Below, piece by piece: positions 1 to 64,000 of a DNA stretch of 64,000 bases. The notes under the pieces are model-generated. The model saw only the letters and a program-made list of their open reading frames with translations, did not search any database and was not told the DNA's origin. A program made the translations under genes and the position numbers. The stretch comes from Acidobacteriota bacterium (GTDB lineage: Bacteria; Acidobacteriota; Vicinamibacteria; Vicinamibacterales; UBA2999). The first letter of the stretch is position 1, and each line of letters begins with the position of its first letter. The stretch covers positions 1 to 64,000 of the forward strand of contig JAKFYH010000003.1 in NCBI GenBank assembly GCA_021730945.1. The letters run 5' to 3'.

Positions 1-1655
<1,655 letters not shown>

Positions 1656-1660
1656 TTCAG

Positions 1661-1830
1661 GCTCGGCGCTACGCGCCTCGTAGGGCTGGCCGCCTCCGGC
1701 GGCTCGTGGGGCTCGCGGCTCCGCCGCGTCGTGAGGCTCGCCTCGTTTGTGGGTGCTCAGGGCGCCGTGGGCCGACACTCCGAAGCCGGCATCAGCCGGC
1801 GAGCCCGATCAGGCGCGAAGCGCCGAGCCC
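1661..1830. repeat. Cluster of small GC-rich palindromes
   Basis: The 179 bp between the ABC-F gene and the HTH-receiver gene holds no ORF that looks real. It contains at least four short perfect inverted repeats with 3-nt loops: 1665-1677 (GGCGC/GCGCC), 1689-1703 (GCCGCC/GGCGGC), 1714-1728 (CGCGGC/GCCGCG) and 1812-1824 (GGCGC/GCGCC). They are separated by GGCTCG-like words, so it looks like a REP-type array. A similar palindrome lies near 49281-49293. Confidence 0.6.
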
Positions 1831-1834
1831 TGTG

Positions 1835-2437
1835 CTATTCGCCCAGTGCGCGCGCCGCGGCTGCGAGGACCTGGGGCACGCGGAACGGCTTGGTCAGGTA
1901 GCCGGCCACGCCGAGGTTCACCGCCTCGATCGCGCTCGACTCAGTCGAGAAGCCGGTGATGATGATGACCGGGATGTCGGCTTTCAGGCGCTTGGCCTCG
2001 CGGATGAGCGTCAGGCCATCCATGCCCGGCATCTTCAGGTCGGCGATCAGCAGGTCGTAGTGGCCGAGGCGCAACCGCTCGATCGCGGCCCGGCCATCGG
2101 GAGCCGTATCGACGTCATACTCAGCCAGAGCCAGGGTCTTGGCCAGCAGTTCGCGAATGCTGGACTCGTCGTCGACCACCAGCACGCGGGAACGGCCATC
2201 GCGCGCCTGGGGCCGGTCGGCCACGGCAGCCTGCGGCATGCGCTCGCCGCGGGGGCGCTGGGTGTCCAACCAGGCGTCAATGTCACGCTTGCGGAACCGC
2301 CACTGGCGACCCACCCGGACCGCTGGAATTTTGCCGGCTTTGATCAGCCGATAGACCGTGCGGAGGTTGACCTGGAGGTACTCCAGGACCTCTTCGGTCG
2401 TGAGAAAGATTTCGTCGTTTGGAAAGTTGACGCCCAC
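1835..2437 (-). CDS. Excisionase/MerR-type HTH fused to a response-regulator receiver
   Basis: 200 aa cytoplasmic regulator. Residues about 10-60 form a DNA-binding helix-turn-helix of the excisionase/BldC type (FLTTEEVLEYLQVNLRTVYRLIKAGKIPAVRVGRQWRFRKRDI region, ending in DAWL). Residues about 82-198 form a receiver domain with acidic pocket VVDDE, phospho-acceptor Asp in LLIADLKMPGMDG, a Thr in IITGFS and the conserved Lys in YLTKPF. The order is reversed relative to most response regulators (output domain first). Start is GTG at 2437. No kinase is adjacent; it is divergent from the ECF sigma gene with about 110 bp between. Target genes cannot be read from sequence. Confidence 0.88.
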   Translation of the reverse strand: MGVNFPNDEIFLTTEEVLEYLQVNLRTVYRLIKAGKIPAVRVGRQWRFRKRDIDAWLDTQRPRGERMPQAAVADRPQARDGRSRVLVVDDESSIRELLAKTLALAEYDVDTAPDGRAAIERLRLGHYDLLIADLKMPGMDGLTLIREAKRLKADIPVIIITGFSTESSAIEAVNLGVAGYLTKPFRVPQVLAAAARALGE

Positions 2438-2547
2438 TAAGTGTCTCTGAAACCGTTATCTTACCCTAATGGCACGGCTTTGCCGACTTTTGGGGCACTC
2501 CGGCCGTCTTACCCAATAGCTAAGGTGAGATTGGCCAGACGGTATTG

Positions 2548-3138
2548 ATGGTTGCGACAGACGAGGAGCTTGTTGCCCGGTCCATGGCCGGCGACACTGA
2601 CAGCTTCAACCAGTTGGTTTTGCGCTGGGAACGGCCGATCTATGCCTTGGCGTACCGGGTTATCGGCCGCGACGAGGATGCCCGCGACGTGGCCCAGGAG
2701 ACCTTCCTGCGTGCCTTCCGGGCCCTGCCCGGCTTCAAGGGCCAGGCCAAGTTCTCCTCCTGGCTCTACAGAATTGCGCTGAACCTGTGCCGGGACTGGA
2801 TTCGCCGGAAAAAGCGGACGCCTGTGGTCGACATGCCTGAGGATGTCGACTTCATTGAAATGGCCGCCGACCAGGGACCGGTCGAATCGATCGAAGACCT
2901 GGTGGCCCGCAACGAAATGAGCCGGATCGTGGCCGAGGGCATGAAATTGCTGCCCGAAGAGCAGCGGGCGGCGATCGTGCTGAAGGAGTACCACGGCCTG
3001 ACGTTTCAGGAAATCGCCGACCTCCAGGGGTGCCCGTTGAGCACCGTCAAGACCCGGCTGTACCAGGGCCTTAGCGTCTTGCGCAAGCACATGGAGAGCC
3101 GCGGCATGACCAGTTTCGCGAGTGGAAGAGCATCATGA
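2548..3138 (+). CDS. ECF-type RNA polymerase sigma factor
   Basis: 196 aa alternative sigma factor that would direct RNA polymerase to stress or envelope promoters. Region 2 is clear (ARDVAQETFLRAFRALPGF, then a WLYRIALNLCRDWIRRKK DNA-melting/-10 helix); region 4 shows LPEEQRAAIVLKEYHGLTFQEIA followed by the STVKTRLYQGL recognition helix. The ATG at 2548 is preceded in frame by a TTG (2545), which is an alternative start. The stop overlaps the start of the next gene by 4 bp (ATGA), so sigma and anti-sigma are translationally coupled. Confidence 0.95.
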   Translation: MVATDEELVARSMAGDTDSFNQLVLRWERPIYALAYRVIGRDEDARDVAQETFLRAFRALPGFKGQAKFSSWLYRIALNLCRDWIRRKKRTPVVDMPEDVDFIEMAADQGPVESIEDLVARNEMSRIVAEGMKLLPEEQRAAIVLKEYHGLTFQEIADLQGCPLSTVKTRLYQGLSVLRKHMESRGMTSFASGRAS

Positions 3139-3911
3139 ACGACACCTTCACGTGTGACGACAAGGCCACATTGGTGGCCTACCTGTATAACGAAATTGAC
3201 GCGCCGGATCGGTTGCGGGTGGACGAGCACCTGCGGCAGTGCGTCGCGTGCGCGGCGGAAGTCGGGGCGCTGGCGAACCTACGAACCGAGCTTGCGGCGT
3301 GGGCGCCACCCGACGCTCAGCTGGGATTCACGCTGGTCCAGCGCGCGGCCGGGGCGCCGTCCGCCGCGCCGGCGATTTCTCGCGCGCCGTGGTGGAGTAG
3401 CGTGCCGGTCTGGGCTCAGGCGGTGGCCGCCGTCCTGGTGCTGGCGGTCAGCGCGGCGATCGCCAACGTGCAGGTGAAGTCGGGCCCTGATGGATTCGTG
3501 GTCTCTACTGGCTGGATGACGCCGGCCGGCGCGGCGGTGTCCGCCGCACCGGCACCAGTGGCCGGTGCCGCCGATGAGCAGTGGCGCCCGGCGCTGATTG
3601 CCCTCGAGCAGCAGTTGCGCGACGAAATTCGCGCCACCCGGGAGACTGGAACCGTGCGCGCCGCGTCAAGATCACCAGAGGCCGATGAAGCCATGGTGCG
3701 GCGCGTGGCCCAGTTGCTCGACGCCAGCGAGTCGCGGCAAAAGCGCGAGCTGGCGCTGCGGGTGACGCAGTTGACCCGCGACATGGACATTCAGCGGCGC
3801 GCCGACCTGTTGCGGGTGGAGCAGGCGATTGGCCACACCAGTGTCGAGATGGCACGGCAGCAGCAGCGGTTGAACTACGTGATTCGGGCGTCGACCACGC
3901 CTCAGCAATAG
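3135..3911 (+). CDS. Zinc-finger anti-sigma factor, single-pass membrane protein
   Basis: 258 aa. The N-terminal 45 residues carry a zinc-binding anti-sigma (zf-HC2) motif, HLRQCVAC (His-x3-Cys-x2-Cys), which in this family binds the cognate ECF sigma. One transmembrane helix lies around residues 90-112 (VWAQAVAAVLVLAVSAAIA). The outer part is Ala/Pro-rich and then strongly charged and helical (RRVAQLLDASESRQKRELAL onward), probably a periplasmic coiled coil that senses or links to the envelope. Coupled to the sigma gene by a 4-bp overlap. No site-2 protease gene is nearby. Confidence 0.9.
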   Translation: MNDTFTCDDKATLVAYLYNEIDAPDRLRVDEHLRQCVACAAEVGALANLRTELAAWAPPDAQLGFTLVQRAAGAPSAAPAISRAPWWSSVPVWAQAVAAVLVLAVSAAIANVQVKSGPDGFVVSTGWMTPAGAAVSAAPAPVAGAADEQWRPALIALEQQLRDEIRATRETGTVRAASRSPEADEAMVRRVAQLLDASESRQKRELALRVTQLTRDMDIQRRADLLRVEQAIGHTSVEMARQQQRLNYVIRASTTPQQ

Positions 3912-3969
3912 CTGGCGGCGAAGGACGAATGGCGAATAACGAACGGCAAAGCAGTTAGAAGAAAACATC
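3912..3969. repeat. Short GGCGAA-rich imperfect repeat between genes
   Basis: The gap between the anti-sigma gene and the next ORF consists largely of imperfect repeats of GGCGAA / GACGAA / AACGAA words (about 3917-3945). It resembles the other short repeat families in this window. No promoter or terminator is evident. Confidence 0.4.
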
Positions 3970-4848
3970 ATGACCAAGCAGATGAATACGTGGATTGTCT
4001 TGTCGGCGCTCTTCGTGGCGCTCCCCGCCGCGGCGCAGGAGCCGGCCACCGCCAAGACGATGAACATGAGCGATATGCGCCATCACATCTATGTGATGGA
4101 AGGCGCGCTGGCGCGGGCGGTCGACTACGGCGCCAAGTCCCTGAACCGCGAGATCCTCGCCGTCATGCCGGGTGTGTTCATCCTGGCCGGTGAGGCGCAG
4201 GCCCGCGGCGTCTATCTCGATGGCTACGGCGTCTACTTCGACGTCCAGGTGCCGATGATGCGCCAGAGCATGATGTGGAGCCTGCGCACGATGATCGACC
4301 AGGACAACACCGCCGCGCAGGTGGCCCTCAGCGACATGCGCAAGATCGGCCAGTCCATCACCGATCCCAATGCCCGCGCGGTGTTCGAGCGGTCGCTCAA
4401 GCAACTGGAAGCCCAGGCGGCGCCGAACCCGGCCTATGCCCGCGCGGCCAATCCGGCCAACCCCCAGGTCTCGCCCGGCGTGATCATTCCCGACAACGCC
4501 GCGGGCGGCGTCGGCGCGGCGACGGCAGCCGGCCTGACCGCCTCACGGGCGCCGGCGGCCGACAAGAGCTGGGCGCAGGATCCCAATCGCGCCTACACCG
4601 AGGCGGTCACCCGCGCGCTGGTGGACGCCATCATCGACTACAGCACGCCGATGGCGCTTGGTCCCGACCAGTGGCTCACCGTGGCGGCGCGGGATAACGA
4701 GGGCCGCGACATGCTGGCGCCGCAGGACCCGCTCGAGGAAGTGGTGACGATGATTTACCGGATCAAGGGCGCCGACCTGATCGCCTATCGCGCCGGCCGG
4801 ATCGATCGTGACGAGGCCCGCCGGCGGGTGCAAGTCTCGCAGTTCTGA
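3970..4848 (+). CDS. Secreted protein of unknown function downstream of sigma/anti-sigma
   Basis: 292 aa with a signal peptide (WIVLSALFVALPAAAQE, cleavage expected after AAA). The mature part is mixed helix with no motif I recognise; it has a Met-rich stretch (VPMMRQSMMWSLRTM) around residues 96-112 and an Ala/Pro-rich middle (residues about 155-200). It follows the sigma/anti-sigma pair on the same strand after 58 bp, so it is likely part of the same regulon and may be its periplasmic effector or sensor; that is inference. Start ATG at 3970 gives the only complete signal peptide. Confidence 0.7.
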   Translation: MTKQMNTWIVLSALFVALPAAAQEPATAKTMNMSDMRHHIYVMEGALARAVDYGAKSLNREILAVMPGVFILAGEAQARGVYLDGYGVYFDVQVPMMRQSMMWSLRTMIDQDNTAAQVALSDMRKIGQSITDPNARAVFERSLKQLEAQAAPNPAYARAANPANPQVSPGVIIPDNAAGGVGAATAAGLTASRAPAADKSWAQDPNRAYTEAVTRALVDAIIDYSTPMALGPDQWLTVAARDNEGRDMLAPQDPLEEVVTMIYRIKGADLIAYRAGRIDRDEARRRVQVSQF

Positions 4849-4896
4849 CCCGGATGGCATCGATGACGCGGGAACCAATTGCGGGTGGTGGTGTCT

Positions 4897-4902
4897 TAGA
4901 AT
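4897..4902 (+). promoter_or_regulatory. -10-like box TAGAAT, leaderless arrangement
   Basis: TAGAAT ends 6 nt before the ATG of the lipoprotein gene at 4909. No Shine-Dalgarno sequence lies between. Transcription would begin at or next to the start codon. Confidence 0.5.
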
Positions 4903-4908
4903 AGCGTC

Positions 4909-5412
4909 ATGGCATCTCTGCTGACCCGCACGCCGGGCCTCGCCCTCGTGGCCGTGCTGGCCCTGTTTTCCTCGTCGTGCGGCGCGTCGGTCGACGCCGT
5001 CGCCGCGCTCGAGCCGGTGGATGTGGTCACCGGATGGTTCGACTACGGCATTATCGAAGGCCAGAAGAACAAGCTGGTGCCGAGCGTCACCCTGAAGCTT
5101 CGCAACAAGACCGGCGAACCGCTCAAGTCCATCCAGATCAACGCCATCTTCCGCGCGGTCAACGCGCCCGAGATGTGGGGCGAGTACTTCGGCTGGGCGA
5201 TTCCCCGCGACCCCGGGCTCGCCGCCGGCGCCGCCACCGATCCTCTGGTGATGCGCTCCACGCTGGGCTACACCGGCACCCAGCCGCGGATGCAGATGCT
5301 CCAGAACAAGGAGTTCGTCGACGTCAAGGTCGAGATCTACCTCAAGCAGGGCTCGAAGGTCTGGGCCAAGCTCGCCGAGTACCCGATTCAGCGGCAACTC
5401 CTCACGCGCTAG
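4909..5412 (+). CDS. Predicted lipoprotein, unknown function
   Basis: 167 aa with a lipoprotein signal (LALVAVLALFSSSC, Cys at about residue 24). The mature part reads like one small beta-sandwich: KLVPSVTLKLRNKTGEPLKSIQINAIF is typical of Fn3/DUF-type immunoglobulin-like folds that follow 'X with respect to Y' beta strands. No catalytic residues are seen. It would be anchored to the inner or outer membrane on the periplasmic side. A TAGAAT box sits 6 nt upstream of the ATG. It is followed after 29 bp by the permease gene, which has its own TATAAT. Confidence 0.72.
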   Translation: MASLLTRTPGLALVAVLALFSSSCGASVDAVAALEPVDVVTGWFDYGIIEGQKNKLVPSVTLKLRNKTGEPLKSIQINAIFRAVNAPEMWGEYFGWAIPRDPGLAAGAATDPLVMRSTLGYTGTQPRMQMLQNKEFVDVKVEIYLKQGSKVWAKLAEYPIQRQLLTR

Positions 5413-5427
5413 CCAATCCACCTCGCC

Positions 5428-5433
5428 TATAAT
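5428..5433 (+). promoter_or_regulatory. -10 box TATAAT, leaderless arrangement
   Basis: A perfect TATAAT ends 8 nt before the permease ATG at 5442, with no Shine-Dalgarno sequence between. No good -35 hexamer is visible 16-18 bp upstream. Confidence 0.55.
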
Positions 5434-5441
5434 CGGCGGCG

Positions 5442-6815
5442 ATGGCGAGTTCCACCGCGTCCGCACCCACCCTCGAACGCCGCCTCGGTCCGTATGATGC
5501 GGCGGCGATCATCGTCTCCAATGTAATTGGCGGCGGCATTCTCTTTACGCCGCCGTTGATCGCGGCCGGCGTCCCGAATCCGTGGTGGTTCCTGGGGATC
5601 TGGCTGGCCGGCGGCGTGCTGGCGTTCTGCGGTGCGTCGGCCTATGCCGAGCTGGCGGCGCTCAGGCCCAAGGCCGGCGGCGAATACGTCTACCTGCGCG
5701 CGGCGTACGGCAACCTCGCCGGCTTCCTGACCGGCTGGGTGTCGTTCGTGGCCGGCTTTGCCGGCGCCATTGCCGCCACCTCGGTCGTACTCGTGTTCTA
5801 TCTCGATCGCTTCTTCCCCGGTGCCGCCGATCACACCCCGTTCTTCGTCGTGCCGCTGCCGTACTTTCCGCTAACGGTATCGCGCCGTACGCTGGTCGCC
5901 ATCTCGGCGGTGGTGGCGCTGTCGTATGTGCACTATCGCGGCGTCGGTCCTGGCCGCCTGCTGATGAACTTCCTGGCCGTGCTGAAAGTCTCGGCGCTGA
6001 TGCTCTTCATCGCGGCCGGTTTCTCGATGGGGGCCGGATCGGCGGCCAACCTGCAGGTGGCGGCGGGCCCGGTGACGGCCTCGTCCTGGCTGCTGGCGCT
6101 GTTGGCGGTGATGTTCACCTACTCCGGCTGGAACGCGGCGTCGTACATGGCCGAGGAGATTCGCGATCCCGGCCGTAACGTGCCGAAGGCGTTGGCGCTC
6201 GGCACCGGTGCCGTCATCGTCGTTTACCTGTTGCTGAATGCGCTCTACCTCTATGTCATGCCGGTCGGCGAACTCGCCACGGTGCAAGGCAGCGTGCTCG
6301 ACGTCGTCGCCGACAAGATGCTGGGCTCGGCGGCCGGCAACGTCATGGGCATCGTCTCGATCATCAGCCTGCTGGCGAGCGTGAGCGCCAACATCTTCGC
6401 CGGTCCGCGCGTCTACTACGCGATGGCGCGCGACGGCGTGTTCCTGCCGGCCGCGGCGCGCGTGCATCCGCAGTTTCGCACGCCGTCGATGGCGATCATC
6501 GCGCAGGCGGTCTGGGCCAGCATCCTGATCATGTCCGGGTCCGCCGATGCGCTCACCACCTATACCGGTTTCGCGGTCACCCTGTTTGCCACCGTCGCGG
6601 TCGCTTCGGTGTTCGTGCTGCGCGCGCGGGAACCGCACGCCGAGCGTCCGTTCAGGGCGCTGGGCTACCCGTTCACCCCGGCACTCTTCGTGATCGTCGG
6701 CACCGCCACGGTGATCAACGGGGTCTACTCGGCGCCGATGACGACGCTGGCCGGCCTGGCGGTGATGGCGGCCGGCATCCCGTTGTATCTCTACTTCGGG
6801 CGCAAGAGCGGCTAG
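5442..6815 (+). CDS. APC-superfamily amino acid permease
   Basis: 457 aa inner-membrane transporter with about 12 hydrophobic helices. The N-terminus carries the APC substrate-binding signature IIVSNVIGGGIL (GxG(I/V)xxTP form: IGGGILFTPP) and the loop ELAALRPKAGGEYVYLRAAYG after TM2, typical of the LAT/YfnA-like amino acid transporters. Another conserved stretch is FTYSGWNAASYMAEEIRDP in TM6 and the following loop. The substrate is an amino acid or a derivative; it cannot be narrowed. A second paralogue lies at 42739-44067 on the other strand. Confidence 0.92.
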   Translation: MASSTASAPTLERRLGPYDAAAIIVSNVIGGGILFTPPLIAAGVPNPWWFLGIWLAGGVLAFCGASAYAELAALRPKAGGEYVYLRAAYGNLAGFLTGWVSFVAGFAGAIAATSVVLVFYLDRFFPGAADHTPFFVVPLPYFPLTVSRRTLVAISAVVALSYVHYRGVGPGRLLMNFLAVLKVSALMLFIAAGFSMGAGSAANLQVAAGPVTASSWLLALLAVMFTYSGWNAASYMAEEIRDPGRNVPKALALGTGAVIVVYLLLNALYLYVMPVGELATVQGSVLDVVADKMLGSAAGNVMGIVSIISLLASVSANIFAGPRVYYAMARDGVFLPAAARVHPQFRTPSMAIIAQAVWASILIMSGSADALTTYTGFAVTLFATVAVASVFVLRAREPHAERPFRALGYPFTPALFVIVGTATVINGVYSAPMTTLAGLAVMAAGIPLYLYFGRKSG

Positions 6816-6840
6816 ACAGCAGGAGGCAACTTCACGTCGT

Positions 6841-6873
6841 TTTCTCCTGACCTTCTGAGCTCCTGTTGATCCG
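6841..6873. repeat. TCCTG-rich repeat also found at 51388-51445
   Basis: Between the permease and hslV lies a run of TCTCCTGACC, TCTGAGCTCC and TCCTGTTGATC words. The reverse complement of the same words occurs between aguB and rho (51388-51445), so this is a dispersed short intergenic repeat. Confidence 0.45.
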
Positions 6874-6892
6874 GGTGTGAGACACTACTGAG

Positions 6893-7429
6893 ATGGAGTC
6901 GACGTTCCACGCCACGACGATCCTCGCGGTACGCCGCGACGATCGGGCCGTGCTGGCCGGGGACGGTCAAGTCACCCTCGGCAACACCGTCGTCAAGCAG
7001 AACGCCCGCAAGATCCGGCGGCTCTACAACGACAGCATCCTCGCCGGGTTTGCCGGGTCGGCGGCCGACTCGTTCGCGCTGTTCGCCCGCTTTGAAGCCA
7101 AGCTCGAGCAGTATCGCGGCAACCTCGACCGATCGGCCGTCGAGCTGGCGAAGGACTGGCGCACCGATCGCGCCTTGCGCCGCCTCGAAGCGATGCTGAT
7201 CGTGCTCGATCGCAAGTCCACGTTCCTGCTCTCCGGCACCGGCGACCTGATCGAACCCGACGACGGCGTGATCGGGATTGGCTCGGGCGGCGCCTTCGCG
7301 CAGGCCGCGGCCAAGGCGTTGGTGCGCAACACCACCCTGACTCCGCGGGAGATCGCCGAACGCTCGCTGACCATCGCCGCGGAGATCTGCATCTACACCA
7401 ACAGCAACCTGACGATCGAAGAGCTCTAG
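6893..7429 (+). CDS. hslV: HslV, peptidase subunit of the HslUV protease
   Basis: 178 aa, the usual length. Forms the dodecameric proteolytic core that works with HslU. The sequence [10 protein letters not shown] places the canonical catalytic Thr at residue 8 after a short propeptide [26 protein letters not shown] and [14 protein letters not shown] are family signatures. The N-terminus has the same length as the Bacillus CodW type, in which an N-terminal Ser is used, so Ser3/Thr4 cannot be excluded as nucleophile from sequence alone. 6 bp separate it from hslU, so they are co-transcribed. Confidence 0.97.
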
Positions 7430-7435
7430 CCACGA

Positions 7436-8812
7436 ATGTCGATTCCCCTGCCCGAGTCCTCGTCGACCTTCATAGATTCGCTGACCCCGCGGCAGATCGT
7501 CGCCGAGCTGGACAAGTACGTGGTCGGGCAGGGCCGGGCCAAGCGGGCCGTGGCGATCGCCCTGCGCAATCGCCTGCGGCGCCAGAAGCTGCCGGCGGAA
7601 CTGGCGGAGGACGTCGCCCCCAAGAACATCCTGATGATCGGGCCGACCGGCGTCGGCAAGACCGAGATCGCCCGCCGCCTGGCGCGGCTGGCGCAATCGC
7701 CGTTCATCAAGGTTGAAGCGTCGAAGTTCACCGAGGTCGGCTACGTCGGCCGCGACGTCGAATCGATGGTGCGCGACCTGGTCGAGCTGGCGGTCGCCAT
7801 GGTCCGGGACGAGCGAATCGCCGAGGTGCGCGCCAAGGCCGAACTCAACACCGAGGAACGGCTGCTCGACCTGCTGCTGCCACCCCGCCCGGCCGCGCCC
7901 GACGAGGACCCTGGCCGCATTCGCGACGAGATGCACGGGACGCGGCAGCGCATGCGCGAACAGTTGCGCGAGGGCAAGTTCGATGAACGGATGGTCGAGA
8001 TCGACGTCCAGGACAAGTCCTTTCCGTCGATCGAGCTGGTGAGCGGGCCCTCGATGGAGGAGGTCGGCGCCAACCTGCGCGAGATGATGCCGGGGCTATT
8101 CCCCGGCCGCTCCAAGCGGCGGCGGGTGACGGTCGCGGAAGCGCGCGCGCGCCTGACCGGCGAGGAAGAACAGAAACTGATCGACATGGAGGCGGTGTCA
8201 GCCGCCGCGGTCGAGCGGGTGGAGCAGGCCGGCATCATCTTCGTCGACGAGATTGACAAGATCGCCGGCCGCGAAGGCAGTCACGGACCGGAGGTGAGCC
8301 GCGAGGGCGTGCAGCGCGACATTCTGCCGATCGTCGAGGGCACCACGGTGAACACCAAGCACGGCATGGTGCGCACCGATCACGTCCTGTTTATTGCCGC
8401 CGGCGCCTTCCACGTCTCCAAGCCCTCCGACCTGATTCCGGAACTGCAGGGGCGCTTTCCGATCCGCGTCGAGCTGGAGGCGCTCGGCCAGGCCGAGTTC
8501 GTGCGCATCCTGACCGAGCCCAAGAGCGCGCTGGTCAAGCAGTACGTGGCGTTGATGGCCACCGAAGGCGTGACCCTGGCCTTCACCGACGACGGCGTGG
8601 CCGCGATTGCGGAGTTTGCCGCGATCGTCAACGAGCGCACCGAGAATATCGGCGCTCGCAGGCTGCACACCATCATGGAGCGCCTGCTCGACGAGGTCTC
8701 GTTCGACGCACCGACGCTCGAGGACAAGTCGGTTACCATTGACGCGCCCTACGTGCGTCGCATGCTGGCCGATATCGTCAAGAACGAAGATCTGTCCCGC
8801 TACATCCTGTGA
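7436..8812 (+). CDS. hslU: HslU, ATPase subunit of the HslUV protease
   Basis: 458 aa AAA+ unfoldase that feeds substrates to HslV. Starts with the conserved [17 protein letters not shown]; Walker A is GPTGVGKT (about residues 69-76); the family-specific I domain occupies about residues 110-240; Walker B is FVDEIDKI; sensor/arginine region [16 protein letters not shown]; and the C-terminus ends in the short motif DLSRYIL that docks into HslV. The complete protein is present. Its stop codon overlaps the next start (GTGA). Confidence 0.98.
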
Positions 8813-10221
8813 CCCCATCGACTCGAGCCGGCGCGACGCCATCACCCCGGCTCTCTCCCAGGGCAAGCGATTCGACTCGCGTCATCGCGATCCTGATCGC
8901 CATCGTGGCGGCTGCCGCATGCGGGAAGAAAGGGCCGCCGCTGGCACCCTTTGCGCGCGTGCCCGCGCCGGTCGCCGATCTGACGGCGCAGCGTATCGGC
9001 GACGAAGTCTATCTGTCGTTCCCGGTGCCCGCCGCCAACGTCGATGGCCAGCAGCCGGCCGACATCGGATCACTCGAGGTCTACGCGGTGACCGCGATCA
9101 GTGCCCCGGAAACCGACGAGCAACGCAAGTTGGCCACGCTGATTGCCAGCGTGCCGGTGCGGCCGATCCTGCCGGCACCGGCAATAGGCCCGGCGGGAAC
9201 GCCGGCTGACCTGCCGGCGGCGCTGCTGCCGCCAGGCATCGATCGCAACGCGCCGGCCGTGGTGATCGAGACGCTGACGCCGGATACCCGCGTCGAGGTG
9301 ACGCTGCCGCCCAGGAGCCGCGCCGTTGCAAAGCTCGACCCGGTCGGTGAGGAGCTGCTGGTTGGCCCCCTCGTGGCCCCGGCCCCCAGCCAGTTGCCGC
9401 GTCGTTACTACTTTGTGGTGGCGGTCAGTCCGCGCGGCCGCAAGGCGCCCCCCTCGGCCGCAGTGCCCGTGCCGCTCGACGCAGTCAGCAGTGCTCCGGC
9501 GCAGGTGCAGGTCTCGTTCACCGAGACGGCCCTGACGGTCAAGTGGGCGCCTTCCGAAGATGCCCGGTCCGCGGCATTCGCGCCGTCCCCGCCGGCGGTG
9601 GCGACTGCGCCGGCCAATGCCTCGCCCGCGACCATCGTGCCGCCGGCGCCGGTGCTGGCGCCGTTGCCGGCGACGTCGCTCGGCTTCCAGTCTGAAGCCA
9701 CGACGTATCACCTGTTCGAAGTCCCACCGCAGGCCGCGCCGCGAGACCCGTACGCCGCAACGATGCCGGTGCCACTCACGCCGCAACCATTGGCGGCCAC
9801 CGAACACGTGATTACCGGCGTGGCGTTTGGCGTCGAACGGTGCTTCGTGGTGCGGCCGGTTGATCGCGTGGCCGGTGCCGCAGTGATGGGGCCGGCCTCA
9901 CCTCAGGCCTGCGTGACCCCCGCCGACACGTTTGCGCCCGCCGCCCCGCGGTCGCTGGCGGCGATCGCCGGTGAGGGCGTGATCAGCCTGATCTGGGAGC
10001 CCAACGGCGAGAGCGACCTTGCTGGATACCTTGTCTTGCGCGGTGACGCCCCCGGTGACACACTGCGGGCGATAACATCAGAGCCGGTGGTGGCAACGAC
10101 CTATCGCGATACCACGGTGCGCGCGGGCGCGCGCTACGTCTATGTCGTGGTGGCCGTCGATCGCGCCATCCCGCAGAATGTCAGCGCTCAGTCAAACCGG
10201 GTCGAAGAGACGGCACGATAA
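8809..10221 (+). CDS. Large lipoprotein with Fn3-like domains
   Basis: 470 aa with a GTG start overlapping the hslU stop by 4 bp; no better start is in frame before the signal. After about 24 residues comes a hydrophobic segment and lipobox [17 protein letters not shown]; the CGKKGP start of the mature protein matches the LptM/YifL-type lipoprotein-attachment motif. The rest is Pro/Ala/Val-rich and contains two or more fibronectin-III-like sandwiches, the last being [20 protein letters not shown] then [11 protein letters not shown]-like and [10 protein letters not shown] strands. Membrane-anchored structural or binding role; function unknown. Coupling to hslUV is probably positional rather than functional. 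Confidence 0.75.
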
Positions 10222-10227
10222 TCACAC

Positions 10228-10992
10228 ATGAGGACCATGGATCGCATCTATCGGGTGAAACAGGGCATGGGCGGGCGCTACGCGGTTGAACGCGACGGCA
10301 ACCTGTTCTGGTTACAGGGCGACATCTTCGGCAGCTACCAGCCGGGTGACGAAATTCCCGCCGGCACGCCGCTCAAGTACCTGGCGCCGGTGCAGCCGTC
10401 GATTGTCGTTTGCATTGGCTTGAACTACCGCGACCATGCCGCCGAGATGAACAAGCGGCTGCCGGACGAACCGCTGGTGTTCCTCAAGCCGGCGACCACG
10501 GTGATCGGACCCGACGAGGCGATTCGGCTTCCCGGCTGGGCCGGCCGCATCGAGCACGAGGCCGAGATGGCCGTCGTGATCGGCAAGCGTGCCTCGCAGG
10601 TCGCGGCCGCCGACGCCATGGATTACATTCTCGGCGTCACTTGCTTGTGTGACGTCACCGCGCGCGAGCTGCAGGTGAAGGACGTGCAGTATTCACGCGC
10701 CAAGGGGTTCGACACCTTTGCCCCGCTGGGGCCATGTATTGCCGTCGGCCTCGATCCGTCGGCGCTCGAGATCGAGGGCTGGGTCAACGGCGAACGGCGC
10801 CACCACTCGAACACCCGCGAGTTGATCTTTCCCGTGCCCTACCTCGTGGAGCATGTTTCGCGTTTCATGACCCTGCAGCCGGGCGACGTCATTACCACCG
10901 GCACCCCGTCCGGTGTCGGCGCGCTGGTCCCCGGTGACCGCATGATGGTGAAGCTCGAGGGCGTCGGGACCCTCAGTAATCCGTGCCTATGA
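10228..10992 (+). CDS. Fumarylacetoacetate hydrolase family protein
   Basis: 254 aa member of the FAH/HpcE fold, enzymes that hydrolyse, isomerise or decarboxylate beta-keto acids using a divalent metal. Metal-ligand motif is [13 protein letters not shown] (ExE) and the later Asp is in [10 protein letters not shown]; other signatures are [22 protein letters not shown] and [10 protein letters not shown]. The exact substrate cannot be assigned (fumarylpyruvate, oxaloacetate and 2-hydroxyhepta-dienedioate are all possible). A GATAAT hexamer ends 5 nt before the ATG. Its stop overlaps the carboxyltransferase start (ATGA), suggesting a shared role in organic-acid or branched-chain degradation. Confidence 0.9.
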
Positions 10993-12530
10993 ACCCGATC
11001 GACCGGCTCCGTGAACGCGAGCGTCTCGCCGAACTCGGCGGCGGCGAGGCGCGGCTCCAGAAACAGCACGAACAGGGCAAGCTCACCGCGCGTGAGCGCA
11101 TGACGCGGCTGTTCGATCCCGGCACCTTTGAGGAGGTCGACAAGCTGGTCACCCATCGCTGCCGCGATTTCGGGATGGAGCAGCAGATCATCCCGGGCGA
11201 CGGCGTGGTCACCGGGCACGGGCGCATCAATGGCCGGGTCGCCTATGCCTTCGCGCAGGACTTCACTGTCTTTGGCGGCTCGCTGTCTGAGACCAACGCC
11301 GCGAAAATCTGCAAGGTGATGGACATGGCGGTGCGCAACGGCGCGCCGGTCATCGGCTTGAACGACTCGGGCGGCGCCCGCATCCAGGAGGGTGTGGTTT
11401 CGCTCGGCGGCTACTCGGACATCTTCCTCCGCAACACCCTGGCCTCGGGCGTGGTGCCGCAGATTTCCGCGATCATGGGACCGTGCGCGGGCGGCGCCGT
11501 CTATTCGCCGGCCATCACCGACTTCATCGTCATGGTCAAGCAGACCAGCTACATGTTCGTGACCGGCCCCGACGTGATCAAGACGGTGACCCACGAGGAC
11601 GTCAGTAAGGAAGATCTCGGCGGGGCGATGACCCACAACGAGAAGAGCGGCGTCGCCCACTTCGCCGTGGAAGACGACGCCGAATGCCTGGCGCTAATCC
11701 GCGAACTGCTCGCCTTCATGCCCGGCAACAACCTCGACGACCCACCGCGCAAGGCCACTGATGATCCCGGGGACCGTGAAGACGATGCCCTCGATACCCT
11801 GGTGCCGGTGTCGCCGAATCAGCCCTACGACATGCTCGATCTGATTCACACCATCGCCGACGATGGCTACTTCCTGGAAGTGCATCAGCATTACGCGCGC
11901 AACATGCTGGTCGGCTTCGCCCGGCTCGGCGGCCGGCCGGTCGGGATTGTCGCCAACCAGCCGGCCTATCTGGCGGGGACGCTGGACATCAACGCGTCGG
12001 TCAAGGGCGCGCGGTTCGTCCGCTTCTGCGATGCGTTCAATATTCCGCTGGTCACGTTCGAAGACGTCCCCGGGTTCCTGCCCGGCACGGTGCAGGAGTA
12101 CGGCGGCATCATTCGTCATGGCGCCAAGCTGCTGTATGCCTTCGCCGAAGCCACGGTCCCGAAGATCACCGTGATTACCCGCAAGGCCTATGGGGGCGCC
12201 TACTGCGTGATGTCGAGCAAGCACATCCGCACCGACTTCAACTATGCGTGGCCGAGCGCCGAGATTGCCGTGATGGGCGCCGAGGGCGCCGTGAACATCC
12301 TCTACAAGCGCGAAATCGACAAGGCGGCGGATCCGGCGGCCATGCGGGCGCAGAAGATCGCCGAGTTCCGCGAACGCTTTGCCAGCCCGTACGTGGCGGC
12401 CGAACGCGGCTACGTCGACGAAGTCATCCTGCCCAGGACGACTCGCGCCAAGCTGGTGCAAGCCCTGGCAACCCTGGACCACAAGCGTGACAAGAACCCC
12501 CCGAAAAAGCATGGCAACATCCCGCTCTAG
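10989..12530 (+). CDS. Acyl-CoA carboxylase carboxyltransferase (propionyl-CoA carboxylase beta type)
   Basis: 513 aa carboxyltransferase that moves CO2 from carboxybiotin to an acyl-CoA (propionyl-CoA most likely; methylcrotonyl- or acetyl-CoA possible). Motifs: [19 protein letters not shown] at the N-terminus, [12 protein letters not shown] and [14 protein letters not shown] in the first crotonase fold, and [16 protein letters not shown] in the second. ATG at 10989 is preferred over the in-frame GTG at 10983 because it makes the 4-bp ATGA overlap with the upstream gene. Biotin carboxylase and carrier partners are not adjacent but lie at 20167-22199. Confidence 0.94.
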
Positions 12531-12903
12531 CGCCCTGGCCGTTCTGGTGGTGGCGAGCCTCGCCTGCGTCGGCGCCGCAACGCGTCCCGAGGCAGGTGAG
12601 TCGCTTCCAGCGGTTGCCGCGAGCCAGGACGTTATCCAGCACGTCTCACCCGCGCGCGACTCCATTGGTCCGCAGCCAAAGGCGTTCGAGTGGACCGCCG
12701 TGCCAGGCGCCGACGGCTATGCGCTGTTGCTGGTCAACGAAGTGGACATGGAAATGTGGGAGGTAACGGTTCGGGAAACGTCGGTGGAGGTGCCCCAGGC
12801 GCTGGTCCTCGAGTCCGGCACCTACTATTGGGCGGTGGGTGCGTTCCGCGCGGGACGGCAGGTTGCCTACTCCGGGCGCTCGGCGTTCGTTATTCTGCGG
12901 TAG
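12511..12903 (+). CDS. Small secreted Fn3-like protein
   Basis: 130 aa. The ATG at 12511 lies inside the last codons of the carboxyltransferase (20-bp overlap) and starts a signal peptide ([20 protein letters not shown]). The mature part has the pattern of a single Fn3-like domain that often precedes carbohydrate or peptidoglycan domains: [18 protein letters not shown], then [14 protein letters not shown] and [10 protein letters not shown]. Longer frames upstream of 12511 overlap the carboxyltransferase and are not believed. Function unknown. Confidence 0.7.
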
Positions 12904-12993
12904 TCGCCCGCCAGGGCGCATGCTTTTGCTACACCAGCCAAGTACTTGATCCACTGGCGGTTACACCCCGTGTAGCCCGCATCCGCGCCGATG

Positions 12994-13010
12994 TGTCTCA
13001 TGATGAGACA
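12994..13010. promoter_or_regulatory. Palindrome TGTCTCA-N3-TGAGACA upstream of giant gene
   Basis: A perfect 7-bp inverted repeat with a 3-nt centre, 39 bp upstream of a good -35 box. Position and symmetry fit an activator site for a dimeric regulator. I cannot name the regulator. Confidence 0.5.
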
Positions 13011-13049
13011 CTATTTTCCCCTTCCATCTATATACAGGCCGATTTTTAC

Positions 13050-13078
13050 TTGACCATGTTACGGATCTTAGCCATACT
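13050..13078 (+). promoter_or_regulatory. Sigma70-type promoter of the giant repeat-protein gene
   Basis: TTGACC at 13050-13055, 17-bp spacer, CATACT at 13073-13078. Predicted transcription start near 13085, giving a leader of about 80 nt before the ATG at 13168. The surrounding 250 bp (12904-13167) is clearly more AT-rich than the coding sequence and holds no other ORF. Confidence 0.65.
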
Positions 13079-13167
13079 CTGAGTGACTCTATATGACAAT
13101 TTGGCCGTTTGGTGATGAACTCACCGGGCGGCATTGCACGACTTTTTGATTCGACCCTCGCGGACAG

Positions 13168-16100
13168 ATGCAGAAAATGATGATCACCGTTCCCACACTG
13201 AAACGCCGATCCGCGCGACTCGTATTCGCGACCACGATTGTGCTGGCGCTCGCCGCCGCGCACGTCGCGGCCCAGTACGGCTCGTTCAGCAGCGCCAATG
13301 AAGGCGCGGTGTACGGCGTTCGTCACGACCTGCCGCTGGGCCCCACCAGTGAAGCGGGCGGCGTGGCGTTGTTGAACGGCAAGCTGTATGCGGCCGATCG
13401 CGGGACCAACACGGTCCATGTGTTCGACGCCGCGACCGGCGCCCCGGTCGCCCTGCCTGGTCCGGATTGGGACGACTCGGCCATTCCCACCTCGCCGGTG
13501 CACCAGCTGAAGCCCAATGGCATCGCGGTCGCGACGGTGAATGTCGACGGCAACGACCAGGCGGCCCTGCTGGTGTCGGATACGCTCACCCATCGGGTGC
13601 TGGCGTTCGACGAACTGGGTACCTACCTGTTCACGATGCGGCTCGACCGGCCCGGCCAGAATGCCGCCGATGAGTACTATGCCGACCTCGAGGGTGCCAT
13701 TACCGGCCTGGCGATGGGCCCGAACGCCAAGTTCGTGTTCACGAGCGGCGCGACGCCGACGCTGGCACTGGTGGGCGGGTTTGCCGCCGGCTGGGTCAAC
13801 GAGTACGAGAGCGACGGCGCGTTCCTGGCCTACAAGGACCAGGTAACCATTGGCTACAACCCCACCGATTTCTGGTTCGAGCTGACTCCCGATGCCGCGC
13901 TCGATGGCACCGAGGGCGCCAACCTGCCGCCACCCAATCAGCTCCCGTTCGGTGTCGTGTTCGACGCTCTCGGCAACCTCTATACGATTGATACCAACAC
14001 CGAACGGCTGAACGTCTACAGCCCGTCGTTTGCGTTCCTGTTCGCATTCGGCACGCCGGTGTTTGATGGCACGCTGGCCGAATTCAACCAACCCTACGGC
14101 CTGGCATATTCGCCGGTCGACGGCGGCCGCATTTACGTCGGCGATTCCGAGAACCATCGCGTCGAGATCTACCGGCCCAACCTGGCTGGTGGCACGCTCG
14201 ACTACATCTCGTCGGTACTGGCATTTGGCGATGACTACCCGCGTTCGGTGGCGGTGGATACGGCGGCTGGCCGGCTGGCGGTCTCTGACCTCGGCGTTGG
14301 CCGGGTCTGGGTGCTTGAAACGCCAAATCTTGCCGCCTACAACGTCCGCGTGCTGACGGCGGCGGGCGCTCCCGCCGAGCAGATTTGCGCCGGTGCGCCG
14401 TACCAGGTCCGGTTCAGCCTGACGGTGCCTGCCGGCCGCGCTCCGGTCACCACGATCGTGCCGCAACTGTTTATCGATGACGTCCTGGAGTTGGGCGTGC
14501 CGGTGCCGAGCGGTGTTTACGCCGACCCGCTGAGCGCCGGGCAGGTGGCGACCTACACCTATTCGCTGGTGATGCCGCCGGTGGTTCCCTTCGGCGGCTA
14601 CGTCCTGAAGGTAGGCGCCACTTCATCCACCGCGAACGTCTTGTTCACGGAAGCCAACTTGAACGCGGTTAACTGCGTCGGCGCCCTGCCGACCATCACC
14701 GCCACTGAGAGTTTGCCAAGGCAGGTGTCAGGTTGGACGCCGGTGCCACCCGCGCAGACTTTCTCGGTAACACTGACGGCCAGCGACGTTGAAGGGGTCC
14801 AGGCGATCGAGTACGAGTTGATTGGCCAGAACGACCCCGGCACGACCATCCCGCTGGTTGACAATGACACTCCCGGCACCACGCAGGTGCTGACCGTGCC
14901 GCTGCCCGAGATGGGGCTGACCTCCATCCGCTTCCGTTCGCACGACACCGACAACCAGACCTCGGACTGGCAGCGCATCGACCTGCGGCTGATTCGGTTG
15001 ACCAACCGCCAGACCAATGAAAACACGGCCGTCACGACGATGGTCGGTTTGCCGGTTGGTGTCGGCTACACCTTCAGCGCGACCGGGTTGCCGCTTGGCC
15101 TGAACATTTCCGCCGCGACCGGCCAGATTTCTGGCGTGGTGTCGTTTAACGCCGCCGGCGTCAACAACCAGGTGTACCACGTGGTGTTGAGCGAGACGCT
15201 CGACGCCGTCACGACCTCGGTCGCATTCGACTGGACCATCATCAACGTCAATCGGCCGCCGGTGATCGATCAGCCGGTCGTTCCCTCGGCAGTGGAAGGC
15301 CAGCTGTTCACGCTGGACATCAATGGTAGTGATCCCGATGGCGACCCGTCGTTCTTCACGCTCAACGGCCGCAGCCTGACCCCCGGCCACGAGACCTGGA
15401 TCCTGCCCGAGTCGATTACGATCGACCCCGTGAGCGGCGTGATCAGCGGTATCTTCCCGCCTAACGCCGACCGCCAGTACGAGATGACGGTTGGGCTCGC
15501 TGAATGCAACGGCTTCCTGCCAGATCCGCCGTGCGGCGACGGCCCGCTGCCGGGCCAGCGCCTGGCCACGCTCTTGAACATCGTGGTGAGCGTCCTCGAC
15601 GTCAACCTGCCGCCCTCGATTGTCAATCCGGGCGATCGCCTCAACGCCGAGGGTGACTGGGTCAGCCTGCCGACCGCCGCCAGCGACCCTGACGGCGACA
15701 CCCTGACGTTTGCCGCCGACAGGCTGCCTAGTGGCCTGACCATCAACTCCGAGACCGGCCTGATCAGCGGCACGATTGCCTACAACGCCGCCGGCACGTA
15801 TGCCGTGACCATCGAGGTAGATGACGATCATGCGGACCCGGTGCCATTCCAGACATTCGAGTGGGTCGTGACCGACACCCCGCGGATCGCGGTGGCCGAC
15901 CAGACCGACCTGGAGGACACCTCGCCGGTCGTGCAACTGGATCTCGCGGCCCCGGTTGGCGCCCCGTTTGTGATCTCGATGTCGGGCCTGCCGGCCGGCT
16001 TCAGCGTCAGTCCGACCGGCGTCGTGACCGGCTATTTCGACTTCGACTCCGAACGGGTCTACCCGGTGACGGTGACGGTGACCGACGCTGACGGCTCGGA

Positions 16101-18774
16101 CACGGTCACCTTCAACTGGAACGTGCTGAACGTGAACCGTCCGCCGGTGCTCGTGGTCACCAACCTCGTCAATCTTGAGGGCGACGTGGTCGCACGGCAG
16201 ATTGAGGGCAGCGACCCGGACGGTGATCCCCTGACGTTCAGCATGAACGGCCTGCCCAATGGCTTTGTCATCGGCATCCAATCCGGCGTCATTACCGGAA
16301 CCTTCAGCTACACGAGCGCCGACACCTACTCGGTGAACGTCGGCCTGGTCGATGGTCAGGTTGGTGTGACCGAGAACTTCGACTGGCTCGTGACCGACGT
16401 GAACCGGTTGCCGATCGTGCTAGCGCTGCCTGATCGCACCAACGCCGAGGCCGACCCGGTTAGCTTCGGCGTCAGCGCGAGCGATCCGGATGGCAACACG
16501 CTGAGCTACAGTGCCCTCAACCTTCCGGACGGCGTCAGCATCAACCCGGCCACCGGCGCGATTTCCGGCACGTTGTCCTACAGTTCGGCCGGCACCCACC
16601 ACGTCCAGATCCGGGTGTTTGACGGGTTGGACACGACGATGGTGCCGTTCACCTGGACGGTCACCCCTGTCAACCGTCCGCCCACCGTGACGGCGCCTGA
16701 CCGCACCAACGCCGAGAACGACACGGTGACGTACTCGGTGACGGCCGCTGATCCGGACCTCGACACGCTGACCTTCAGCGCCACCGGCCTGCCGCCCGGC
16801 ATCACCATCAACACCGAGACCGGCGTCATGACCGGCACGCTCGGCTACTCGACTGCCGCCGGCAGCCCCTATTCCGTCGTGGTGACGGTCTCGGACGGTT
16901 CGTTGACCGCCGATGCTCCGTTCACGTGGACGGTGACCGACACCAATGCGCCGCCAGTGATTACCAACCCCGGCCCGCTGACCCACGCCGAGGGCGCCAC
17001 CATTTCGCTGGGCGTGTCCGCCAGCGACGAAGACGGCCAGTCGCTGAGCTTTAGCGCCACCAACCTGCCGCCGGGCCTGACCATGGCTTCGAACGGCCAG
17101 GTCACCGGTTTGCTCGGCTACGAAGCGGCCGGCTCCTATACGGTGATTGTCGCGGTCGATGACGGCGTGACATCGCGCACCATGACCTTCGTCTGGACGA
17201 TTACGCCGGTCAACCGTCCGCCGACGGTGTCGGCGCCCAATCGGTCCAACGCCGAGAACGACACCGTGTCGTACGCGGTCACCGGTTCGGATCCCGATGG
17301 TGACGTGCTGACCTACAGCGCCACCGGCCTGCCTCTCGGAATCTCCATTCACCCGAACACGGGCGTGATCAGCGGCTACCTCGGCTACACCACGGCCGGG
17401 ACCTATAACCCCGTCGTCACGGTGTCTGATGGGCCGCTGTCGGCCACCGCGCCCTTCGTCTGGGTCGTGACCAACACCAATCGTCCGCCGACGGCCGTGC
17501 CTGACTCGGCGACCGTGGTTCAGGGCCAGAGCACAACCATCAGCGTGCTGGCCAATGACATCGACCAGGACGGCGTTGCTTCGCTGTCGGTGGTGAGCGT
17601 CACGCAGCCGGCCAACGGCTCGGTCGTGATCAACGCCAACGGGACGGTGACCTACACCTCGAACAGCACCTACGTGGGCAGCGTGACGTTCTCGTACACC
17701 ATCACCGATGGTGCCGCGGCCTCAACCGCTACCGTCACGGTGAATGTCACGCCGAACAATCGCCCACCGGTTTGCTCGGCGGCCACCACCAACGCCGACA
17801 TGTGGCCGCCCAATCACCGCAAGGTCTATATCACCGTCACCGGGGTAACCGACCCTGACGGCGGCACGCCGACGATTCGCTTCACCTCAATCGTTCAGGA
17901 CGAGCCGACCGACTCGGTGGGCCAGGGCCACACCATGCAGGACGGCGGCATCGAGAACAACGGTGCGCTGGCCTGGGTGCGCGCGGAGCGCAGCGGCACC
18001 AAGAAGGTGCCCGGCGACGGCCGTGTCTACCTGATCGGCTTCACGGCGACTGACGCCGCGGGGGCCAGCTGCGAAGGCACCGTTCGAGTCGACGTGCCCC
18101 ACGACCAGCGCGGGACCCCGGCCGTACTCAGCCCCGGCCGCTGGAACTCGCTGACCGGCCAGCAGATTTCCGGTCCGGCGCCGGTGCCGGTCGCGGAGAA
18201 CGACAGCTTTGCCGCGGCCGCCGGGCGGCCCACCAGCCTCGCCGTGCTCAGCAATGACGAAGACAACGGCCAGGCCCTGACGATCTCGATTGTCAGCCAG
18301 CCGTCGAAGGGCAGTGTGACGGTGAACAGCAACGGCACCATCACCTACACGCCCCCGTCCAACAACTGGAGCGGGACGACCACCTTTGTCTACCGCATTC
18401 GCAATGCCGCGGGCGTCACCGACACCGCGGTCGTCACCTTGACGGTGTCGCGCGACAACGACGATGATGACGACGACAATTGCGGCGACTCGCGTCATGA
18501 TCACAAGCGCGACTCCGACAAGCGCGACAAGGACCACAAGAAGGGTGACCACGAGCGTTGCAGCCACGGAAAGTCGGACCGCGACAAGGGCAAGGACCGC
18601 GACAAGGACGACAAGGACAGGGACCGCGATGGCGACCACCGAGACGATGATCGCCACGACGATGATGACGATCGCGACTGCGGCGACTCGCGGCACGACC
18701 ACGATCGCGACTCCGATAACCGCGATCGCGATCACTATCGTGGTAACCACGACCGCTGCTACCATCGCCGCTGA
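13168..18774 (+). CDS. Giant secreted beta-propeller / Ig-repeat protein with charged Cys-His tail
   Basis: 1868 aa exported protein. Signal peptide at residues 1-36 (FATTIVLALAAAHVAAQ). Residues about 45-400 form an NHL-type beta-propeller (repeated GLAYSP...RIYVGDSENHRVEIYRP-like blades). Residues about 610-1435 hold nine or so He_PIG/cadherin-like modules of about 88 aa, each with a GLPxGxxINxxTGxxSG core and linked by NRPP or NAPP. Two 'Big_9' modules with VLANDxDxD and GTVTYTxxxxYxG motifs flank a domain starting CSAATTNADMWPPNHRK. Residues 1762-1868 are an Asp/Arg/His/Lys-rich tail with two copies of a CX25C module (Cys 1772/1798 and 1838/1864). No membrane anchor or sorting signal known to me. 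Likely a surface adhesin or matrix protein; its own promoter precedes it. Confidence 0.88.
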   Translation: MQKMMITVPTLKRRSARLVFATTIVLALAAAHVAAQYGSFSSANEGAVYGVRHDLPLGPTSEAGGVALLNGKLYAADRGTNTVHVFDAATGAPVALPGPDWDDSAIPTSPVHQLKPNGIAVATVNVDGNDQAALLVSDTLTHRVLAFDELGTYLFTMRLDRPGQNAADEYYADLEGAITGLAMGPNAKFVFTSGATPTLALVGGFAAGWVNEYESDGAFLAYKDQVTIGYNPTDFWFELTPDAALDGTEGANLPPPNQLPFGVVFDALGNLYTIDTNTERLNVYSPSFAFLFAFGTPVFDGTLAEFNQPYGLAYSPVDGGRIYVGDSENHRVEIYRPNLAGGTLDYISSVLAFGDDYPRSVAVDTAAGRLAVSDLGVGRVWVLETPNLAAYNVRVLTAAGAPAEQICAGAPYQVRFSLTVPAGRAPVTTIVPQLFIDDVLELGVPVPSGVYADPLSAGQVATYTYSLVMPPVVPFGGYVLKVGATSSTANVLFTEANLNAVNCVGALPTITATESLPRQVSGWTPVPPAQTFSVTLTASDVEGVQAIEYELIGQNDPGTTIPLVDNDTPGTTQVLTVPLPEMGLTSIRFRSHDTDNQTSDWQRIDLRLIRLTNRQTNENTAVTTMVGLPVGVGYTFSATGLPLGLNISAATGQISGVVSFNAAGVNNQVYHVVLSETLDAVTTSVAFDWTIINVNRPPVIDQPVVPSAVEGQLFTLDINGSDPDGDPSFFTLNGRSLTPGHETWILPESITIDPVSGVISGIFPPNADRQYEMTVGLAECNGFLPDPPCGDGPLPGQRLATLLNIVVSVLDVNLPPSIVNPGDRLNAEGDWVSLPTAASDPDGDTLTFAADRLPSGLTINSETGLISGTIAYNAAGTYAVTIEVDDDHADPVPFQTFEWVVTDTPRIAVADQTDLEDTSPVVQLDLAAPVGAPFVISMSGLPAGFSVSPTGVVTGYFDFDSERVYPVTVTVTDADGSDTVTFNWNVLNVNRPPVLVVTNLVNLEGDVVARQIEGSDPDGDPLTFSMNGLPNGFVIGIQSGVITGTFSYTSADTYSVNVGLVDGQVGVTENFDWLVTDVNRLPIVLALPDRTNAEADPVSFGVSASDPDGNTLSYSALNLPDGVSINPATGAISGTLSYSSAGTHHVQIRVFDGLDTTMVPFTWTVTPVNRPPTVTAPDRTNAENDTVTYSVTAADPDLDTLTFSATGLPPGITINTETGVMTGTLGYSTAAGSPYSVVVTVSDGSLTADAPFTWTVTDTNAPPVITNPGPLTHAEGATISLGVSASDEDGQSLSFSATNLPPGLTMASNGQVTGLLGYEAAGSYTVIVAVDDGVTSRTMTFVWTITPVNRPPTVSAPNRSNAENDTVSYAVTGSDPDGDVLTYSATGLPLGISIHPNTGVISGYLGYTTAGTYNPVVTVSDGPLSATAPFVWVVTNTNRPPTAVPDSATVVQGQSTTISVLANDIDQDGVASLSVVSVTQPANGSVVINANGTVTYTSNSTYVGSVTFSYTITDGAAASTATVTVNVTPNNRPPVCSAATTNADMWPPNHRKVYITVTGVTDPDGGTPTIRFTSIVQDEPTDSVGQGHTMQDGGIENNGALAWVRAERSGTKKVPGDGRVYLIGFTATDAAGASCEGTVRVDVPHDQRGTPAVLSPGRWNSLTGQQISGPAPVPVAENDSFAAAAGRPTSLAVLSNDEDNGQALTISIVSQPSKGSVTVNSNGTITYTPPSNNWSGTTTFVYRIRNAAGVTDTAVVTLTVSRDNDDDDDDNCGDSRHDHKRDSDKRDKDHKKGDHERCSHGKSDRDKGKDRDKDDKDRDRDGDHRDDDRHDDDDDRDCGDSRHDHDRDSDNRDRDHYRGNHDRCYHRR

Positions 18775-18807
18775 TTCCGTTGCCGGCGACGTGACGGCGC
18801 CAGCCTG

Positions 18808-19491
18808 ATGGCCGCCGTCACGCCGTCGTTTCTGCGCACTCCCAAGGCCGTCATTTTCGACATCGACGGCACCCTGGTCGACAACATGGCTCTCCACGCC
18901 GAAGCCTTCGCGCGCTTCGCCGAGCGCCACGGCCTGCCGCCGCTCACCGCAGCAGACCGCGCCCGTCTCGACGGCCGGCGCAACAGCGAGATCTTCCCCC
19001 TCTTGTTTAACCGTGAGGTGCCGCGCGACGAGTGGCAGGCGTACGAGGCCGAGAAGGAAGGTCTCTACCGCGAGCTGTCCCGGGGCCGGCTGGCGCCGCT
19101 GAACGGCTTGCGCCGCCTGATGGCGCGCCTGACAAGCGACGGAGTGCCGATGGCCCTGGCCACTTCCGCGCCCGAACCGAACGTCGCGCACACCTTGCAC
19201 GAGGTTGGCCTGACCGGCGTCTTTCCGATCATCGTCCGTGGCGACCAGGTGGGACGTGGCAAGCCCGCTCCAGACGTCTTCATCGAGGCCGGCCGGCAGT
19301 TGCAGATGGTGGCGGCAGACTGCCTGGTGTTTGAAGATGCGCCGATGGGCATCATCGCTGCCCAGGCCGCCGGGATGCCAGTGGTGGCGCTGACCACCAG
19401 TTTCTCGGTCGCACACTTCGCGGCGCTGCAGCCCCCGCCCAACGTGACTTGCGCCGACTTCGACGCCTTCCTCGAACTTCACTTCGCTTAG
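18808..19491 (+). CDS. HAD-superfamily phosphatase/phosphoglucomutase-like hydrolase
   Basis: 227 aa soluble HAD hydrolase of the beta-phosphoglucomutase subgroup. Motif I is FDIDGTLVDN (nucleophile first Asp), motif II is ALATSAP, motif III Lys is in GKPAPDVF and motif IV is VFEDAPMG. A helical cap lies between motifs I and II (residues about 25-95). Substrate would be a small phosphorylated metabolite such as a sugar phosphate; not assignable. Start ATG 33 bp after the giant gene's stop, with which it may be co-transcribed. Confidence 0.92.
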   Translation: MAAVTPSFLRTPKAVIFDIDGTLVDNMALHAEAFARFAERHGLPPLTAADRARLDGRRNSEIFPLLFNREVPRDEWQAYEAEKEGLYRELSRGRLAPLNGLRRLMARLTSDGVPMALATSAPEPNVAHTLHEVGLTGVFPIIVRGDQVGRGKPAPDVFIEAGRQLQMVAADCLVFEDAPMGIIAAQAAGMPVVALTTSFSVAHFAALQPPPNVTCADFDAFLELHFA

Positions 19492-19501
19492 CGGTCCGCT
19501 A

Positions 19502-19580
19502 CCCGGTTCGGTTCAGCCGCTCAGGGCGGGGAAACCGCCGGTGGCGCGAATGGCATGAACCCGGGACCACGGCATGCCGT
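19502..19580 (+). promoter_or_regulatory. Possible structured leader before small secreted protein
   Basis: The 136 bp between the HAD gene and the next ORF has nested complementarity: CCCGGTTC (19502-19509) with GAACCCGGG (19557-19565, one bulge), enclosing a GGCGG/CCGCC hairpin with GGAAA loop (19525-19539), then a perfect palindrome ACGGCATGCCGT (19569-19580). It does not match a riboswitch class I can recall with confidence. Confidence 0.3.
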
Positions 19581-19627
19581 CTTAGCTAGGTGTCCGCACA
19601 ATTCGCGGCCACAAAGGAGAACCGACC

Positions 19628-20080
19628 ATGAACACGCGTATTGCCGCAATCGCCGTCGCCGTCATCCTGGCGGGGGGCGTTGCCGGAGAGACCCATCGAC
19701 TTCACGCCGCACCGGTCGACCACCTGGCGGCCGGCCCGGTCAAGGTCACCGTCAACTACACGGGCAAGGGCACGGTCGACCCGTCGCATCGCGTGTGGGT
19801 GTGGCTGTTTGACACGCCCGAGATCGGCCCGGGCGCGATGCCGATCGACCAGGTGTCAGTCGGCAAGAACGGCGAGGTTGCGGTGTTCGATGTGAGTGGC
19901 TCCCGCGTGTGGATCGCCGTCGCGTTTGACGAGAAGGGTGTCATGACAGGGAACGAGCCGCCGCCGTCGGGTACGCCGATTGGCATCTACTCCTCAGCGA
20001 CCGGAGCACCCGAGGCGGTCGCGCCCGGCGCCGCCGGCGCCGTTACCGTGACGTTCGACGACTCACTGCGCATGCCCTAA
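19628..20080 (+). CDS. Small secreted protein, unknown function
   Basis: 150 aa with a signal peptide (IAAIAVAVILAGGVAGE). The mature part is predicted all-beta: VKVTVNYTGKGTVDPSHRVWVWLFDTP, then AVFDVSGSRVWIAVAFDEKG and AVTVTFDD. This resembles small Ig-like periplasmic proteins; no catalytic motif is seen. A strong Shine-Dalgarno AAAGGAG (about 19613-19619) precedes the ATG, which is unusual in this window. It stands alone between the HAD gene and the biotin carboxylase. Confidence 0.72.
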   Translation: MNTRIAAIAVAVILAGGVAGETHRLHAAPVDHLAAGPVKVTVNYTGKGTVDPSHRVWVWLFDTPEIGPGAMPIDQVSVGKNGEVAVFDVSGSRVWIAVAFDEKGVMTGNEPPPSGTPIGIYSSATGAPEAVAPGAAGAVTVTFDDSLRMP

Positions 20081-20124
20081 GGCACGGCGCGCGACCTCGG
20101 GGACCGGCCGCGACGCGATGCCTG

Positions 20125-20148
20125 ATCAGTTGCCGCAACTGATAGAAT
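20125..20148 (+). promoter_or_regulatory. Palindrome ATCAGTTGC-C-GCAACTGAT overlapping a -10 box
   Basis: A perfect 9-bp inverted repeat (20125-20143) abuts TAGAAT (20143-20148), 18 nt before the biotin carboxylase ATG. Geometry fits a repressor site on the promoter of the carboxylase operon. Confidence 0.45.
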
Positions 20149-20166
20149 CGTAAGCGGTTCGGTCCA

Positions 20167-21675
20167 ATGAAGAAGATCCTGATCGCCAATCGCGGCGAGA
20201 TTGCCGTGCGGGTTATCCGGGCGTGCCGCGACATGGGCATCGCCACCGTCGCGATCTACTCGGAGTGCGACCGGGCTGCCCTGCACGTGCGGCTCGCCGA
20301 TGAGGCGTGGCCGGTGGGTCCCAGCGCGCCGCGCGAAAGCTACCTGCGCATTGACGCCATTATCGACGCGGCCAAGCGGGCCGGCGCCGACGGCGTGCAT
20401 CCCGGTTACGGCTTTCTGGCCGAGAACGAAGACTTCGCCGCGGCCTGCCGCGATGCGGGCCTGGTGTTTATCGGCCCGTCGCCTGAAGCGATCACCTTGA
20501 TGGGCAGCAAGACCGCCGCCCGCCAGGCCGCGATCAAGGCCGGCGTGCCGGTCGTGCCTGGCACCGAGGAGCCGCTGAGCGAACAGACCTCCGACGCCGA
20601 CGTCCTGGCGGTGGCCGAGGGGATCGGCTATCCCCTGATGCTCAAGGCCGTGGCCGGCGGCGGCGGCAAGGGCATGCGCATGGTGTCAGCGGCGGCGGAC
20701 CTGCCGGCGGCCCTGCGGGCGGCCCGCTCCGAGGCGCAGTCGGCGTTTGGCGATGGCGCCATTTACCTGGAGCGCCGAATTCTCGCCCCCAGGCACATCG
20801 AGGTGCAACTGCTCGGCGACCACCACGGCACCGTGCTGCCGTTTGTCGAGCGCGAGTGTTCCATTCAGCGGCGTCATCAGAAAGTGGTCGAGGAGAGCCC
20901 GTCACTGGCGGTGTCGCCCGAGCTGCGCCGGCAGATGACGGCCGCCGCGGCGGCGGTGGCCAGGACCGTGGGTTACACCAACGCCGGGACCATTGAGTTC
21001 CTGCTCGACGCTGATGGGTCGTTCTACTTCCTGGAGATGAATACCCGTTTGCAGGTGGAACACCCCGTCACCGAAATGGTGACCGGAATCGATCTGGTGC
21101 AATGGCAAATCCGCATTGCTCGTGGCGAGCGGCTCGACCTGGACCCGGAGTTGCTGGTCACGCCGCGGGCCCACGCGATCGAATGCCGCATCTACGCCGA
21201 AGATCCCGACAACGGATTCCTGCCCTCGCCCGGACGCATCCAGGGTCTGCGCGTACCCCAGGGCCCTGGCGTCCGCGACGACAGTGGCGCCTATGAGGGC
21301 GGCGAGGTTCCGATCTTCTATGATCCCCTGATCTCCAAGCTGATTACCTGGGGCGAGACTCGCGCTCACGCGATGGCGCGCATGAAGCGCGCGTTGGCGG
21401 AGTACGAGGTGCGCGGCATTCGCACCACCATTCCATTCTTCCAGTGGCTGATGGACGATGGCGATTTTTGCGCCGCCCGGTTCGACACCACCTTCATCGA
21501 TCGCAAGATCGGCGCGCCAGGCAGCGGACCGCTGCAGGTGATCGACAGCGATCATGAGGATCTGGCGGTGATTGCCGCCGCCGTCCACATGTTCACGCGC
21601 GCGACGCCGGCCGCGGCGGCGGCCGAGCCGGTGAGCCTGTGGAAGAGCGCCGCGCGGGCGGAGGCGCTGCGATGA
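20167..21675 (+). CDS. accC: Biotin carboxylase subunit of acyl-CoA carboxylase
   Basis: 502 aa ATP-grasp enzyme that carboxylates biotin on the carrier protein using ATP and bicarbonate. Begins MKKILIANRGEIAVRVIRAC; glycine-rich ATP loop AVAGGGGKGMRMV; biotin/bicarbonate site EMNTRLQVEHPVTEMVTG; and ARAHAIECRIYAEDP-type C-domain (here PRAHAIECRIYAEDPDNGF). Slightly longer than E. coli AccC because of about 50 extra residues after the domain. Stop overlaps the carrier start (ATGA). It probably works with the carboxyltransferase at 10989-12530, 7.6 kb away, as there is no closer partner. Confidence 0.95.
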   Translation: MKKILIANRGEIAVRVIRACRDMGIATVAIYSECDRAALHVRLADEAWPVGPSAPRESYLRIDAIIDAAKRAGADGVHPGYGFLAENEDFAAACRDAGLVFIGPSPEAITLMGSKTAARQAAIKAGVPVVPGTEEPLSEQTSDADVLAVAEGIGYPLMLKAVAGGGGKGMRMVSAAADLPAALRAARSEAQSAFGDGAIYLERRILAPRHIEVQLLGDHHGTVLPFVERECSIQRRHQKVVEESPSLAVSPELRRQMTAAAAAVARTVGYTNAGTIEFLLDADGSFYFLEMNTRLQVEHPVTEMVTGIDLVQWQIRIARGERLDLDPELLVTPRAHAIECRIYAEDPDNGFLPSPGRIQGLRVPQGPGVRDDSGAYEGGEVPIFYDPLISKLITWGETRAHAMARMKRALAEYEVRGIRTTIPFFQWLMDDGDFCAARFDTTFIDRKIGAPGSGPLQVIDSDHEDLAVIAAAVHMFTRATPAAAAAEPVSLWKSAARAEALR

Positions 21676-22199
21676 CCTTCGAGATCGCCGCCGGTGGCAC
21701 CGTCCGCACGGTATCGGTGACGCGCCAGGGAGCGCGACTGCGGGTGAGTGTCGACGGCCGGCCGTGGACCGTCGATGCAGAACGGGTGGGTCCGCTCTCG
21801 TTGTCAATGTTGCTCGGCGCTGAAGGCGCCGCCGATCCGGTTCACAGCATCGATGCCGCGCTGGCCGCCGACAAGACGGCAGGCGACTTTGATGTGCACG
21901 TAGCCGGCCGGACCATTCCCGTCCAGGTCCGAATGGCGGGCGGCTTCGGCCGTCAGAAGCGGGCGGGCGCTGCCGAGGCTACCGGGCCCCAGCGCATCAC
22001 CGCCCCCATGCCCGGCAAGATCGTGCGGGTGCTGGTGCGGGCCGGCGACGAGGTCAAGGCGCGGCAAGGCCTGGTGGTGGTGGAAGCGATGAAGATGGAG
22101 AATGAGTTGCGGGCCACCCGCGACGGCCGCGTGCGTGACGTGTCGGTCGTCGAAGGGCAGTCGGTCGACGCGGGCGCCCTGCTCCTGGTCGTGGAATAG
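21672..22199 (+). CDS. Biotin carboxyl carrier protein
   Basis: 175 aa. C-terminal biotinyl-lipoyl domain, residues about 108-175, with biotinylated Lys141 in EAMKMEN and flanking APMPGKIVRVLV and GDEVKARQGLVV. The N-terminal 100 residues resemble the linker or BT domain of propionyl-CoA carboxylase alpha chains, which suggests that accC and this gene together replace a single PccA polypeptide. ATG at 21672 is preferred over an upstream in-frame GTG (21639) because it overlaps the accC stop by 4 bp. Confidence 0.94.
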   Translation: MTFEIAAGGTVRTVSVTRQGARLRVSVDGRPWTVDAERVGPLSLSMLLGAEGAADPVHSIDAALAADKTAGDFDVHVAGRTIPVQVRMAGGFGRQKRAGAAEATGPQRITAPMPGKIVRVLVRAGDEVKARQGLVVVEAMKMENELRATRDGRVRDVSVVEGQSVDAGALLLVVE

Positions 22200-22208
22200 C
22201 GACGGACG

Positions 22209-25200
22209 ATGACTGAGACGACGCCGATCACCAGCCGGCTGCGTTCCGTGTTGACCGGGCTCTATCGCCTCGCCCGCCGCTTTGCGGTCGTGATCGGCGT
22301 GGTGGTGGCCGTGGCCGTCGTCTCGACCCTGACGATTGATCTCGGCCCGGTGTTGCGGGCGCGCGCCGAGGCGGCCGGCAGCACCTGGTTCGAACGCCAG
22401 CTGACGATCGGCCGCCTTGGTGTCCACCTGGGCCGCGGGCGCCTGGTGGTTGAAGACCTTCGCATCGAGGGCATGTTCCCCGGCGAGCCGCCCTGGCTGG
22501 TGGCCAAGCGGATTGAGGTCTCGCTGACCTGGAGCGCCCTGGCCGGCCGCGAGATCCTGGTCGACGACATCGAGATGACCGACTGGCGCATGGTGGTCGA
22601 GTCGTTCCCTGATGGGCGGCAGACCTTCCCGCGCGTGACCGGTCCGCCGAGGGCGCCACGCACCGGTCCGCCACTGGTAGTGACCACGCTGCAATACGTT
22701 CACGCGTATCGCGGCGAACTGGTGATCAATGACTACGGGTCGGACTGGTTCGCGGTCGCGCCGAACCTCGACGTGACGGTCGCCAAGGTCGGCGAGTATC
22801 GCGGCACCCTCAAGTTCAACCGCGGCAACATCGCCATCCAGAAGTACGTGCCGATGGCGGCCGACCTCAGCGCCGCGTTCAAGTTCGTCGACGGCAAGGT
22901 CATCTTCGACCGCATCGAGTTGCTCACTGACGGCGCGGTGTCGGAGATGACCGGCGTGGTGGATCCGGCGCAGTGGCCCGAGCAGCTCTACCAGATCAAG
23001 TCGCGCGTGCAGTTTCCCCGCATGCGCGATATTTTTTTCGCGCACGACACGTTCACGCTGTCGGGCGAAGGCCTGTTCACCGGCTCGTTCCACATGTTTT
23101 CCGGTGGCCGTGAGCTGAAGGGCGACTTCACCAGCACGGTTGCCGGCGTCAACGACCTGAGGTTTCCCAACCTGGAGGGTTCCCTGGTCTGGGTGCGGGA
23201 GCGCATGGAAGTGACCCGGGCGTCCGCCGACTTCTACGGCGGCCGCACGCAGTTCCGCTACGAGATGTCGCCGCTGGGCCTGCCCGACGTCCGGGCCCGG
23301 GCGCAGTTTGACGCCGAGTACACCGACGTCGACCTGACCGCCTTGTCGGATCTGTACCAGCTCGAGGGCGTGCGGGTGGCCGGACGGGCATCGGGTCGCA
23401 ACGAAATGGGCTGGACGCTCGGCGCATATGCCGATCGTGCGGGCGCCGGAACGGTCAGTTTCACCGCACCGGGCGGGGCGTCGTTGCAGGGACCGCAATT
23501 GGCGGCCGGCGCGGCCGAGGCGGCGCGCGCGCGCTACCTGATCCAGGGGCCGTTCAGTAATCACACGCCGCTGGCGCCGCTTGCGGTCGCCGGCCAGCTG
23601 ACCTACGCGTTTGATCCGGAAGCCCTGCGCTTCGAGCCAAGTCAGGTGTTCACCGAGGACACTTACGTCGCCTTCGAGGGGGCGACCGCCTACGGCGAGC
23701 GGTCGAAGATGCCGTTTCGCGTCACCAGCCGCAATTGGCAGGAGAGCGATCGCATGCTGGCCGGCATCATGACGGCCTTTGGCGCGCCGACCAAGGCGAT
23801 CCTGGTCGACGGCGTTGGCCGGTTCGACGGCGTCCTGCTCGGCGCGTTCCGCCGTCCGCGCATCGAGGGCCGGCTGGTGGGCGCGGAGATGTACGCCTGG
23901 GACGTCAACTGGGGAGACGTCGACGGCGACTTTGTTGTCGAGAACTCGTACGCCAACGTCAGCCGCTCGGTGATTCGCTCGGGCCTGTCGCGGATGGACG
24001 TGACCGGTCAATTCTCGCTGGGCTATCCGCGCGCCGACGGCGGCGAAGAAATTGATGCCCGGATCCGGGTCACCGAGCGCACCATGGCCGACTTCCGCGA
24101 GGCCTTCGACCTGCAGTATTACGAAGTGGATGGCAGCCTGTCGGGCGACTTCCACTTGTACGGCCAGTACGAGGGTCCGCATGGGTTCGGCCGCATGTCG
24201 ATCGCGCGCGGCATCGCCTATGACGAGCCGTTCGCGGAGGCCGAGGCGGCGCTGCGATTCGAGGGCGCCGGCGTGCGGCTGGATGCGATCCAGATGTCCA
24301 AGGGCGGGGGCCAGGTGACCGGCGCCGCCTATGTCGGCTGGAACGGAAACTATTCATTCAATGCCGATGGCCGGGGCATCGCGGTCGAGACACTGGCGCT
24401 CACGACCTATCCGGGCTACCCGACCATCTTTGGCGCGCTCGACTTCAGCGCGACCGGCACCGGGACCTTCGAGCTGCCGCGCTACGACGTGCGGTTCAGC
24501 GCCAGCGACTTGTTCTTCGGCGACGAAGGCGTGGGCGAGATGTCCGGGCGGCTGTCGATGCGCGGCCTGCTGATGACCTACGAGATGGAAGTCGCCTCGT
24601 CTCGCCTGGCGGTGTCCGGCACCGGCCGGGTTGAGCTGAACGACGAGATGGACGCGGAGCTGTCGTTCCGGGTCAGCGACACCTCGCTCGACCCGTTCGT
24701 TCGCGCCTTCCAGCCGGCGTTCTCGCCGTTCACCTCGGCCGTCGCCAGCGGGACGATTCGCGTGGTCGGTGAGCTGTACAACCAGGACGCCCTGCGGATC
24801 GACACCGCCGTCGAGCTGGTGGATCTGCGCCTCGTGGACTACCGGCTGCGCAACGCCGCCCCGATCCGCTTGAGCGTGGAAGGACAGAACCTGCAGGTGG
24901 ACTCGCTGCGGATGGTCGGCGACGGCACCGAACTCGACCTGTCCGGTTCGGTGGACTTAGGTGACCAATCGCTGGCGCTGCAGGCCAATGGCGCGGCCAA
25001 CCTGGCGGTGCTGCAGGGCTTTGTCGCCGATGTGCGCAGCTCGGGCCGCGCCGAAGTCACGGCCCGCATCGGTGGCACGGCGCGCGAACCGATCGTGGCG
25101 GGCAACGCGCTGGTGACCGACGGCCGCATCCGCCAGTTCTCGTTTCCGCATGCGATCGAGGATCTCAATGGCATCGTCACCTTTGACGTCAGCGGTGTCC

Positions 25201-26315
25201 GGCTCGACGGACTCACGGCCCGGCTTGGCGGCGGACCGGTGCGGTTCGGCGGGCGGATCGGGCTGTCGGCCTACCAACTGAGCGAGTTCGACGTGACCGC
25301 CCAGGGCCAGGATCTGCGGCTGCGTTATCCCGAGGGCATGCGATCGCTGGTTGATGGCACGCTCGCCCTGCAGGGGCCGGCCGCCTCGCCGGTGGTGACC
25401 GGCACGGTGACGGTCAAGAGCGCGACCTGGACGCGCGGCATCGACACCTCCGGAGGGCTGTTCAGCGGCCTCACCGGCGGCGATGGCCCGGTGCCGGTGG
25501 TGGAGGGCCAGGTGGCGGCGGCTTCGGCCGTGCGCTTCGATGTGCGCCTGGTGGCGCCATCGACGTTGCGCATCGAAAACGACCAGGCGAGCATCGTCGC
25601 CAGCGCCGACCTCACGATGCGCGGCACGCTGGATCGGCCACTGGTGTTTGGCCGCGCCGAAATCGTGCGCGGGTCGGTCGAGTTCGAGGGCCGCCGCTAC
25701 CTGGTGACCCGCGGCAGCCTGGACTTCGCCAACCCCGATCGCATCCAGCCGTTCTTTGACATTGAAGCCGAGACCCGCGTGCGGGTGCCGCGGCAGACCT
25801 ACCGCGTCACCATGCGCATGGCCGGCACGACAGAGCGGCTGCAGCCGCAGTTCCAATCGGATCCGCCGTTGCAGACGCTGGACATCCTGTCGCTGCTGTT
25901 CAGCGACCAGGCGCCGAGCGGTGACATGGAACTGGCGGCGCTGCAACGGCCGAACGAGCGCGAGCAACGCCTGGTCGAGGCTCGCGCCACCCGCGCCTTG
26001 ACCGGCGCGCTGTCGGCGGAGGTCGGCCGGGTCGTCGAGCAGACATTCGGTGTCGATACCTTCCAGATCACCCCGTTGCTGAACGACCCCTACCAGCAGT
26101 CGGCGCGGGTCAACCTGAACCCGACAGCGCGGGTGACCATCGGCAAGCGCATCTCCAACCGCATCTTCCTGACCTACGCCCGCAGCCTGTCGTCGGCGAC
26201 GCACGACGAGATCATCCTGCTCGAGTTCGACGAGAGCGATACTCTCGCCTGGGTGCTGTCGCAGAACGAAGATCGCACCTACGCCCTCGAAGTTCGCAAG
26301 AGGCACACGTTCTAA
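22209..26315 (+). CDS. tamB: TamB-like (DUF490) inner-membrane-anchored lipid/protein transport protein
   Basis: 1368 aa AsmA/TamB-family protein that spans the periplasm as a long beta-groove; family members carry phospholipids or assist outer-membrane protein assembly together with an Omp85 partner. N-terminal membrane helix at about residues 24-47 (FAVVIGVVVAVAVVSTLTI). Long beta repeats follow (for example FNRGNIAIQKYVPMAADLSA). The C-terminal DUF490 region shows VEGQVAAASAVRFDVRLVAP, YLVTRGSLDFANPDRIQPFF and the final LSSATHDEIILLEF. Its TAA stop overlaps the next ATG by 1 bp, giving the classic tamB-Omp85 pair. Confidence 0.9.
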   Translation: MTETTPITSRLRSVLTGLYRLARRFAVVIGVVVAVAVVSTLTIDLGPVLRARAEAAGSTWFERQLTIGRLGVHLGRGRLVVEDLRIEGMFPGEPPWLVAKRIEVSLTWSALAGREILVDDIEMTDWRMVVESFPDGRQTFPRVTGPPRAPRTGPPLVVTTLQYVHAYRGELVINDYGSDWFAVAPNLDVTVAKVGEYRGTLKFNRGNIAIQKYVPMAADLSAAFKFVDGKVIFDRIELLTDGAVSEMTGVVDPAQWPEQLYQIKSRVQFPRMRDIFFAHDTFTLSGEGLFTGSFHMFSGGRELKGDFTSTVAGVNDLRFPNLEGSLVWVRERMEVTRASADFYGGRTQFRYEMSPLGLPDVRARAQFDAEYTDVDLTALSDLYQLEGVRVAGRASGRNEMGWTLGAYADRAGAGTVSFTAPGGASLQGPQLAAGAAEAARARYLIQGPFSNHTPLAPLAVAGQLTYAFDPEALRFEPSQVFTEDTYVAFEGATAYGERSKMPFRVTSRNWQESDRMLAGIMTAFGAPTKAILVDGVGRFDGVLLGAFRRPRIEGRLVGAEMYAWDVNWGDVDGDFVVENSYANVSRSVIRSGLSRMDVTGQFSLGYPRADGGEEIDARIRVTERTMADFREAFDLQYYEVDGSLSGDFHLYGQYEGPHGFGRMSIARGIAYDEPFAEAEAALRFEGAGVRLDAIQMSKGGGQVTGAAYVGWNGNYSFNADGRGIAVETLALTTYPGYPTIFGALDFSATGTGTFELPRYDVRFSASDLFFGDEGVGEMSGRLSMRGLLMTYEMEVASSRLAVSGTGRVELNDEMDAELSFRVSDTSLDPFVRAFQPAFSPFTSAVASGTIRVVGELYNQDALRIDTAVELVDLRLVDYRLRNAAPIRLSVEGQNLQVDSLRMVGDGTELDLSGSVDLGDQSLALQANGAANLAVLQGFVADVRSSGRAEVTARIGGTAREPIVAGNALVTDGRIRQFSFPHAIEDLNGIVTFDVSGVRLDGLTARLGGGPVRFGGRIGLSAYQLSEFDVTAQGQDLRLRYPEGMRSLVDGTLALQGPAASPVVTGTVTVKSATWTRGIDTSGGLFSGLTGGDGPVPVVEGQVAAASAVRFDVRLVAPSTLRIENDQASIVASADLTMRGTLDRPLVFGRAEIVRGSVEFEGRRYLVTRGSLDFANPDRIQPFFDIEAETRVRVPRQTYRVTMRMAGTTERLQPQFQSDPPLQTLDILSLLFSDQAPSGDMELAALQRPNEREQRLVEARATRALTGALSAEVGRVVEQTFGVDTFQITPLLNDPYQQSARVNLNPTARVTIGKRISNRIFLTYARSLSSATHDEIILLEFDESDTLAWVLSQNEDRTYALEVRKRHTF

Positions 26316-29296
26316 TGCGCCAGTCCCTGGGCGGCGGTGGGTCAGCCGGGGCGACCCCGGCCGGCTTCGCCGCCATCGTCGTGGTGTTGATGCTGGTCAG
26401 CGGCAGCGCCGGTGTCAGCGCACAGGAGTTTCTCGGGCGGACGGTGGCCGATGTCCAGGTGGAAGTGGCGGGCATCGTGGTGAATGATCCGGCACTGATT
26501 GAGCTGGTCGAAACCCGGATTGGCGAGCCGCTGACCATGATCAACATTCGCTCGACGATCGATCACCTGGTCGGACTCGGGCGCTTTGAGGACGTGCGGG
26601 TGTTTGGCTCGCCGGCGGACCAGGGCGTGATCGTGCGCTGGCGGCTCACGCCGGTACGTCGCATCTCGGCCGTCGACCTCGAGGGCGATCCTCAGTTGTC
26701 AGCCCCGGCGATTCGCGCCGTCCTGGCCGATCGCTTCGGCACGCAGCCCTCGGTGGCGCGGGTGCCTGACATGGTGCGCGCCGTTGAGGCGTATTACGCC
26801 GAACGGGGATTTCGCCTGGCATCGATCGCGCCGCGGGTCGACAGCGACGGTCCTGAGTGGGTGAGACTGGTGCTGACCGTGAACGCCGGCTCGCGCGCCG
26901 CTGTCCGATCGGTGACGGTGACCACGACGGAACTGGTCGCCGAGGCCGAGGTCCTGCGCCGGCTGGAACTGCAGCGGGGGCGGCCATTCGATCAGACCGC
27001 GCTCGATTCGCGGATCGCCCGGTTCGAGGAAGACCTGCGCGGGCGGGGTTACTTCGAAGCCCGGGTGCGGGAGTCACACGACTTCTCCGCCGAGGGCACC
27101 GCCGTCACGGTGTTGATCGACGTCGCGCCCGGACCGCACGTGCGCGTGGTGTTCGAGGGCGACGCGCTCGCCGGCGACCCCGAGACGCTGGTGCCGATCC
27201 GCGCCGAGCGGTCGGCCGATCAGGATCTGCTCGAAGACGCCAGCCGGCGCATCGAGGACGCGCTTCGCCGCGAAGGCTATCGGTCGGCGCAAGCTCCCTT
27301 TGCCAGGCGCCAACAGGGCGATGAAGTGATTGTCACCTTCTCGGTCACCCGGGGCCGGCAGCACCGCGTCAGCGCCGTCGACGTGTCGGGGATGTCCGGA
27401 CTCGATCGCGGCGAGATCGCCGCCCTGTTGCAGGTCAAGGCCGGCGACGTGTTCGTGGAAGCGCGAGTCGGCGCGGTGGCGGCCGCGATCGCCGAGCTCT
27501 ACCGGGTCCGCGGATTTACCCAGGCCACCGTCAGGCCGGTGATCCAGGTGCTGCCGGAAGAGGCGCGTGGCGGTACCGCGATTCGGCCGGTCGAGGTTCG
27601 CTTTGACGTCCAGGAGGGCGTGCAGACACTGGTGACCGGGATCACTTTCGCCGGCGCGTCGGCGCTTGCGCCGGCGCAGTTGGAAGGCCAGGTCACCTTG
27701 TCCTCCGGTCGCCCGTTCTATCGCCCGCAGTTGTCGGCGGACCGTGACGCGCTGCAGCGCGCCTACCGCAATCTCGGCTACCAGAACGCCGCGGTCACGC
27801 CGCAGCTGGTGTTCGCGGACGGGTCGCAGGGGGTCGCCGTCACCTGGGCGGTCGTCGAGGGACCGCAGATTCTGGTTGATCGCGTCCTGATCAAGGGCAA
27901 CGCGCGCACCAGCATCGACCTGATTCGGCGTGAAGTGACTGTCCGCCGCGGCAGTCCGATGAGTGACGATGCGCTGATCGACAGCCAGCGGGCGCTGGCG
28001 GCCACCGGCCTCTTCCGCCGCGTCCGTGTCAGCGAGTTGCCGCGCACCGGCTCGGCGACTCGCGACGTGTTGGTGGACCTGGAGGAGGCCCCGCCGACGA
28101 CGATCAGCTACGGCGGCGGCTTCGAGGTGGGGCGGATTGGCGTCAAGGCTGCCGACGGCCAGGCGACTGAAGAGCTCGACATCGCCCCGCGCGGCTTCTT
28201 CGACATCAGCCGGCGCAATTTGTGGGGCAAGAATCGCTCGGTGTCGCTCTTTGGCCGCGTCACGCTGCGCAAGGGCGACGCCGCCGACCCGACGGCGCCC
28301 CGCAGCTACGGCTTCAACGACTATCGCGGGCTGTTCACCTTTCGCGAACCCCGCGCCTTTGGCACAGCCGGTGACGCCCAACTGACGGCGTTTATCGAGC
28401 AGGGCCTGCGCACCAGTTTTGACTTCAATCGCAAGGGCGTCACCTCCGACTACGCCAGGCGCTTCAGCGGCTTCACCGTCACCGGCCGTTACACCTTCGA
28501 CTACACCAAGCTGTTCAACGAAAAGATTGCCGCCGAAGATCAACTCCTGATCGATCGCCTGTTTCCACAGGTCAAGCTGTCCAAGGTGTTCGGTTCCATC
28601 CTCCGCGACTCGCGCGACGACGTGCTCGACCCGCAACAAGGATCGGTGCTGGGCCTTGACGCCTCGGTGGCCGCCAAGGCGATGGGGTCGGAGGTGGGCT
28701 TCATCAAGACGTTTGCCCAGGGCTTTGCCTACCGCCGCCTGCCGGGGCGTGGCTTCGTGCTGGCGGCCGGAGCGCGCGTCGGCGTCGCCATCGGCTTCAA
28801 GCAGGACGTGCCGGTCGTGCAGGAAATCGCGCAGCGAGCGGTCGCCGGCCGCGACGGCATTGAGCGCGCCGAATCGCGAGCCGCCGGCTTCCCGACCGTG
28901 ATTCGTGAACTGCCGGCGAGTGAACGGTTCTTCGCCGGCGGTGACACCACGGTCCGCGGATTCGCGCTCGACCGGCTCGGCACACCGGAAACACTCGACC
29001 CGCAAGGGTTTCCGCAAGGCGGTAACGGCCTGGCGGTGTTCAACCTGGAGGCGCGCGCCCCGTATTGGAAGAACCTGCAGTTTGTCTGGTTCACCGACGC
29101 CGGCAATGTCTTCAAGACAGCGTCCGATCTCCGGCTCACCGATCTGCGCGTGACCAGTGGCATCGGATTCCGCTACCGCTCGCCGATCGGCCCGCTGCGG
29201 GTCGACTGGGGCTTCAAGATCAGCACGCGGCTGCTGCTGACCGGCGGCCGCGAGCGGTCCAATGTCCTGCACATTTCACTGGGGCAGGCCTTCTAG
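26315..29296 (+). CDS. Omp85/BamA-TamA family outer-membrane protein with multiple POTRA domains
   Basis: 993 aa. Signal peptide at the N-terminus (FAAIVVVLMLVSGSAGVSAQ). Residues about 37-610 contain at least six POTRA-like domains recognised by repeated VxxVxxxGxxxxxxxxL, then (Y/F)xxxGY(x)xAxV (YYAERGFRLASI, LRGRGYFEARV, LRREGYRSAQA, YRVRGFTQATV, YRNLGYQNAAV). The 16-strand barrel starts near SYGGGFEVG and has the conserved loop-6 motif FAGGDTTVRGF; the last residues end in Phe (LGQAF), the outer-membrane insertion signal. Probably the partner of the upstream TamB protein. More POTRAs than TamA (three), closer to BamA in number. Confidence 0.92.
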   Translation: MRQSLGGGGSAGATPAGFAAIVVVLMLVSGSAGVSAQEFLGRTVADVQVEVAGIVVNDPALIELVETRIGEPLTMINIRSTIDHLVGLGRFEDVRVFGSPADQGVIVRWRLTPVRRISAVDLEGDPQLSAPAIRAVLADRFGTQPSVARVPDMVRAVEAYYAERGFRLASIAPRVDSDGPEWVRLVLTVNAGSRAAVRSVTVTTTELVAEAEVLRRLELQRGRPFDQTALDSRIARFEEDLRGRGYFEARVRESHDFSAEGTAVTVLIDVAPGPHVRVVFEGDALAGDPETLVPIRAERSADQDLLEDASRRIEDALRREGYRSAQAPFARRQQGDEVIVTFSVTRGRQHRVSAVDVSGMSGLDRGEIAALLQVKAGDVFVEARVGAVAAAIAELYRVRGFTQATVRPVIQVLPEEARGGTAIRPVEVRFDVQEGVQTLVTGITFAGASALAPAQLEGQVTLSSGRPFYRPQLSADRDALQRAYRNLGYQNAAVTPQLVFADGSQGVAVTWAVVEGPQILVDRVLIKGNARTSIDLIRREVTVRRGSPMSDDALIDSQRALAATGLFRRVRVSELPRTGSATRDVLVDLEEAPPTTISYGGGFEVGRIGVKAADGQATEELDIAPRGFFDISRRNLWGKNRSVSLFGRVTLRKGDAADPTAPRSYGFNDYRGLFTFREPRAFGTAGDAQLTAFIEQGLRTSFDFNRKGVTSDYARRFSGFTVTGRYTFDYTKLFNEKIAAEDQLLIDRLFPQVKLSKVFGSILRDSRDDVLDPQQGSVLGLDASVAAKAMGSEVGFIKTFAQGFAYRRLPGRGFVLAAGARVGVAIGFKQDVPVVQEIAQRAVAGRDGIERAESRAAGFPTVIRELPASERFFAGGDTTVRGFALDRLGTPETLDPQGFPQGGNGLAVFNLEARAPYWKNLQFVWFTDAGNVFKTASDLRLTDLRVTSGIGFRYRSPIGPLRVDWGFKISTRLLLTGGRERSNVLHISLGQAF

Positions 29297-29919
29297 TGCG
29301 CGCCGTGCTGTGCGCCTGGTTCGTGCTGGGGTTGGCGCTCGGGTCGGAGGCGCAGGCGCCGGCGGGCGTCCTGATCGAGCGGACACTTGCCATCGTTGGC
29401 TCGCAGGTCATCACCCTGAGCGATGCCCGGGTGGCGATCCGGCTGGGGCTGGTCGGCAGCGATCGCGCCGCCGATCCGCAGGCGGTGACCCAGCTGCTGG
29501 TGGACCGCGAGCTGATCCTGCGCGAGGTGCAGCGCTACACGCCGCCGGCGCCGTCCGAGGGCGCCGTCGACGCGCGGCTGGATGAAATCCGGGCCCAACT
29601 GCCTGGGGCGAACGGGCTGTCCCGGGTGCTGGACGAGAACGGATTCACTGAGGCGCGCCTGCGCGCCTGGCTGTACGACGATCTGCGCGTTGTCGCGTAT
29701 CTCGCGCAACGGTTCGCCTCGCCGAGCACGCCGACCGACACCGAAGTCTCGTTGGCGTTTGCCCTGCAACGCGAGGAGTTCGCCCGCGCCGGCACGACCT
29801 TCGAGCAGGCCGCGCCGGCCCTCAGGGAGCGGCTGGTGGCGACGCGGCGCCAGGAGCTGATCGCCGACTGGGTGTCCGACCTGCGCCGCCGCACCGAGGT
29901 CGTGATCCTGCCGCAATAG
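29296..29919 (+). CDS. SurA-like periplasmic chaperone lacking a PPIase domain
   Basis: 207 aa with a GTG start overlapping the Omp85 stop by one base and a short signal peptide (AVLCAWFVLGLALGSEAQ). The N-terminal core IERTLAIVGSQVITLSDARVAIRLG matches the SurA N-domain pattern (A-x-V-N/G-x-x-x-I-(T/L)-x-x-D/E), followed by VTQLLVDRELILREVQRY. There is no parvulin region: the protein ends about 100 residues after the N-domain. Placement right after an Omp85 gene supports a chaperone role in outer-membrane protein delivery. Could also be a degenerate paralogue. Confidence 0.75.
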   Translation: MRAVLCAWFVLGLALGSEAQAPAGVLIERTLAIVGSQVITLSDARVAIRLGLVGSDRAADPQAVTQLLVDRELILREVQRYTPPAPSEGAVDARLDEIRAQLPGANGLSRVLDENGFTEARLRAWLYDDLRVVAYLAQRFASPSTPTDTEVSLAFALQREEFARAGTTFEQAAPALRERLVATRRQELIADWVSDLRRRTEVVILPQ

Positions 29920-29923
29920 CGCG

Positions 29924-30685
29924 TCAGCGCACGAAGGCGCGCAGCAGTTCGCCGGTGTTGAACAAGCTGTGGCTGACGATGGTGGCTATCGCACTGCCAC
30001 GGGTCAGGTAGATCAACCCCCAGGCCGCCCCAAGCGCGGCAGTCAGGATGGCCGCGTCCCAGCCTTGCAAAGTGTGGCCGAGGCCGAACGCCACACTGGT
30101 GACCACCAGCCCGGCGCCGGCGCTGCCCAGGTCGTGGCGAAAGCGGTGGAGCAGAAACGCGCGTTGCAGTTCCTCCCGCAGCCCACCGGCCACGATCACG
30201 ACCACCAGGAACGCCAGCAAGCCGGTTTGCGTGCCGAGCAGGCCTTCGAGCGGATTGGCGGGCACGTTGCGGAGAAAGGGCAGGAATGCCCTGATGGCCA
30301 GCGAGAGCACCAGCACCATCGCGACGATGAAGGGCACGGACAGGACGCCGACCACGGCCTCTTCCCCCAGCCGGCGGCCGCCGAGGAAGACGTCTCGCGG
30401 CCGCTCGCCGTTGCGGATCAGCAGCCACCGCATGAGAGCGATCAGCACCACCGTATCGCCGAGCGACAGCGCGAACACAAACCGCGCCGACAGCGCGCCG
30501 TCGGCCGTCAGCGGCGCGATGCCGATGTCCTTCAACAACTCGCCCAGCATGATCTGGGTCGGGTAGCCGGAGCACATCGCAATCTCGGCCCAGGCCTGCC
30601 AGCTCCGGCGCGTGCGCGCGGCCGGCGGCGGCGAGGGCGCCGCCGGGGTGACGGGCTCGAGGTCAATCGGGGTGGAGGGCAGCAC
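29924..30685 (-). CDS. CPBP-family intramembrane metalloprotease (Abi/CAAX type)
   Basis: 253 aa from a GTG at 30685; the longer frame upstream would run across the divergent regulator gene and is not believed. Six to eight hydrophobic helices. The three CPBP motifs are present: GLREELQRAFLL (Glu-Glu pair, with Arg three rather than four residues on), FGLGHTLQG and SHSLFNTGELL (HxxxN). Family members cleave membrane substrates or act in bacteriocin self-protection; role here unknown. Divergent from the NtrC-type regulator with only 39 bp between starts. Confidence 0.85.
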   Translation of the reverse strand: MLPSTPIDLEPVTPAAPSPPPAARTRRSWQAWAEIAMCSGYPTQIMLGELLKDIGIAPLTADGALSARFVFALSLGDTVVLIALMRWLLIRNGERPRDVFLGGRRLGEEAVVGVLSVPFIVAMVLVLSLAIRAFLPFLRNVPANPLEGLLGTQTGLLAFLVVVIVAGGLREELQRAFLLHRFRHDLGSAGAGLVVTSVAFGLGHTLQGWDAAILTAALGAAWGLIYLTRGSAIATIVSHSLFNTGELLRAFVR

Positions 30686-30711
30686 GTGGTCAGTCTCGCT
30701 CTGGCCGATGG

Positions 30712-30717
30712 TACACT
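30712..30717 (+). promoter_or_regulatory. -10-like box TACACT, leaderless arrangement
   Basis: TACACT ends 7 nt before the GTG start of the NtrC-type regulator at 30725, with no Shine-Dalgarno sequence. The box helps to choose the start, since much longer in-frame extensions exist upstream. Confidence 0.45.
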
Positions 30718-30724
30718 CGAAACC

Positions 30725-32137
<1,413 letters not shown>

Positions 32138-32170
32138 GCCGCGCACCCGCCTGACCCGCCCGACTTAGTC

Positions 32171-33610
32171 ATGCGGTTCTCCATCAAGCAGAAGCAGGTC
32201 CTCGGTGTCACCGCGATGGTGGCGATGGTGGTGACCGCCCTCAGCCTGCTGCATCTGGTCAATCTGGCCGGCGTGTTGCTGGAGGAGGGCCGCGCCCGCG
32301 CCGAGCTGCTGGCCAACGGCGTCTACAACCAGGCCAAGGATGTTGTGACCAGCCGCGAAACCGCCGCCGCTGAACTGCGCGCGAGCCGGAGCGTGCAGTC
32401 GGCGGTCGACGCCGCGGTCTACTCGCAGGATGTCGTCGATGCCGCCATTGTTGACGGCGACAGCCGGGTGCTGGCCTCGACCGTCCCGGCGCAGGTCGGC
32501 ACGATCATGGCGGCGCGGGTGCCGCTCGCAGAGGTGCTGGCGGCCAATGGGATCGGGCGCGTGCGCGCGGTCTATGCGGCGCAACGGACACTCGAGTGGC
32601 GGCAGCCAATCGCGCTTGGCGATCAGCCGTTCGGCGAGATCCGCATCGGCTTGTCCACGCTCCTGGTGCGCCAGGACTTGAACGAGTCGCTCGCCCCGGC
32701 CGCGCTGGCGGCGGGGGTCTCGCTGCTGGTGGCCGTGGTCGTTGCCATGCTGCTGGCCCAGGTGGTGCTGCGGCCCATGCACGTCATTCGCAGCAGCCTG
32801 ACCCGCCTGGGTCGCGGCGATCTGGGGGCCACGCTCGACTTACGAGACGACGAGGAACTGCGCGAGTTGGGCGACGTGTTCGACCAGGTCAGCGCGCAGT
32901 TGCGCGCGGCGACCCGCGATGATTTCAACCCGGCCCAGCTGGCCAAGCTGGCCCGCCGCATCCAGATCATGGGCCGGCAGTTTTCCGGCGTGCCGCATGA
33001 GTTGAAGAACCCGCTCAATGCGATGACGATACACCTCGAGTTGCTCAACCAGAAACTGGCCGGCGACCCGGCAGCCTCGCACGTCGAGATTATCCGGCAG
33101 GAAGTGCGACGGTTGGACGAGCGCGTCCAGGCGCTGATGCGATTCGTCAAGCCGGAAGAGGTGTCGTTCGCGCCGGTGGCGGTGGCGCCACTGCTGGCCA
33201 ACGTGGTTGCGGCCTTGCGGCCGGAGGCGGAGCGTGCGGGTGTCGGCATCCAGGTGGCGTGTGCCGATTCCGCGCTGCGGGTGGAAGGCGATGCCGCGCT
33301 GCTGCGCGATGCGTTCCTGAACCTGGTGCAGAACGCGATTCAGGCCATGCCGGCCGGCGGCCGGCTGTCGCTCGGCTGCACCGCGGTGGCGGGCCGGCGC
33401 GTGCAGGTGCGGGTTGAGGACACCGGCGTGGGTATTGCCCCCGAGAATCTCGAGCGCATCTTCGAGCTGTACTTCACGACCAAGGACAAAGGCACCGGCA
33501 TGGGACTGGCGCTGGTGTTCCGGACCATCCAGATTCACGACGGCACCATTGATGTCGAGTCGACCCCCGGCGTCGGGACGGCGTTCATTGTCGTGCTGCC
33601 CGCGGCCTGA
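32171..33610 (+). CDS. Membrane sensor histidine kinase partner of the NtrC-type regulator
   Basis: 479 aa. TM1 at about residues 10-32, periplasmic sensor about 33-175 (no recognised ligand pocket), TM2 about 177-198, then a HAMP segment. Catalytic core: H-box FSGVPHELKNPLNAM with His276, N-box NLVQNAIQAMP, G1 VEDTGVGI and G2 FTTKDKGTGMGLAL. It should phosphorylate Asp60 of the upstream regulator. The signal is unknown; the short extracellular domain is a Cache- or four-helix-like size. 33 bp after the regulator, so one operon. Confidence 0.94.
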   Translation: MRFSIKQKQVLGVTAMVAMVVTALSLLHLVNLAGVLLEEGRARAELLANGVYNQAKDVVTSRETAAAELRASRSVQSAVDAAVYSQDVVDAAIVDGDSRVLASTVPAQVGTIMAARVPLAEVLAANGIGRVRAVYAAQRTLEWRQPIALGDQPFGEIRIGLSTLLVRQDLNESLAPAALAAGVSLLVAVVVAMLLAQVVLRPMHVIRSSLTRLGRGDLGATLDLRDDEELRELGDVFDQVSAQLRAATRDDFNPAQLAKLARRIQIMGRQFSGVPHELKNPLNAMTIHLELLNQKLAGDPAASHVEIIRQEVRRLDERVQALMRFVKPEEVSFAPVAVAPLLANVVAALRPEAERAGVGIQVACADSALRVEGDAALLRDAFLNLVQNAIQAMPAGGRLSLGCTAVAGRRVQVRVEDTGVGIAPENLERIFELYFTTKDKGTGMGLALVFRTIQIHDGTIDVESTPGVGTAFIVVLPAA

Positions 33611-33619
33611 TGCGCAGGA

Positions 33620-33625
33620 TAGAAT
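33620..33625 (+). promoter_or_regulatory. -10 box TAGAAT, leaderless arrangement
   Basis: TAGAAT ends 7 nt before the ATG of the lipoprotein gene at 33633, in the gap after the kinase. It would allow independent expression of the lipoprotein. Confidence 0.45.
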
Positions 33626-33632
33626 CGGGTCG

Positions 33633-34163
33633 ATGACACGGATGCGGCTGGCCTCGACCGTGCTGCTGACGGCAGTGCTCGCGTCGTGCGCCGCGAAGGC
33701 GCCGGTGCGCCTCGAGGTGCCGGTGCCGTTGCTCGATCCGCCGCCGCCACCCCCGAGGATCGTGACCGTGCATCAGGAAGAGCCGGCTCCGCCGCTGCCG
33801 CCGGCGGCCGCCGAGGCGACCGCGCCGAGCCGGCCTCCGGTGCGGCCGGCGCGGCCTGAAGCGCGGCCCGAGCCGGCGGCGCCCACCGAAGTGGCCAAGC
33901 CGGCGCCGCTGTCGCTGACGCTCACGCCGTCGCCTGGGACTGAAGCGCAGACCGCAGTGGCGATTCGCGAGTTGATCGCGCGCGCCGGGCGCGATCTGGC
34001 TCGGGTGAACGCCGCGACGCTCACTGCGGACGGACGTTCGCAGGTGGAAGCCGCTCGACGTTTCCTGCACCAGGCTGAAGAAGCGCTCAAGGCGCGCAAC
34101 GTCGTCATTGCGGGCAAGCTGGCAGACAAGGCGGCGACGATTGCCGCGGTTTTGGTGCGCTGA
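33633..34163 (+). CDS. Proline-rich lipoprotein downstream of two-component operon
   Basis: 176 aa. Lipoprotein signal STVLLTAVLASC (Cys about residue 19), then about 80 residues rich in Pro/Ala/Glu/Arg that probably form an extended spacer, and a C-terminal helical domain (residues about 105-176: ELIARAGRDLARVNAATL, RFLHQAEEALKARNVVIAGKLADKA). The pattern resembles lipoproteins in which a Pro-rich arm reaches away from the membrane. ATG at 33633 chosen because earlier in-frame codons overlap the kinase gene and give no signal peptide. Confidence 0.72.
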   Translation: MTRMRLASTVLLTAVLASCAAKAPVRLEVPVPLLDPPPPPPRIVTVHQEEPAPPLPPAAAEATAPSRPPVRPARPEARPEPAAPTEVAKPAPLSLTLTPSPGTEAQTAVAIRELIARAGRDLARVNAATLTADGRSQVEAARRFLHQAEEALKARNVVIAGKLADKAATIAAVLVR

Positions 34164-34604
34164 TCGCGTGTCACGTCGGAGGGCCACAAGGCGATTGGTG
34201 ACCCCTGGAATCACGTTGTCGCGGTTGCACACCCCTGCACGCGGCCCACGGTTGACCTTGCCGAAATACTTTCGTTAAGCGAAAATATAGCGAATGGAAG
34301 TTTTTTGGCCGGTTTCCGCGAGATATTGCGGACGACCTAAAAGAAAAACGCAACATGTTGTGGCTAAGCGCTTGACAACAAAAAGTTACAGGCGCATATT
34401 TGGCTCCGCGCGCGAAGATGACTTTCAATCGTCTGGCTCCTCCCGGCGCCGAACGATTGATGCCGAATCGCTGCCGATTTCGAGAACTGAAGTAGCCGAT
34501 TTAGAGACGTCAGACCGCGCGTACCAAGCCAATTTAGAAGAACCGTTCGTTTAGATAGGGCGTCTGCCCCATGGGGAGGGGTGTCGCCGTTCGGAGGAAG
34601 AAGC
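34164..34604. other. AT-richer region: promoter and long leader of nrdJ
   Basis: 441 bp without a convincing ORF. It holds a small hairpin TTTCG-TTAAG-CGAAA near 34272, the promoter at 34372-34400, a stem-loop with 8-bp stem TCAATCGT/ACGATTGA (34425-34460) in the leader, a CCCCATGGGG palindrome near 34567-34576, and a good Shine-Dalgarno GGAGGAAG (34593-34600). Short frames at 34171-34428 and 34294-34554 look spurious. Confidence 0.55.
34372..34400 (+). promoter_or_regulatory. Sigma70-type promoter of nrdJ
   Basis: Perfect -35 TTGACA (34372-34377), 17-bp spacer, CATATT (34395-34400). Predicted start near 34407, leaving a leader of about 198 nt. Confidence 0.75.
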
Positions 34605-37499
34605 ATGCAGGAAGGCGCTTCCCAAAAGGGGCTGTCAGCATCACCCGCGGGACAGTCCGTTAGCTCATCGTCGGGAAATACCGAACCGACTGAGTCAGCA
34701 CGAAGCCGAAAGTCTCAGGCCTCCCCCGGCCTGGAGTTTCCGCGCTATTTCACGGCCGCCGGCAGCGATCCGTTCGACCTGGTCGAGTGGGAGCTGCGCG
34801 ACGCCATTATTGGCAACGAGAAGGGCACCGTTGTGTTCGAACAACGGGGAGTGGAGATCCCGAAGTCGTGGTCGCAACAGGCCACCAACATCGTTGTCTC
34901 AAAATATTTTCGGGGGCACATCGGCTCACCCGAGCGCGAACGCTCGGTCAAGCAGCTCATTGGCCGGGTGGTCGACACCATCACCGAGTGGGCACGCAAG
35001 CAGAAGTATTTCGCGTCCGACGCGGCCCTGCAGGCCTTCAGCGACGATCTGAAGTTCCTGCTGGTGCACCAGAAGGCGGCCTTCAACAGCCCGGTGTGGT
35101 TCAACTGCGGGTTTGAAAAGGCGCCGCAGTGCTCGGCGTGCTTTATCAACGCGGTTGACGACACCATGGACTCGATCCTTGGCCTGGCCAAGACCGAGGG
35201 CATGCTGTTCAAGTTCGGCTCCGGCACCGGTAGCAATCTCTCGGCGATTCGTTCGTCGCGCGAGCTGCTGGCGGGCGGCGGCACGGCCTCGGGACCGGTG
35301 TCGTTCATGAAGGGCTTTGATGCCTTCGCGGGCGTGATCAAGTCGGGCGGCAAGACGCGCCGCGCGGCGAAGATGGTCATCCTGAACGCCGAACACCCCG
35401 ACGTGGTGGACTTCATCAACTGCAAGGTCGATGAGGAAAAGAAGGCGTGGGCGCTGATCGATGCCGGCTACGACGGCTCGTTCACCGGCACGGCCTATGG
35501 CTCGGTGTTCTTCCAGAACTCGAACAACTCGGTGCGGGTCACCGACGAGTTCATGCGCGCGGTGCTGGACGACGGCTTGTGGCAAACCAAGGCGGTCACC
35601 AACGGCGAGGTGATGGACACCTACAAGGCGCGCGACATCATGCGCCTGATCGCCGAAGGCACCTGGGTCTGCGGCGACCCCGGCATGCAGTTCGACACCA
35701 CCGTCAACGAATGGCACACCAGCCCGAACACGGCGCGCATCAACGCGAGCAACCCGTGCTCGGAGTACATGTTCCTGGACGATTCGGCCTGCAACCTGTC
35801 GTCGCTGAACCTGATGACCTTCGTCAAGGACGATGGCGAGTTCGACGTCGATGCCTATCGCGCGGCGTGCCGCACCATGATCACCGCGCAGGAGATCCTG
35901 GTCGACAACTCGAGCTACCCGACGCCGGCAATTGCCAAGAACAGCCACGCCTATCGCCCGCTCGGGCTGGGCTACGCCAACCTGGGCGCGCTGCTGATGT
36001 CGCGCGGTCTGCCCTACGACAGCGACGCCGGCCGAGACTACGCCGGCGCCCTCACCGCGGTGATGACCGGCGAGGCCTACGCCCAGTCGGCGCGGATTGC
36101 CCGCGACCACGGCGGCCCGTTTGCCGGCTACGACATCAACCGCGAGCCGTTCCTGCGGGTCATGCGCAAGCATCGCGATGCCATCAAGGACATCGATCCC
36201 AAGCACGTGCCCGACGACCTCCACGCCGGCGCCAAGCAGGCCTGGGACGAGGCGGTCGAACTGGGCGAGGACTTCGGCTACCGCAACGCGCAGGCCACCG
36301 TGCTGGCGCCGACCGGAACCATCGGCTTCATGATGGACTGCGACACGACCGGCGTCGAACCCGACATCGCGCTCGTGAAGTACAAGAAGCTGGTCGGCGG
36401 CGGCATGATGAAAATCGTCAACCAGACCGTGCCGCCCGCGCTGAAGAAGCTGGGCTACACGGCCGCGCAGGTCGCCGACATCATCAAGCACATCGACGAG
36501 CAGGAAACCATCGAGGGCGCGCCGCACCTGCTGGAGCGCGACCTGCCGGTGTTCGACTGCGCCTTCAAGGCATCGAAGGGCGAGCGCTCGATCCACTACA
36601 TGGGTCACATCAAGATGATGGGCGCGACCCAGCCCTTCATCTCGGGCGCGATCAGCAAGACCGTGAACGTGCCCAAGGATGCCACGGTCGAGGACATCGA
36701 ACAGGCCTATCTCGAGTCGTGGCGCCTGGGCGCCAAGGCCGTGTCGATTTACCGTGACGGCTCCAAGCGGACGCAGCCGCTCAACACCTCGAAGGCGGCG
36801 ATCGACGCCAAGGGCGTCGTGATTAGCCAGCAGACCACCGACGCGGTCAAGTCGGCAGTGGCCGCGGCCCTGGCCCAGCGGGCGCCGGCGCGGCGCAAGC
36901 TGCCCGACGAACGCCAGGCGATCACCCACAAGTTCGACATCGCCGGCCACGAAGGCTACATCACGGTCGGCCTGTTCGAAGACGGCATGCCGGGAGAAAT
37001 TTTCCTGGTGATGGCCAAGGAAGGCTCGACCATCTCGGGCTTCGCCGACGCCTTCGCCCAGGCCATCAGCTACGCGCTGCAGTACGGCGTGCCGCTGCAG
37101 GCCCTGGTCGACAAGTTCAGCCACGTGCGGTTCGAGCCGTCGGGCATGACCAAGAACGCCGACGTGCGCTTCGCCAAGTCGATCGTCGACTACATCTTCC
37201 GCTGGATGGCGTCGAAGTTCCTGTCGGCCGAGGCGCAGTTCCTGGCCGGGGTCAACAACCGCGACGAAGCCGCCAACGGTTACGGCAGCGAATCGGCGGC
37301 GGTGCCGGCGCCCAAGGTTACCGAGAGCCCGAAAGCGACCGTGAGCACCACGGGCGTGATCGTGCCGCAGGCCAACCCGTTCGCGGCCATGCAAAACCAG
37401 GAGGACGCGCCCCCGTGCACGACCTGCGGGTCGATCATGGTGAGGAGCGGCGCCTGCTACAAGTGCAGCAATTGCGGAACAACGTCAGGCTGCGCCTAA
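34605..37499 (+). CDS. nrdJ: Class II (adenosylcobalamin-dependent) ribonucleotide reductase
   Basis: 964 aa enzyme that makes deoxynucleotides without needing oxygen or an iron radical subunit; it requires vitamin B12. Features: NSPVWFNCGFEKAPQCSACFI near residue 155-180, catalytic NPCSEYMFLDDSACNLSSLN loop with the radical Cys, APTGTIGFMMDCDTTGVEPD, and a C-terminal zinc-ribbon-like tail CTTCGSIMVRSGACYKCSNCG that re-reduces the active site. ATG at 34605 chosen because GGAGGAAG lies 4 nt before it; the first about 45 residues are low-complexity Ser/Ala. It is monocistronic, between a strong promoter and a terminator. Confidence 0.97.
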   Translation: MQEGASQKGLSASPAGQSVSSSSGNTEPTESARSRKSQASPGLEFPRYFTAAGSDPFDLVEWELRDAIIGNEKGTVVFEQRGVEIPKSWSQQATNIVVSKYFRGHIGSPERERSVKQLIGRVVDTITEWARKQKYFASDAALQAFSDDLKFLLVHQKAAFNSPVWFNCGFEKAPQCSACFINAVDDTMDSILGLAKTEGMLFKFGSGTGSNLSAIRSSRELLAGGGTASGPVSFMKGFDAFAGVIKSGGKTRRAAKMVILNAEHPDVVDFINCKVDEEKKAWALIDAGYDGSFTGTAYGSVFFQNSNNSVRVTDEFMRAVLDDGLWQTKAVTNGEVMDTYKARDIMRLIAEGTWVCGDPGMQFDTTVNEWHTSPNTARINASNPCSEYMFLDDSACNLSSLNLMTFVKDDGEFDVDAYRAACRTMITAQEILVDNSSYPTPAIAKNSHAYRPLGLGYANLGALLMSRGLPYDSDAGRDYAGALTAVMTGEAYAQSARIARDHGGPFAGYDINREPFLRVMRKHRDAIKDIDPKHVPDDLHAGAKQAWDEAVELGEDFGYRNAQATVLAPTGTIGFMMDCDTTGVEPDIALVKYKKLVGGGMMKIVNQTVPPALKKLGYTAAQVADIIKHIDEQETIEGAPHLLERDLPVFDCAFKASKGERSIHYMGHIKMMGATQPFISGAISKTVNVPKDATVEDIEQAYLESWRLGAKAVSIYRDGSKRTQPLNTSKAAIDAKGVVISQQTTDAVKSAVAAALAQRAPARRKLPDERQAITHKFDIAGHEGYITVGLFEDGMPGEIFLVMAKEGSTISGFADAFAQAISYALQYGVPLQALVDKFSHVRFEPSGMTKNADVRFAKSIVDYIFRWMASKFLSAEAQFLAGVNNRDEAANGYGSESAAVPAPKVTESPKATVSTTGVIVPQANPFAAMQNQEDAPPCTTCGSIMVRSGACYKCSNCGTTSGCA

Positions 37500-37504
37500 C
37501 CAAC

Positions 37505-37540
37505 GCAACCACGAGGGTCGCCAAGGCCACGAAGCAACTT
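37505..37540. repeat. Imperfect CCACGA / GCCAAGG repeat
   Basis: Just after nrdJ lie the words ACCACGAGGG, TCGCCAAGG and CCACGAAG, which look like degenerate copies of a short tandem repeat of the CCACGAAGG type. Confidence 0.4.
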
Positions 37541-37562
37541 GGTAAGAGGCTGACTAGGAGAG

Positions 37563-37588
37563 GGCCGGGAGCAATCCCGGCCTTTTCT
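37563..37588 (+). terminator. Rho-independent terminator after nrdJ
   Basis: Perfect 8-bp stem GGCCGGGA/TCCCGGCC with GCAA loop followed by TTTTCTCT. The best intrinsic terminator in the window; it also faces the 3' end of the convergent toxin gene. Confidence 0.9.
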
Positions 37589-37621
37589 CTTGGTGGTGAC
37601 CTTGCGCCTGGCGGGGCGGAC

Positions 37622-38011
37622 TCACATCCACATTGACTTCACGGGGTAGCGCTGGACCTGTGCGTCGCTCGTGACAATGGTCAGTTGGTGTTCGATCGCC
37701 TGACAGACCAACATCCGATCGAACGGGTCGCGATGGATGGCCGGCAACTTGGCGACGTGAGCCACCGCCGTTTCCTGGATCGATAACGACTGGATGCCAA
37801 GCCGCTCACGCGACTCGAGCAGGAAGGCCCAGACCGGCATCGGCAGGACCAGCTTTCCCGATCGAGCTTTGACGGCGATCTCCCACGACGACACCACGCT
37901 GAGATAGACGTCGTTCGCCGGCTCCCGCAGCACCGACTTCAGGTCGCGAGGCAGACGGTCGTCATCCGTCGCGACCCAGAGGAACACATGGGTGTCGAGC
38001 AGAAGCTTCAT
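37622..38011 (-). CDS. VapC-type PIN-domain toxin (probable RNase)
   Basis: 129 aa PIN domain. Acidic residues are all present: Asp in LLLDTHVFLW, Glu in SSWEIAVKARSGK, Asp in HRDPFDRMLV and Asp in TIVTSDAQVQRYP. Such toxins cleave tRNA, rRNA or mRNA and are held in check by the antitoxin. ATG at 38011 overlaps the antitoxin stop by 4 bp, so the pair is translated together. Convergent to nrdJ. Confidence 0.92.
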   Translation of the reverse strand: MKLLLDTHVFLWVATDDDRLPRDLKSVLREPANDVYLSVVSSWEIAVKARSGKLVLPMPVWAFLLESRERLGIQSLSIQETAVAHVAKLPAIHRDPFDRMLVCQAIEHQLTIVTSDAQVQRYPVKSMWM

Positions 38012-38271
38012 GTTTGCTGGTCGTCCTTGCCTTCCCAACGATCGAGCTCGTCGTCGGGCAGCGGGTCGTTGAAGTCCTCAGGGACAGTGAACTCGCCCTT
38101 GTAGAGGCCCCAGGGCCGCAACCCCTTGGACCGGAGCGGCGCGACCGGCAGCAACTCGGCGATCGGCGCGCCGTGCCGGGTGATGGTGATCGTTTCGCCT
38201 TTCTCCACACGGTCAAGAAGGGCCGACAGCGTGGCCTTGGCTTCGGCCAGTCCCACGGTTTTCATGGTCAT
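38008..38271 (-). CDS. Phd/YefM-family antitoxin
   Basis: About 87 aa. The N-terminus KTVGLAEAKATLSALLDRVEKGETITITRHGAPIAEL matches the Phd/YefM DNA-binding fold; the C-terminal Asp/Glu-rich part (PEDFNDPLPDDELDRWEG) would wrap the toxin. Possible starts are the ATG codons at 38271 and 38265 (also a TTG at 38283); the inverted repeat at 38266-38281 overlaps them. Confidence 0.9.
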   Translation of the reverse strand: MTMKTVGLAEAKATLSALLDRVEKGETITITRHGAPIAELLPVAPLRSKGLRPWGLYKGEFTVPEDFNDPLPDDELDRWEGKDDQQT

Positions 38272-38281
38272 AGTATTGACC
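38266..38281. promoter_or_regulatory. Operator-like inverted repeat GGTCA-N6-TGACC at antitoxin start
   Basis: 5-bp arms with a 6-bp centre lie over the antitoxin start codon and a TACTAT hexamer on the minus strand. Phd-family antitoxins usually repress their own promoter, so this is a natural binding site. Confidence 0.5.
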
Positions 38282-38322
38282 AATTATGTGACTAGTTCAA
38301 TGACCTCTGATAAGCTGACTCC

Positions 38323-40131
38323 TTGACCCTCCCCGCAATCCTTGAAAAATACTGGGGCTACAGCTCCTTCAGGCCCTTGCAGCTCGAGGCGATGGAGGCC
38401 GTCATGGCCGATCGCGACTCGCTGCTGGTGTTGCCCACCGGCGGCGGCAAGTCGTTGTGCTTCCAGGCGCCGGCCATCGCCCGCGAGGGACTGGCGATCG
38501 TGGTGTCGCCGCTGATCTCGCTGATGAAGGACCAGGTCGACACGCTGGTCGGCAACGGCGTGGCGGCGGCGTACTACAACAGCTCGATGGCATCCGAGGC
38601 GCGGGCTGAGGTCACCCGTGGCATTCGTGACGGCCGCTACCGGATGCTGTATGTGGCGCCGGAGCGGCTGGTTGGCGACGGCGGCGACGGGTTCCTGAAG
38701 TTGCTCGAATCCAAGCCGGTCAGCTTCATCGCCGTGGACGAAGCGCACTGCATCAGCCAGTGGGGCCACGACTTCCGCACCGAGTACCGTCAGTTGGCGC
38801 GGCTGCGCGAGCGCTGGCCGTCGGTCAGCATGCACGCCTACACCGCCACCGCCACCGCCCGCGTCCGCAAGGACATCGTGGCGCAGCTCGGCCTGCGCGA
38901 CGCCGCCGAACTGGTGGGCTCGTTCGACCGGCCCAATCTCGTCTACCGCGTGCTGGCGCGCTCCACCCTCAAGGCCCAGATCCTCGAGGTTCTCGAGCGC
39001 CACCGCGGCCAGGCCGGCATCATCTACTGCACCTCGCGCAAGGAGGTCGACACCCTGTCGCAGTGGCTGAACGACACCGGCTGGCGGTCTCGCCCCTACC
39101 ACGCCGGGCTGCCGGACGAGGAACGCAGCCGCAACCAGGACGCGTTCCTGAACGAAGAGGTCGACCTGGTCGTCGCCACCGTGGCCTTTGGCATGGGCAT
39201 CGATCGTTCTGATGTCCGCTTCGTGATCCATTCCGGCGCGCCGCAGTCACTCGAACACTACCAGCAGGAATCCGGGCGCGCCGGCCGCGACGGACTCGAG
39301 GCTGAATGCGTCCTGATCGCTTCGGGCGCCGACTTTCTGAAGTGGCGGGTCATGCTCGAGAAGAACGGCGAGATGTCCGATGCCCGCCGCACCCTGCTGC
39401 GCGACATGGAGCGCTACGCCGCCAGCGTCGGCTGCCGTCACAAGCGGCTGGTCGGCTATTTCGGTGAGGCGTTCACCAAGGACGACTGCGGCGCCTGCGA
39501 CTACTGCCTGGGCGAGCTGGAGACCCTGGCTGACGCGGTCACCGTGGCCCGCAAAGTGCTGTCGTGCGTCGCGCGGGTGGGGCAGCGGTTCGGCGCCGCG
39601 CACGTCACCAACGTGCTGCGTGGCAGCGACAGCGAGCAGGTGCGATCGCGAGGCCACCATGAGTTATCGGTGTTCGGACTGATGAAGGGCGCCACCATCG
39701 ATGAACTGCGCGGCTACGTCGATCAGCTGCTCGCGCACGGACTGCTGCAGCAGGGCGGCGACGAGTATCCCATCCTGCAGCTCACGAGCGACGGCCTGGC
39801 GCTCCTGAAGGACGCCGGGGCCCAGCCCGGCCTCTCGCTGGCGCGGCAGAAGCGTCCGGAAAAAGGCCGGCTGCCGAAGCGCTCGCGGGTCGAGACCGAG
39901 GGGTGGGAAGGCGTCGATCGCGACCTGTTCGAGCGGCTGCGCGCCCTGCGCATGCAGGTGGCGCGCAAGCGTGGCGTGCCGCCGTACGTCATCTTTCACG
40001 ACACCACCCTGCGCGAGATCGCGCGCACCAAGCCTGGGTCGCTCGAAGCGCTCCGCCAGGTCTACGGCGTGGGCGACCGCAAGGCCGCGGACCTGGGCGA
40101 GCTGATCCTCTCGATTATCCCTTCTCCCTGA
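38323..40131 (+). CDS. recQ: RecQ-family ATP-dependent DNA helicase
   Basis: 602 aa 3'-5' helicase for recombination and fork repair. Helicase domain with motif 0 YSSFRPLQLEAM, Walker A LPTGGGKSLCFQ, motif II VDEAHCISQWGHDFR, and motif VI QESGRAGRDG; the RQC zinc site is CRHKRLVGYFGE...CGACDYC; and the C-terminal HRDC domain starts near DRDLFERLRALRMQVA and ends at the protein's end. A TTG at 38323 is the only start that includes motif 0; a TAAGCT box ends 6 nt before it. Divergent from the toxin-antitoxin pair. Confidence 0.94.
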   Translation: MTLPAILEKYWGYSSFRPLQLEAMEAVMADRDSLLVLPTGGGKSLCFQAPAIAREGLAIVVSPLISLMKDQVDTLVGNGVAAAYYNSSMASEARAEVTRGIRDGRYRMLYVAPERLVGDGGDGFLKLLESKPVSFIAVDEAHCISQWGHDFRTEYRQLARLRERWPSVSMHAYTATATARVRKDIVAQLGLRDAAELVGSFDRPNLVYRVLARSTLKAQILEVLERHRGQAGIIYCTSRKEVDTLSQWLNDTGWRSRPYHAGLPDEERSRNQDAFLNEEVDLVVATVAFGMGIDRSDVRFVIHSGAPQSLEHYQQESGRAGRDGLEAECVLIASGADFLKWRVMLEKNGEMSDARRTLLRDMERYAASVGCRHKRLVGYFGEAFTKDDCGACDYCLGELETLADAVTVARKVLSCVARVGQRFGAAHVTNVLRGSDSEQVRSRGHHELSVFGLMKGATIDELRGYVDQLLAHGLLQQGGDEYPILQLTSDGLALLKDAGAQPGLSLARQKRPEKGRLPKRSRVETEGWEGVDRDLFERLRALRMQVARKRGVPPYVIFHDTTLREIARTKPGSLEALRQVYGVGDRKAADLGELILSIIPSP

Positions 40132-40194
40132 CCGCGCTCTCGATGGCTGGGACGAAGGGTGACCAGTGGTCGGATACAATGCCGTCACCCCTGC

Positions 40195-41010
40195 ATGACG
40201 CGCCAGTACTGCCACGTCGGCTCCAGCACCATCGCCTATCTGGATTCAGCTCCGGGCGACCGGACCCTGCGGACGTACGTGCTGCTGCACGCCTTTCCGC
40301 TGGGCGCCAACCAATGGGAACCGCAGATGCGGAGCATCCCCGCCGGCTGGCGGTTGATCACGCCCGACCTGCGCGGGTTCGGTGGATCCACCGAGCTCGA
40401 TTCGCTTAGTGCGCTGGCCATCACCGATTATGCCGACGACATCGTCGACCTGCTGGAGGAGCTGGCCGTGCCGCGAGCCGTGATTGGCGGCCTGTCGATG
40501 GGCGGCTACGCGGCGCTGGCGTTGGTGGCCGGCGCGCCGCAGGTCGTCGAAGCCCTGGTGCTGGCCGATACCCGCGCCACCGCGGACTCGCCCGAGGGCC
40601 GGGCCAATCGCCGCAACATGCTTGCCCTGGTGGACCGCGAAGGGCCGTCCGGGGTGGCTCGCGAGATGATGCCCAAGCTGCTTGGCAAGTCCACGCGCGA
40701 GCTGAATCCTGGTGTCGAAGCGCAAGTGCGCCGGCTGATCAAGCAGCAGTCCCCGGTGGCCGTGCGCGGCGCCATCCATCGCATGATGCACCGGCCTGAT
40801 TCGACGGAGCTGCTACCGCGGATCGCCGTGCCGACCCTGGTCATGGTCGGCGAGGAAGACGAGTTGACACCGCCCGAGGATTCGCGCCGCATCGCCGAGG
40901 CCGTGCCGGGTGCCACGCTGGTAACGATTCCGGCAGCCGGACATCTGGCCAATCTGGAACAACCCGAGGCATTCAATGCCGCGCTCCACGAGTTCCTCGC
41001 CAAGCTGTGA
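40195..41010 (+). CDS. Alpha/beta hydrolase
   Basis: 271 aa soluble alpha/beta-hydrolase fold enzyme. Catalytic triad visible: nucleophile Ser in GGLSMGGYAA, Asp in MVGEEDELTPPE and His in AAGHLANLEQP; oxyanion residues around HAFPLGANQWEP. Likely an esterase or lactonase of the 3-oxoadipate enol-lactonase type; substrate not assignable. ATG at 40195; TACAAT lies 14 nt upstream. Its stop overlaps the next ATG by 1 bp. Confidence 0.9.
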   Translation: MTRQYCHVGSSTIAYLDSAPGDRTLRTYVLLHAFPLGANQWEPQMRSIPAGWRLITPDLRGFGGSTELDSLSALAITDYADDIVDLLEELAVPRAVIGGLSMGGYAALALVAGAPQVVEALVLADTRATADSPEGRANRRNMLALVDREGPSGVAREMMPKLLGKSTRELNPGVEAQVRRLIKQQSPVAVRGAIHRMMHRPDSTELLPRIAVPTLVMVGEEDELTPPEDSRRIAEAVPGATLVTIPAAGHLANLEQPEAFNAALHEFLAKL

Positions 41011-41846
41011 TGATGCGATTGACGGGTACGATTCTGCTGCTGGTGCTGATGGCCGGATGGCCGGCTGCCCAGGAACCGGCGGCCGTCTCGGTGGATCCGC
41101 TGCACCGGCCATTCGACGAAATTCTCGACCTCTACGTTCGTGACGGCCTGGTCTACTACTACGCGCTGAAGCAGGAGCGCGCCAAGTTCGATCGCTACGT
41201 GCTGGCCCTTGGCGAAGTTGGCGGCGACACCGTCGCCCAATGGCCGCCCCCGCGGCAACTGGCGTACTGGATCAACGCCTACAACGCCTTCGTGTTGCGC
41301 ACCGTGATCGACGGCTATCCGATTCGCGGCAAGGCGGCGGATTATCCCGCCAACAGCATTCGCCAGATTCCAGGCGCCTTCGAGCGCCGCACGTTTCGCG
41401 CCGGGGGCCGCCAACTCACGTTGGACGCCCTCGAACGCGACGTGATCGGCAGCTTCGATGACCCTCGCGCCCTGCTGGCCTTGAGCCGAGGCGCCGTCGG
41501 CGGCAGCCGGCTCAAGAGCGAGGCGTTTAACGCCGATCGTCTCGACCAGCAGTTGCAGACGATGACCAGTGAGCTGGTGACGCGGCGGGTCCTGGTGCAA
41601 GTGGATGCCGGCAACAATCGGTTGTCGGTCAACCCGATGTTTTCCTGGCGCGAGGCGCTCTTCACGAGAAGCCTGGCCAGCCGGGCGCCGGCCCTGTATG
41701 CGGCGCGCAGTCCGCTCGAGCGGGCCGTGCTGGCGCTGATCGAGCCCTTGATCGTGCCGAACGAGGCCGCCTTCTTGCGCCGGAACGAGTTCCAGATGGT
41801 GTTTCACGAGTTTGACTGGCGGCTGAATGACCTGACGGGGCGCTAG
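41010..41846 (+). CDS. Secreted DUF547 protein
   Basis: 278 aa with signal peptide (TILLLVLMAGWPAAQEP). The body is a DUF547 domain: LVYYYALKQERAKFDRYVLAL, LAYWINAYNAFVLRTVIDGYP, DDPRALLALSRGAVGGSRL and LKSEAFNADRLDQQL. DUF547 proteins are found in the periplasm of many bacteria; the function is unknown. Co-transcribed with the hydrolase upstream (1-bp overlap). A second ATG 3 bp downstream is equally possible. Confidence 0.85.
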   Translation: MMRLTGTILLLVLMAGWPAAQEPAAVSVDPLHRPFDEILDLYVRDGLVYYYALKQERAKFDRYVLALGEVGGDTVAQWPPPRQLAYWINAYNAFVLRTVIDGYPIRGKAADYPANSIRQIPGAFERRTFRAGGRQLTLDALERDVIGSFDDPRALLALSRGAVGGSRLKSEAFNADRLDQQLQTMTSELVTRRVLVQVDAGNNRLSVNPMFSWREALFTRSLASRAPALYAARSPLERAVLALIEPLIVPNEAAFLRRNEFQMVFHEFDWRLNDLTGR

Positions 41847-41866
41847 TCCGGTGGAGCGCCGGTCGC

Positions 41867-41907
41867 GAGTTGGTGAGTTGGCGGGTTGGTGAGTTGGTGA
41901 GTTGGGG
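41867..41907. repeat. Tandem GAGTTGGT repeat between genes
   Basis: Five imperfect copies of an 8-9 bp unit (GAGTTGGTG, with one GCGGGTTGGT variant) between the DUF547 gene and the SDR gene. No ORF or terminator is seen in the gap. Confidence 0.65.
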
Positions 41908-41948
41908 TCGGAAATGTCGGGACCTGTGGATTTGGGGATTTTGGACGC

Positions 41949-42722
41949 ATGGATTTAGGGCTGACCGGAAAGGTTGCTGTGGTCACGGGTGGCAGCCGTG
42001 GCTTGGGGTTCGCGGCGGCGCAGGCGTTGGCCGCCGAGGGCGCGCATGTGGTCGTGTGCGCGCGGGGGGCGGAGCAACTCGGCAAGGCCGCGGCGGAGTT
42101 GCGGGCGGCGGCGGCGCCGGGCGCCAGGGTTGAGAGTGTGGTCGCCGACGTATCGACTGAAGCCGGCGTGGCGTCGGTGATTGCCGCGGCCATTACCACG
42201 TTCGGCCGGCTCGATGTGCTCGTGAACAACGTGGCGGTCGCCAAGGGCGGTGATGTCGAACACACCAGCGATGCGGAGTGGCAGGAAGCGTTCGACCAGA
42301 CGCTGTTCCCGGCGATCCGGGCCACCCGGTTGGCGGCACCGCACCTGCGCAAGCAGGGCGGCGCGATCATCATCGTGTCGTCAATCTTCGGCCGCGAGGC
42401 CGGAGGCCGCATGACCTACAACGCGGTGAAGGCGGCCGAGATCAGCCTGACTAAGTCGCTGGCCCTGCAACTTGCCAAGGATCAGATCCGCGTGGTCTCG
42501 GTGGCGCCGGGCTCGATTCTGTTCGAGGGCGGCTCGTGGTGGAAACGACAGCAATCGGATCCCGATGAGATCGCCCGGTTCATCGCCAGCGAATTGCCCT
42601 TCGGGCGCTTTGGCCGGCCCGAAGAAGTGGGCGCGACCATCGCATTCCTGGCCTCGCCCAGGGCCAGCTGGGTGAGCGGCACGACGGTGGTGGTCGACGG
42701 CTGCCAGTCGCGAATGTTCTGA
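41949..42722 (+). CDS. Short-chain dehydrogenase/reductase
   Basis: 257 aa NAD(P)-dependent oxidoreductase of the classical SDR type. Cofactor loop TGGSRGLG (residues about 13-20), NNVA for the adenine-side, catalytic Ser in IVSSIFGREAGG and YxxxK as YNAVK; C-terminus VSGTTVVVDGCQ is family-typical. Resembles FabG-like or sugar-alcohol dehydrogenases; the substrate is unknown. No Shine-Dalgarno is evident. Confidence 0.92.
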   Translation: MDLGLTGKVAVVTGGSRGLGFAAAQALAAEGAHVVVCARGAEQLGKAAAELRAAAAPGARVESVVADVSTEAGVASVIAAAITTFGRLDVLVNNVAVAKGGDVEHTSDAEWQEAFDQTLFPAIRATRLAAPHLRKQGGAIIIVSSIFGREAGGRMTYNAVKAAEISLTKSLALQLAKDQIRVVSVAPGSILFEGGSWWKRQQSDPDEIARFIASELPFGRFGRPEEVGATIAFLASPRASWVSGTTVVVDGCQSRMF

Positions 42723-42725
42723 ACC

Positions 42726-42767
42726 GTCGTGCTTGAACCTACGTGCTTGAACCTACGTGCTTGAACC
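42726..42767. repeat. Three tandem 14-bp repeats at the permease 3' end
   Basis: Three 14-bp copies (TACGTGCTTGAACC, the leftmost with TC for TA at the start). The rightmost copy encodes the last residues of the permease and the middle one supplies its stop codon; the leftmost lies in the gap to the SDR gene. Confidence 0.85.
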
Positions 42768-44067
42768 ATATGTAGTACACCGGCAATCCCAGCAGCACCA
42801 CGGCAAACGTGATCGACGTCCACACCGGATCGGTAATCAGCGCGTTCACCACCAGGTAGACTGCCGCGGCGATGAACACCGCCGGGACATACGGGTACCC
42901 CACCACTTTGTAGGGCCGGTTCAGGTTCGGCTGTGACTTGCGCAGCGTGTAGATTGCGGCGACGCTCAGGGCGTAGAACGGCCACATCGCCAGCACGAAC
43001 GTGTCGGTCAACTGCTCGAAGGTCTGCGTCATGACCATGGCCACACCGAGCACCGAGGCGAGCATGATCGCGACATACGGCGTGTGCCACGTCGGATGGA
43101 CCTTCGCGATCGGCGCAAACAGCATCTTGTCGTCAGCCATGGCGAAGAAGATGCGCGGCGATGCCAGCATGCTGCCCATCAGCGAACCGAAGGTCGAAAT
43201 CATCACCACCACGGCAATGAACGACACGCCGGCCTGCCCGAACAGCGCCCCCATGGTGTCGGCGGCGATCAGCGGCGAACTCGCCATCTTCTCGATCGGG
43301 CTGACATACAGGTAGGCGGCATTGGCCAGCAGGTAAATGGCGATGATCATGACCGTGCCGATGATGATCGCGCGCGGGAGATTGCGTTGCGGATTCTTGA
43401 CCTCGCCACTGGCGAAGGTGAGGTCGGCAAAGCCGTCGTAGGCCCACATTACCGAGATCAGCGCCAGCCCAAAGACGCCGGCATCGACCGCCGCGCCGTT
43501 CGAGGCGAGGTGGCTGAACGAAGCGCCGGCATTGCCGCCGAGCAGGAACGACGCCAGCACCAGCAGCGCCAGGGCGCCGAACTTGGTGATGGTTGAGATG
43601 CCCGCAAACAGGGCGCCGAGCTGGACGCCGACGATGTTGGTGGCGCCGGCGAAGATGATGGCCCCGGCCGCCAGGTAGTCGGCCCAGTCGGGATGGGCCA
43701 CCGGGTCGAGCCCGAACACGCGCATGAAATACTCGCCGAACACCGACGAGATGCCGCCCAGGGCCGCCGCGCGAATCAGCACCAGTTGCGCCCACCCGTA
43801 GAGGAACGCATAGGGCCGGCCCCACCCCTCGCGCAGGTAGACATACATGCCGCCGGTCTCGGGCATGGCCGCCGACAGCTCCGCGAACGCCAGCGCCCCG
43901 CAGAGGACGATAATGCCGCCAAGGATCCAGACGCCCATCATCATGGTCGGGTCGGGCACCCGCGTGGCAATGCCGGCCGGCGTGCGGAAGATCCCGCCGC
44001 CAATGGTGATGCCGATGACGATGCCGATCGAACTGAGGAGGCCGAGACGGCGGACCAGGGTGGGCAT
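42739..44067 (-). CDS. APC-superfamily amino acid permease
   Basis: 442 aa inner-membrane transporter of the LAT/YfnA type with about 12 helices. Signatures: IVIGITIGGGIFRTP in TM1, ELSAAMPETGGMYVYLREGWG after TM2, and MWAYDGFADLTFASGEVKNPQRNLPRA around TM6. Start ATG at 44067; the longer frame upstream runs through the divergent OmpA gene. The C-terminus KHVGSST comes from a 14-bp tandem repeat. A TATAGT box lies 10 nt upstream and overlaps the divergent TATAAT. Confidence 0.92.
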   Translation of the reverse strand: MPTLVRRLGLLSSIGIVIGITIGGGIFRTPAGIATRVPDPTMMMGVWILGGIIVLCGALAFAELSAAMPETGGMYVYLREGWGRPYAFLYGWAQLVLIRAAALGGISSVFGEYFMRVFGLDPVAHPDWADYLAAGAIIFAGATNIVGVQLGALFAGISTITKFGALALLVLASFLLGGNAGASFSHLASNGAAVDAGVFGLALISVMWAYDGFADLTFASGEVKNPQRNLPRAIIIGTVMIIAIYLLANAAYLYVSPIEKMASSPLIAADTMGALFGQAGVSFIAVVVMISTFGSLMGSMLASPRIFFAMADDKMLFAPIAKVHPTWHTPYVAIMLASVLGVAMVMTQTFEQLTDTFVLAMWPFYALSVAAIYTLRKSQPNLNRPYKVVGYPYVPAVFIAAAVYLVVNALITDPVWTSITFAVVLLGLPVYYIWFKHVGSST

Positions 44068-44077
44068 AGGTGGGGAA

Positions 44078-44085
44078 ACTATAAT
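44078..44085. promoter_or_regulatory. Symmetrical divergent -10 element ACTATAAT
   Basis: TATAAT (44080-44085) reads rightward and ends 7 nt before the OmpA-like ATG; the same bases read leftward as TATAGT (44083-44078) end 10 nt before the permease ATG. One AT-rich octamer can therefore open DNA for both genes. Confidence 0.55.
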
Positions 44086-44092
44086 GGAAACC

Positions 44093-44929
44093 ATGAACCG
44101 ACTTGCCTCGATTCTGCTGCTGGCGCTGGTGCTGCCGGCTCCGCTCCTTGCCCAGGAACCCGGCAAGGACGAGGACGGATGCAAGGAGTCGGCCCTGCTG
44201 TCGCGCATGCCCGGGTGCGGCGTCTACCAATGCGAGGCCAAGGACTACGACGCGGCCGACATCATCCAGAACAGGCAGGGCGACGAAAAGTCGCTCGAGG
44301 GACGCGTCGAGACGCTATACCTGGCGTGTCCCGCGAATCAGTCGTCGTTGCAGATCATCCGCAATGCCGAGGCCGCCCTCCGTAAAGCCGGCTACACCAT
44401 CGTCGTGGCCGGCGCGATCGAGGGCCTGTCCGAACCGCGCACGGTGGCGCGTAAAGGCGCGCAGTGGATTCAGGTGACCGGCCACCCGACCGGTGACTAT
44501 GCCGGCTACGAGCAGATCGCGGTGCTGGAGAAGGCGCTGACCGAAGAGATGTCGGCCAGCGCGCAGGCCATGTCGGACGCGATTGCCAAGAGCGGCAAGC
44601 TCGACGTCTACGGCATTACGTTCGCCACCGGCCAGGCCGCGATCTCACCGGCGTCCGATGCCGTGCTGAACGATGTGCTGGCCGTGCTCAGCGCGAATGC
44701 CGATTGGCGGCTGCGGATCGAAGGGCACACGGACAACGTCGGCGACCAGGCCGCCAACTTGAAACTGTCCAACGCGCGGGCGGCGGCGGTGGCGGCATGG
44801 CTCACCGCGAAGGGGATCGACGCCGGGCGGCTGTCGACGGCGGGATTGGGCGACACGCAGCCGGTGGCCGACAATGCCGGCGAAGACGGCCGCGCCAGGA
44901 ACCGCCGGGTGGTGCTCATCAAGCAGTAG
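44093..44929 (+). CDS. OmpA-family protein
   Basis: 278 aa. Signal peptide (LASILLLALVLPAPLLAQ); a 130-residue N-terminal domain with four Cys near its start (DGCKES, PGCGVYQCE, YLACP) that resembles a DUF4892-like domain; and a C-terminal OmpA peptidoglycan-binding domain, ITFATGQAAISPASDAVL then LRIEGHTDNVGD and LSNARAAAVAAWL, ending NRRVVLIK. ATG at 44093 is required for the signal peptide. Likely tethers the outer membrane or envelope complex to peptidoglycan. Confidence 0.87.
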   Translation: MNRLASILLLALVLPAPLLAQEPGKDEDGCKESALLSRMPGCGVYQCEAKDYDAADIIQNRQGDEKSLEGRVETLYLACPANQSSLQIIRNAEAALRKAGYTIVVAGAIEGLSEPRTVARKGAQWIQVTGHPTGDYAGYEQIAVLEKALTEEMSASAQAMSDAIAKSGKLDVYGITFATGQAAISPASDAVLNDVLAVLSANADWRLRIEGHTDNVGDQAANLKLSNARAAAVAAWLTAKGIDAGRLSTAGLGDTQPVADNAGEDGRARNRRVVLIKQ

Positions 44930-45014
44930 TCGGCGGGCTGAACCGGTAGTGGCGCTTTTGTGCTTTGTTCGCCCTTTCGTCCGATGATCGTGTAGGATTG
45001 CACACGATTACCCT

Positions 45015-47468
45015 ATGGCGTCCGATCCAGCAGCGACGCTGCCCGTCAGGCGTTCGCTCGAACACAAGCAGGTCGCCCTCCAGAGCGCTCTTCAGGTCCT
45101 GGCCTCGGGCTCGAGCCTCGACCGCCCCGATACTCCGGACGAAGTCGTGACGGCCGTGAGGCGGCTGCCTGCCGTCGAGGCGGCCTATGCGCCGTTTCCT
45201 GCCGGCATCGACCCGCGACTGCGGGCCGCGTTCGAGGCGCGTGGCGTGCAGCAGCTCTATACGCACCAGGCCGAGGCGTTCGATCTCGTGTCGCAAGGCA
45301 AGCAGGTGGTGGTCACCACGCCGACGGCGTCGGGCAAGACGCTCTGCTACAACCTGCCGGTGCTCGATCGCATCCTGAAGAATCCGGCAACGCGCGCGCT
45401 CTACCTGTTCCCAACCAAGGCGTTGGCGCAGGATCAGATGGCGGAGCTGCACGAGTTGGTCGGCGTTCTCGGCCAGGTGACTGGTGACGAGATCGGCGTC
45501 CACACCTACGACGGCGACACGCCGCAGGATGCGCGCCGCACCATCCGCACCAAAGCCCACATCGTCCTCAGCAACCCCGACATGGTGCACTCGGGCATTC
45601 TTCCGCACCACCCGCGCTGGGCCAAGCTGTTCGAGAACCTCCAGTTCATCGTTATTGACGAACTGCATGCCTACCGCGGCGTGTTCGGCAGCCACCTCGC
45701 CAACGTGTTGCGGCGCCTGCAGCGGATCTGCCGGCATTACGGCTCGAACCCGCAGTTCATCTGCTCGTCGGCGACCATTGCCAATCCGTCGGAGCTGGCC
45801 GAGCGGCTCGCTGAGCGGCCCTTCTCGCTGGTGAGCCGCAGTGGCGCGCCGCGGGGCGAGAAGTTCTTCGTGTTCGTCAATCCGCCGGTGGTCAATCGCG
45901 AGCTGGGAATCCGGCGATCCTATGTGGCGGAGTCACGGCGGGTGGCGGGTGAGTTCCTGCGCCGCAACCTTCAGGTAATTGTCTTTGCCCAGAGCCGGCT
46001 CACCACCGAGATCCTGACCACCTACTTGAAGGAAGACTTCGAGGATGTGCCCGGCATGCCCGAGCGCATTCGTGGTTACCGCGGCGGCTACCTGCCGCTG
46101 CGCCGGCGGGAGATTGAGAAGGGGCTGCGGGCCGGAGCGGTTCGCGGCGTGGTGTCGACCAACGCGCTCGAACTGGGCATCGACATCGGCGCGCTCGACG
46201 TGTGCGTCATGGCGGGTTATCCCGGCACCATCGCCTCGACCTGGCAGCGCGCCGGGCGGGCCGGCCGCCGCACCGGGCAGTCGGCGGCGGTCATGGTGTC
46301 GTCGAGTGCGCCGATCGACCAGTTCGTGGTGCGGCATCCCTCGTACTTCTTCGACGCCTCTCCCGAGCACGCGCTCGTCAATCCCGACAACCTGCATATC
46401 CTGGTCGACCACGTGAAGTGCGCGGCGTTTGAGCTGCCGTTCACGACCGATGAGGCCTACGGCCAGGTGAACGTGCAAGAGGTGCTCGGTGTGCTGCAGG
46501 AGTCGGGTCTCGTGCACCGGTCGGGTCACGAAGACGAGGCAGGGCAGTGGCACTGGACCAGTGAATCGTACCCGGCCAATGCAGTGAGCCTGCGGTCGAT
46601 CTCGTCCGACAACTTCGTGATTACCGATCACACCAGCGGCGCCAAGGTGATTGGCGAAACCGATTTCACCAGCGCCCTGTCGACGCTGCATCCCAAGGCC
46701 ATCTACATGGTGGAAGGGAAGATCTTCCAGGTCGAAGAGCTGGATTTCGTCGGCCGCAAGGCCCACGTCAAGCAAGTGGACTGCGACTACTACACCACGG
46801 CCATCAATTACACCAAGGTCACGATTCTGGATCGATTTGCCTCGGATTCGCCGAACGTGGCGCTGCACGGCGAGGTGCACGTGGTATCGCGCGTGGTGGG
46901 CTTCAAGAAAATCAAGTTTCATACCAACGAGAACGTAGGTTCGGGCGAACTCGACCTGCCCGAGCAGCAGATGCACACCACGTCGTACTGGCTTGAGATT
47001 CCGATCGCGGTTATGAACGCGCTGCCGTACGCTGCCGACGATCGCCGCGACGGCGTCGTCGGCCTGGCCTTTGCCATGAAGCAGGTGGCGCAACTGCTGC
47101 TGATGTGCGACGCGCGCGATATCGGTCTTTCTGTGAACACCAGCGAACACGACCAGGCCGGAACGGACTGGCCGCGGATTTTTATTTACGACGCGTATCC
47201 GGGCGGCATCGGCTTCAGCGCGCCCTTGTGGGGGATGCAGCGGGAGCTGTTGTCGAAGTCGTCCGCCCTGATTGCGAGCTGTGACTGCGACACCGGCTGC
47301 CCGACCTGTGTGGGGCCCGTGGGCGAGACCGGGCCGCTGGCCAAGACGGTCGCGCTCCGGCTGCTCGATCATCTGCTGGGACGTTCGGAGGGCGATGGCT
47401 TTAGCCATCGCTTTCCAGCGACGGCTGAAGCCGTCGCTCTCCAAACGGACGACGAGGTGCCGTTCTAG
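45015..47468 (+). CDS. MrfA/YprA-like DEAD/DEAH helicase with C-terminal DUF1998
   Basis: 817 aa superfamily-2 helicase. Walker A TPTASGKTLCY, motif II IVIDELHAYRG (DELH), motif III SSATI, motif VI QRAGRAGRR, and the C-terminal DUF1998 region with four Cys in CDCDTGCPTCVGP. This is the layout of MrfA, which in Bacillus repairs mitomycin C damage together with the exonuclease MrfB, the very next gene here (2-bp gap). The last residues (DGFSHRFPATAEAVALQTDD) are read through REP-like palindromes (47392-47438). Confidence 0.92.
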   Translation: MASDPAATLPVRRSLEHKQVALQSALQVLASGSSLDRPDTPDEVVTAVRRLPAVEAAYAPFPAGIDPRLRAAFEARGVQQLYTHQAEAFDLVSQGKQVVVTTPTASGKTLCYNLPVLDRILKNPATRALYLFPTKALAQDQMAELHELVGVLGQVTGDEIGVHTYDGDTPQDARRTIRTKAHIVLSNPDMVHSGILPHHPRWAKLFENLQFIVIDELHAYRGVFGSHLANVLRRLQRICRHYGSNPQFICSSATIANPSELAERLAERPFSLVSRSGAPRGEKFFVFVNPPVVNRELGIRRSYVAESRRVAGEFLRRNLQVIVFAQSRLTTEILTTYLKEDFEDVPGMPERIRGYRGGYLPLRRREIEKGLRAGAVRGVVSTNALELGIDIGALDVCVMAGYPGTIASTWQRAGRAGRRTGQSAAVMVSSSAPIDQFVVRHPSYFFDASPEHALVNPDNLHILVDHVKCAAFELPFTTDEAYGQVNVQEVLGVLQESGLVHRSGHEDEAGQWHWTSESYPANAVSLRSISSDNFVITDHTSGAKVIGETDFTSALSTLHPKAIYMVEGKIFQVEELDFVGRKAHVKQVDCDYYTTAINYTKVTILDRFASDSPNVALHGEVHVVSRVVGFKKIKFHTNENVGSGELDLPEQQMHTTSYWLEIPIAVMNALPYAADDRRDGVVGLAFAMKQVAQLLLMCDARDIGLSVNTSEHDQAGTDWPRIFIYDAYPGGIGFSAPLWGMQRELLSKSSALIASCDCDTGCPTCVGPVGETGPLAKTVALRLLDHLLGRSEGDGFSHRFPATAEAVALQTDDEVPF

Positions 47469-47580
47469 CGATGTCGACTCTTGATCGGCTCCGCGGAATC
47501 GTCCATCGCTTACCGGCGACGGCTGAAGCCGTCGCCCTCCGAACGACGGCTGAAACCGTCGCGCTCCGAACGTCGGCTGC
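47382..47580. repeat. REP-like palindromes, four copies, across mrfA/mrfB
   Basis: Copies: 47392-47411 (GCGATGGCT/AGCCATCGC), 47417-47438 (AGCGACGGCT/AGCCGTCGCT), 47515-47536 (GGCGACGGCT/AGCCGTCGCC) and 47544-47561 (one mismatch). A half copy follows at about 47569-47581. Flanks CTCCGAACG or its complement CGTTCGGAG recur, so the full unit is near-palindromic over about 40 bp. It is read in frame in both proteins as ATAEAVALRT-like peptides. Confidence 0.88.
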
Positions 47581-48853
47581 AGCATCCACCCTTGGCGGCA
47601 CCGTCGTCGAACGCTCCGAGGGTGCCGTGATCGTCGTCGAGCGCGAGTATCGTGCTGATGACCTGCACGGGTTCTGCCGCATCGGCGACATCGTCGCGAC
47701 CCTGAACGAAGAGCAGGACGCGCTGGCCAGCCTGGCCCGCGCCTGGTCAGCCGGCGCGCCGGGGGCGAGGGCCGCCGGCGCACTCGTGGACCGGCCCCGT
47801 ACCGTGCTTCCGCCCCCATTGATGTTTCTCGACCTGGAGACCACCGGGTTGTTCACCGGCGCCGGCACGCAGGCGTTCCTGGTGGGCTGTGCGGTGATCG
47901 ACGGCGACGCCATTCGCGTCCGCCAGTTCCTGATGCCTGGGTTCGAACACGAGCGCGCGGTCCTCAACGAAATGGCGGCGTGGTCGGCCACCCACGGCGC
48001 GCTTGTCACCTACAACGGCAAGACGTTCGACGTGCCGTTGATCGAGACGCGCTTCATGTTTCATCGCCTGCCATTTCCGCTGGCCGAGACGCCGCACTTC
48101 GACATGCTGCACCCGGCCCGGCGCTTGTGGCGCGGCCGCCCTGTCACCGCCGGTCCGGATCCGGACGAGAGCAGTTGCTCGCTGTCGGTCCTCGAGAAAC
48201 ACCTGGCCGGCCTCCACCGGGTTGGCGACGTGCCCGGCTTCGAGATTCCATCGCGCTACTTCCAGTTCGTGCGCGACGGTGACGCCCGCCCCCTGGAGTC
48301 GGTGCTCGAGCACAACCGCCTCGACCTCGTCTCGCTGGCGGCGGTGATGGCGCGGGCACTGACGCTGGTCAGCCGCGGTCCGCTCGAGTCGTCCAACCCG
48401 CACGAGTGCTTCGGCCTGGCCCGGTTGTACGAACGGGCAGGCGCCCACGACAATGCCGAAGGCGCGCTGCTGCGAAGCATCGACCTGGCTCGGCGGGTGG
48501 GCACCGAGCCCGAGGTTTGCGGCGAGGCCCTGCGGCGTCTGGCCTGGCTTCGCCGGCGCAGCGGACGCGTGCATGAGGCAGCCGACACCTGGCGCGAATT
48601 GGCGGCGCTGCCGCGATGCGCGGCGGCCCTGCGGCGCGAAGCGAAAGAGGCGCTCGCGATCTATCACGAGCACCGCTCGCGCGACCTGGGCACCGCCAGG
48701 TCACTGGTCCTCGATGTATTGAAGGACGACCCGATGGGCCGTCGCAAGGCCGAGGCGGAACATCGCCTGCAGCGGCTGGACAGGAAGATCGCCGTACGCG
48801 AACAGGGCGGCCTGGTGGCCGCCCTGGACGATACGCTGCAGACCGGTTCGTAG
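47471..48853 (+). CDS. MrfB/YprB-like DEDD exonuclease with TPR-like C-terminus
   Basis: 460 aa RNase H-fold 3'-5' exonuclease: Exo I FLDLETTG (about residues 118-125), Exo II YNGKTFDVPLIETR, Exo III HNRLDLVSLAA near residue 280. C-terminal helical repeats (ARLYERAGAHDNAEGALLR, LAWLRRRSGRVHEAADTWREL) look like TPRs. Partner of the upstream helicase in the MrfAB nucleotide-excision-independent repair pathway known in Bacillus. Residues 14-38 are REP-derived (PATAEAVALRTTAETVALRT). Confidence 0.88.
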   Translation: MSTLDRLRGIVHRLPATAEAVALRTTAETVALRTSAAASTLGGTVVERSEGAVIVVEREYRADDLHGFCRIGDIVATLNEEQDALASLARAWSAGAPGARAAGALVDRPRTVLPPPLMFLDLETTGLFTGAGTQAFLVGCAVIDGDAIRVRQFLMPGFEHERAVLNEMAAWSATHGALVTYNGKTFDVPLIETRFMFHRLPFPLAETPHFDMLHPARRLWRGRPVTAGPDPDESSCSLSVLEKHLAGLHRVGDVPGFEIPSRYFQFVRDGDARPLESVLEHNRLDLVSLAAVMARALTLVSRGPLESSNPHECFGLARLYERAGAHDNAEGALLRSIDLARRVGTEPEVCGEALRRLAWLRRRSGRVHEAADTWRELAALPRCAAALRREAKEALAIYHEHRSRDLGTARSLVLDVLKDDPMGRRKAEAEHRLQRLDRKIAVREQGGLVAALDDTLQTGS

Positions 48854-48856
48854 CGC

Positions 48857-48884
48857 CGGTCTGCGTATCTGTGTTATCTGTGGC
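48857..48884. repeat. Degenerate GATACGCAGA / CACAGATAA repeat
   Basis: On the minus strand the gap reads as GCCACAGATAACACAGAT with CGCAGAC; the same words recur at 53408-53432. Confidence 0.5.
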
Positions 48885-49160
48885 CTAGCTGGGCTTCTTC
48901 TTGGCGGCCTTGGCCTTGGTCGCCTTGACGGCGGCGGTGGCGGTCTTCGCCTTCTCGACCGTCTGCGCACCGAACTTCTTCGTGAAGCGGGTGATGCGGC
49001 CTTCGGTGTCGAGCAGCTTCTGGCGGCCGGTGAAGAAGGGGTGGCAGCTCGAGCAGACGTCCAGGTGGAGGTCCTTGCTGGTGGACTTGGTCATCCACTT
49101 GGCGCCACACGCGCAGTGGGCCTCAACGACGTTGTAATCGGGGTGAATATCGGGCTTCAT
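48885..49160 (-). CDS. rpmE: Ribosomal protein L31 (zinc-binding form) with Lys/Ala tail
   Basis: 91 aa. KPDIHPDYN start, zinc Cys in HCACGAKW and [10 protein letters not shown], and [11 protein letters not shown] are diagnostic of L31. The last about 25 residues ([19 protein letters not shown]) are an unusual Ala/Lys extension. ATG at 49160 chosen; AAAGGA lies about 11 nt upstream. Confidence 0.97.
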
Positions 49161-49343
49161 CGGTCTAGCGTCCTTTCGCCGGATCCGGGGCGGTAGACCC
49201 ACTTTCCGGCACGCAAGAGAAACTCCAATACTAACACGCGACGGGCCTTTGGCCAGTCGTGGGCCCTCAGGGTGGGGCGGCCGGCTTCGCCGGGCCGTGG
49301 GGCGCCTCGCCTCGCTCGGCGTAGGGAAGGGTTCCCAAGGGGC
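49161..49343. other. Intergenic region with GC-rich palindrome
   Basis: 183 bp without a gene. It holds CCGGC-TTC-GCCGG (49281-49293) inside a GGCCGGCTTCGCCGGGCC stretch and GGGGCGCCTCGCCTCGCTCGGCG words akin to the array at 1661-1830. Confidence 0.45.
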
Positions 49344-50459
49344 TCAAAAACGAGGAATCTGCTGAGTAAAACAGTGGATTGCGCCCAGCCCCCAGATGAG
49401 CGCCTGACAGTCGACGCCGATCACCCGGCGCGTGGGCAGCCGCCGTTGCAGGATGGCCAGCGCCTCCCGGTCGCGCGCCTTCTGGCCAAAGGTCGGCACC
49501 AGCAACGCGCCGTTCACGAAGTAGAAGTTCAGGTAGGTCGCCGGCAGGCGCTGGCCCTCGTGCGAGACCGGCGCCGGCATTGGCAGCTCGACAATCTCGA
49601 AGGGCCGGCCGTCCTGGTCGTGAGCCTGGTCGAGCGCCCGGCGCGCGCGCCGCAGCACGGCGTAGTTCGGATCGCGCCGGTTGGTCTCAATGCCGATGGC
49701 AATGGTCCGTTCGTCGAGGAACCGGGCCAGGTCGTCGATGTGGCCGTCGGTATCGTCCCCCTCGATCCCCTCACCCAGCCACACCACGTGCCGTTGCCCG
49801 TAGTAGTCGCGCAGGTATCGCTCGACGCGCGCCTTCGAGATCGCCTTCCCGGCGACCCCGGGACGAAGCAGGGCAGGGTTGCGGTTCTGGTTCAGCAGGC
49901 ACGAGGTCGTCGTCAGCACCGTGCCGGCGCCGTTGAAGTCGACGGCGCCGCCCTCCATGACGATACCCGGGTAGAACACCGGCAGGCCGAGGGCCGCCGC
50001 AATGCCGGTCGGCACCGCATCGTCGGCATCGTAAGGCGGATACTTGCCGCCCCAGGCATTGAAGCCCCAGTCGACCACGGCTGCTTCGGTCCTGCCGCGC
50101 CGGCTACGGAGCACAACGGCGGGGCCATGGTCGCGGGCCCAGCACTCGTTGGTCTTGATGTGGTGAAAGCGCACGCGCCGCAACGGCACCTGCCGCGCGC
50201 GCAGGAACGCGCGAACCAGCCGCTCGTAGTTGGTATTGGGGACGTTGAGGTGCACCTCTTCGCGCGCGACCAACACGCGAATCAGGCCGGCCACATCCTC
50301 AATGGCTTCGTGGTAGCGGTCGGGAAAGGAGATGCCCTCGGGACGGGGCCAGGAAATCAGGGTGCCTTGATGAGGGTGCCACTCCGGCGGGAAGGAAAAC
50401 CCGCTGGCCGCCGGCGTTCCCTTTAAGACCTTCGGTGCGTACGGTGCCTTGGGTGCCAA
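49344..50459 (-). CDS. aguA: Agmatine deiminase
   Basis: 371 aa amidinotransferase-fold enzyme turning agmatine into N-carbamoylputrescine. Catalytic Cys363 in GAIHCFTQQIP; other conserved sites WARDHGPA, NAWGGKYPPYD, EGGAVDFNG and DTDGHIDD. The first 12 residues (MAPKAPYAPKVL) are encoded by a GGTGCC/GGTGCG repeat that also occurs near 55915-55950, so the normal protein may begin later. Downstream partner of aguB (6-bp gap). Confidence 0.95.
   Translation of the reverse strand: MAPKAPYAPKVLKGTPAASGFSFPPEWHPHQGTLISWPRPEGISFPDRYHEAIEDVAGLIRVLVAREEVHLNVPNTNYERLVRAFLRARQVPLRRVRFHHIKTNECWARDHGPAVVLRSRRGRTEAAVVDWGFNAWGGKYPPYDADDAVPTGIAAALGLPVFYPGIVMEGGAVDFNGAGTVLTTTSCLLNQNRNPALLRPGVAGKAISKARVERYLRDYYGQRHVVWLGEGIEGDDTDGHIDDLARFLDERTIAIGIETNRRDPNYAVLRRARRALDQAHDQDGRPFEIVELPMPAPVSHEGQRLPATYLNFYFVNGALLVPTFGQKARDREALAILQRRLPTRRVIGVDCQALIWGLGAIHCFTQQIPRF
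50429..50458. repeat. GGTGCC repeat encoding the AguA N-terminus
   Basis: The sequence GGTGCGTACGGTGCC followed by TTGGGTGCC is almost identical to bases at 55925-55948 in the lon-clpX gap. Here it is coding. Confidence 0.8.
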
Positions 50460-50465
50460 TGGGGG

Positions 50466-51374
50466 CTAGTCTGAGAGGCGCTTGGTCAAGTCGCCGTAGG
50501 CGTCAATGCGGCGGTCGCGCAGGAACGGCCAGTGGGTCCGGCTGAACTCGACGTTGGCGAGGTCGCACGGCACGACCATGACCGCTTCCTTGTTGACCGG
50601 CGCGCGCTCGACTACCTGGCCGTTGGGCGAGGCGACGAACGACTGGCCCCAGAACACGAGCCCGTCCTTGTCGACCGGCTGGCCGCCCGGCGCCTTGATG
50701 AACTCGTGGCCGATGCGGTTGGGCACGCAGACATAACAGCCGTTGGCGACCGCGTGACTGCGCTGGATGAGCTCCCAGGAGTCGTGCTGGGCCGCGCCGT
50801 ATTGCTTCTTCTCGGCCGGGTGCCAGCCGATGGCGGTGGGGTAGAAGAGGATCTCGGCGCCCTGCATGGCCGTGAGCCGGGCGCCTTCCGGGAACCACTG
50901 GTCCCAGCAGATCAGCACGCCGATGGTGGCGACCTTGGTTTTCCAGGCGCGAAAGCCAGTGTCGCCGGGTGTGAAGTAGAACTTCTCGTAGAACAACGGG
51001 TCGTCCGGGATGTGCATCTTGCGGTAGACGCCCATCAACGAGCCGTCAGCGTCGATCACGGCCGCGGTATTGTGATACACGCCGGCCGCCCGCTTCTCGA
51101 ACAGCGACGCGACGATCACCGCGCGGTATTTCTTGGCCAGCTTGCCGAAGGCGTCGGTCGACGGCCCTGGGATGCTTTCGGCCAGGGCGAAGAACCGGTG
51201 CTCTTCGCTCTGGCAGAAATACTGCGACCGAAACAGTTCCTGGGTGCAGACGATTTTCGCGCCCTTCTTCAGCGCGCGCTCGGTCAGCGCCAGTTGCTTC
51301 GCCAGGTTCTTCTTCGGATCGTCGCCACACGCCATCTGCGTGAGGCCCACCTTCACGGTCGTCGACGCGGCCAT
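50466..51374 (-). CDS. aguB: N-carbamoylputrescine amidase (nitrilase superfamily)
   Basis: 302 aa nitrilase-fold amidase, the enzyme after agmatine deiminase, releasing putrescine, CO2 and NH3. Triad Glu46 (CTQELF), Lys119 (YRKMHIPDD) and Cys156 (ICWDQWFPE). Family-typical end FLRDRRIDAYGDL. A TAGAAT on the minus strand (51386-51381) ends 6 nt before its ATG, so aguB-aguA may be transcribed as a leaderless operon. Confidence 0.95.
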   Translation of the reverse strand: MAASTTVKVGLTQMACGDDPKKNLAKQLALTERALKKGAKIVCTQELFRSQYFCQSEEHRFFALAESIPGPSTDAFGKLAKKYRAVIVASLFEKRAAGVYHNTAAVIDADGSLMGVYRKMHIPDDPLFYEKFYFTPGDTGFRAWKTKVATIGVLICWDQWFPEGARLTAMQGAEILFYPTAIGWHPAEKKQYGAAQHDSWELIQRSHAVANGCYVCVPNRIGHEFIKAPGGQPVDKDGLVFWGQSFVASPNGQVVERAPVNKEAVMVVPCDLANVEFSRTHWPFLRDRRIDAYGDLTKRLSD

Positions 51375-51387
51375 AGGGCTATTCTAA

Positions 51388-51445
51388 ACAGGAGATCAGG
51401 AGTTCAACAGGTCAAAAGGCATGTCTGCTGACCTGTTGATCTCTT
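51388..51445. repeat. Inverted repeat CAACAGGTCA/TGACCTGTTG and flanking repeats
   Basis: Perfect 10-bp arms (51405-51414, 51429-51438) inside GAGATC (51392-51397)/GATCTC (51438-51443). Shares words with 6841-6873. Could terminate rho transcripts, but lacks a T tract. Confidence 0.6.
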
Positions 51446-51446
51446 G

Positions 51447-52805
<1,359 letters not shown>

Positions 52806-53407
52806 AGTGCATCCAATCCTTCACCGGTCGCTGCCGAGACGGGCATGACCGGGCTTGAGTAAAGCCGTTCCAGTTCCGAGAGATGACGGTGCCGCTCGGC
52901 ACGCGACAATTTGTCCACCTTGGTGGCCACCACATGGCGCTTGATGCCCATGCGGCTCAACCACGCCCAGGCGATGCGATCCGCATCCAGCCCAGGGTGC
53001 CGGCTGTCGACCAGGGCCAGCACGCCGCAAAACACCCCGGCGACTTCCCCCGGTGACCGGGCCAACGGGTGGTCCGGGTCGGGGTGCCGGCTGCCGAAAT
53101 ACTCCGCCGCCAGTGCGTCGAACTCCTGGCGGCTCTTCTCGCCGCCGCGCGCGTAGCCGTAGCCGGGGAGGTCCACCAGATAAAACGCGGGCCTGGGTTC
53201 CACGACGACCCGATAGAAATTCGCCAGGCGCGTCTTGCCGGGCGCCGCGCTCGTTCGGGCGAGCTTCTGCCGGACGAGGGCGTTGATCAGGGTCGACTTG
53301 CCGACGTTCGACCGGCCGACCATGGCCAGCTCGGGTACGCCGTCGGTCGGGAACCCCGCGGCTCCCGCAGCGCTCGTCACAAACTCAGATGTGACTTTCA
53401 AACCAGG

Positions 53408-53510
53408 GCCACAGATGACGCAGATGACACAGAACTCAAAACACTAGAACCTCAAGACCCAGGACCCAGGACCCAGGACCCAACACCCAGGACCCAACAC
53501 CCAGGACCCT
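53408..53510. repeat. Two tandem repeat families in the engB-lon gap
   Basis: Left: CACAGATGACG/CAGATGACACAG words (53408-53432). Right: about eight copies of a 7-bp unit CCCAGGA, some as CCCAACA (53457-53510). Confidence 0.8.
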
Positions 53511-53527
53511 GCACCCCAAGCCTTTCG

Positions 53528-55906
<2,379 letters not shown>

Positions 55907-55911
55907 AATTT

Positions 55912-55992
55912 TTGAGGTGCCTAAGGTGCGTACGGTGCCTGGGGTGCCTAGGGTGCTGGTGCCTCAGTGCCTGGTGCCAAGACGTGCCTGGT
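55912..55992. repeat. GGTGCC tandem repeat in the lon-clpX gap
   Basis: About ten imperfect copies of GGTGCC/GGTGCG units fill almost the whole gap. Compare 3-57 and 50429-50458. Confidence 0.85.
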
Positions 55993-55993
55993 G

Positions 55994-57244
55994 TTAGCCG
56001 GCCTTTTCGATCACTTCGAGGCCGGCGGTCTTGCTGACAACCATCTCGCGCGTGATCACCACCTCCCGCGCCTTCTTCTGGCCGGGCATCTGGTACATCA
56101 GGTCGAGCATCAGGTCTTCGATGATCATCCGCAGGCCGCGGGCGCCGATCTTCCGGGCCATGGCCATCTCGGCGATCGCGTCGAGCGAGTCGTCCGTGAA
56201 GCGCAGTTTCACGTTCTCGTACTCGAACAGCTTCTGGTACTGGCGGGTAATCGCATTGCGCGGCTGGGTCAGGATCTGCACCAGCGCCGGGCGGTCGAGC
56301 TCGTGCAGCGTGCCCATCACCGGCAGGCGGCCGACGAACTCGGGGATCAGGCCGAACTTGATCAGGTCCTGCGGTTCAGCCTGCTCGAGCACCTGGCCGA
56401 TATCGATGTGCTTGTTCGACTTGATCTCGGCCTTGAAGCCCAGCGTCTTCTTGCCGATGCGGCGTTCCACGACCTTGTCGAGGCCGACAAAGGCGCCGCC
56501 ACAAATGAACAGGATGTTGGTGGTGTCGATCTGGAAGAACTCCTGGTGCGGATGCTTGCGGCCGCCCTGCGGCGGCACGTTGGCCACCGTGCCTTCCAGG
56601 ATTTTCAACAGCGCCTGCTGCACGCCCTCGCCGGAGACGTCGCGGGTAATCGACGGGTTCTCGTCCTTGCGGCCGATCTTGTCGATCTCGTCGATATAGA
56701 CGATGCCCTGCTGGCACTTCTCGATGTCGCCACCGGCGGCCTGCAACAGCTTGAGGATGATGTTCTCGACGTCCTCGCCGACGTAACCCGCTTCGGTGAG
56801 GGTGGTGGCGTCGACGATCGTGAACGGCACCGACAGCAGCTTGGCCAGCGTCTGCGCCAGCAGCGTCTTGCCCGATCCGGTCGGGCCGACCAGCAGGATG
56901 TTCGACTTGGTGAGCTCGACATCGTTGCGGCTGCGCGGCTGCTTCTGGATTTCGAGGCGCTTGTAGTGGTTGTAGACCGCGACCGCGAGCTTCTTCTTGG
57001 TCAGTTCCTGGCCGATCACGTACTCGTCGAGGAACTTCTTGATCTCGGGCGGGGCCGGCAGCGACGTGCGCGTGCCGCGGTTATCGAACCGGTTGTCGTC
57101 GGCAATGATGTCGTTGCAGACCTCGACGCATTCATCGCAGATGAATACGGTCGGGCCGGCAATCAATTTTCGGACGTCGTTCTGGTCTTTATTACAGAAC
57201 GAGCAGCGCAAGATCTCGCCGCCGTCGCCGCTCTTTTTTACCAT
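55994..57244 (-). CDS. clpX: ClpX, ATPase of the ClpXP protease
   Basis: 416 aa. Zinc-binding domain with Cys14, 17, 36 and 39; AAA+ Walker [11 protein letters not shown]; Walker [13 protein letters not shown]-type loop absent at the usual place can't be judged. Downstream of clpP (15-bp gap), the normal order. Confidence 0.98.
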
Positions 57245-57259
57245 GCCGATAGCCCTAGG

Positions 57260-57862
57260 TTACACCCGTTTCCGAATGACATCGTCAATAATTCCGTAGT
57301 CCTTGCCCTGGTCGGCCGACATGATGTAATCGCGCTCGGTGTCGTCCTGGATGCGCTTGATGTCCTGGCCGGTGTGGTGGACCAGAATTTCGTTGATTCG
57401 CGCACGCATGCGGATGATTTCCTTCGCCGCCAGGTCGATGTCGGTGGCCTGGCCGCCGAGCCCCGACATCCACGGCTGGTGAATCAGGATGCGCGAGTTG
57501 GGCAGCGAAAACCGCTTGCCTTTCGTCCCCGCCGCCAGCAGCACCGCGGCAATCGACGCCGCCTGGCCAATGCAGATCGTCTGCACGTCGGGACGAATGA
57601 ACTGCATGGTGTCGTAAATCGCAAAGCCCGCCGTGATCGATCCGCCCGGGCTGTTGAGATACAGCTGGATGTCCTTGTCGGGATCCTCGGCTTCGAGGAA
57701 CAGCATCTGCGCGATGGCCAGGTTGGCCACCCCGTCGTCGATCGGCGTGCCGATAAAGATGATGTTGTCTTTGAGCAGCCGCGAAAAAATGTCGTAGGCG
57801 CGCTCGCCGCGGTTGGTCTGCTCGACCACCATGGGCACAAGCTGGTTCTGGTAGACGCTCAT
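57260..57862 (-). CDS. clpP: ClpP protease subunit
   Basis: 200 aa. Triad Ser103 (GQAASIAA), His128 (LIHQP) and Asp178 (ERDYIMSA). The region after His reads [12 protein letters not shown], with Trp where many ClpPs have a small residue. Confidence 0.98.
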
Positions 57863-57924
57863 ATATAGGCTTCTCTACTGTTATCGGCCGAGACGCGGGG
57901 AAGTGCAATAGCCAAAAGGGCCGG

Positions 57925-59214
57925 TCACGATTTGGTGATCCTGGCCTTGGAAATCACCAGCGACACGGCCTTTTCCCGCCGTAATCCGGCTGCCAGCCGG
58001 CCCAGTTCGCCGTCTTTCTGCAGCCGCGCCCGGATGCTGGCCACGGTGTGGCCGGTCTGTTCGGCGTAGCGCTGCAGCTCGGTGTCGAGGTCCTCGTCGG
58101 TCACGCTGACACCGTCGCGCTTGGCGATTTCGTCGAGCACAATCGCCGACCCCACGGCCTCGGTCGCCGGGGCGCGCTGGCCCTCGCGAAACGCCTGCCA
58201 GTCGATGTTGGCCTGCCGCGGATCGATCCGCTGGTCCATCAGCCGCCGGGCGAAGTCCTCGAGCCGGCGATCGATCTCGCGTTCGACCAGGGTTGCCGGC
58301 ACGGCAAATGGCACGCGCGCCGCCAGCTGCTTCAGCAGGTCCTGGCGCAGTTGCCGCTCCGCCGCGTGCATGGCCTCGTGTTCGAGGTCGGTGCGCACGC
58401 GGGCGCGTAATGCCGCGAGCGACTCGAAATCGCCCAGGTCCTTGGCCAGTTCGTCGTCGAGCACCGGCACCACCCGCTGCTTGATCTCCTTGAGGGTCAC
58501 CGTGTAATCCACGCTGCCGCCGGCCAACTCCGGGATCGCGTAGTCGGCCGGGTAGGTGAGGGTGAAGCTCTTGGTGGCGCCCGGCGCCAGGCCGAGCATC
58601 TCGGCGTCAAAGCCCGGCGGGTTCGACGGCGCGCCCAGTTCGATCGAAACCTGCTCGTGCTTCTCGGGTTCGCCCAGCTTGCCGTCCTTGTCGGTGCCGC
58701 GCCGTTCGAGGCTGATGACGACGGTGTGGCCGGCGGCGACCGCGCCCGACTCGACGGCCTCGAAACGCGCGGCGCGCTCGCGCAGGCGCTCCAGCGACTG
58801 GTCGACAACATCGTCGGCGATGGTCGCGGCGGGCTCGGTCGCTTCGATGGTGGTGAGGTCGCCGGGATCAAACGCCGGCACGACGTCGAACGACGCCTTG
58901 AACGTGAGCGGCTTGCCTTCTTCGAGGACCAGGTCCTGGATGTCCGGCGTCGCGATCGGCTCGACCCCGCGCTCGACCAGCGCCTCGCCGACCGCCTGGC
59001 TGATCAGGTGTTCGGCGACGTCCTGCATGATCTCGCCCTTGAAGCGCTGGCGGACCACGGTGACCGGCACCTTGCCGGGACGGAAGCCGGGAATCTTGGC
59101 GGCGCGGCCGATCCGGGCGGCGGCCCGGCCGATGGCCTCGTCAACCACGGTGCTGGGAACTTCCACCGTGAGATCACGGCGGGTTTCGTTCACGTCGACA
59201 ATGTCTGATTTCAT
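57925..59214 (-). CDS. tig: Trigger factor
   Basis: 429 aa ribosome-bound chaperone and PPIase. Ribosome-binding GFRPGKVPVTVVRQRF (residues about 44-59), PPIase core VAAGHTVVISLERRG to YPADYAIPELAG, and a long helical C-domain. Upstream is tRNA-Leu, the same strand. Confidence 0.96.
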   Translation of the reverse strand: MKSDIVDVNETRRDLTVEVPSTVVDEAIGRAAARIGRAAKIPGFRPGKVPVTVVRQRFKGEIMQDVAEHLISQAVGEALVERGVEPIATPDIQDLVLEEGKPLTFKASFDVVPAFDPGDLTTIEATEPAATIADDVVDQSLERLRERAARFEAVESGAVAAGHTVVISLERRGTDKDGKLGEPEKHEQVSIELGAPSNPPGFDAEMLGLAPGATKSFTLTYPADYAIPELAGGSVDYTVTLKEIKQRVVPVLDDELAKDLGDFESLAALRARVRTDLEHEAMHAAERQLRQDLLKQLAARVPFAVPATLVEREIDRRLEDFARRLMDQRIDPRQANIDWQAFREGQRAPATEAVGSAIVLDEIAKRDGVSVTDEDLDTELQRYAEQTGHTVASIRARLQKDGELGRLAAGLRREKAVSLVISKARITKS

Positions 59215-59287
59215 GATCTATCTGGTGATGGAGCGATCTTGGGAACTCTCCGTAGCTCGCCCGGCCACCGCGCGAGCGAAGGAGAGT

Positions 59288-59370
59288 GCGAAAGAAGGGA
59301 CTCGAACCCTTATAGCCTTGCGGCTACCGGCTCCTAAGGCCGGCGCGTCTGCCAGTTCCGCCACTTTCGC
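59288..59370 (-). tRNA. tRNA-Leu (anticodon UAG)
   Basis: 83-nt cloverleaf on the minus strand. Acceptor stem GCGAAAG/CTTTCGC; anticodon stem CCGGC/GCCGG with loop CTTAGGA (anticodon TAG); long variable arm GTAGCCGCAAGGCTAT; T arm AGGGTTCGAGTCCCT. CCA is not encoded. Confidence 0.96.
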
Positions 59371-59408
59371 GCGCGGAAATTCTCCTACGAGATTAGCACG
59401 GACGGCGC

Positions 59409-60173
59409 CTATTTGCCCTTGAGCACCCGCCGAACGGCTTTCTCGGCGGCCCCCCAGCGGATCACGAACTCCTGATAGGCCGGATCGGGCAGCCGGCGGG
59501 CCCAGAGGAGCGGCCGATCCTTCCAGGCCCGCAGCCGATCGCGGATCCGGCGCGGCTGGTCGATCCGGACCAGCGTGTTGGCGCCGGCCAGGTCGGCCTG
59601 CAACTGCCCCAGGTCCAGGTGGAGCGGCCGCGGTTCGCCGGGCTTGCGGCCCACGAAGTACAGGTCGCAGGACACCTCGTTGCGCAGGAACAGATGCCCG
59701 TCGAACATCGCCCCGAGATCGAGCCGCCGCTCAAAGTCGGCGCGGTTCAGGTTGCGGTAGTAGTCCCACCCCAATGACTGCGACCCGGGGGATTCGTACG
59801 CCCGCATGCGGGTGGTGCCGTGTTCCAGCCGCCCGCGCGAGGCGCAGGTCACCAGCACGATGCCGCCCGGCCGCGTCATGCGGTGCATGTTCACGAACGT
59901 CTCGCACCACAGCGGGTTGTGCTCGAAGCACTCGCAGGACACGGCGAGATCGAAGTCGTTGTCGGGCAGCGCCAAATCGTGTCCCGAACCGATCAGATCG
60001 ACGCCGGGGCCAGCCGACAAGTCGACACCGGTGTAGTGGCTGGCGGGGAACGACGGCCGAATCGAGCCGTTGACGTCGGCCGAGCCAATCTCCAGGACGC
60101 GGCGGCCGGTCCAGTCGGACGCCAGGTGCCGTGCCGTCATCGCCACGAACTGCAGTTGCTGGAAATGTGCCAT
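59409..60173 (-). CDS. SAM-dependent class I methyltransferase
   Basis: 254 aa soluble methyltransferase-fold protein: VLEIGSADVNG (motif I), YTGVDLSAGPGVD, DLAVSCECFEHN and RPGGIVLVTCAS. It resembles enzymes found in glycan or lipid modification clusters; substrate unknown. C-terminal 60 residues are rich in Arg/Trp/Leu. Confidence 0.85.
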   Translation of the reverse strand: MAHFQQLQFVAMTARHLASDWTGRRVLEIGSADVNGSIRPSFPASHYTGVDLSAGPGVDLIGSGHDLALPDNDFDLAVSCECFEHNPLWCETFVNMHRMTRPGGIVLVTCASRGRLEHGTTRMRAYESPGSQSLGWDYYRNLNRADFERRLDLGAMFDGHLFLRNEVSCDLYFVGRKPGEPRPLHLDLGQLQADLAGANTLVRIDQPRRIRDRLRAWKDRPLLWARRLPDPAYQEFVIRWGAAEKAVRRVLKGK

Positions 60174-60245
60174 CGGGTTCAGGTCGCGGTCGTAAAGGTA
60201 GCATGGCCGGGTCGGCGGTCCCTCGCAGTGGAGTTACCATGTCGC

Positions 60246-60992
60246 ATGCCCGCATTCCCACGGTCCGGCCTGGTCTTCATCCTTTCTCTGAGCACAATCG
60301 CGTCGTGCACCGGCGCACCGGCGCCGGCCGTGCCCGCGGCCGGCTTCCGCCTGGGCGGGCTCACCAGCGCGGCTCGCGACACCGACAAGGGCCCGAGCCT
60401 GCATCACTACACCGAGATCTACGAGCGATTCCTCTTTCAGTGGAAGGATGATCCGATCGCGATCTTTGAGATCGGCGTCGCCAATGGCGGTTCGCTGAAG
60501 ATGTGGCAGGAGTACTTCCCGAACGCCACCATCGTGGCCGCCGACATCGAGGACAAATCGCGCTTCGACAACGCGCGCGTCAAGACGGTGGTGGCCGACC
60601 AATCGAACCGCGACCAGTTGCGCCGCGCGGTGGATGCCGGCGGCGGGCGCTATGACGTCTTGCTCGACGATGGCGGGCACACGATGGAACAGCAGCAGGT
60701 CAGCCTGGGCTACCTGTTTCCTGCCGTCAAGCCGGGTGGCTTCTACATTCTTGAGGATATCCATACCTCCATTCCGGCGTTGTGGCCGGACTACGGCGTC
60801 GAACCGGGAGGCGCCAACAGCACGTTACGAATGATCCAGGACTACATGGGCGCCGCCCCACCCGCCTTCCGCAGCCAATACATGCTGCCGGCGGAAGTGG
60901 CTTACCTCGATCAACATGTCGAGTACATCAACCTGGTCTATCGCACTGACAGCCGCAGCATGGTCGCCATCTTCCGCAAGAAGACCGGGTAG
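60246..60992 (+). CDS. Methyltransferase-fold protein with lipoprotein signal
   Basis: 248 aa. Residues 1-21 form a lipoprotein signal (SGLVFILSLSTIASC); the mature part is a CmcI/MycE-like class I fold: TDKGPSLHHYTEIYERFLF, IFEIGVANGGSLKMWQEYFP, VAADIE and DVLLDDGGHTMEQQQ. ATG at 60246 chosen, with TACCAT 5 nt upstream; without the first 40 residues the domain would look cytoplasmic. Either an exported enzyme-fold protein or a mis-set start; I favour the former because the signal is complete. Confidence 0.75.
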   Translation: MPAFPRSGLVFILSLSTIASCTGAPAPAVPAAGFRLGGLTSAARDTDKGPSLHHYTEIYERFLFQWKDDPIAIFEIGVANGGSLKMWQEYFPNATIVAADIEDKSRFDNARVKTVVADQSNRDQLRRAVDAGGGRYDVLLDDGGHTMEQQQVSLGYLFPAVKPGGFYILEDIHTSIPALWPDYGVEPGGANSTLRMIQDYMGAAPPAFRSQYMLPAEVAYLDQHVEYINLVYRTDSRSMVAIFRKKTG

Positions 60993-61001
60993 AAGCGCGC
61001 G

Positions 61002-61928
61002 CTATTGCGGCCGCGGCGGGATATTCGAGACCACCAGCTCTGCGACCGTGCCGCGGCGCTGCGCGTTCGAGTTGACGGCTCGCCGCGCCGGGACCTGCCA
61101 GGCCCGCAAGCCGGCCGCCCGCGCTTCGGCACTGCTCTCGTACAGCTTGATCACGGATGGCGCGGTCGAGTTACTGAGCAGGACGTCGACCCCGCGCTGC
61201 GACAACTGGATCAGCACCTGCTGGAGGCGTTCCTGGTCGGCCTCGGTGAACCCGCGGCCGGTATAGCCGCGAAAGTTCGCGGTCTTGCTGAGCGGCGCAT
61301 ACGGCGGGTCGAAATAGGCGAAGTCGCCGGCGCGCGCGTCGCTCAGGATTTGCTCAAACGGCGCGCGTTGCACCCGGATGCCCGGCCGCGTGAGGACGGC
61401 CGAGACTTCCGTCAGCAGCGCGCGGTCAACGATCCGCGGCCGGTCGTAGCGGCCCGGCGGCACGTTGTATTCCCCGGTCGCGTTGAGCCGGAAGAGCCCG
61501 TTGTAGCCGGTCCGGTTCAAGTAGATGAGCATGGCGGCGAGCCCGGCGGAGTAGGCGGCGATCTCGCCACCGGACTCGCGCCAGGCGGCGCGTTGCGGGT
61601 TGAACTCGCAGTCGCGCACCTGCAGGTAGTGCCGGCGGGCGTCCAATCCATGTCCGGCCGCGAGGTGTTCGAGCGCCGTCAGCACGGCCGGCAGTGAATC
61701 GGCAATGCGGGCATAGCAGCCAATCAGGTCGGCGTTGTCGTCGCTGAGCGTGACCGGGCGCGCGTCGAGCCGGCCGAGCGCCGCCAGGTCAAAGAACACC
61801 GCACCGCTGCCGACAAACGGCTCGAAGTAGGCGCCGGGCGAGGCCGGGTAGTGGCGGCGCAGGATCGGCAGCAACTGCCGCTTGCCGCCAACCCATTTCA
61901 GAAACGGGCGCAGGCCCCGGCGTTCCAC
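61002..61928 (-). CDS. DNA adenine N6-methyltransferase (Dam-like)
   Basis: 308 aa class alpha MTase. FLKWVGGKRQLLP and EPFVGSGAVFFD bind SAM; catalytic DPPY in AYFDPPYAP. Target likely a short palindrome such as GATC, but not proven. GTG start at 61928. No restriction enzyme is nearby, so it is solitary here. Confidence 0.92.
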   Translation of the reverse strand: MERRGLRPFLKWVGGKRQLLPILRRHYPASPGAYFEPFVGSGAVFFDLAALGRLDARPVTLSDDNADLIGCYARIADSLPAVLTALEHLAAGHGLDARRHYLQVRDCEFNPQRAAWRESGGEIAAYSAGLAAMLIYLNRTGYNGLFRLNATGEYNVPPGRYDRPRIVDRALLTEVSAVLTRPGIRVQRAPFEQILSDARAGDFAYFDPPYAPLSKTANFRGYTGRGFTEADQERLQQVLIQLSQRGVDVLLSNSTAPSVIKLYESSAEARAAGLRAWQVPARRAVNSNAQRRGTVAELVVSNIPPRPQ

Positions 61929-62201
61929 CTCGTCATCTTAGTTGAGGGCGCGTCGGTGCATCCGACCCGCCGGCCTTGCTCGCCCGGCCTTTCCTCGATC
62001 TGCACGATTAAGCAGTCTCGCCCGTTGGACCGATAAGACGCTGGTAGGCTGGGGTTTGGCCGCCATGCGACCTCGTTCTCACCTATTCGTCGAGCTTGTT
62101 CAAGGCCTGAGCGATAGACTAATATGGCACATAGAGTCGTATTAAGTCGTATTACTCAAGTATCGATTACGATTTTGTCATGTAATCGACAGGGCGAAGC
62201 T
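61929..62201. other. Regulatory region before the calcium-motif lipoprotein
   Basis: 273 bp without a gene. Possible promoter TTGTTC (62096-62101), 18-bp spacer, TAATAT (62120-62125); tandem direct repeat AGTCGTATTA (62135-62144, 62145-62154); perfect inverted repeat TCGATTAC-N11-GTAATCGA (62163-62189); and an AGGG Shine-Dalgarno-like site (62191-62194) before the GTG. Confidence 0.5.
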
Positions 62202-62873
62202 GTGGGCTACCCATCGATATTCGCGACCGGATTGGCGGTGCTGCTTGCCGTTGGGGCGGGGGCTTGTGCGGCGGCGCCGGACACGGGCCGTCGAATCGTG
62301 CCGAGCTACGATGATTTCACCGGCCGGTTAGTGAGGCTCAGTGCCGACCAGGACGGTGATGGCCGCCTCGACCAATGGACCTACCTCGACGGCAATCGGC
62401 CCCTTCGCGGTGAGGCCGACACCGATCGCGACGGCCGCATTGATCGTTGGGAGTATTTTGACGCCCAGGCGGCTCTGGTGTCGATCGGCACGTCGAGCCT
62501 GAACGACGGCATCGAGGACACCTGGACCGAGCCGGCAGCGGCGGCGAATGGGCTGCTGCACGTGGCGTATTCGCGGCGGCGCGATCGCCAGCGCGATCGT
62601 CATGAGTACTTCCGCGGCGCGGTTCTGGAGCGGGTCGAGGAAGACACCAATGCGGATGGCCGCATCGATCGGTGGGAACGCTACGAGGGGGCCGTCCTGC
62701 GGGAGGCCGCGTTTGACACCATGCTGTCGGGTCGTCCGGCCGACCGGCGCGTGCTCTACGACGATCGTGGCCGTTTCATGTATGTCGACGCCGATCCGGA
62801 CGGCGATGGCCGGTTTGTACGTGTGCAAGGTGACGAGGCCGCGCCCGCGCGCCCTCCTGGAGTGTTCGAATGA
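62202..62873 (+). CDS. Lipoprotein with DxDxDG calcium-type repeats
   Basis: 223 aa from GTG 62202 with lipobox LLAVGAGAC. Repeats DQDGDGRLDQW, DTDRDGRIDRW, DTNADGRIDRW and DADPDGDGRF are the EF-hand-like/TSP3 type calcium loops. Stop overlaps the next ATG by 4 bp, so the lipoprotein and the barrel protein are coupled. Confidence 0.78.
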   Translation: MGYPSIFATGLAVLLAVGAGACAAAPDTGRRIVPSYDDFTGRLVRLSADQDGDGRLDQWTYLDGNRPLRGEADTDRDGRIDRWEYFDAQAALVSIGTSSLNDGIEDTWTEPAAAANGLLHVAYSRRRDRQRDRHEYFRGAVLERVEEDTNADGRIDRWERYEGAVLREAAFDTMLSGRPADRRVLYDDRGRFMYVDADPDGDGRFVRVQGDEAAPARPPGVFE

Positions 62874-64000
62874 TGGTTGCGCGACCCGCCCAGATCTCCG
62901 TGGTGCTCGTCCTAATGATCATGGCCCTGCTTGGCGCCCCGGAGGCACTCCACGCCCAGGCGAATGTTGGCACCGGGCCGCTGACCGGAACGCTGGCCGA
63001 GACGGAGCCCACCTCGGGCGTGCTGTCCCTGGGCCGCATCAAGGTCGCGCCCGGCCTGATCATCCGCGAGATCGGGTGGGACTCGAACGTCTTCGACGAG
63101 CCGGACGCCGAGTCGCCGAAGGAGGACTACGTGGCGTCGTTCCAGCCTGACGCGTCGATCTTCACGCGACTCAGGCTGTTCAAGATCTCGGCCTACGCCG
63201 GGTCGGAGTTGACCTACTACAAGAAGTACGCCAGCGAGCAATCGGTGGGCCATGCCTTGCGGGGACGCGTCGACATACTGCTCAGCCGTTTCCGGCCGTT
63301 CATTGGCGGGGGTCAAACCAAGTCGCGGACGCGGCCCAACGGCGAGATCGACGTGCGTGCCAATCGCAAGGAAGAAGAACTCTCCGGCGGCCTGTCGTTC
63401 GACCTGGGTGCGCACTCGCTCGTCTATGTCTCCGCGGTGCAGACCTATAACGGTTTTGAGAGCGCGGTTCAATCCGGCGTCGACCTCGGCGAGTCGCTGA
63501 CGCGTGACAGCTACCTCTATCAGGGTGGTGTCAGGACCGACCTGACGCCGCTGCTCACATTCACGCTGTCGGGCGGACTGCGCGAGGACCGTTTTCGCGC
63601 CGACCCCACCCGCGACAGTGACAGCCTGACCGCCTCCGCGCAATTCGGGTTTGCGCCGCAGGCCGTGGTCAGCGGCGGCGCGACGTTCAGCTACCGCAAG
63701 ATGAAGCCGGTCGACCCGCTGGTCACGCCGTTCGAAGGCATCCTGGGTTCGGTGACGCTGACCTATCCGTTCCTGGAAATCGGCCGCTTCAATTTCAGCC
63801 TGACGCGCAACATCGAGTATTCGTTTGACTCGGTCGAGGCCTATTTCCTCGAAAACACGGCCAACATCGCCTATACCCACCACCTGTTCGGGGTGGTTGA
63901 TGCGCAGGTCCGCGCCGGCCGTTCCTATTTCGACTATAGCGCCCGACCTACCTCGGCCGCCCGGACCGATACCCTGGATACGGTCGCGGGAAGCCTCGGT
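62870..64000 (+). CDS. Outer-membrane beta-barrel protein (C-terminus outside window)
   Basis: 377 codons visible, open to the end. Signal peptide (ISVVLVLMIMALLGAPEALHAQ), then GRIKVAPGLIIREIGWDSNVFDEP, a start typical of large outer-membrane beta-barrels of exopolysaccharide or PEP-CTERM type systems, followed by many amphipathic strands with alternate hydrophobic residues. Role unknown. Confidence 0.82.
   Translation, partial: MMVARPAQISVVLVLMIMALLGAPEALHAQANVGTGPLTGTLAETEPTSGVLSLGRIKVAPGLIIREIGWDSNVFDEPDAESPKEDYVASFQPDASIFTRLRLFKISAYAGSELTYYKKYASEQSVGHALRGRVDILLSRFRPFIGGGQTKSRTRPNGEIDVRANRKEEELSGGLSFDLGAHSLVYVSAVQTYNGFESAVQSGVDLGESLTRDSYLYQGGVRTDLTPLLTFTLSGGLREDRFRADPTRDSDSLTASAQFGFAPQAVVSGGATFSYRKMKPVDPLVTPFEGILGSVTLTYPFLEIGRFNFSLTRNIEYSFDSVEAYFLENTANIAYTHHLFGVVDAQVRAGRSYFDYSARPTSAARTDTLDTVAGSLG

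Follow-up and report, generated by a model that had tools for sequence, protein, structure and literature searches.

How giant Ig-repeat proteins are retained at the surface of poorly studied bacteria is the question raised by this locus, which encodes a protein ending in a Cys-, His- and Asp-rich tail that no catalogued sorting tail accounts for. The window, i.e. the whole 64,000-nucleotide stretch of Acidobacteriota DNA that was analysed, encodes a tail that is real and kept in a sister species, and that probably exemplifies a habit, so far undescribed, of a single bacterial group. A recurring Cys/His/Asp tail outside the family libraries is also a short peptide that can be synthesized, and it predicts a disulfide, metal binding and tail-dependent retention. 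The features of the protein and its downstream edge are as follows.

13168..18774, + strand, giant, putatively exported protein of 1868 aa with stop codon (open reading frame list; Pfam NHL, ten He_PIG and eight Big_9 matches)
13168..13272, + strand, signal-peptide-like N-terminus (MQKMM..KRRSARLVFATTIVLALAAAHVAA), read by eye from the sequence
14083..14172, + strand, best NHL repeat, aa 306-335 (Pfam PF01436, E 2.9e-15)
15610..17745, + strand, tandem He_PIG, Big_9 and cadherin-like Ig domains, of which aa 815-1526 are shown (Pfam)
17770..18126, + strand, WPPNH...PHDQ domain with two conserved Cys (1536, 1635), outside the Pfam, NCBIfam and PDB sequence families
18190..18450, + strand, last Big_9/CshA-type Ig domain, after which the tail begins (Pfam; the AlphaFold strands end here and the relative in G005 stops here)
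18808..19491, + strand, HAD hydrolase, downstream edge of the locus, outside the tail (Pfam; same order in G005 and G008)

These features support the identification of the protein as an exported Ig-repeat protein. Its repeats resemble those of the CshA-type and tandem-95 Ig-repeat adhesins, but the models of those adhesins do not include a Cys/His/Asp tail. Near the C-terminus the WPPNH-PHDQ domain (119 aa) is followed by one further Ig domain and then by the tail. The cysteines of the 1868-aa protein lie at 407, 503, 780, 789, 1536, 1635, 1772, 1798, 1838 and 1864. The gene is flanked by carboxyltransferase and HAD hydrolase genes, an order kept in the congeners G005 and G008; neighbours at the window locus are a carboxylase, HAD, TamB and Omp85, and a Pfam scan of the neighbours there returned no metal genes. 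The tail itself is made up as follows.

18451..18771, + strand, polyampholyte tail, aa 1762-1868 (charged-residue fraction 0.67, net charge per residue -0.12, pLDDT about 40)
18458..18566, + strand, upstream copy of a 109-nt DNA duplication
18481..18567, + strand, module A, CX25C plus CSH, aa 1772-1800 (Cys positions and module comparison)
18568..18678, + strand, degenerate K/D/R/H spacer between modules A and B, with a D-run ahead of module B
18656..18764, + strand, downstream copy of the 109-nt duplication, 75% identity
18679..18771, + strand, module B, CX25C plus CYHRR, aa 1838-1868, the copy closer to the single module of G008 (70% identity)

The last 104 residues consist of D40 R19 H12 K10 G7 S6 C4 N3 Y2 E1, with D, R, H and K making up 78%, which agrees with the original prediction that the final 105 or so residues are nearly all D, R, H, K, S and G. 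The two CX25C pairs that it had named (Cys1772-Cys1798 and Cys1838-Cys1864) are spaced exactly so in the 1868-aa frame, and the stretch between the modules, which it had called degenerate, is K/D/R-rich as described, being KD-rich with short internal repeats. Module A (CGDSRHDHKRDSDKRDKDHKKGDHERCSH) and module B (CGDSRHDHDRDSDNRDRDHYRGNHDRCYH) agree at 21 of 31 positions and have in common the words CGDSRHDH, RDSD and a terminal RC-x-H, again as had been claimed.

Modules A and B are a true duplication. The best 31-residue self-match within the tail has 23 identities, a value that none of 20,000 composition shuffles equalled (at most 19). At the DNA level the tail holds a 109-nt direct repeat, 75% identical at a spacing of 198 bp, and the extent of this repeat indicates that part of the acidic run before each Cys was copied along. 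The copies differ at 7, 3 and 15 sites in codon positions 1, 2 and 3, respectively, with an NG86 dN/dS of about 0.2.

The syntenic protein of G008 (1551 aa) has the same architecture (NHL, He_PIG, Big_9, WPPNH, Ig) and ends in one intact CX25C module, CGDRGHDHGRDNDGRDRDHRRGNHTRCRHH, in the same frame and with the stop at the same place. The dN/dS between module B and this module is 0.38; between the window and G008 the WPPNH domain is 71% identical (dN/dS 0.28) and the last Ig domain 60% identical (dN/dS 0.62). Judged from these ratios, which are rough at 30 codons, the constraint on the tail module appears to be about that of the WPPNH domain and above that of the adjoining Ig domain, and it does not look like drift. 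The original prediction had held that a tail limited to one genome, with frameshifts in its relatives, would mark drift in a low-complexity repeat; instead, the congener's one copy is intact and keeps the frame. The G005 protein at the same place (1620 aa) gives no NHL or He_PIG matches and has no tail, its last Ig domain forming the C-terminus; downstream of its gene, no tail remnant was found in any forward frame across 130 codons. Since the tail is missing from this syntenic relative, it is optional. In G003, G004 and G006 there is no giant gene in the stretch after the carboxyltransferase. The relatives have even Cys counts (10, 8 and 6), most of these residues occupying paired positions that correspond between the proteins, and two or four come from the tail; even counts together with export would favour disulfide loops.

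The exact module is very narrow and was found in two species only. A search of the kind proposed with the original prediction, here with a profile of three modules (A, B and that of G008), gave no further convincing match across 162 genomes of the order, where the weak matches looked like unrelated charged frames and were rejected. The pattern CG[DN]..HDH.RD, a strict motif that may conceal diverged modules, matched 34 stretches in about 85,000 species genomes, of which only the one in the G008 protein (L118) proved to be a genuine tail. That stretch belongs to the public contig JAIEMQ010000073.1, which is titled as a cyanobacterial MAG; the matching genome groups in the genus of the window, and the title is possibly a mislabel. 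Two other patterns were discarded: C....HDH.R gave chance matches across the family except in the window, G008 and G012, and a polar-run pattern (24 VRN codons) picked up stretches that encode different residues in another frame, in numbers similar to those of the control. Within the genome that the window belongs to, searches turned up the module in no other protein.

The tail is predicted to be an intrinsically disordered, strongly polyampholytic C-terminal extension. Its charged fraction exceeds the criterion of 0.35 for a strong polyampholyte, and the charges are well mixed (kappa about 0.10). In the AlphaFold model the final strand ends at the tail start and the tail has no secondary structure, which, coming from a three-row alignment, is weak evidence of disorder. 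The claim that no known secretion or sorting tail matches was confirmed: the 108-aa tail has no NCBIfam match at E<=1, the PEP-CTERM, MYXO-CTERM and GlyGly-CTERM models included, and no matching Pfam model. These tails and the Por-secretion tail are likewise C-terminal extensions on large surface proteins, but they have a motif plus a hydrophobic helix, or a folded domain, and the window tail has neither. A, V, L, I, F, M and W are all missing from its last 104 residues, which leaves no hydrophobic anchor or helix. RTX or type I secretion features were not seen either, as the tail has no GG pair and the N-terminus reads as a Sec signal. PDB sequence searches (top match E 0.18) and plasmid sequence searches gave nothing useful, and we found no literature on Cys/His/Asp tails of this kind. 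An optional tail without a matching sorting model is unlikely to be an export signal that the protein must have.

Two sharper by-products of the analysis are the WPPNH-PHDQ domain and a 15-aa repeat, neither of which has a match in Pfam, NCBIfam or PDB sequences. The WPPNH-PHDQ domain spans about 112 aa; across ten sequences 24 columns show no variation, the WPPNH and QDEP words are invariant, two Cys are conserved and the end is of the VPHDQ type. It is widespread at the C-termini of large proteins across the phylum and was detected in 46 of 396 sampled genomes at E<=1e-20. Most WPPNH proteins stop within about 30 residues of the domain and have no tail. Among the 39 distinct ones with a readable end, the last 40 residues are at least 50% D/E/R/K/H in three (window, G008 and G012); this content is 38-45% in G092, G058 and G079, and charged tails occur also in G025 and G113. 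Tails of similar composition follow WPPNH or terminal Big_9 domains in G012, G079, G092, G113 and G114. Among the samples, tails with Cys plus D/H/R were confined to the order of the window, with short Gly-rich ends at most elsewhere in the phylum. Cys/His/Asp tails of similar composition recur on other C-terminal Ig/WPPNH and Ig-like/NHL proteins of the class, which the original prediction had not noticed; this class-wide habit, like the module, its duplication, the intact relative and the purifying pattern, is apparent from sequence comparison. In G050 and G024 (L220, L294) Cys-bracketed D/R/S/H/K-rich segments also lie between two cadherin-like domains.

A scan of 193 class genomes for GHxxGDxCxH exposed the tandem repeat of 15 aa, GHxxGDxCDHDRxxN. 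In G114 (L213, G114:C14) a Big_9 domain is followed by about 17 units that carry Cys, and two units stand at the very protein end in G050 (L220, G050:C125) and in G012 (L229/L291, G012:C4), where the sequences are near-identical across two genera; further units occur in G079 and G113 (L228, G113:C279). The AlphaFold model of the G114 repeat tail, made from a single sequence, has a mean pLDDT of 38.5 and is uninformative. Like the window tail, which directly follows a Big_9 domain in a large Ig-like protein, the repeat tails of all five genomes stand after terminal Big_9/WPPNH domains in Ig-like giants, and they have the same Cys/His/Asp/Lys-Arg composition and, tentatively, the HxxG[DN]x(1,3)CxH knuckle in common with it. 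In contrast to the CX25C pairs of the window, they are built of CX14C units, with one Cys per unit and less Arg. The kinship of the two forms is not significant by profile, since 704 of 5000 shuffled tails reach the score of the window tail. The knuckle is present in modules A and B and in G008, and in about 0.4-0.8% of shuffles, with the gap widened post hoc and the three copies counting as one event. In a BLAST comparison of the window protein with a G079 protein from another family of the same taxonomic order, the alignment starts at WPPNH, crosses Big_9 and continues into the tail, matching up the two Cys; the G079 protein comprises a signal peptide, NHL, HYR, WPPNH, Big_9 and a tail. A common origin of the window tail and the 15-aa repeats is likely but unproved, the evidence being suggestive only. 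In G133 a 114-aa His/Asp/Cys-rich ORF (L223, 1402-1746, - strand) that belongs to no Pfam or NCBIfam family adjoins a CDF zinc-efflux gene. It resembles the window tail in its two HxxGDxCx(1,2)H knuckles and its His/Asp richness, but it is a small separate protein with no Ig domains and almost no Arg or Lys, and the likeness is by motif only.

We tentatively propose, as the leading reading but at somewhat less than an even chance, that the tail is a sticky end, disordered and probably closed by disulfides, that binds divalent metal. It would have arisen when one ancestral H/D/R module bracketed by Cys was duplicated at the C-terminus of an NHL/Ig-repeat protein destined for export. Once in the oxidising envelope, either Cys pair would most likely shut a 27-residue loop, holding several His and many Asp and terminating in the HxxG[DN]x3CxH knuckle. 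The loops may bind divalent cations, with Zn-type soft sites at Cys/His and Ca/Mg at Asp, and perhaps also charged polymers, so that the tail would act as a cation-dependent sticky end holding the long Ig stalk in surface polysaccharide or matrix. Disulfides, metal binding and tethering, all of them raised in the original prediction, are plausible; for metal binding the plausibility comes by analogy from the knuckle in the ORF beside the zinc-efflux gene. It is distinctly unlikely, as a wider claim, that a class of Cys/His/Asp knuckle tails, with CX25C modules and 15-aa repeats as its two forms, terminates giant Ig-like surface proteins in this class of bacteria and shifts them, depending on metal and redox conditions, from a free to a matrix-bound or cross-linked state and back.

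The same residues could serve a different end. A metal store or sensor, in which reduced Cys and His hold Zn, Cu or Ni without a disulfide for surface metal buffering or scavenging, would suit the Cys/His/Asp content and the knuckle common to the His-rich ORF beside the CDF gene, but we judge it rather unlikely, as export takes the tail to an oxidising site, the Cys are paired in relatives and the scanned window neighbours include no metal genes. That the tail has no specific function and is a passive, slippage-expanded, charged solubilising end is also unlikely, if deserving serious thought: the KD-rich spacer with its internal repeats, the tailless G005 relative and the tails of other species, which cannot be aligned with that of the window, all fit such filler, whereas the preserved module with its third-position bias between copies, the exact Cys spacing and RCxH end maintained between species, and a constraint near that of a folded domain do not.

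A novel C-terminal signal for sorting or secretion, with export or anchoring machinery dedicated to it, would explain why the module is strictly C-terminal in the window and G008 and why giant proteins elsewhere bear similar C-terminal tails. We consider it quite improbable, since there is no hydrophobic segment or NCBIfam sorting model, most WPPNH proteins and the G005 relative manage without a tail, similar segments also lie inside proteins between Ig domains, and no second module-bearing protein was found in the own genome. Least credible of all is an artefact, whether the frame was misread, the assembly collapsed or a GC-rich repeat left a frame open by chance. Another open frame (18464-18808) does overlap the tail, and its end coincides with the HAD start codon, but the A/B substitutions fall at third positions of the 1868-aa frame, the alternative frames are less conserved and one has stops, and the copy in the separate G008 assembly, with the same frame and stop, refutes the artefact. 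The codon-position pattern and dN/dS indicate that the 1868-aa frame is coding and that the overlapping one is incidental, and the latter was ruled out as the real frame.

Beyond the tail, about 9 kb of genes lie between the giant gene and the HAD gene in G005 and G008 (L143, L144), read by eye as a glycosyltransferase, an epimerase, a DegT-type aminotransferase and an amidinotransferase. A tie between the tail and this glycan-type cluster was considered and dropped, because G005 has the cluster without the tail and the window has the tail without the cluster, its HAD gene starting 33 bp after the giant gene.
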